A DNA stretch of 16,367 nucleotides. Source: Streptomyces roseochromogenus subsp. oscitans DS 12.976 (GTDB lineage: Bacteria > Actinomycetota > Actinomycetes > Streptomycetales > Streptomycetaceae). This document shows positions 1 to 16,367 of this stretch, piece by piece. A model generated the notes under the pieces. It was not told the DNA's origin, did no database searches, and worked only from the letters and a program-made list of their open reading frames with translations. Within the stretch, counting starts at the first letter, position 1. Every line of letters begins with the position of its first letter. The stretch is taken from contig NZ_CM002285.1 of the NCBI RefSeq assembly GCF_000497445.1, forward strand, positions 3,724,030-3,740,396, given 5' to 3'. The translations under genes and the position numbers were made by a program.

Positions 1-200
1 GCACCCCGACCCGGGTGCCCGGACCGACTCCGTGCCGCGTCAACTCGGTGTGCGAGTGCGGTGACGCGTTCGTCCAGTTGCCGGTAGGTGAGGGACGTCG
101 TCTCCTCGACCAGCGCGGGCCGCTCACCGAAGTGTTCGGCGGCGTCGGCCAGTACCTGATCCAGTCGACGCGCGGGCGCGTTCGACCGTGGCGGGTTCAC
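1..200 (-). CDS. N-terminus of AMP-forming adenylation/acyl-CoA ligase-type protein, partial, apparent frameshift
   Basis: The reading frame begins at a GTG (198-200) preceded on the minus strand by GAGGAG (208-213) at a good spacing, and it runs off the left edge. The first ~49 residues look like the start of an adenylate-forming enzyme: LDQVLADAAEHFGERPALVE, then LTYRQLDERVTALAH, which matches the A1-region pattern of NRPS adenylation domains and acyl-CoA ligases. After that the expected continuation (ELTRHGVGPGTRVGV) lies in another frame. Removing one of the two bases at 47-48 joins the two halves exactly. This is therefore either a real frameshift, making it a pseudogene, or a sequencing error. 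A free-standing A domain, a loading module or a fatty acyl ligase all fit, and too little is visible to choose. It diverges from the antiporter operon. The family call is fairly secure; the exact role is unknown. Confidence 0.55.
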   Translation of the reverse strand, partial: MNPPRSNAPARRLDQVLADAAEHFGERPALVEETTSLTYRQLDERVTALAHRVDAARSRSGHPGRG

Positions 201-284
201 CGTGGGACTCCTCGACGTGTACGACCCGTGTCAGCGACCGGCTCCGCGACGCGGGCCGGGCCCGGGCTCCCCGATTCGGGCTCT

Positions 285-319
285 CACCACCGGATTTCAG
301 GGGCGCACCACCGGATTTC
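285..319. repeat. 14-bp direct repeat spaced 21 bp (possible operator)
   Basis: CACCACCGGATTTC occurs perfectly at 285-298 and again at 306-319, a start-to-start distance of 21 bp, close to two turns of DNA. It sits between two divergent genes, about 85 bp upstream of the leftward start. Two identical half-sites on the same DNA face is the arrangement expected for a direct-repeat-binding activator such as a SARP-family regulator. No regulator gene is visible in the window, so the identity of the binder is inference. Confidence 0.45.
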
Positions 320-348
320 GACACTCACCCTAGGTTCCTGTGCCGCCC

Positions 349-440
349 CCTCAGAACCCCAGCGACCCCCCTGTGTCGGAGCGGGGCGCGCTGGGGATGC
401 GCCTGAGGCTGCGTAGGGGGGCACCGGAATCAGGGGTTCT
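349..440 (+). other. Overlapping, mutually exclusive inverted repeats (possible leader RNA structure)
   Basis: CCCCAGCG (357-364) can pair with CGCTGGGG (389-396), reinforced by CCTCAG (349-354) with CTGAGG (403-408) across an internal loop. The segment AGAACCCC (353-360), which overlaps the left arm, can instead pair with GGGGTTCT (433-440). If transcribed toward the antiporter these would be alternative hairpins. Whether they are transcribed is unknown, and GC-rich DNA produces such pairings by chance. Confidence 0.25.
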
Positions 441-641
441 CGGCGCGGCCAGCCATGGCTATAGATGGAGTTCCCGACCGCGCCGGCCCGCGCACCCCGA
501 AGGTCGGGCGTGCCCTGTCGTGGTGACCGGCCCCTGGGCGCTGCCGCCGGCGGCGCGCACGGCGAGCGGGCCCTGCGCATGTCCCCTTCTCCGTCCCCTC
601 GGGACCCCCTTGGGACACGGACCCTTAAGGACCCCTCTTTG

Positions 642-2045
642 GTGACGAACAGAAACAGAGCACGTCATCTGCTCGGCTATCTGCTGCTCGTCGTGGCGCC
701 GGTCGCCCTGGCGTTGGTGCTGCTGGCCGGGTTGGCCGAACCGCGGCACTCAGGCCACTCGGCCGCCGCGTCGAGCCCGTCCCGGCTGCTGCCGGCGCTG
801 GCCGTCATCCTGGTGGTGGTCCGGCTGGTGGGAGCCGCCCTCAGACGGCTGGGCCAGCCCGCGGTGGTCGGTGAGATCGTCGCCGGCATCGTTCTCGGCC
901 CGTCCGTCCTCGGCTTCTTCCTGCCGGACGTGCAGCGGGCCGTCTTCCCCGCCTCGATCCTGCCGTCCCTGGACACCCTCGCCCAGCTGGGCGTGGTGCT
1001 GTTCATGTTCCTCGTCGGCCTGGAACTGCCCTTGGGCCTGCTGCGCCGCAGCGGCTCGGCGGCCGCGGCGCTCGCGCAGGCCAGCACGGCGGTGCCCTTC
1101 CTGTGCGGTGCGGCGCTCGCCGCGGTGCTGCTCGACTCGTACCGGCCCGCCGGCGCCTCCCGGCTGACGCTGGTCATGTTCGTGGGTGTCGCCTTCGCGA
1201 TCACCGCGTTCCCCGTGCTGGCGCGGGTCCTGGGCGAACAGCGGCTGACCCACACCCCACTCGGCACCCTGGGCATGGCCACGGCCGGGATCGGCGACGT
1301 CATCGCCTGGTGTCTGCTCGCCGCCGTGACGGCGGTGGCCACCAGCGCCTCGGCCGCGCCCACCGCGCTCACGTGCGCGCTGATCGTGGTCTACGCGGCC
1401 GTCATGTTCTTCGTGGTCCGGCCGGCCCTCACCCGGGTCGCGCCCCGCTTCGAGGGGGCGGGGCAGCCACTGGTGGCGGCGGCCGTGCTGACCACCACGC
1501 TGGTCTCGGCCTGGCTCACGGACCGCATCGGCGCGCACGCCATCTTCGGGGCGTTCATCGCGGGCGTGGTGATGCCCCGCAACTCGGTGGCGATCCAGCG
1601 GATCGCGGACCGGGTGGAGGGCCTGACCAGCTGGGTGATGCTGCCCGTCTTCTTCGCCGTGGTCGGGCTGAAGCTCGACCTGCCCGCGGTGGGCGGTCCC
1701 CGGGACTGGGGGGTGCTCGCGCTGATCGTGCTCCTCGCCTCCGTGGCCAAGTTCGGCACGGTGGCACTGTTCGCCCGTCTGCTGGGCCGCAACCGGCGGG
1801 ACGCGGCCGCCCTCGGGCTGATGATGAACTGCCGTGGCGTCACCGAGCTGATCGTGCTTCAGCTCGGGCTGACCCTCGGCGTCCTGTCCCAGCAGCTGTT
1901 CTCGATGCTCACCTGCATGGCGCTGGTGACCACGGCCACGACCGGACCACTTCTGCGCAGGCTGCGGCTGGACCGCAGCGGTTCCGATTCCACCCGCAAC
2001 ACCACGGAGGCTCCGTTGTTGACCAGCAGTGAGGGGACGACATGA
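642..2045 (+). CDS. CPA2-family cation/proton antiporter
   Basis: A polytopic inner-membrane protein of 467 residues, with about a dozen hydrophobic segments, resembling KefB/NapA-type monovalent cation:proton antiporters. Recognisable family stretches include GEIVAGIVLGPSVLGF, GVVLFMFLVGLELP, ITAFPVLARVLGE, GAFIAGVVMPR and NCRGVTELIVLQLG. The start is set at GTG 642, preceded by AAGGA at 627-631; an upstream in-frame ATG at 579 would only add a Pro/Ser/Arg-rich stretch. In the ion-binding helix the usual paired acidic motif (DD or ND) reads GD (G218-D219), so ion coupling may differ. It is the first gene of a four-gene operon and its stop overlaps the next start as ATGA. Antiporters of this type are found in several Hpg-containing peptide clusters, so a role in export or ion homeostasis during production is plausible but unproven. 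Confidence 0.85.
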   Translation: MTNRNRARHLLGYLLLVVAPVALALVLLAGLAEPRHSGHSAAASSPSRLLPALAVILVVVRLVGAALRRLGQPAVVGEIVAGIVLGPSVLGFFLPDVQRAVFPASILPSLDTLAQLGVVLFMFLVGLELPLGLLRRSGSAAAALAQASTAVPFLCGAALAAVLLDSYRPAGASRLTLVMFVGVAFAITAFPVLARVLGEQRLTHTPLGTLGMATAGIGDVIAWCLLAAVTAVATSASAAPTALTCALIVVYAAVMFFVVRPALTRVAPRFEGAGQPLVAAAVLTTTLVSAWLTDRIGAHAIFGAFIAGVVMPRNSVAIQRIADRVEGLTSWVMLPVFFAVVGLKLDLPAVGGPRDWGVLALIVLLASVAKFGTVALFARLLGRNRRDAAALGLMMNCRGVTELIVLQLGLTLGVLSQQLFSMLTCMALVTTATTGPLLRRLRLDRSGSDSTRNTTEAPLLTSSEGTT

Positions 2046-3472
2046 GCGTCACATCCCACCACGACGTTCTCGTCCTCGGCTCCGGACCCGGTGCCTCGGT
2101 GCTCGCCACAGTGCTGGCCCGGGCCGGCTCGGACGTCCTCGTCGTCGGCGAGGACACCCACCCGCGCTACCGGCAGGGCGAGACGTCCACACCCTTTCTG
2201 TCCTGGCTGCTGCGGCTGCTCTCCGCCCGGTACGACGTCCCGGAGTTCGCCCACCTCGCCGCGTACGACACCGCCCGCGAGCAGGTGAGCCGACGGGTCG
2301 GAGTGGAACGCTCGATCGGCTTCGCCCAGGGCGGGCGCGAGCGCCGGACGGCGCTGCCGCGCGCCGCGGCCGGGGCCTTGCTGTACCGGCAGGACGTCGA
2401 CGCCCACCTCTTCCACACCGCCGCGCTGCACGGCGCCCGGGTCCGCCAGCAGGCCAAGGTCGTCAAGGCCGAGGTGACCGCGGACCAGGTACTGGTGACG
2501 ACCGCGCGCGGCGAGACGTTCTCGGCGCGCTTCCTGGTGGACGCGAGCGGCCGCGACTCGGCCGCCCTGGCGGCGCTCGGCGCCGAGGTGCGCGAGGGGG
2601 CCGCGGCGGACGGGCCGCGGACGCGTACGGTGCACACCCATCTGATCGAGACGGGCCTGCCCGCCGCGGACGGCACCACGCACCACCTGTTCGACGGCGG
2701 CTGGCTGACGGTCACCCCGTTCACCGGCGGCGGGGTCAATCCCGTGACGGGCGTGCGCTTCACGGTGGACGCCGACCGCTTCGAACAGGACGAGGATCCG
2801 GAGCGGGAGTTCCGGGCCCTGCTGGAGCGGGTGCCCGAGCTGCGGCCGGGCCGGATCGCGCCGGTGCAGCCCTGGCACTCCACCGGGGTGCAGCAGTACG
2901 CCCGCGAGCAGCGTGCGGGGGACCGCTGGTTCGCGCTCGGCGCGAGCGCCGGTTTCACCGATCCGTTCCTCGCGGGTGAGCTGGTCCACGAGTTGCAGGT
3001 GGTGAACGCGCTGGCGTGGCGGCTGATCAAGGCCCTCGCCGCGGACGACCTGCGCGGCACGTACTTCGCCGAGGTGGCCGCGCTCGACGAACGCCTGCGC
3101 TCGGCGCAGGCCACGCTGGTCGCCGACTTCCTCGGAGCCGGCGCCGACCCGGCACGTCTGGACCGGTTCGTCGAGCGCTGGGAGCTGGCCGGTTTCTACG
3201 CGACGCTGCGGCTGCGGGACGCGGTCGTGTCCCTGCCCGGCTCCGACGGCCCGGCGCTGGCGTACGAGGGTCTCGTGCCCGACGACGACCTGGAGACGCT
3301 GCGGAAGGTGACCCCGCCCGCGTTCCGGTCGGGTATGACCGCGTTGCGCGAACCGGGCCGAGGCCTCACGGCCGTGGGCCGACTGCGCGCGGCGGCCCGG
3401 ACCAGTCCCTCCCCCGAGATCCAGCGGCTGCTGCTGGCCGCCACCCCCGACCTAGTGCGAGGCCGCCTGTGA
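2042..3472 (+). CDS. Flavin-dependent halogenase-like protein lacking the halogenase signatures
   Basis: A 476-residue FAD-binding protein of the flavin-dependent halogenase/monooxygenase superfamily. The N-terminal dinucleotide motif is GSGPGA (13-18), so the last Gly of GxGxxG is Ala. It is clearly a paralogue of the next gene: HPRYRQGETSTP against HPKFAVGESTIP, YRQDVDAHLFHTAALHG against FRQDTDTHLFHAAVRHG, and FLVDASGRDS against YLVDASGFRS. The diagnostic WxWxIP motif is WLTVTP here (221-226), and the position matching the candidate catalytic Lys of the neighbour is Glu (E89). It is also about 70 residues shorter at the C-terminus. It probably does not make hypohalous acid; it could be an oxidase or hydroxylase, or a partner protein of the active halogenase. 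GAGGGG at 2031-2036 is the ribosome binding site. The start overlaps the antiporter stop (ATGA), which implies translational coupling. Confidence 0.8.
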   Translation: MSVTSHHDVLVLGSGPGASVLATVLARAGSDVLVVGEDTHPRYRQGETSTPFLSWLLRLLSARYDVPEFAHLAAYDTAREQVSRRVGVERSIGFAQGGRERRTALPRAAAGALLYRQDVDAHLFHTAALHGARVRQQAKVVKAEVTADQVLVTTARGETFSARFLVDASGRDSAALAALGAEVREGAAADGPRTRTVHTHLIETGLPAADGTTHHLFDGGWLTVTPFTGGGVNPVTGVRFTVDADRFEQDEDPEREFRALLERVPELRPGRIAPVQPWHSTGVQQYAREQRAGDRWFALGASAGFTDPFLAGELVHELQVVNALAWRLIKALAADDLRGTYFAEVAALDERLRSAQATLVADFLGAGADPARLDRFVERWELAGFYATLRLRDAVVSLPGSDGPALAYEGLVPDDDLETLRKVTPPAFRSGMTALREPGRGLTAVGRLRAAARTSPSPEIQRLLLAATPDLVRGRL

Positions 3473-5115
3473 ACGCCACGACCGACCATGACGTCATCGT
3501 GCTGGGAGCCGGGATCGCCGGCTCCATGCTCGGTGCGATCCTCGCCCGGCAGGGTGCGTCGGTCCTGCTCGTGGACGCCGGCTCGCACCCGAAGTTCGCG
3601 GTCGGCGAGTCGACGATCCCCGAGACGCTGGTGACGCTCCGGATGATCGCCGAGCGGTACGACGTGCCCGAGATCGCGACGCTGACGAACACCAAGTTCC
3701 TCATGGAACAGGTCAACACCTCGTTCGGGGTGAAGGACCACTTCGGCTTCCTGCTGCACCGCGAGGGCGAGGAGCCGGACTGGCGCGAGGCCGTCCAGCT
3801 GAGCACGGGCGGCGGGGTGTACAAGACCAGTCACCTGTTCCGGCAGGACACCGACACCCACCTGTTCCACGCCGCGGTCCGGCACGGCTGTGTGCCCAAG
3901 CTGAACCACCTGGTCTCCGACGTGGAGATCGAGGACGACCACGTCGCCGTGGTGGGCACCGACGGGAGCCGGATCACCGCTCGCTACCTCGTGGACGCGA
4001 GCGGCTTCCGCTCGCCGCTCGCCGCGAAACTGGGGCTGCGCGAGGAGCCGTCCCGGCTCAAGCACCACTCCCGGTCGCTGTTCAGCCACATGATCAACGT
4101 GCGCCAGGACGAGGTGCTGGGCCACACCGGCGATCAGTGCCCGCCGACGCGCTGGTACGACGGCACGATGCACCACACCTTCGACCGCGGCTGGTTCTGG
4201 GTCATCCCGTTCGACAACAACCCCGCATCCCGCAACCCGCTGGTCAGCGTGGGGGTGACCCTGGACGAGCGCAAGTACCCGAAGAACCGGGATCTCACGC
4301 CCGAGCAGGAGTTCTTCGAGCTGGCCTCGCGGTTCCCGGCGGTGAAGCGGCAGTTCGAGAACGCCGTCTCGGTGCGGGAGTGGGTGTCCACCGAGCGGCT
4401 GCAGTACTCCGCGACCCGCTCGGTGGGGGCCCGCTGGTGCCTGATGTCGCACGCGGCGGGCTTCATCGACCCGCTGTACTCACGGGGCATCTCCAACACC
4501 GCGAACGTGGTGAACGTCCTGGCCCACCGGCTGCTGGGGGCGCTGCGCGAGGACGACTTCACCGTGGAGCGCTTCGAGTACGTGGAGCGGGTGGAGCAGG
4601 GACTTCTCGACTACAACGACGCCCTGGTGAACGCCTCGTTCATCTCCTTCGGCCACTACCCGCTGTTCAGCGCGGTGTTCCGGGTGTGGACGCTCGGCAC
4701 GGTGTTCAGCGCCAACCGGCTGCAGGCCGCCATGATGCGGTTCCGGCGCACGGGTGACCCGGAGCACCTCAGGGCCCTGGAGGACCACGACCATCCCGGC
4801 CTGTGGTGGCCCGACGCCCGCTACCTCGAGTTGCTGGACGCGGTCGTCGAGCAGACCTCGCGCTACGAGCGGGGCGAGGTGACCGGCGATGAGGCGGCCC
4901 AGTACCTCTTCCGCCGGCTGTCCTCGGCCGACTTCGTCCCGAAGCCGTTCGGTTTCGCCGACATCGAGCACCGCTTCCTGCGGCCCACGCCCGGGCGGAT
5001 GGTCTCGCTGCTGAAGTGGGCCCTCACCGAGGCACCGGATGACGTGCGCGATCTGTATCTCGGCCCGGTGACGGAGTCACTGAAGGGCCTCGTCGCCGGA
5101 CGCCGGCCGGCGTAG
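3469..5115 (+). CDS. FADH2-dependent halogenase
   Basis: A 548-residue flavin-dependent halogenase, a cytosolic enzyme that uses FADH2, O2 and halide to halogenate an aromatic or activated substrate. Visible signatures are the FAD motif GAGIAG (13-18), the halogenase motif WFWVIP (242-247, WxWxIP) and a Lys in GVKDHFGF (K89) at the region where phenol/pyrrole-type halogenases such as CndH and PltA place the Lys that activates HOCl. GFIDPLYSRGI (331-341) matches the family's conserved GFIDPL region. The GTG start at 3469 overlaps the previous stop (GTGA) and follows GAGG at 3459-3462. The flavin reductase lies 9 bp downstream. Given the Hpg genes opposite, a phenolic Hpg residue (free, PCP-bound or in the peptide) is the favoured substrate, but this is inference. 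The C-terminal ~200 residues are less conserved in my reading. Confidence 0.87.
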   Translation: MNATTDHDVIVLGAGIAGSMLGAILARQGASVLLVDAGSHPKFAVGESTIPETLVTLRMIAERYDVPEIATLTNTKFLMEQVNTSFGVKDHFGFLLHREGEEPDWREAVQLSTGGGVYKTSHLFRQDTDTHLFHAAVRHGCVPKLNHLVSDVEIEDDHVAVVGTDGSRITARYLVDASGFRSPLAAKLGLREEPSRLKHHSRSLFSHMINVRQDEVLGHTGDQCPPTRWYDGTMHHTFDRGWFWVIPFDNNPASRNPLVSVGVTLDERKYPKNRDLTPEQEFFELASRFPAVKRQFENAVSVREWVSTERLQYSATRSVGARWCLMSHAAGFIDPLYSRGISNTANVVNVLAHRLLGALREDDFTVERFEYVERVEQGLLDYNDALVNASFISFGHYPLFSAVFRVWTLGTVFSANRLQAAMMRFRRTGDPEHLRALEDHDHPGLWWPDARYLELLDAVVEQTSRYERGEVTGDEAAQYLFRRLSSADFVPKPFGFADIEHRFLRPTPGRMVSLLKWALTEAPDDVRDLYLGPVTESLKGLVAGRRPA

Positions 5116-5124
5116 GGGCGGCCG

Positions 5125-5667
5125 ATGACCACCGTGGACAGCGATCCGAGGCATCCGAGGTATCCGGGGTATCCGGGGTATCCGGGGTATGTGGACGCCT
5201 CCGAATACCGCACGCTGATGGGCGGGTTCCCGACCGGAGTCGTGGTCGTCACCACGACGGGCGACGACGGGACGCCGTACGGCCTGACTTGTTCCTCCCT
5301 GTCGAGCGTGACCGTGCGGCCGCCGACTCTGCAGGTGTCTCTGATGTCCACCAGCAAGGTGCTGGCGGCGATCCTCGGCAACCAGCGGTTCGCGGTGAAC
5401 CTGCTGCACGCCCGGGCCCGGGAGGCGGCATCGGTGTTCGCCTCGCCCGTCGACCGGTTCGCCAGGGTGCCCTGGCGGCCGACCCCCCGGCTGGGCCTGC
5501 CGTGGCTGCACCGGGACGCGTTCGCCGTGGCGGAGTGCAGGCTGGCCCGGACGCTGGAGATCGGCGACCACACCATGCTGTTCGGCGAAGTGACGGCCGT
5601 GGACCACGCGGACGACGTACCGCTTCTGTACGGCAGACGGCAGTACTCGGTCTGGCCCGGGGACTAG
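5125..5667 (+). CDS. Flavin reductase (NAD(P)H:flavin oxidoreductase) of the halogenation system
   Basis: A 180-residue protein of the flavin-reductase-like domain family (HpaC/PrnF type), which supplies free FADH2 to the halogenase. The core begins at MGGFPTGVVVVTT (~31-43), followed by GLTCSSLSSVTVRPP and LQVSLMSTSKVLAAI, the usual flavin-contacting strand and loop, then FAVNLLHARARE. The length fits the family apart from an N-terminal extension of about 28 residues made of five tripeptide repeats (DPR, HPR, then three YPG). It is the last gene of the rightward operon, 9 bp after the halogenase stop, and is followed directly by a strong hairpin. Co-transcription with a halogenase supports its role, although reductases of this type also serve monooxygenases. 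Confidence 0.88.
   Translation: MTTVDSDPRHPRYPGYPGYPGYVDASEYRTLMGGFPTGVVVVTTTGDDGTPYGLTCSSLSSVTVRPPTLQVSLMSTSKVLAAILGNQRFAVNLLHARAREAASVFASPVDRFARVPWRPTPRLGLPWLHRDAFAVAECRLARTLEIGDHTMLFGEVTAVDHADDVPLLYGRRQYSVWPGD
5143..5187 (+). repeat. Five in-frame 9-bp repeats encoding (D/H/Y)P(R/G)
   Basis: Five consecutive 9-bp units: GATCCGAGG, CATCCGAGG, then three identical TATCCGGGG copies, followed by TATGTGG. They are codon-aligned in the reductase gene and encode residues 7-21. The identical copies mark recent slippage or expansion at the 5' end of the gene. Unit number could change without breaking the frame. Confidence 0.9.
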
Positions 5668-5683
5668 GGCCTGGCCGGAAACG

Positions 5684-5737
5684 GACAGAAGGTGGGGTGC
5701 CGGCGAAGGAGACTTCGCCGGCACCCCACCTTCTGTC
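5684..5737. terminator. Bidirectional terminator hairpin between convergent operons
   Basis: A perfect 25-bp inverted repeat: arms 5684-5708 and 5713-5737 with a 4-base GAGA loop, a GNRA-type tetraloop in rightward RNA. It lies 16 bp after the flavin reductase stop and 16 bp before the end of the convergent hpgT. There is no U-tract on either side, as is common for actinomycete terminators. It probably ends transcription from both sides. Confidence 0.9.
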
Positions 5738-5753
5738 GTGGAACCCCGTCGGC

Positions 5754-7064
5754 TCAACGGCGGGACGCGATGAACGCCGCCAGACGGTCCAGGGCCTCAT
5801 CGATCTCGGCCGGGGAGACGGCGCTGCACGACAGGCGCAGCCGCCGGTCGGCGTCCGGATGGTCGTAGAAGTGCCGCATCGGTACCCAGAGCACCCCGTG
5901 CTCCTGGGCGGAGTGCTCCAGCGCAGCGTCGTCCGCGGCGAACGGCACGTCCACCACGACGAAGAAGCCGCCGCGTGGGGTGTTCCAGCGCACTGGGCCA
6001 CCGGCGGGGAAGCGTGCCGCCAGGCCGTCGAGCAGATGGCGGAGATTGCGCTGGTACACCGCGCGTTCCGCGGTGTTGGCGGCGACCAGGCTGCACCCGT
6101 GGGTCACCAGGTGCCCGCCGACGACGGCCTGCGCGACCGGGGAGGTGTTCACCGTGAGCATGCCCTTGATCTTGGCGAGTTCGTCGGCGAACAGACCCAG
6201 GCCGCCGTCGGCGGCCTCGACCGGGGTGTCGGCCACGACATAGCCGACGCGGGCGCCGGGCAGGCACGTCTTGGCGAACGAGCCGAAGTAGACCACCCGG
6301 CGGCCGGTGTCGAGTGCCTTCAGGGTCGGCAGGTGCTCCCCTCCGTGGAACAGCCCGTACGGGTTGTCCTCCAGAAGCAGCAGGTCGAGCGCCGCCGCCG
6401 CGTCCAGCAGGGCGTGCCGGACAGCCAGGTCCATGCTCATCCCGGAGGGGTTGGCGAAGTCCGGCATGACATAGCAGGCACGCGGGCGCCGGCCCTCGGC
6501 GCGCAGCCGGGTCACCGTACGGGCGAGCGCGTCGAGGTCGACCCCGTCCGTGCCACCGGGTACCGGCACCACGGGCAGGTCGACCAGGGCAGCCGCCCCG
6601 GTCAGGCCCACATAGGTCGGGGCGACGGCGAGCAGCACGTCCCGCGGGTCCGCGCGCAGCGCCCGCAGGGTCAGCACCATCGCCTCCTGGCAGCCGACGG
6701 TGACCACCACGGACTCCGGGTCCACGTCGATGCCTTCGTCGACGTGGAGCATCCGGGCGACCAGGTCGTGGATGACGCCCTTGGTACGCCCGTACTGGAA
6801 CAGGGTCCTGCGCACCTGCTCGGGGGTGAACCCGCGGTCGGCGGCGAGGTGGTGCCGGTACGCGGCGAGGTACCGCTCCGGTGCGCGTGCGTCGAACAGG
6901 TCCTCGTGCGGCCGGCCGGCAGCCAGCGAGATGGCGTCGGGGTAGCGGTGCGACACCTCGTTGAGGAAGTTCATCGACTCCAGCACCGGCCCGGCCAGCG
7001 CGGGATGCAGGTCCCCGGCCCGCAGCAGGGCGGAGCGCACCTGGGCGGCCACGGCCTCGCTCAC
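5754..7064 (-). CDS. hpgT: 4-hydroxyphenylglycine aminotransferase (HpgT-like)
   Basis: A 436-residue fold-type I PLP aminotransferase that converts 4-hydroxyphenylglyoxylate to L-4-hydroxyphenylglycine, typically using tyrosine as amino donor. Visible motifs are the FQYGRTKG stretch (89-96), PDFANPSG (201-208, Asn of the PLP site), LEDNPYG (231-237, Asp and Tyr contacting PLP), GSFAKTCLPGARVG (261-274, Schiff-base Lys K265) and the C-terminal Arg R410 in RLRLSCS that binds the substrate carboxylate. The start is a GTG overlapping the hmaS stop (GTGA), so the two Hpg genes are translationally coupled. This pairing with hmaS is the main reason to call HpgT rather than a general MocR/AAT-like aminotransferase. 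It is the last gene of the leftward operon, ending at the hairpin. Confidence 0.88.
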   Translation of the reverse strand: MSEAVAAQVRSALLRAGDLHPALAGPVLESMNFLNEVSHRYPDAISLAAGRPHEDLFDARAPERYLAAYRHHLAADRGFTPEQVRRTLFQYGRTKGVIHDLVARMLHVDEGIDVDPESVVVTVGCQEAMVLTLRALRADPRDVLLAVAPTYVGLTGAAALVDLPVVPVPGGTDGVDLDALARTVTRLRAEGRRPRACYVMPDFANPSGMSMDLAVRHALLDAAAALDLLLLEDNPYGLFHGGEHLPTLKALDTGRRVVYFGSFAKTCLPGARVGYVVADTPVEAADGGLGLFADELAKIKGMLTVNTSPVAQAVVGGHLVTHGCSLVAANTAERAVYQRNLRHLLDGLAARFPAGGPVRWNTPRGGFFVVVDVPFAADDAALEHSAQEHGVLWVPMRHFYDHPDADRRLRLSCSAVSPAEIDEALDRLAAFIASRR

Positions 7065-8128
7065 CGGTTCTGCCCGGTGAGCGAGGCTTCCTCCACCGCC
7101 TCGTAGAGGGCCCTGATGTTGCCGCTTCCGAAGTGGCGGGCGCCGAAGCGCTCGATGACCTCGTAGAACAGCGTGCCGCTCGGGTGCGTGGATCGGGTGA
7201 AGATCTGGTACAGCTGACCGTCGTGGTCCTCGTCGACCAGGATGTCGAGATCCCGGAGTTCGGCGACCGGGTGCCGGGCCGGCGTGAGGCGCTCGGTGAG
7301 CCGGTCGTAGTAGGTGTCCGGGGTGTCCAGGAAGCCGACGCCGCGCTCGCCGAGTACGGCGACGGAGCGGACGATGTTGCGGGTGGAGAACGCCACGTGC
7401 TGGACGCCGGCCCCGCCGTTGTCCCGCAGGAAGCGGTCTATCTGCCCGGAGTCGGCGCTGGTGTCCGGCTCGATCAGGGTGAGGGTGACGTCACCGGACG
7501 GGCTCTGCACCACCTTGGAGTCCATCGCCTGGGTGCCCACCGCGATGCGCTCCGCGAAGGTCATCCGGAAGCCGAGGGTGCGCTCGTAACGCTCCACGGT
7601 GGGGCCGAGGTCACCGGCGTCCAGGCAGACGGCGAAGTGGTCGACCCGCTCCAGGCAGGTGGACGAGGCCGGCTGCGGGGTGAGCGCGCCGAACCCCGGC
7701 AGCCATATCCCCTCGGTGCCGGCGGGCGGCTGCACCAGGGTGTGCACGACGTCGCCGAAGGCGGCGACGGCCGCTAGTGTCGCTCCCCCGGCGTCGGCCG
7801 GGGCCTGCGTGGAGCGGGCGCCGGCCGCCACCGCCGCCCGGTGGGTGCCGGCCGCGTCGGCGGTGCGCAGCGCGATGTCCGCCACGCCGAATCCGTGCCG
7901 CTCGGTGAACTCCCGGGTGTGCGGGCCCTCGGTGACCAAGGCGGCGATGTCGTTCATGCCCACGGCGACCGTGCGTCCGCCGCCGGGCAGCGCCCTGGCA
8001 CCCCACACCCCGAAGCCGTAGCGTTCCACCAGTTCGGCCACGGCCTCGTCGGCGTCGGGGGCGTAGAACTCGAGGTGGTTGAGTGTGACGTCCGTGGCGT
8101 GGTCCGTCACGTCGGTCGGTGACTGCAT
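7061..8128 (-). CDS. hmaS: 4-hydroxymandelate synthase (HmaS)
   Basis: A 355-residue non-heme Fe(II) dioxygenase of the HPPD family that converts 4-hydroxyphenylpyruvate to 4-hydroxymandelate, the first Hpg-specific step. It has two vicinal-oxygen-chelate halves, with the metal triad in the C-terminal half: H164 (RVDHFAV), H244 (VQHVAFS) and E323 (FYEVIERFG). In the C-terminal helix, FGSGNIRALYEAVE has Ile (I338) where homogentisate-forming HPPDs have Phe (GNF); this swap is a known discriminator of mandelate synthases. The length matches HmaS (~355), whereas bacterial HPPDs are often ~360-380. The ATG start follows AAGGA (8134-8138) at a good spacing. Its stop overlaps hpgT, which confirms the Hpg context. 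The hydroxymandelate oxidase needed between the two is not in the window. Confidence 0.92.
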   Translation of the reverse strand: MQSPTDVTDHATDVTLNHLEFYAPDADEAVAELVERYGFGVWGARALPGGGRTVAVGMNDIAALVTEGPHTREFTERHGFGVADIALRTADAAGTHRAAVAAGARSTQAPADAGGATLAAVAAFGDVVHTLVQPPAGTEGIWLPGFGALTPQPASSTCLERVDHFAVCLDAGDLGPTVERYERTLGFRMTFAERIAVGTQAMDSKVVQSPSGDVTLTLIEPDTSADSGQIDRFLRDNGGAGVQHVAFSTRNIVRSVAVLGERGVGFLDTPDTYYDRLTERLTPARHPVAELRDLDILVDEDHDGQLYQIFTRSTHPSGTLFYEVIERFGARHFGSGNIRALYEAVEEASLTGQNR

Positions 8129-8140
8129 CGGAATCCTTTT

Positions 8141-8181
8141 CTTCGAGGCTTACGAGTCGGGGCTTACGAGTTCTTCGAGGC
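8141..8181. repeat. Short nested direct repeats upstream of hmaS
   Basis: GGCTTACGAGT occurs at 8147-8157 and 8161-8171, and CTTCGAGGC at 8141-8149 and 8173-8181. They fill part of the 107-bp gap between the methyltransferase and hmaS, the only sizeable gap in the leftward operon, just upstream of the hmaS ribosome binding site. They may be a small duplication scar, an operator or an RNA element. No promoter is evident. Confidence 0.5.
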
Positions 8182-8235
8182 GTACGCGGCTCTTCGCGAG
8201 CTGCGCGGCGAGACAGCGAGGGGGGTCACCGTGGG

Positions 8236-9249
8236 CTACTTCGCTTCCAGCACGGAGAAGGCGGAGTCCGGCACGGCACGCACGGCGGAGAGGGTGTAGC
8301 CCGCCTCGGCGAGCAGCGCCTCGAACTCCCGGGCCGAGCGCTCCCGGCCGCCGGTGAGCACCATCATCCCGATGTCGCTCCACTTGCTCGGGTGCCACGA
8401 ACCGTCCTCGGGCACCAGCATCTCGACGATCATCAGCCGACCGCCGGGTTCGAGCGCGGCGCGCGAGGCCCGCAGGATCGACACGCACTGGTCGTCGGTC
8501 CAGTCGTGCAGCACGCTGCAGAGCAGATGGGTGTCGGCGCCCGCGGGGACGCGCTCGAAGAAGTCGCCGGCCGCCAGCTCGCAGGCCCGTCCGTCGAAAG
8601 TGCCGGCGGCGCGGACACTCGCCACCACGGCGGGCCGGTCGAACAACACGCCCCGCAGCCGCGGTGCGCGGCGCAGGATCGCGTCGAGCTGGTAGCCGTC
8701 CCCGCCGCCGAGGTCCATCACCGTGCCGCACTCGCTCCAGTCGGTGTCGGTGGCGAAGCGCGGATAAAGCCGCGCGGCCCGCTCCCTCATCCGTTGCAGG
8801 AACGCCTGGTCGGAGGCGCCGTCGGCGTCCTTGTGGGCGAAGAAGCCGCCGTGCTGGTCGTCGAAGACCGACCTGCCGGTGCGGAACGTGTCGATGCCCC
8901 GCAGCCAGGCGCGCTGGCTCTCCACGTTCAGCAGCGACGTGCGGACGCTGCCCTCGGCCCCGGCACGCAGCCGGTGCCCGGCCGGAGTGAGCCGGAAGAC
9001 GCGGGCGCCTTCCTCGGTGAGCACGCCGACCGAGGCCAGGGCGCGCAGCAGCCGGTGGAGGGCATCGGGGTGGGCGCCGACGGCGTCGGCGATCTCGTCG
9101 GCGGCACGCGGGCCGTCGGCGAGGACGTCGGCCACGCCGAGTTCGGCGGCGATGCGCAGGACGTGCGGCAGGATCGCCACGCAGCTGTCGTCGATCAGGC
9201 CGAGATAGTCGTCGAGCAGCAGTGCGGGCTGCGGCGCCGGCTCAGGCAC
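8236..9249 (-). CDS. SAM-dependent O-methyltransferase (plant-type/COMT family)
   Basis: A 337-residue class I methyltransferase with an N-terminal winged-helix dimerisation domain (~12-100, including [17 protein letters not shown] and [14 protein letters not shown]) and a C-terminal SAM-binding domain. Motif I is [10 protein letters not shown] (177-186), FDRP follows at 203-206, and LHDW carries the family's catalytic-base His (H248), followed by GGRERS (300-305). This indicates O-methylation, most often of a phenol. The start is GTG 9249: GGAGGA (9255-9260 on the plus strand as TCCTCC) lies five bases upstream, inside the last codons of mbtH, giving an 8-bp overlap. Placement between the NRPS/mbtH genes and the Hpg genes suggests it methylates an Hpg or other aromatic residue of the peptide; this is inference. 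N-methylation is less likely for this family. Confidence 0.85.
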
Positions 9250-9460
9250 TCGTGTCCTCCATCGCGCGGACCAGGCTGCGCGGGCGCAGGTCGGTCCAGT
9301 GGGCGTCGATGTAGTCGAGGCACGCCTGGCGCGAGTCCTTGTCGTGCGCGACGCTCCAGCCGGCGGGCACATCGGCGAAGGCCGGCCACAGCGAGTGCTG
9401 GCCCTCCTCGTTGACGAGCACGAGGTAGCTGGCGTCGTTGTCCTCGAACGGGTTGGTCAT
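9242..9460 (-). CDS. MbtH-like protein
   Basis: A 72-residue MbtH-family protein, a small soluble chaperone and activator that binds NRPS adenylation domains and is often needed for their folding or activity. It shows the family signature: NPFED at the N-terminus, [21 protein letters not shown] in the middle with the conserved Ser-Leu-Trp-Pro, and WTDLRPRSL near the end. The ATG start overlaps the NRPS 2 stop (ATGA), and AGGAAAGGA lies upstream. Its coupling to NRPS 2 implies it serves the A domains of this cluster. Confidence 0.96.
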
Positions 9461-12400
9461 CGTTCCGTTTCCTTTCCTGCGGGGTTCTGGGCTTGGTTCT
9501 CGGTGAGGTTCGGGGTGGGGTGGGCGCGGGCGCGGTGCGCGAGGTCGCGCAGCCGGTCGGAGACGCAGCGGCCGATGGCGGCCAGCGCGCCCGGGTCGGT
9601 CAGCATCAGGCCGTGGTCGACGTCGACCTGGTGGCGGCGGATGGCGCCGGTGACGTACGGCTGCCAGTCGCCGGCGGTCGGCCAGTCCGCGCCTCGTCCG
9701 CCGGTGGCGGTGACGAACAGCAGGTCGCCGTCGAACACCTCCGGGGCGAAGTTCTGCTGCGCCAGGAAGTTGCGCCGGAACACCTCGACCGCCAGGGCCA
9801 GTTGGCGCTCGTCGAGGGTGGCCAGCGCGCTGCCGCCGCGCTCCAGCACGGCGCGGGCGGCGGGCACGGTCAGCTGCTCGGTACGGTCCCAGGTGTGCCC
9901 GGCGTAGTGCAGCAGGCCGGTCAGGACGGCGTGCGTGTCCGGGGTGTAGTCGCGCGCTCCGTCGAAGCGCGGGTAGGCGTCGAGGATCGCGAGCAGGGCG
10001 ACCTCCTCGCCCCGGGACTGCAGCCGGGTGGCGAGCCGGTGGGCGAGCACGCCGCCGAAGGACCAGCCGAGCAGATGGACCGGCCCGTGCGGCTGCACCT
10101 GGCGGATCTGTGCAGCGTAGTCGTCCGCGATGTCCTCCAGCGTGGCGCCGGGCAGGGGGGCGCCGGACGCTCCGTCCAGGCCGCGGGACTGCAGGGCGTA
10201 CACCGGGTGTTCCCGGCCCAGATGGCGCAGCAGGCCGCTGTAGCACCAGCCGAGTCCGGCGGCCGGGTGCACGCAGAACAGCGGTGCGCGCCGGCCTGCC
10301 GGGCGCAACGGCAGCAGGACGTCGAATCCGCCGCGTCCGCCGCCGGGTGCCTCGCCGAGGCGCTCGGCGAAGCCGGCGACGGTGGGCGCGGTGAACAGCG
10401 TGCGGATGCCCGTCTCCACGCCGAGCACCTCCCGCACCCGGCCGATCAGCCGGGCCGCGAGCAGCGAGTGGCCGCCGAGATCGAAGAAGTCGTCGTGGAC
10501 GCCGATCCGGTCCAGGCCGAGGATGTCGGCGAAGAGCCCGCACAGCACCTCCTCACGGGGCGAACGCGGGGCGCCGGCCGGGTCGGTGGTGGGCTGTGCG
10601 GGCGCGGGAAGCGCCCGCCGGTCGAGCTTGCCGTTCGGGGTGAGCGGGAACCGGTCGAGCACGACGACGGCCGACGGGACCATGGCGTCGGGCAGATGGG
10701 CGGCGGCGTGCTTGCGCAGGGCCGGCGGGTCGGTGTCCTCGCCCGGAGCGGGTACGACGTAGCCGACGAGCCGGTTCTCGCGCAGCACGACCTCCGCGTG
10801 GCGTACGGCGGGGTGGCGTTCCAGTACGGCGGCCACCTCGCCCGGTTCGATCCGCTGTCCGCGCAGTTTCACCTGGTCGTCGGTGCGGCCCGCGTACTCC
10901 AGCGCCCCGTCGTGGCGCAGCCGGGCCAGGTCGCCGGTGCGGTACAGGCGGGCGCCGGGCGGGCCGTAGGGGTCGGCGACGAACCGCTCGGCCGTGCGGC
11001 CGGGCTGGGCGAGGTAGCCGCGAGCCAGCTGGCGGCCCCCGAGGTACAGCTCGCCGGTGACGCCGATCGGCACCGGCCGCAGCGCGCTGTCCAGGACGTA
11101 GGTGCGGGTGTTCCACACCGGCCGGCCGATGGGCACCGTGTCTCCTCCGTCGCACCGCCAGGCGGTGACGTCGACGGATGCCTCGGTGGGTCCGTACAGG
11201 TTGTGCAGGCCGGCGTCCAGGGTGGCCAGGCAGCGGGCGGCGAGCTCGGCGGGCAGGGCCTCGCCGCTGCAGATCACCCGGGTCAGGCTGGTGCAGGCGG
11301 CCGCGGCGGGCTCGTCGAGGAAGGTCCGCAGCATCGACGGCACGAAGTGGACGGTGGTGACCCGTTCGGCGGCGATCAGCGCGGCGAGGTAGGCGGGGTC
11401 GCGGTGGCCGTCGGGGCGGGCCACCACCAGGGTGGCGCCCTGGAGCAGCGGCCAGAGGAACTCCCAGACGGAGACGTCGAAGCCGGCCGGGGTCTTCTGG
11501 AGCACCCGGTCCTCGGGGGTCAGACGGTACGCGTCCTGCATCCAGGCGAGCCGGTTGACGATGCCCTCGTGCGGGACGACGACGCCCTTGGGCCGGCCCG
11601 TCGATCCCGAGGTGTACAGCACATAGGCCGGGTGCCCGGGACGCAGCCCGCGATCGCCGAGGCCGTCGTCGGCGCCCGGGTCCGGCGTACCGGACGGCTC
11701 GGCGCGCAGGGCGATCCGCGGGAACCCGCCGGGCAGCTCGGTGGTGCCGTCGAGGGTGAGGACGACGTCCGGGGCGGACTCCTCGGTCATCAGGCGCAGC
11801 CGCTCCGCCGGCTGGCCCGGGTCCAGCGGCAGGTAGGCGCCGCCCGCCTTGAGTACGGCGAGGACGGCGACGACGAGTTCGACGGAGCGGGGCAGGGCGA
11901 GCCCCACCAGCCGCTCGGGGCCGACGCCGTGATCCACCAGGCGGCGGGCGAGCCGGTTGGCGCGGGCGTCGAGTTCGCCGTACGTCACCTGCTCGCCCTC
12001 GAAGACGACCGCCGTGCGGTCGGCCGAGCGGGCCGCCTGGTCCTCGAACAGCCGGGGCAGGCACAGGTCCGGCACGACGTGGCCGGTGTCGTTCCAGTCG
12101 TGGACGACGCGCCGTTCCTCGACGGGGTCGAGCAGCCGTACGGCGGAGACCGGCGCGTCCGCGGCGGTGGCGAACCGGGTGAGCACCTGCCCGAGCCGAG
12201 CCACCAGGTCACGAGCCGTCTCCGCCGGGAAGAGGTCGGCGCGATGGGCGATGCGCAGCCGCAGCCGTTCACCGGGCACCACCACCAGGGTCAGTGGGTA
12301 GTGGGTGGCGTCCTCGACGCTCATCGACGTCGCCAGCATGCCGTCGGCGCCGGCCTTCAGGCCGTCGTGGTCGACCGGGTAGCTCTCGAAGACGACCAGC

Positions 12401-13449
12401 GTGTCGAACAGCCGGTCGAGGCCGGACCAGCGGGTCACCTCCGCGAGCGAGGGGTGCTGGTGGCCGGTGAGCGCCGCCTGCTCCCGCTGCACGCGCGCCA
12501 GCAGGGCCGACAGGGGCTCCGCAGGGTTGAACCGGACGCGGACCGGCAGGGCGTTGATGAACAGCCCGACCATCTGGTCCGCCGCGGGAATCTCGGGCGG
12601 CCGGCCGGCGACGATCGCGCCGAAGACGACGTCGTCCTGGCCGGTGGCGTGCCGCAGCAGGGTGCCCCAGGCGCACTGCACGACCGTGTTGAGTGTCGTG
12701 CCGTTGCGCCGGGCGAGCGCCCCCAGGTCGGTGGTGACGTCGGTGGGCAGCAGGCATTCGGCGGCCTCCGGAAGCGCCGCCCCTCGGGCCGGGTCGGGCG
12801 GGGCCATGAACGTCCCGGCGGCAAGTCCGTCCAGCGCCTGCCGCCAGGCGTGTTCGGCGGCGGCCGCGTCCCGGTCGGCCAGCCAGGCCAGGTAGTCCCG
12901 GTAGGGCGGCGCGGGCGGGAGCTGCCGGCCGGTGTAGAGGGCGAACAGCTCGCGCACCGCGATCGCCAGCGACCAGCCGTCCAGCAGGATGTGGTGGTGC
13001 GTCAGGACGAAGCGGTGCTCCCGCTCGCCGGTGCGCACCAGCGTGCAGCGCAGCAGCGGCCCCTTGGCGGGGTCGAACGGGCGCACCCGGTCCGCGGTGA
13101 GCAGCCGGGCGTACGCGTCCTCGCCGGCCCCGCGCAGGTCCGTCTCGGTCCACGGCACGGAGACCGCGCGCGGTACCACCTGCGCGGGCACACCGGACTT
13201 GCCGAAGCGGAAGGAGCCACGCAGGTTCGGGTGCCGGCGCAGCAGCGCCTCGACCGCGCCACGCAGCCGGCCGGCGTCGACGCCCCCGCTCAGGGTGAGC
13301 GTCAGCTGGACGTTGTAGACCTCCGTACCGGACGGGTCGAACAGGGCGTGGAAGAGCAGCCCTTCCTGCAGCGGGGTCAGCGGGAGGACATCCTCGATCC
13401 GTGACCCGGCGCGCGCCGCGGTGGCTTTTCCGGTCTGTGATCCGCGCAC
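9457..13449 (-). CDS. Nonribosomal peptide synthetase, terminal module C-A(Ser)-PCP-TE
   Basis: A 1330-residue termination module. The C domain (~18-440) opens with [17 protein letters not shown], typical of DCL domains that accept a D-configured donor, and has active-site [10 protein letters not shown] (151-160). The A domain (~465-945) has [11 protein letters not shown] (612-622) and code residues D658 V659 W662 H701 I726 S728 L751 V759 D760 K941, i.e. DVWHISLVDK, a serine code. The PCP carries its phosphopantetheine Ser in LGGHSL (S995). The type I TE (~1045-1310) has GWSFGG (S1130), LDAYP (D1157) and DHGL (H1279) as a likely triad. The GTG start at 13449 is one base after the NRPS 1 stop, with AGGAGG upstream; longer in-frame extensions would run through the NRPS 1 gene. 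The DCL domain fits the upstream E domain. The TE releases the chain by hydrolysis or cyclisation; which cannot be told. Confidence 0.93.
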
Positions 13450-13450
13450 G

Positions 13451-16367
13451 TCAGTGCCCCTCCTCGTCGAAGTCGAAGGAGCCGGGATCGTCTTCTTCGA
13501 GTTCACCCAGCTCGTCCTCGAACAGGTCCAGGTCGTCCTGGCTGAGGTCGGCCAGGCTGACGTCCGACGGTGTCGGCGCGGAGCGGACGGGGGACGCGGC
13601 GCACACGGTGAGCCGGTCCAGTACGGCGAACCAGGTGTCCACCAGGTCGGCCGCGGCGTTGTCCGGCAGGAGCGCGTCCGCCCAGGCGAGGCCCACGACG
13701 AGCCGGTCGTCCCGCACCATCGCCGTGATCTCCAGGCCGTGCGCCACGGGCAGCGCGGGGTCGGCCGCGCCTCCGAACGCACCGGGCTCGGGCGCCACGG
13801 ACCAGCCGGCCGCCGGGGCGTCAGCGCCTCCGAAGCGGCCCAGGTAGTTGAAGGCGGCCTCAGGTGTGGCCGCGTCGGCCAGCACGGATCGCCCCCGCGC
13901 GGAGAGGTGACGCAGCAGCCCGAACCCGGTGCCCTTCTCGGGGACCGCGCGCAGCTGGTCCTTGAGGTGCCCGAAGGCACGGCCGAGGGCGACGTCGTCG
14001 TACGGCTCGGTGATCCAGGTCCCCGAGCCGGTGTCCAGGCGGACGGGATACACGCTGGTGAACCAGCCGACAGTCCGTGTCAGATCGATCGCGGGGTCGG
14101 TCTCGTCGCGTCCGTGGCCCTCCAGGTCCAGCCGCACCGCACCGGTGGTGGCGCCGGTGCGCCGGGTGCGCCAGTCGGCGAGCGCCAGCGCGAGGGCGCC
14201 GAGCAGCACCTCACCGGTGGTGGCGTTCAGCGCGGCCGGCACGGTCGTCAGCAGCGGTGCGGTCCGCTCGGCGGACAGGCGCCCGCTGTGCTGCCGTACG
14301 GCGGACTCGGTGTCGCGTGCGGGGTCCACGGGGCCGTCCAGCAGGGGGGCGGCCGGGGCCGTCATGCGGGTCCAGAACGGCAGTTCGTCCTCCCGGTCCC
14401 GGGCCTGTCCGGGCAGCAGGTGGGCCCACTGCCGCAGCGACGTCCCGGTGTCCGGCAACTCGCCGGTGCGCCAGGCGGTGTCCAGGTCGGAGAGCAGGAT
14501 CTGCCATGACACGGCGTCCACGACCAGGTGGTGCAGGACGAGTACGAGCCGGCCGCTGCGGCCGGGGCGGTCGAGCCACACCGCCTGCGCCATCACACCC
14601 TGCCGGGGGGCCAGCCGGTCGCGGGCCGCCTCGGTGAGCGCGGGCAGCTCGGCGAGCTCGCCGTGCGCGTACCGCAGCAGATCGGCGGCCCGGACCGTGC
14701 CCGCCGGGCGGATGATCGTCGCCCACTTCTGCTCGTCGGACACGTCGTGCTCGTCGCGCTCGCCGGTGGTGAGCACGGTCCTGAGCGCGGCGTGCTGATC
14801 GAGGAGCTGTTGCAGCAGCCGCTCCAGCGTGTCCCGGTCCAGGCCACGCGGGGTGCGGATCCACAGGGACTGGCTGAACCGGTCGACGGGGCCGCCGCGT
14901 TCGGCCAGCCAGTGCGCCATCGGAGTCAGCGGCAGATCGCCGTCCTCCGCCATGGTGACGGCCGCCGTCGGCGTGCTGCCCGCCACCGCCGCGAGCGCGG
15001 CCACGGTCCGCCGGTCGAACACATCACGCACCGTCAGGTTCACCCCCTCGGCGCGGGCCCGGCTGACCAGGCGTATGGAGGTGATGCTGTCGCCGCCCAG
15101 GTCGAAGAAGCCGTCGTCGACGCCGACTTCGGGGACACCGAGCACCTCGGCGAAGACGCTGCACAGCACTTCCTCGACCGCGTTCGACGCCGAACGCGCG
15201 GTTCCGGCGGTGGTCTGCGGTTCGGGCAGGGCCGCGTGGTCGAGTTTGCCGTTCACGGTCAGCGGCAGCCGCTCCAGGACGACCACGGCCGACGGGACCA
15301 TGTAGTCCGGCAGCGCCGCGGCCAGCATGCGCCGCAGATCGCCTCCGTCGGCGCCGGTCCCGGCCGGCACGGCGTAGCCGACCAGGCGGCCCGATTCCCG
15401 CTGGACGACGACGGCGTGGGCGACCTCGGGCAGCGCGGTCAACGCGGCCTCCACCTCGCCGAGCTCGATGCGGTGGCCGCGCACCTTCACCTGGCCGTCA
15501 CCGCGTCCGAGGAACTCCAGGCCCTCGGCGCCCCAGCGAGCCAGGTCGCCGGTGCGGTACATGCGGCTGCCCGGCGGACCGTAGGGGTCGGCCACGAACC
15601 GGGACGCGGTCAGACCGGGCCGGTCGTGGTATCCGCGCGCCAGACCCGCGCCGGCCACGTACATCTCTCCCGGCACACCGGGCGGGACCGGACGCAGCCG
15701 TTCGTCGAGGACCCGGACGGTGAGGTCGGCCAGCGGGGCGCCGATCGGGCTGCCGAGCCGGGCGCGGACGTCGGCGGGGCCGAGGGCCCGGGCGGTGACG
15801 TGCACGGTGGTCTCGGTGATGCCGTACATGTTGATCAGCAGCGGTGCGTCGGCGGGGTGGTCGGCGTACCAGGCGTCCAGGCGCCGGGTGTCGAGCGCCT
15901 CGCCACCGAACACGACCGCCCGCACGGGCAGTTCGCCCCCGGGACGCAGAGCGGACAGCAGATGGAACGCCGACGGCGTCTGGCTGAGCACCGTGACCCG
16001 CTCCTGAATCAGCAGGCGCAGGAAGTCCTCCGGGGAGCGGCTGACGTCGAACGGTACGACGACCAGGCGCCCGCCGTGCAGCAGAGCCCCCCACAGCTCC
16101 CACACGGAGAAGTCGAACGCATAGGAGTGGAACAGCGCCCACACGTCCGACGCGGTGGGCCGCAGGTGCCGTTCGGTGGCCGCGAACAGGCGCAGCACGT
16201 TCCGGTGGGTCACCACGACGCCCTTGGGGCGTCCGGTGGAGCCGGAGGTGTAGATCAGGTAGGCGGCGTTGTCCGGGTGGGTGCCGGGATCGGGCAGCGG
16301 GGCATCGGAGTGGGCCGCGGCGTCGCCGACGGCGACCGCGGGCAGCCCCGCGGGCAGCCGGTCCGCG
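13451..16367 (-). CDS. Nonribosomal peptide synthetase, A(Thr)-PCP-E, partial
   Basis: The 5' part lies beyond the right edge; about 971 residues are visible, starting inside the A domain. A3 ([11 protein letters not shown], fragment ~39-49) is intact. Code residues D85 F86 W89 S128 V152 G154 M180 V188 H189 K374 spell DFWSVGMVHK, close to the threonine code DFWNIGMVHK. The PCP has LGGDSI (Ser 427); the GGDS form is typical ahead of epimerisation domains. The E domain (~475-930) has [10 protein letters not shown] (612-621) and FNYLGRF, both intact, so the residue should be D-configured Thr or allo-Thr. The C-terminal ~30 residues are strongly acidic ([16 protein letters not shown] region), a candidate docking segment. 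The gene is followed by NRPS 2 after one base. A C domain is expected upstream but not seen. Specificity is code-based inference. Confidence 0.92.

Follow-up and report, generated by a model that had tools for sequence, protein, structure and literature searches.

In the armeniaspirol cluster (BGC0002022), Ams8 is reported to lack the catalytic lysine of flavin-dependent halogenases (N90) and to lie beside the intact Ams9; ams8 is described as essential, as its deletion abolishes the armeniaspirol product, an Ams8-Ams9 heterodimer is predicted with an ipTM of 0.86, the two homodimers scoring 0.77 and 0.73, and the acidic residue at the Ams8 FAD site is E337 (PMC13311259, as excerpted). PltD, which also lacks the halogenase motifs, reportedly functions as an aromatizing dehydratase, and McsG has been likened to it (PMC12670696, a 2025 paper citing Yi et al. 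2022, as excerpted). The same source describes the WxWxI motif as blocking monooxygenase function in halogenases. For the phenolic halogenase PltM, the K87A variant is reported inactive (PMC6424973), and the excerpts of the PltM literature mention no dead partner. Two flavin-dependent halogenases, Mpy10 and Mpy11, are named for one reaction, the bipyrrole homocoupling of marinopyrrole (PMC12942903, as excerpted). Our literature search for the term pseudo-halogenase returned no paper.

The window analyzed here is a 16,367-nucleotide stretch of the Streptomyces roseochromogenus subsp. oscitans DS 12.976 genome, and it holds two halogenase-fold genes on the forward strand. Gene A (2042..3472, 476 aa) runs uninterrupted from an ATG at 2042 to a TGA at 3470-3472, and gene B (3469..5115, 548 aa) from a GTG at 3469-3471 to a TAG at 5113-5115, the start of B overlapping the stop of A in a GTGA. 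The preliminary description of this DNA had proposed an adjacent, translationally coupled pair of an intact and a motif-less halogenase paralogue, and the frames, coordinates, and overlap bear it out, as they do the residue numbers given below for the nucleotide-binding motif, position 89, and the WxWxIP position of both proteins. The coupled operon begins with a CPA2-type cation:proton antiporter gene (465..2045, forward strand; Pfam PF00999, E 1e-60, with TIGR00932 below its cutoff), whose stop codon overlaps the start of A in an ATGA, and a relative of this antiporter at ≥35% identity occurs in 8 of the 16 other loci scanned. A flavin reductase gene (5125..5667, forward strand; Pfam PF01613, E 4e-37) follows B.

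Gene B encodes a flavin-dependent halogenase of the CtcP/PltM class. Counting the GTG as residue 1, it carries GAGIAG (GxGxxG), the catalytic lysine K89, WFWVIP at W242-P247 (WxWxIP), and DPLYSRG (FxDPxxSxG), and phmmer matched it to CtcP (7xgb, E 1e-192) over 528 residues, a full-length match that includes the C-terminal region. Its clade includes the S. armeniacus protein P0178, which is possibly Ams9.

Gene A shares the predicted overall fold of this class but none of its four motifs. The nucleotide-binding motif reads GSGPGA (GxGxxA), with A18 in place of the third glycine, and WLTVTP stands at W221-P226 instead of WxWxIP. At the position of the catalytic lysine, A carries E89, which the PDB alignment places opposite the lysine of the PltM GIKLGF stretch (Lys87 by our own count, after subtracting 20 extra chain residues). 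Further changes, additional to those first described, are DPFLAGE where halogenases have DPLYSRG, G36 in place of the Asp ending the second Rossmann strand, A301 aligned to the histidine that precedes the flavin loop in B (H328), and a chain shorter than B by 71-72 residues, of which 35 are lost together after residue 411 and another 14 after residue 202. In total, A deviates at 30 of the 82 columns that are ≥97% conserved among 63 intact relatives. Its E313 (Q in one of the five orthologous sequences) aligns to G340 of B and falls near Ams8 E337 by numbering alone, without an alignment of Ams8. The claim that A keeps the halogenase fold agrees with the predicted structure (AlphaFold2, pLDDT 78.9), whose best PDB match is CtcP (TM 0.85-0.87). 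No match was found in PHROGs.

We then looked at pairing across genomes. Among the matches listed, 8 of the 15 A-type sequences whose contigs suffice to judge occur with a B-type halogenase; three of these pairs (the window, S. sedi, and S. sulphureus) were read as direct neighbours, and in the other five, the proteins were listed separately and joined by equal contig size, with adjacency unread. Across the eight pairs, the distances of A and B were strongly correlated (Mantel r 0.934, with 2 of 5000 permutations as high) in a comparison limited to these two genes, without background genes from those genomes. Together with the gene overlap, this suggests that the two genes travel together, which is not proof of protein contact. 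The pairing of the paralogues recurs in other genomes, which is in line with the preliminary description. Against a strict partnership, the A-type protein P0049 (genome G186) lies in a PKS cluster with no CtcP-type partner within 60 kb around it, its neighbouring gene being an intact PltA-type halogenase, and the B relatives P0158, P0159, P0169, and P0171, like S. armeniacus P0178, have no A-type protein on a contig of equal size among the matches listed. In tandem pairs with such a downstream halogenase (17 distinct), the downstream copy always keeps all three motifs. In five of the 17, which fall into two separate lineages (E/A/G and M), the lysine is missing from the upstream copy; these five are mutually non-independent, and their proportion is not that of a random sample because the tandem loci were fetched by match to these families.

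The A-type sequences form a clade of 17 (support 99) that is separate from the PltD-like set. A first tree joined long branches; the second, with more sequences, keeps the A-type clade, with a long-branch warning still attached to the grouping of window A and its orthologues with L077_12623. A topology grouping the A-type proteins with the upstream halogenases was not rejected (p-AU 0.328), so that A-type proteins might either derive from an upstream copy by degeneration or represent an older branch, the tree being compatible with both.

The reverse strand downstream of the pair carries biosynthetic genes. These encode a class I/II aminotransferase (5754..7064; Pfam PF00155), which its neighbours suggest to be an Hpg transaminase, and a protein of the 4-hydroxyphenylpyruvate-dioxygenase family (7061..8128). 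The latter scores above the TIGR01263 cutoff, so that its NCBIfam name would be 4HPPD; its best PDB match, ahead of the HPPD entries, is 2r5v (PCZA361.1, E 3e-97), which we take to be a hydroxymandelate synthase. We read it from these matches as probably a 4-hydroxymandelate synthase (HmaS) for 4-hydroxyphenylglycine supply. They are followed by an O-methyltransferase (8236..9372, start not settled; Pfam PF00891, E 2e-38) and an NRPS terminal module of C-A-T-TE architecture (9457..13980, start not settled; Pfam PF00668, PF00501, PF00550, and PF00975). The cluster also holds proline-derived pyrrole genes, namely a stand-alone A domain (best stand-alone PDB matches, L-proline carrier-protein ligases), a PCP, and an acyl-CoA dehydrogenase (best match, L-prolyl-PCP dehydrogenase). 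A pattern search of the 3690-3790 kb region of the genome (1.8 kb masked) found no type I ketosynthase motif, while type I PKS motifs were present in all six of the longer stretches (40-99 kb) read around other pseudo-halogenases. The present setting, with pyrrole-starter genes, probable Hpg genes, an NRPS, and no PKS motif, is therefore unusual among pseudo-halogenase loci. A literature search joining halogenase, pyrrole, hydroxyphenylglycine, nonribosomal peptide, and Streptomyces returned a software paper only. The window also points to a peptide cluster, so far uncharacterised, in which a halogenase is joined by pyrrole genes and by genes probably for hydroxyphenylglycine.

The explanation that we favour, at somewhat better than even confidence, is that A and B make up a two-subunit flavin-dependent halogenase with B as the catalytic subunit and A as an obligate non-catalytic one. 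The adjacent reductase would feed FADH2 to B, which would make HOCl and chlorinate through K89. Gene A would retain the halogenase fold while having given up catalysis and flavin use, and would serve as a structural or a substrate/carrier-positioning subunit, as proposed for Ams8 beside Ams9. The substrate might be an aromatic ring in a nonribosomal peptide that contains pyrrole and hydroxyphenylglycine, the ring being either carrier-bound or part of the finished peptide.

That A is instead a functionless, decaying duplicate is very improbable. Its lost motifs, its shortened chain, and an evolutionary rate ~2.3 times that of B (eight pairs) would fit decay, but A and four orthologues (72-88% identical in their alignment, 85% mean column identity; S. 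tibetensis and URMC 125 are among the sources) are all full-length frames, down to 71% identity, with shared substitutions. Because E89, A18, and A311 are invariant in their alignment, chance or plain decay is unlikely, and the lysine loss common to all five means that A is not simply decaying, in agreement with the preliminary description, which had also held against decay. Translational coupling on both sides of A and the persistence in further genomes (one of them listed under Pseudonocardiaceae) of the wider lysine-less clade to which it belongs, with E, G, or A at the lysine position, also speak against decay, which we rejected on the conservation of the orthologues. At the DNA level, no orthologue of A was found in a genome-contig search (43 loci, all at ≤34% identity), and draws from the genus and its relatives returned only its own genome (one genome out of 392 at E 1e-65, and one out of 395 at E 1e-120). 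A could also be an active flavoprotein that has acquired a new chemistry, such as hydroxylation or oxidation of the pyrrole or hydroxyphenylglycine ring, where E89 and an open WLTVTP pocket would favour oxygen transfer. A does retain the Rossmann fold, GxG, DASG, and the RQD stretch, it lacks the WxWxI motif described above as preventing monooxygenase function, and the monooxygenase family QhpG scores best against it in NCBIfam, albeit far below the cutoff (62.6 against 240 bits). However, all five orthologous sequences have other residues in place of the third glycine, the Rossmann-end Asp, and the histidine preceding the flavin loop, a pattern that points to flavin binding being weak or absent. 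No monooxygenase motif set was identified in place of the lost one, and we consider this reading quite unlikely.

It is also unlikely, in our estimation, that A is a repurposed stand-alone enzyme of the PltD type that works independently of B and, rather than halogenating, carries out dehydration/aromatization or some other acid-base reaction on an intermediate bound to a carrier. The reported activity of PltD and the likening of McsG to it favour this possibility, as do P0049 in its PKS cluster, the fixed residue set that A holds at its former active-site positions, and the placement of the A-type and PltD-like groups on the same side of one tree branch (support 97). Conversely, the PltD-like proteins of pyrrolomycin-type clusters, so labelled by resemblance with PltD itself unaligned, form their own clade with a different signature: the lysine is kept in 9 of 12, a Q occurs in WxW in 10 of 12, and the R and D of the flavin loop are present in all 12. 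They also occupy the opposite slot, downstream of an intact halogenase, where A-type genes lie upstream of a B-type one, and S. sedi carries both types. Since no ketosynthase motif was found in the 3690-3790 kb region, the known PltD substrate type seems absent. PltD had been put forward as a precedent for a needed but degenerate partner; its reported dehydratase activity does not support that precedent. For the same reason, and because the search found no PKS motif here, PltD is not our first choice as a model for A.

Beyond the two-subunit halogenase proposed for the window, we tentatively raise a broader possibility, which we regard as rather doubtful for now: tandem CtcP-family halogenases of actinobacterial pyrrole clusters might be heterodimers that need catalysis only from the downstream subunit, the upstream one having repeatedly lost its lysine to become a dedicated substrate/carrier-docking subunit. 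In this window, such a pair would have been carried with the pyrrole-starter genes from polyketide to nonribosomal-peptide biosynthesis and would act on a substrate of peptide type, which no member is known to use. If the two-subunit reading is right, a group of halogenase look-alikes would be subunits without catalysis of their own, and in vitro the active neighbours may fail or mis-target when the dead partner is absent. Whether tandem halogenases are heterodimers is directly testable with the available set: A and its four orthologues, the eight dead/live pairs, and a further lysine loss in a separate lineage (K to M).

Compared with the known systems, B matches the tetracycline 7-halogenase CtcP, and A has the same predicted fold as CtcP and PltM but no catalytic motifs. 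Mpy10/Mpy11 resemble A and B as two halogenases of one cluster, a comparison by description and not by sequence. PltD and McsG are, like A, halogenase-like proteins that have lost motifs and are found near intact halogenases; however, PltD is reported to act in a type I PKS pathway, and the present cluster showed no such motif. A lysine-less halogenase-like protein adjoining an intact CtcP-class halogenase is common to Ams8/Ams9 and to A and B, as is pyrrolyl carrier chemistry, for which the present cluster has its proline-derived pyrrole genes. This likeness is one of description, with no claim of orthology, and the lysine position holds E89 in A versus N90 in Ams8. A further halogenase of the armeniaspirol cluster, Ams22, is of the PltA type, and none of that type was found in the present cluster. 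Armeniaspirol has a PKS-derived scaffold, unlike the product of the NRPS and probable Hpg genes found here. By analogy, Ams8/Ams9 is nevertheless a closer published parallel for A and B than PltD.

The window (3,724,030–3,740,396 on the 9.66 Mb contig) carries four consecutive genes on the + strand: an antiporter (465–2045); A, a halogenase-like protein of 476 aa without the catalytic lysine (2042–3472); B, an intact halogenase of 548 aa (3469–5115); and a flavin reductase (5125–5667). The antiporter and A overlap at an ATGA and A and B at a GTGA, while B and the reductase are nine bases apart. Because of the GTGA junction, A and B look translationally coupled, in agreement with the preliminary description. 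The N-terminus of the flavin reductase (window 5125–5200) is a repetitive stretch, RHPRYPGYPGYPGY, coded by near-exact 9-base repeats.

Judged by its sequence, B is a typical representative of the class of CtcP (the tetracycline 7-halogenase) and PltM (a phenolic halogenase). In a phmmer search its match to the tetracycline 7-halogenase spanned 528 residues (E 1e-192), and it possesses GAGIAG, K89, WFWVIP, and DPLYSRG. A is predicted to share the fold of this class with the motifs absent. Its AlphaFold2 model (11 sequences; pLDDT 78.9, pTM 0.85) had CtcP chains as top PDB matches, with TM scores of 0.85–0.87 and 26–27% identity for the first two. E89 of A had been proposed to lie at the catalytic position, and it indeed aligns opposite the PltM lysine, which is Lys87 by count; a passage of PMC6424973 reports PltM K87A as inactive in vitro and in cells. 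In 63 intact relatives, 82 alignment columns show conservation of 97% or more; A kept 63% of them and differed at 30. Among the positions changed are the third glycine in GxGxxG (A18) and the acid ending the second Rossmann strand (G36, though E37 and D38 come next), along with the replacements K89→E, W244→T, I246→T, H328→A301, S338→A311, and G340→E313. A is also 71–72 residues shorter than B, with one 35-residue block absent after residue 411; this block falls in the C-terminal part, which borders the substrate cleft in PltM according to the same passage of PMC6424973. We infer that A has given up flavin use.

A protein search identified four orthologues of A at 71–88% identity, including those of S. 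tibetensis and S. sp. URMC 125. Every one of the five sequences has E89 and A311, and their mean column identity is 85%. The lysine loss in the A line is old and fixed. The A clade (17 rows, SH-aLRT 99) holds 12 further lysine-less relatives besides these five, the lysine position being occupied by E (9), G (7), or A (1). The best tree places the A-type proteins (A and its lysine-less relatives) on one side with the PltD-like proteins (support 97), a set named by resemblance and mostly retaining the lysine; a tree constrained to unite the A-type with the intact upstream halogenases was not rejected (p-AU 0.328). Another listed protein, P0137, has Leu at the catalytic position.

The search for co-occurrence suggested in the preliminary description yielded eight pairs of A-type and B-type genes, including that of the window. 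Three were read directly (window, S. sedi, and S. sulphureus, whose A-type protein is absent from the tree and was classed by motif and closeness to P0009), and five have both proteins listed on contigs of identical size (867780, 11157, 86966, 45646, and 10033 bases). Among the 19 known A-type sequences, four were set aside, as their contigs (<3.4 kb) were too short to judge; a B-type partner was present for 8 of the other 15, absent for one, and undecided for six. The A-type protein P0049 (G186), with E at the lysine position, has no B-type partner within 60 kb around its gene and lies directly upstream of an intact halogenase of the PltA type, not the CtcP type (L081, about 9029–12176). Across the eight pairs, A and B distances were correlated (Mantel r 0.934, a value reached in 2 of 5000 permutations, the A and B genes alone being compared), and A diverged ~2.3 times faster than B. 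For the B relatives P0158 (74% identity), P0159 (71%), P0169, and P0171, no A-type protein was found on a contig of the same size among the matches listed. The S. sedi cluster (L077) contains two close pairs, an intact and a PltD-like protein in overlapping frames (4076–7628, −) and an A-type with an intact protein (12662–16054, +).

The fetched loci, which partly overlap and are not a random sample, gave 120 CtcP-like gene readings, with 24 distinct adjacent same-strand pairs at gaps <600 bases; L079 and L082 exceeded this limit, the gaps between their intact and PltD-like neighbours being 617 and 635. A B-type gene is downstream in 17 of the pairs, always with all three motifs (17/17), and in five of these the lysine is missing from the upstream protein (E, A, G, M, M). 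In the remaining seven, a PltD-like protein lies downstream of an intact halogenase. Both M-type proteins (L083, 7930-; L095, about 11158–12771) precede an intact halogenase, and since they keep the other motifs and were placed in a different part of the tree from the A-type, the upstream lysine was lost at least twice, M marking a second, separate loss.

The cluster extends over ~3,714–3,768 kb, flanked by ribosomal-protein and translation-factor genes recognised by eye. Masked bases directly flank the window (C1:3,723,028–3,724,029 before, 3,740,397–3,741,110 after), and the gene of a stand-alone adenylation domain probably runs into the preceding stretch. The best stand-alone PDB matches of this domain are L-proline carrier-protein ligases, with multi-module NRPS chains scoring higher, and we take its code, read by eye, to resemble those of proline activators. 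One of two acyl-CoA dehydrogenases has L-prolyl-PCP dehydrogenase as its best match, and an HPPD-family protein, which we take to be HmaS, best matches 2r5v in the PDB. Pfam and PDB searches also identified PCP, aminotransferase, O-methyltransferase, P450, and NRPS genes, and hydroxy-acid-oxidase-like, FabH-like, and LuxR-type proteins were recognised by eye. The adenylation codes, read by eye from window 9457–16216 and on to 3,760,332, presumably point to Ser (terminal module), Thr, a Phe-like residue, and Gly.

Across 3,690–3,790 kb, less 1.8 kb that is masked, neither a ketosynthase (KS) motif nor a PltA-type halogenase was found. Each of the six longer stretches read around other pseudo-halogenases (40–99 kb each; G156, G186, G179, G315 C12, G212 C27, and S. 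sulphureus), by contrast, carries KS motifs, together with a proline-type adenylation domain and an antiporter. In a scan of 16 other loci, the own-genome control excluded, KS or AT motifs occurred in 10 and a proline-type adenylation domain in 12; neither KS nor AT was present in six (G212 C31, G315 C1, G159, L008, L017, and L033) within the ~17–21 kb covered. A second halogenase locus of the same genome (C1:about 3,012,950–3,016,710; L002, L055) encodes a PltA-like protein of 444 aa and a CtcP-like protein of 561 aa, both motif-intact, with a flavin reductase and ketosynthase motifs close by.

PltD had been offered as precedent for a needed but degenerate partner, a comparison that is not supported: passages of PMC12670696, citing Yi et al. 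2022, give it as an aromatizing dehydratase. A passage of PMC6864650 lists it as not clearly a halogenase. In excerpts, Mpy10 and Mpy11 are named jointly for marinopyrrole homocoupling (PMC12942903), and PMC5395296 concerns PltM. Alongside the observed pairing, conservation of A, and cluster setting, the most likely reading is that A and B form a two-subunit halogenase, A dead and B live, as has been proposed for Ams8/Ams9, here in a pyrrole/hydroxyphenylglycine NRPS cluster. A would then bind B in a complex and be needed, and the substrate would lie within that pathway. The nearest parallel is this dead and live pair from the armeniaspirol cluster, for which sections of PMC13311259 describe two residues of Ams8 (N90 replacing the lysine, and E337 within its FAD site), loss of the product upon ams8 deletion, 100-fold less upon deletion of ams9 or ams22, and a predicted Ams8/Ams9 heterodimer. 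The S. armeniacus protein P0178, which sits in B's clade, is possibly Ams9.
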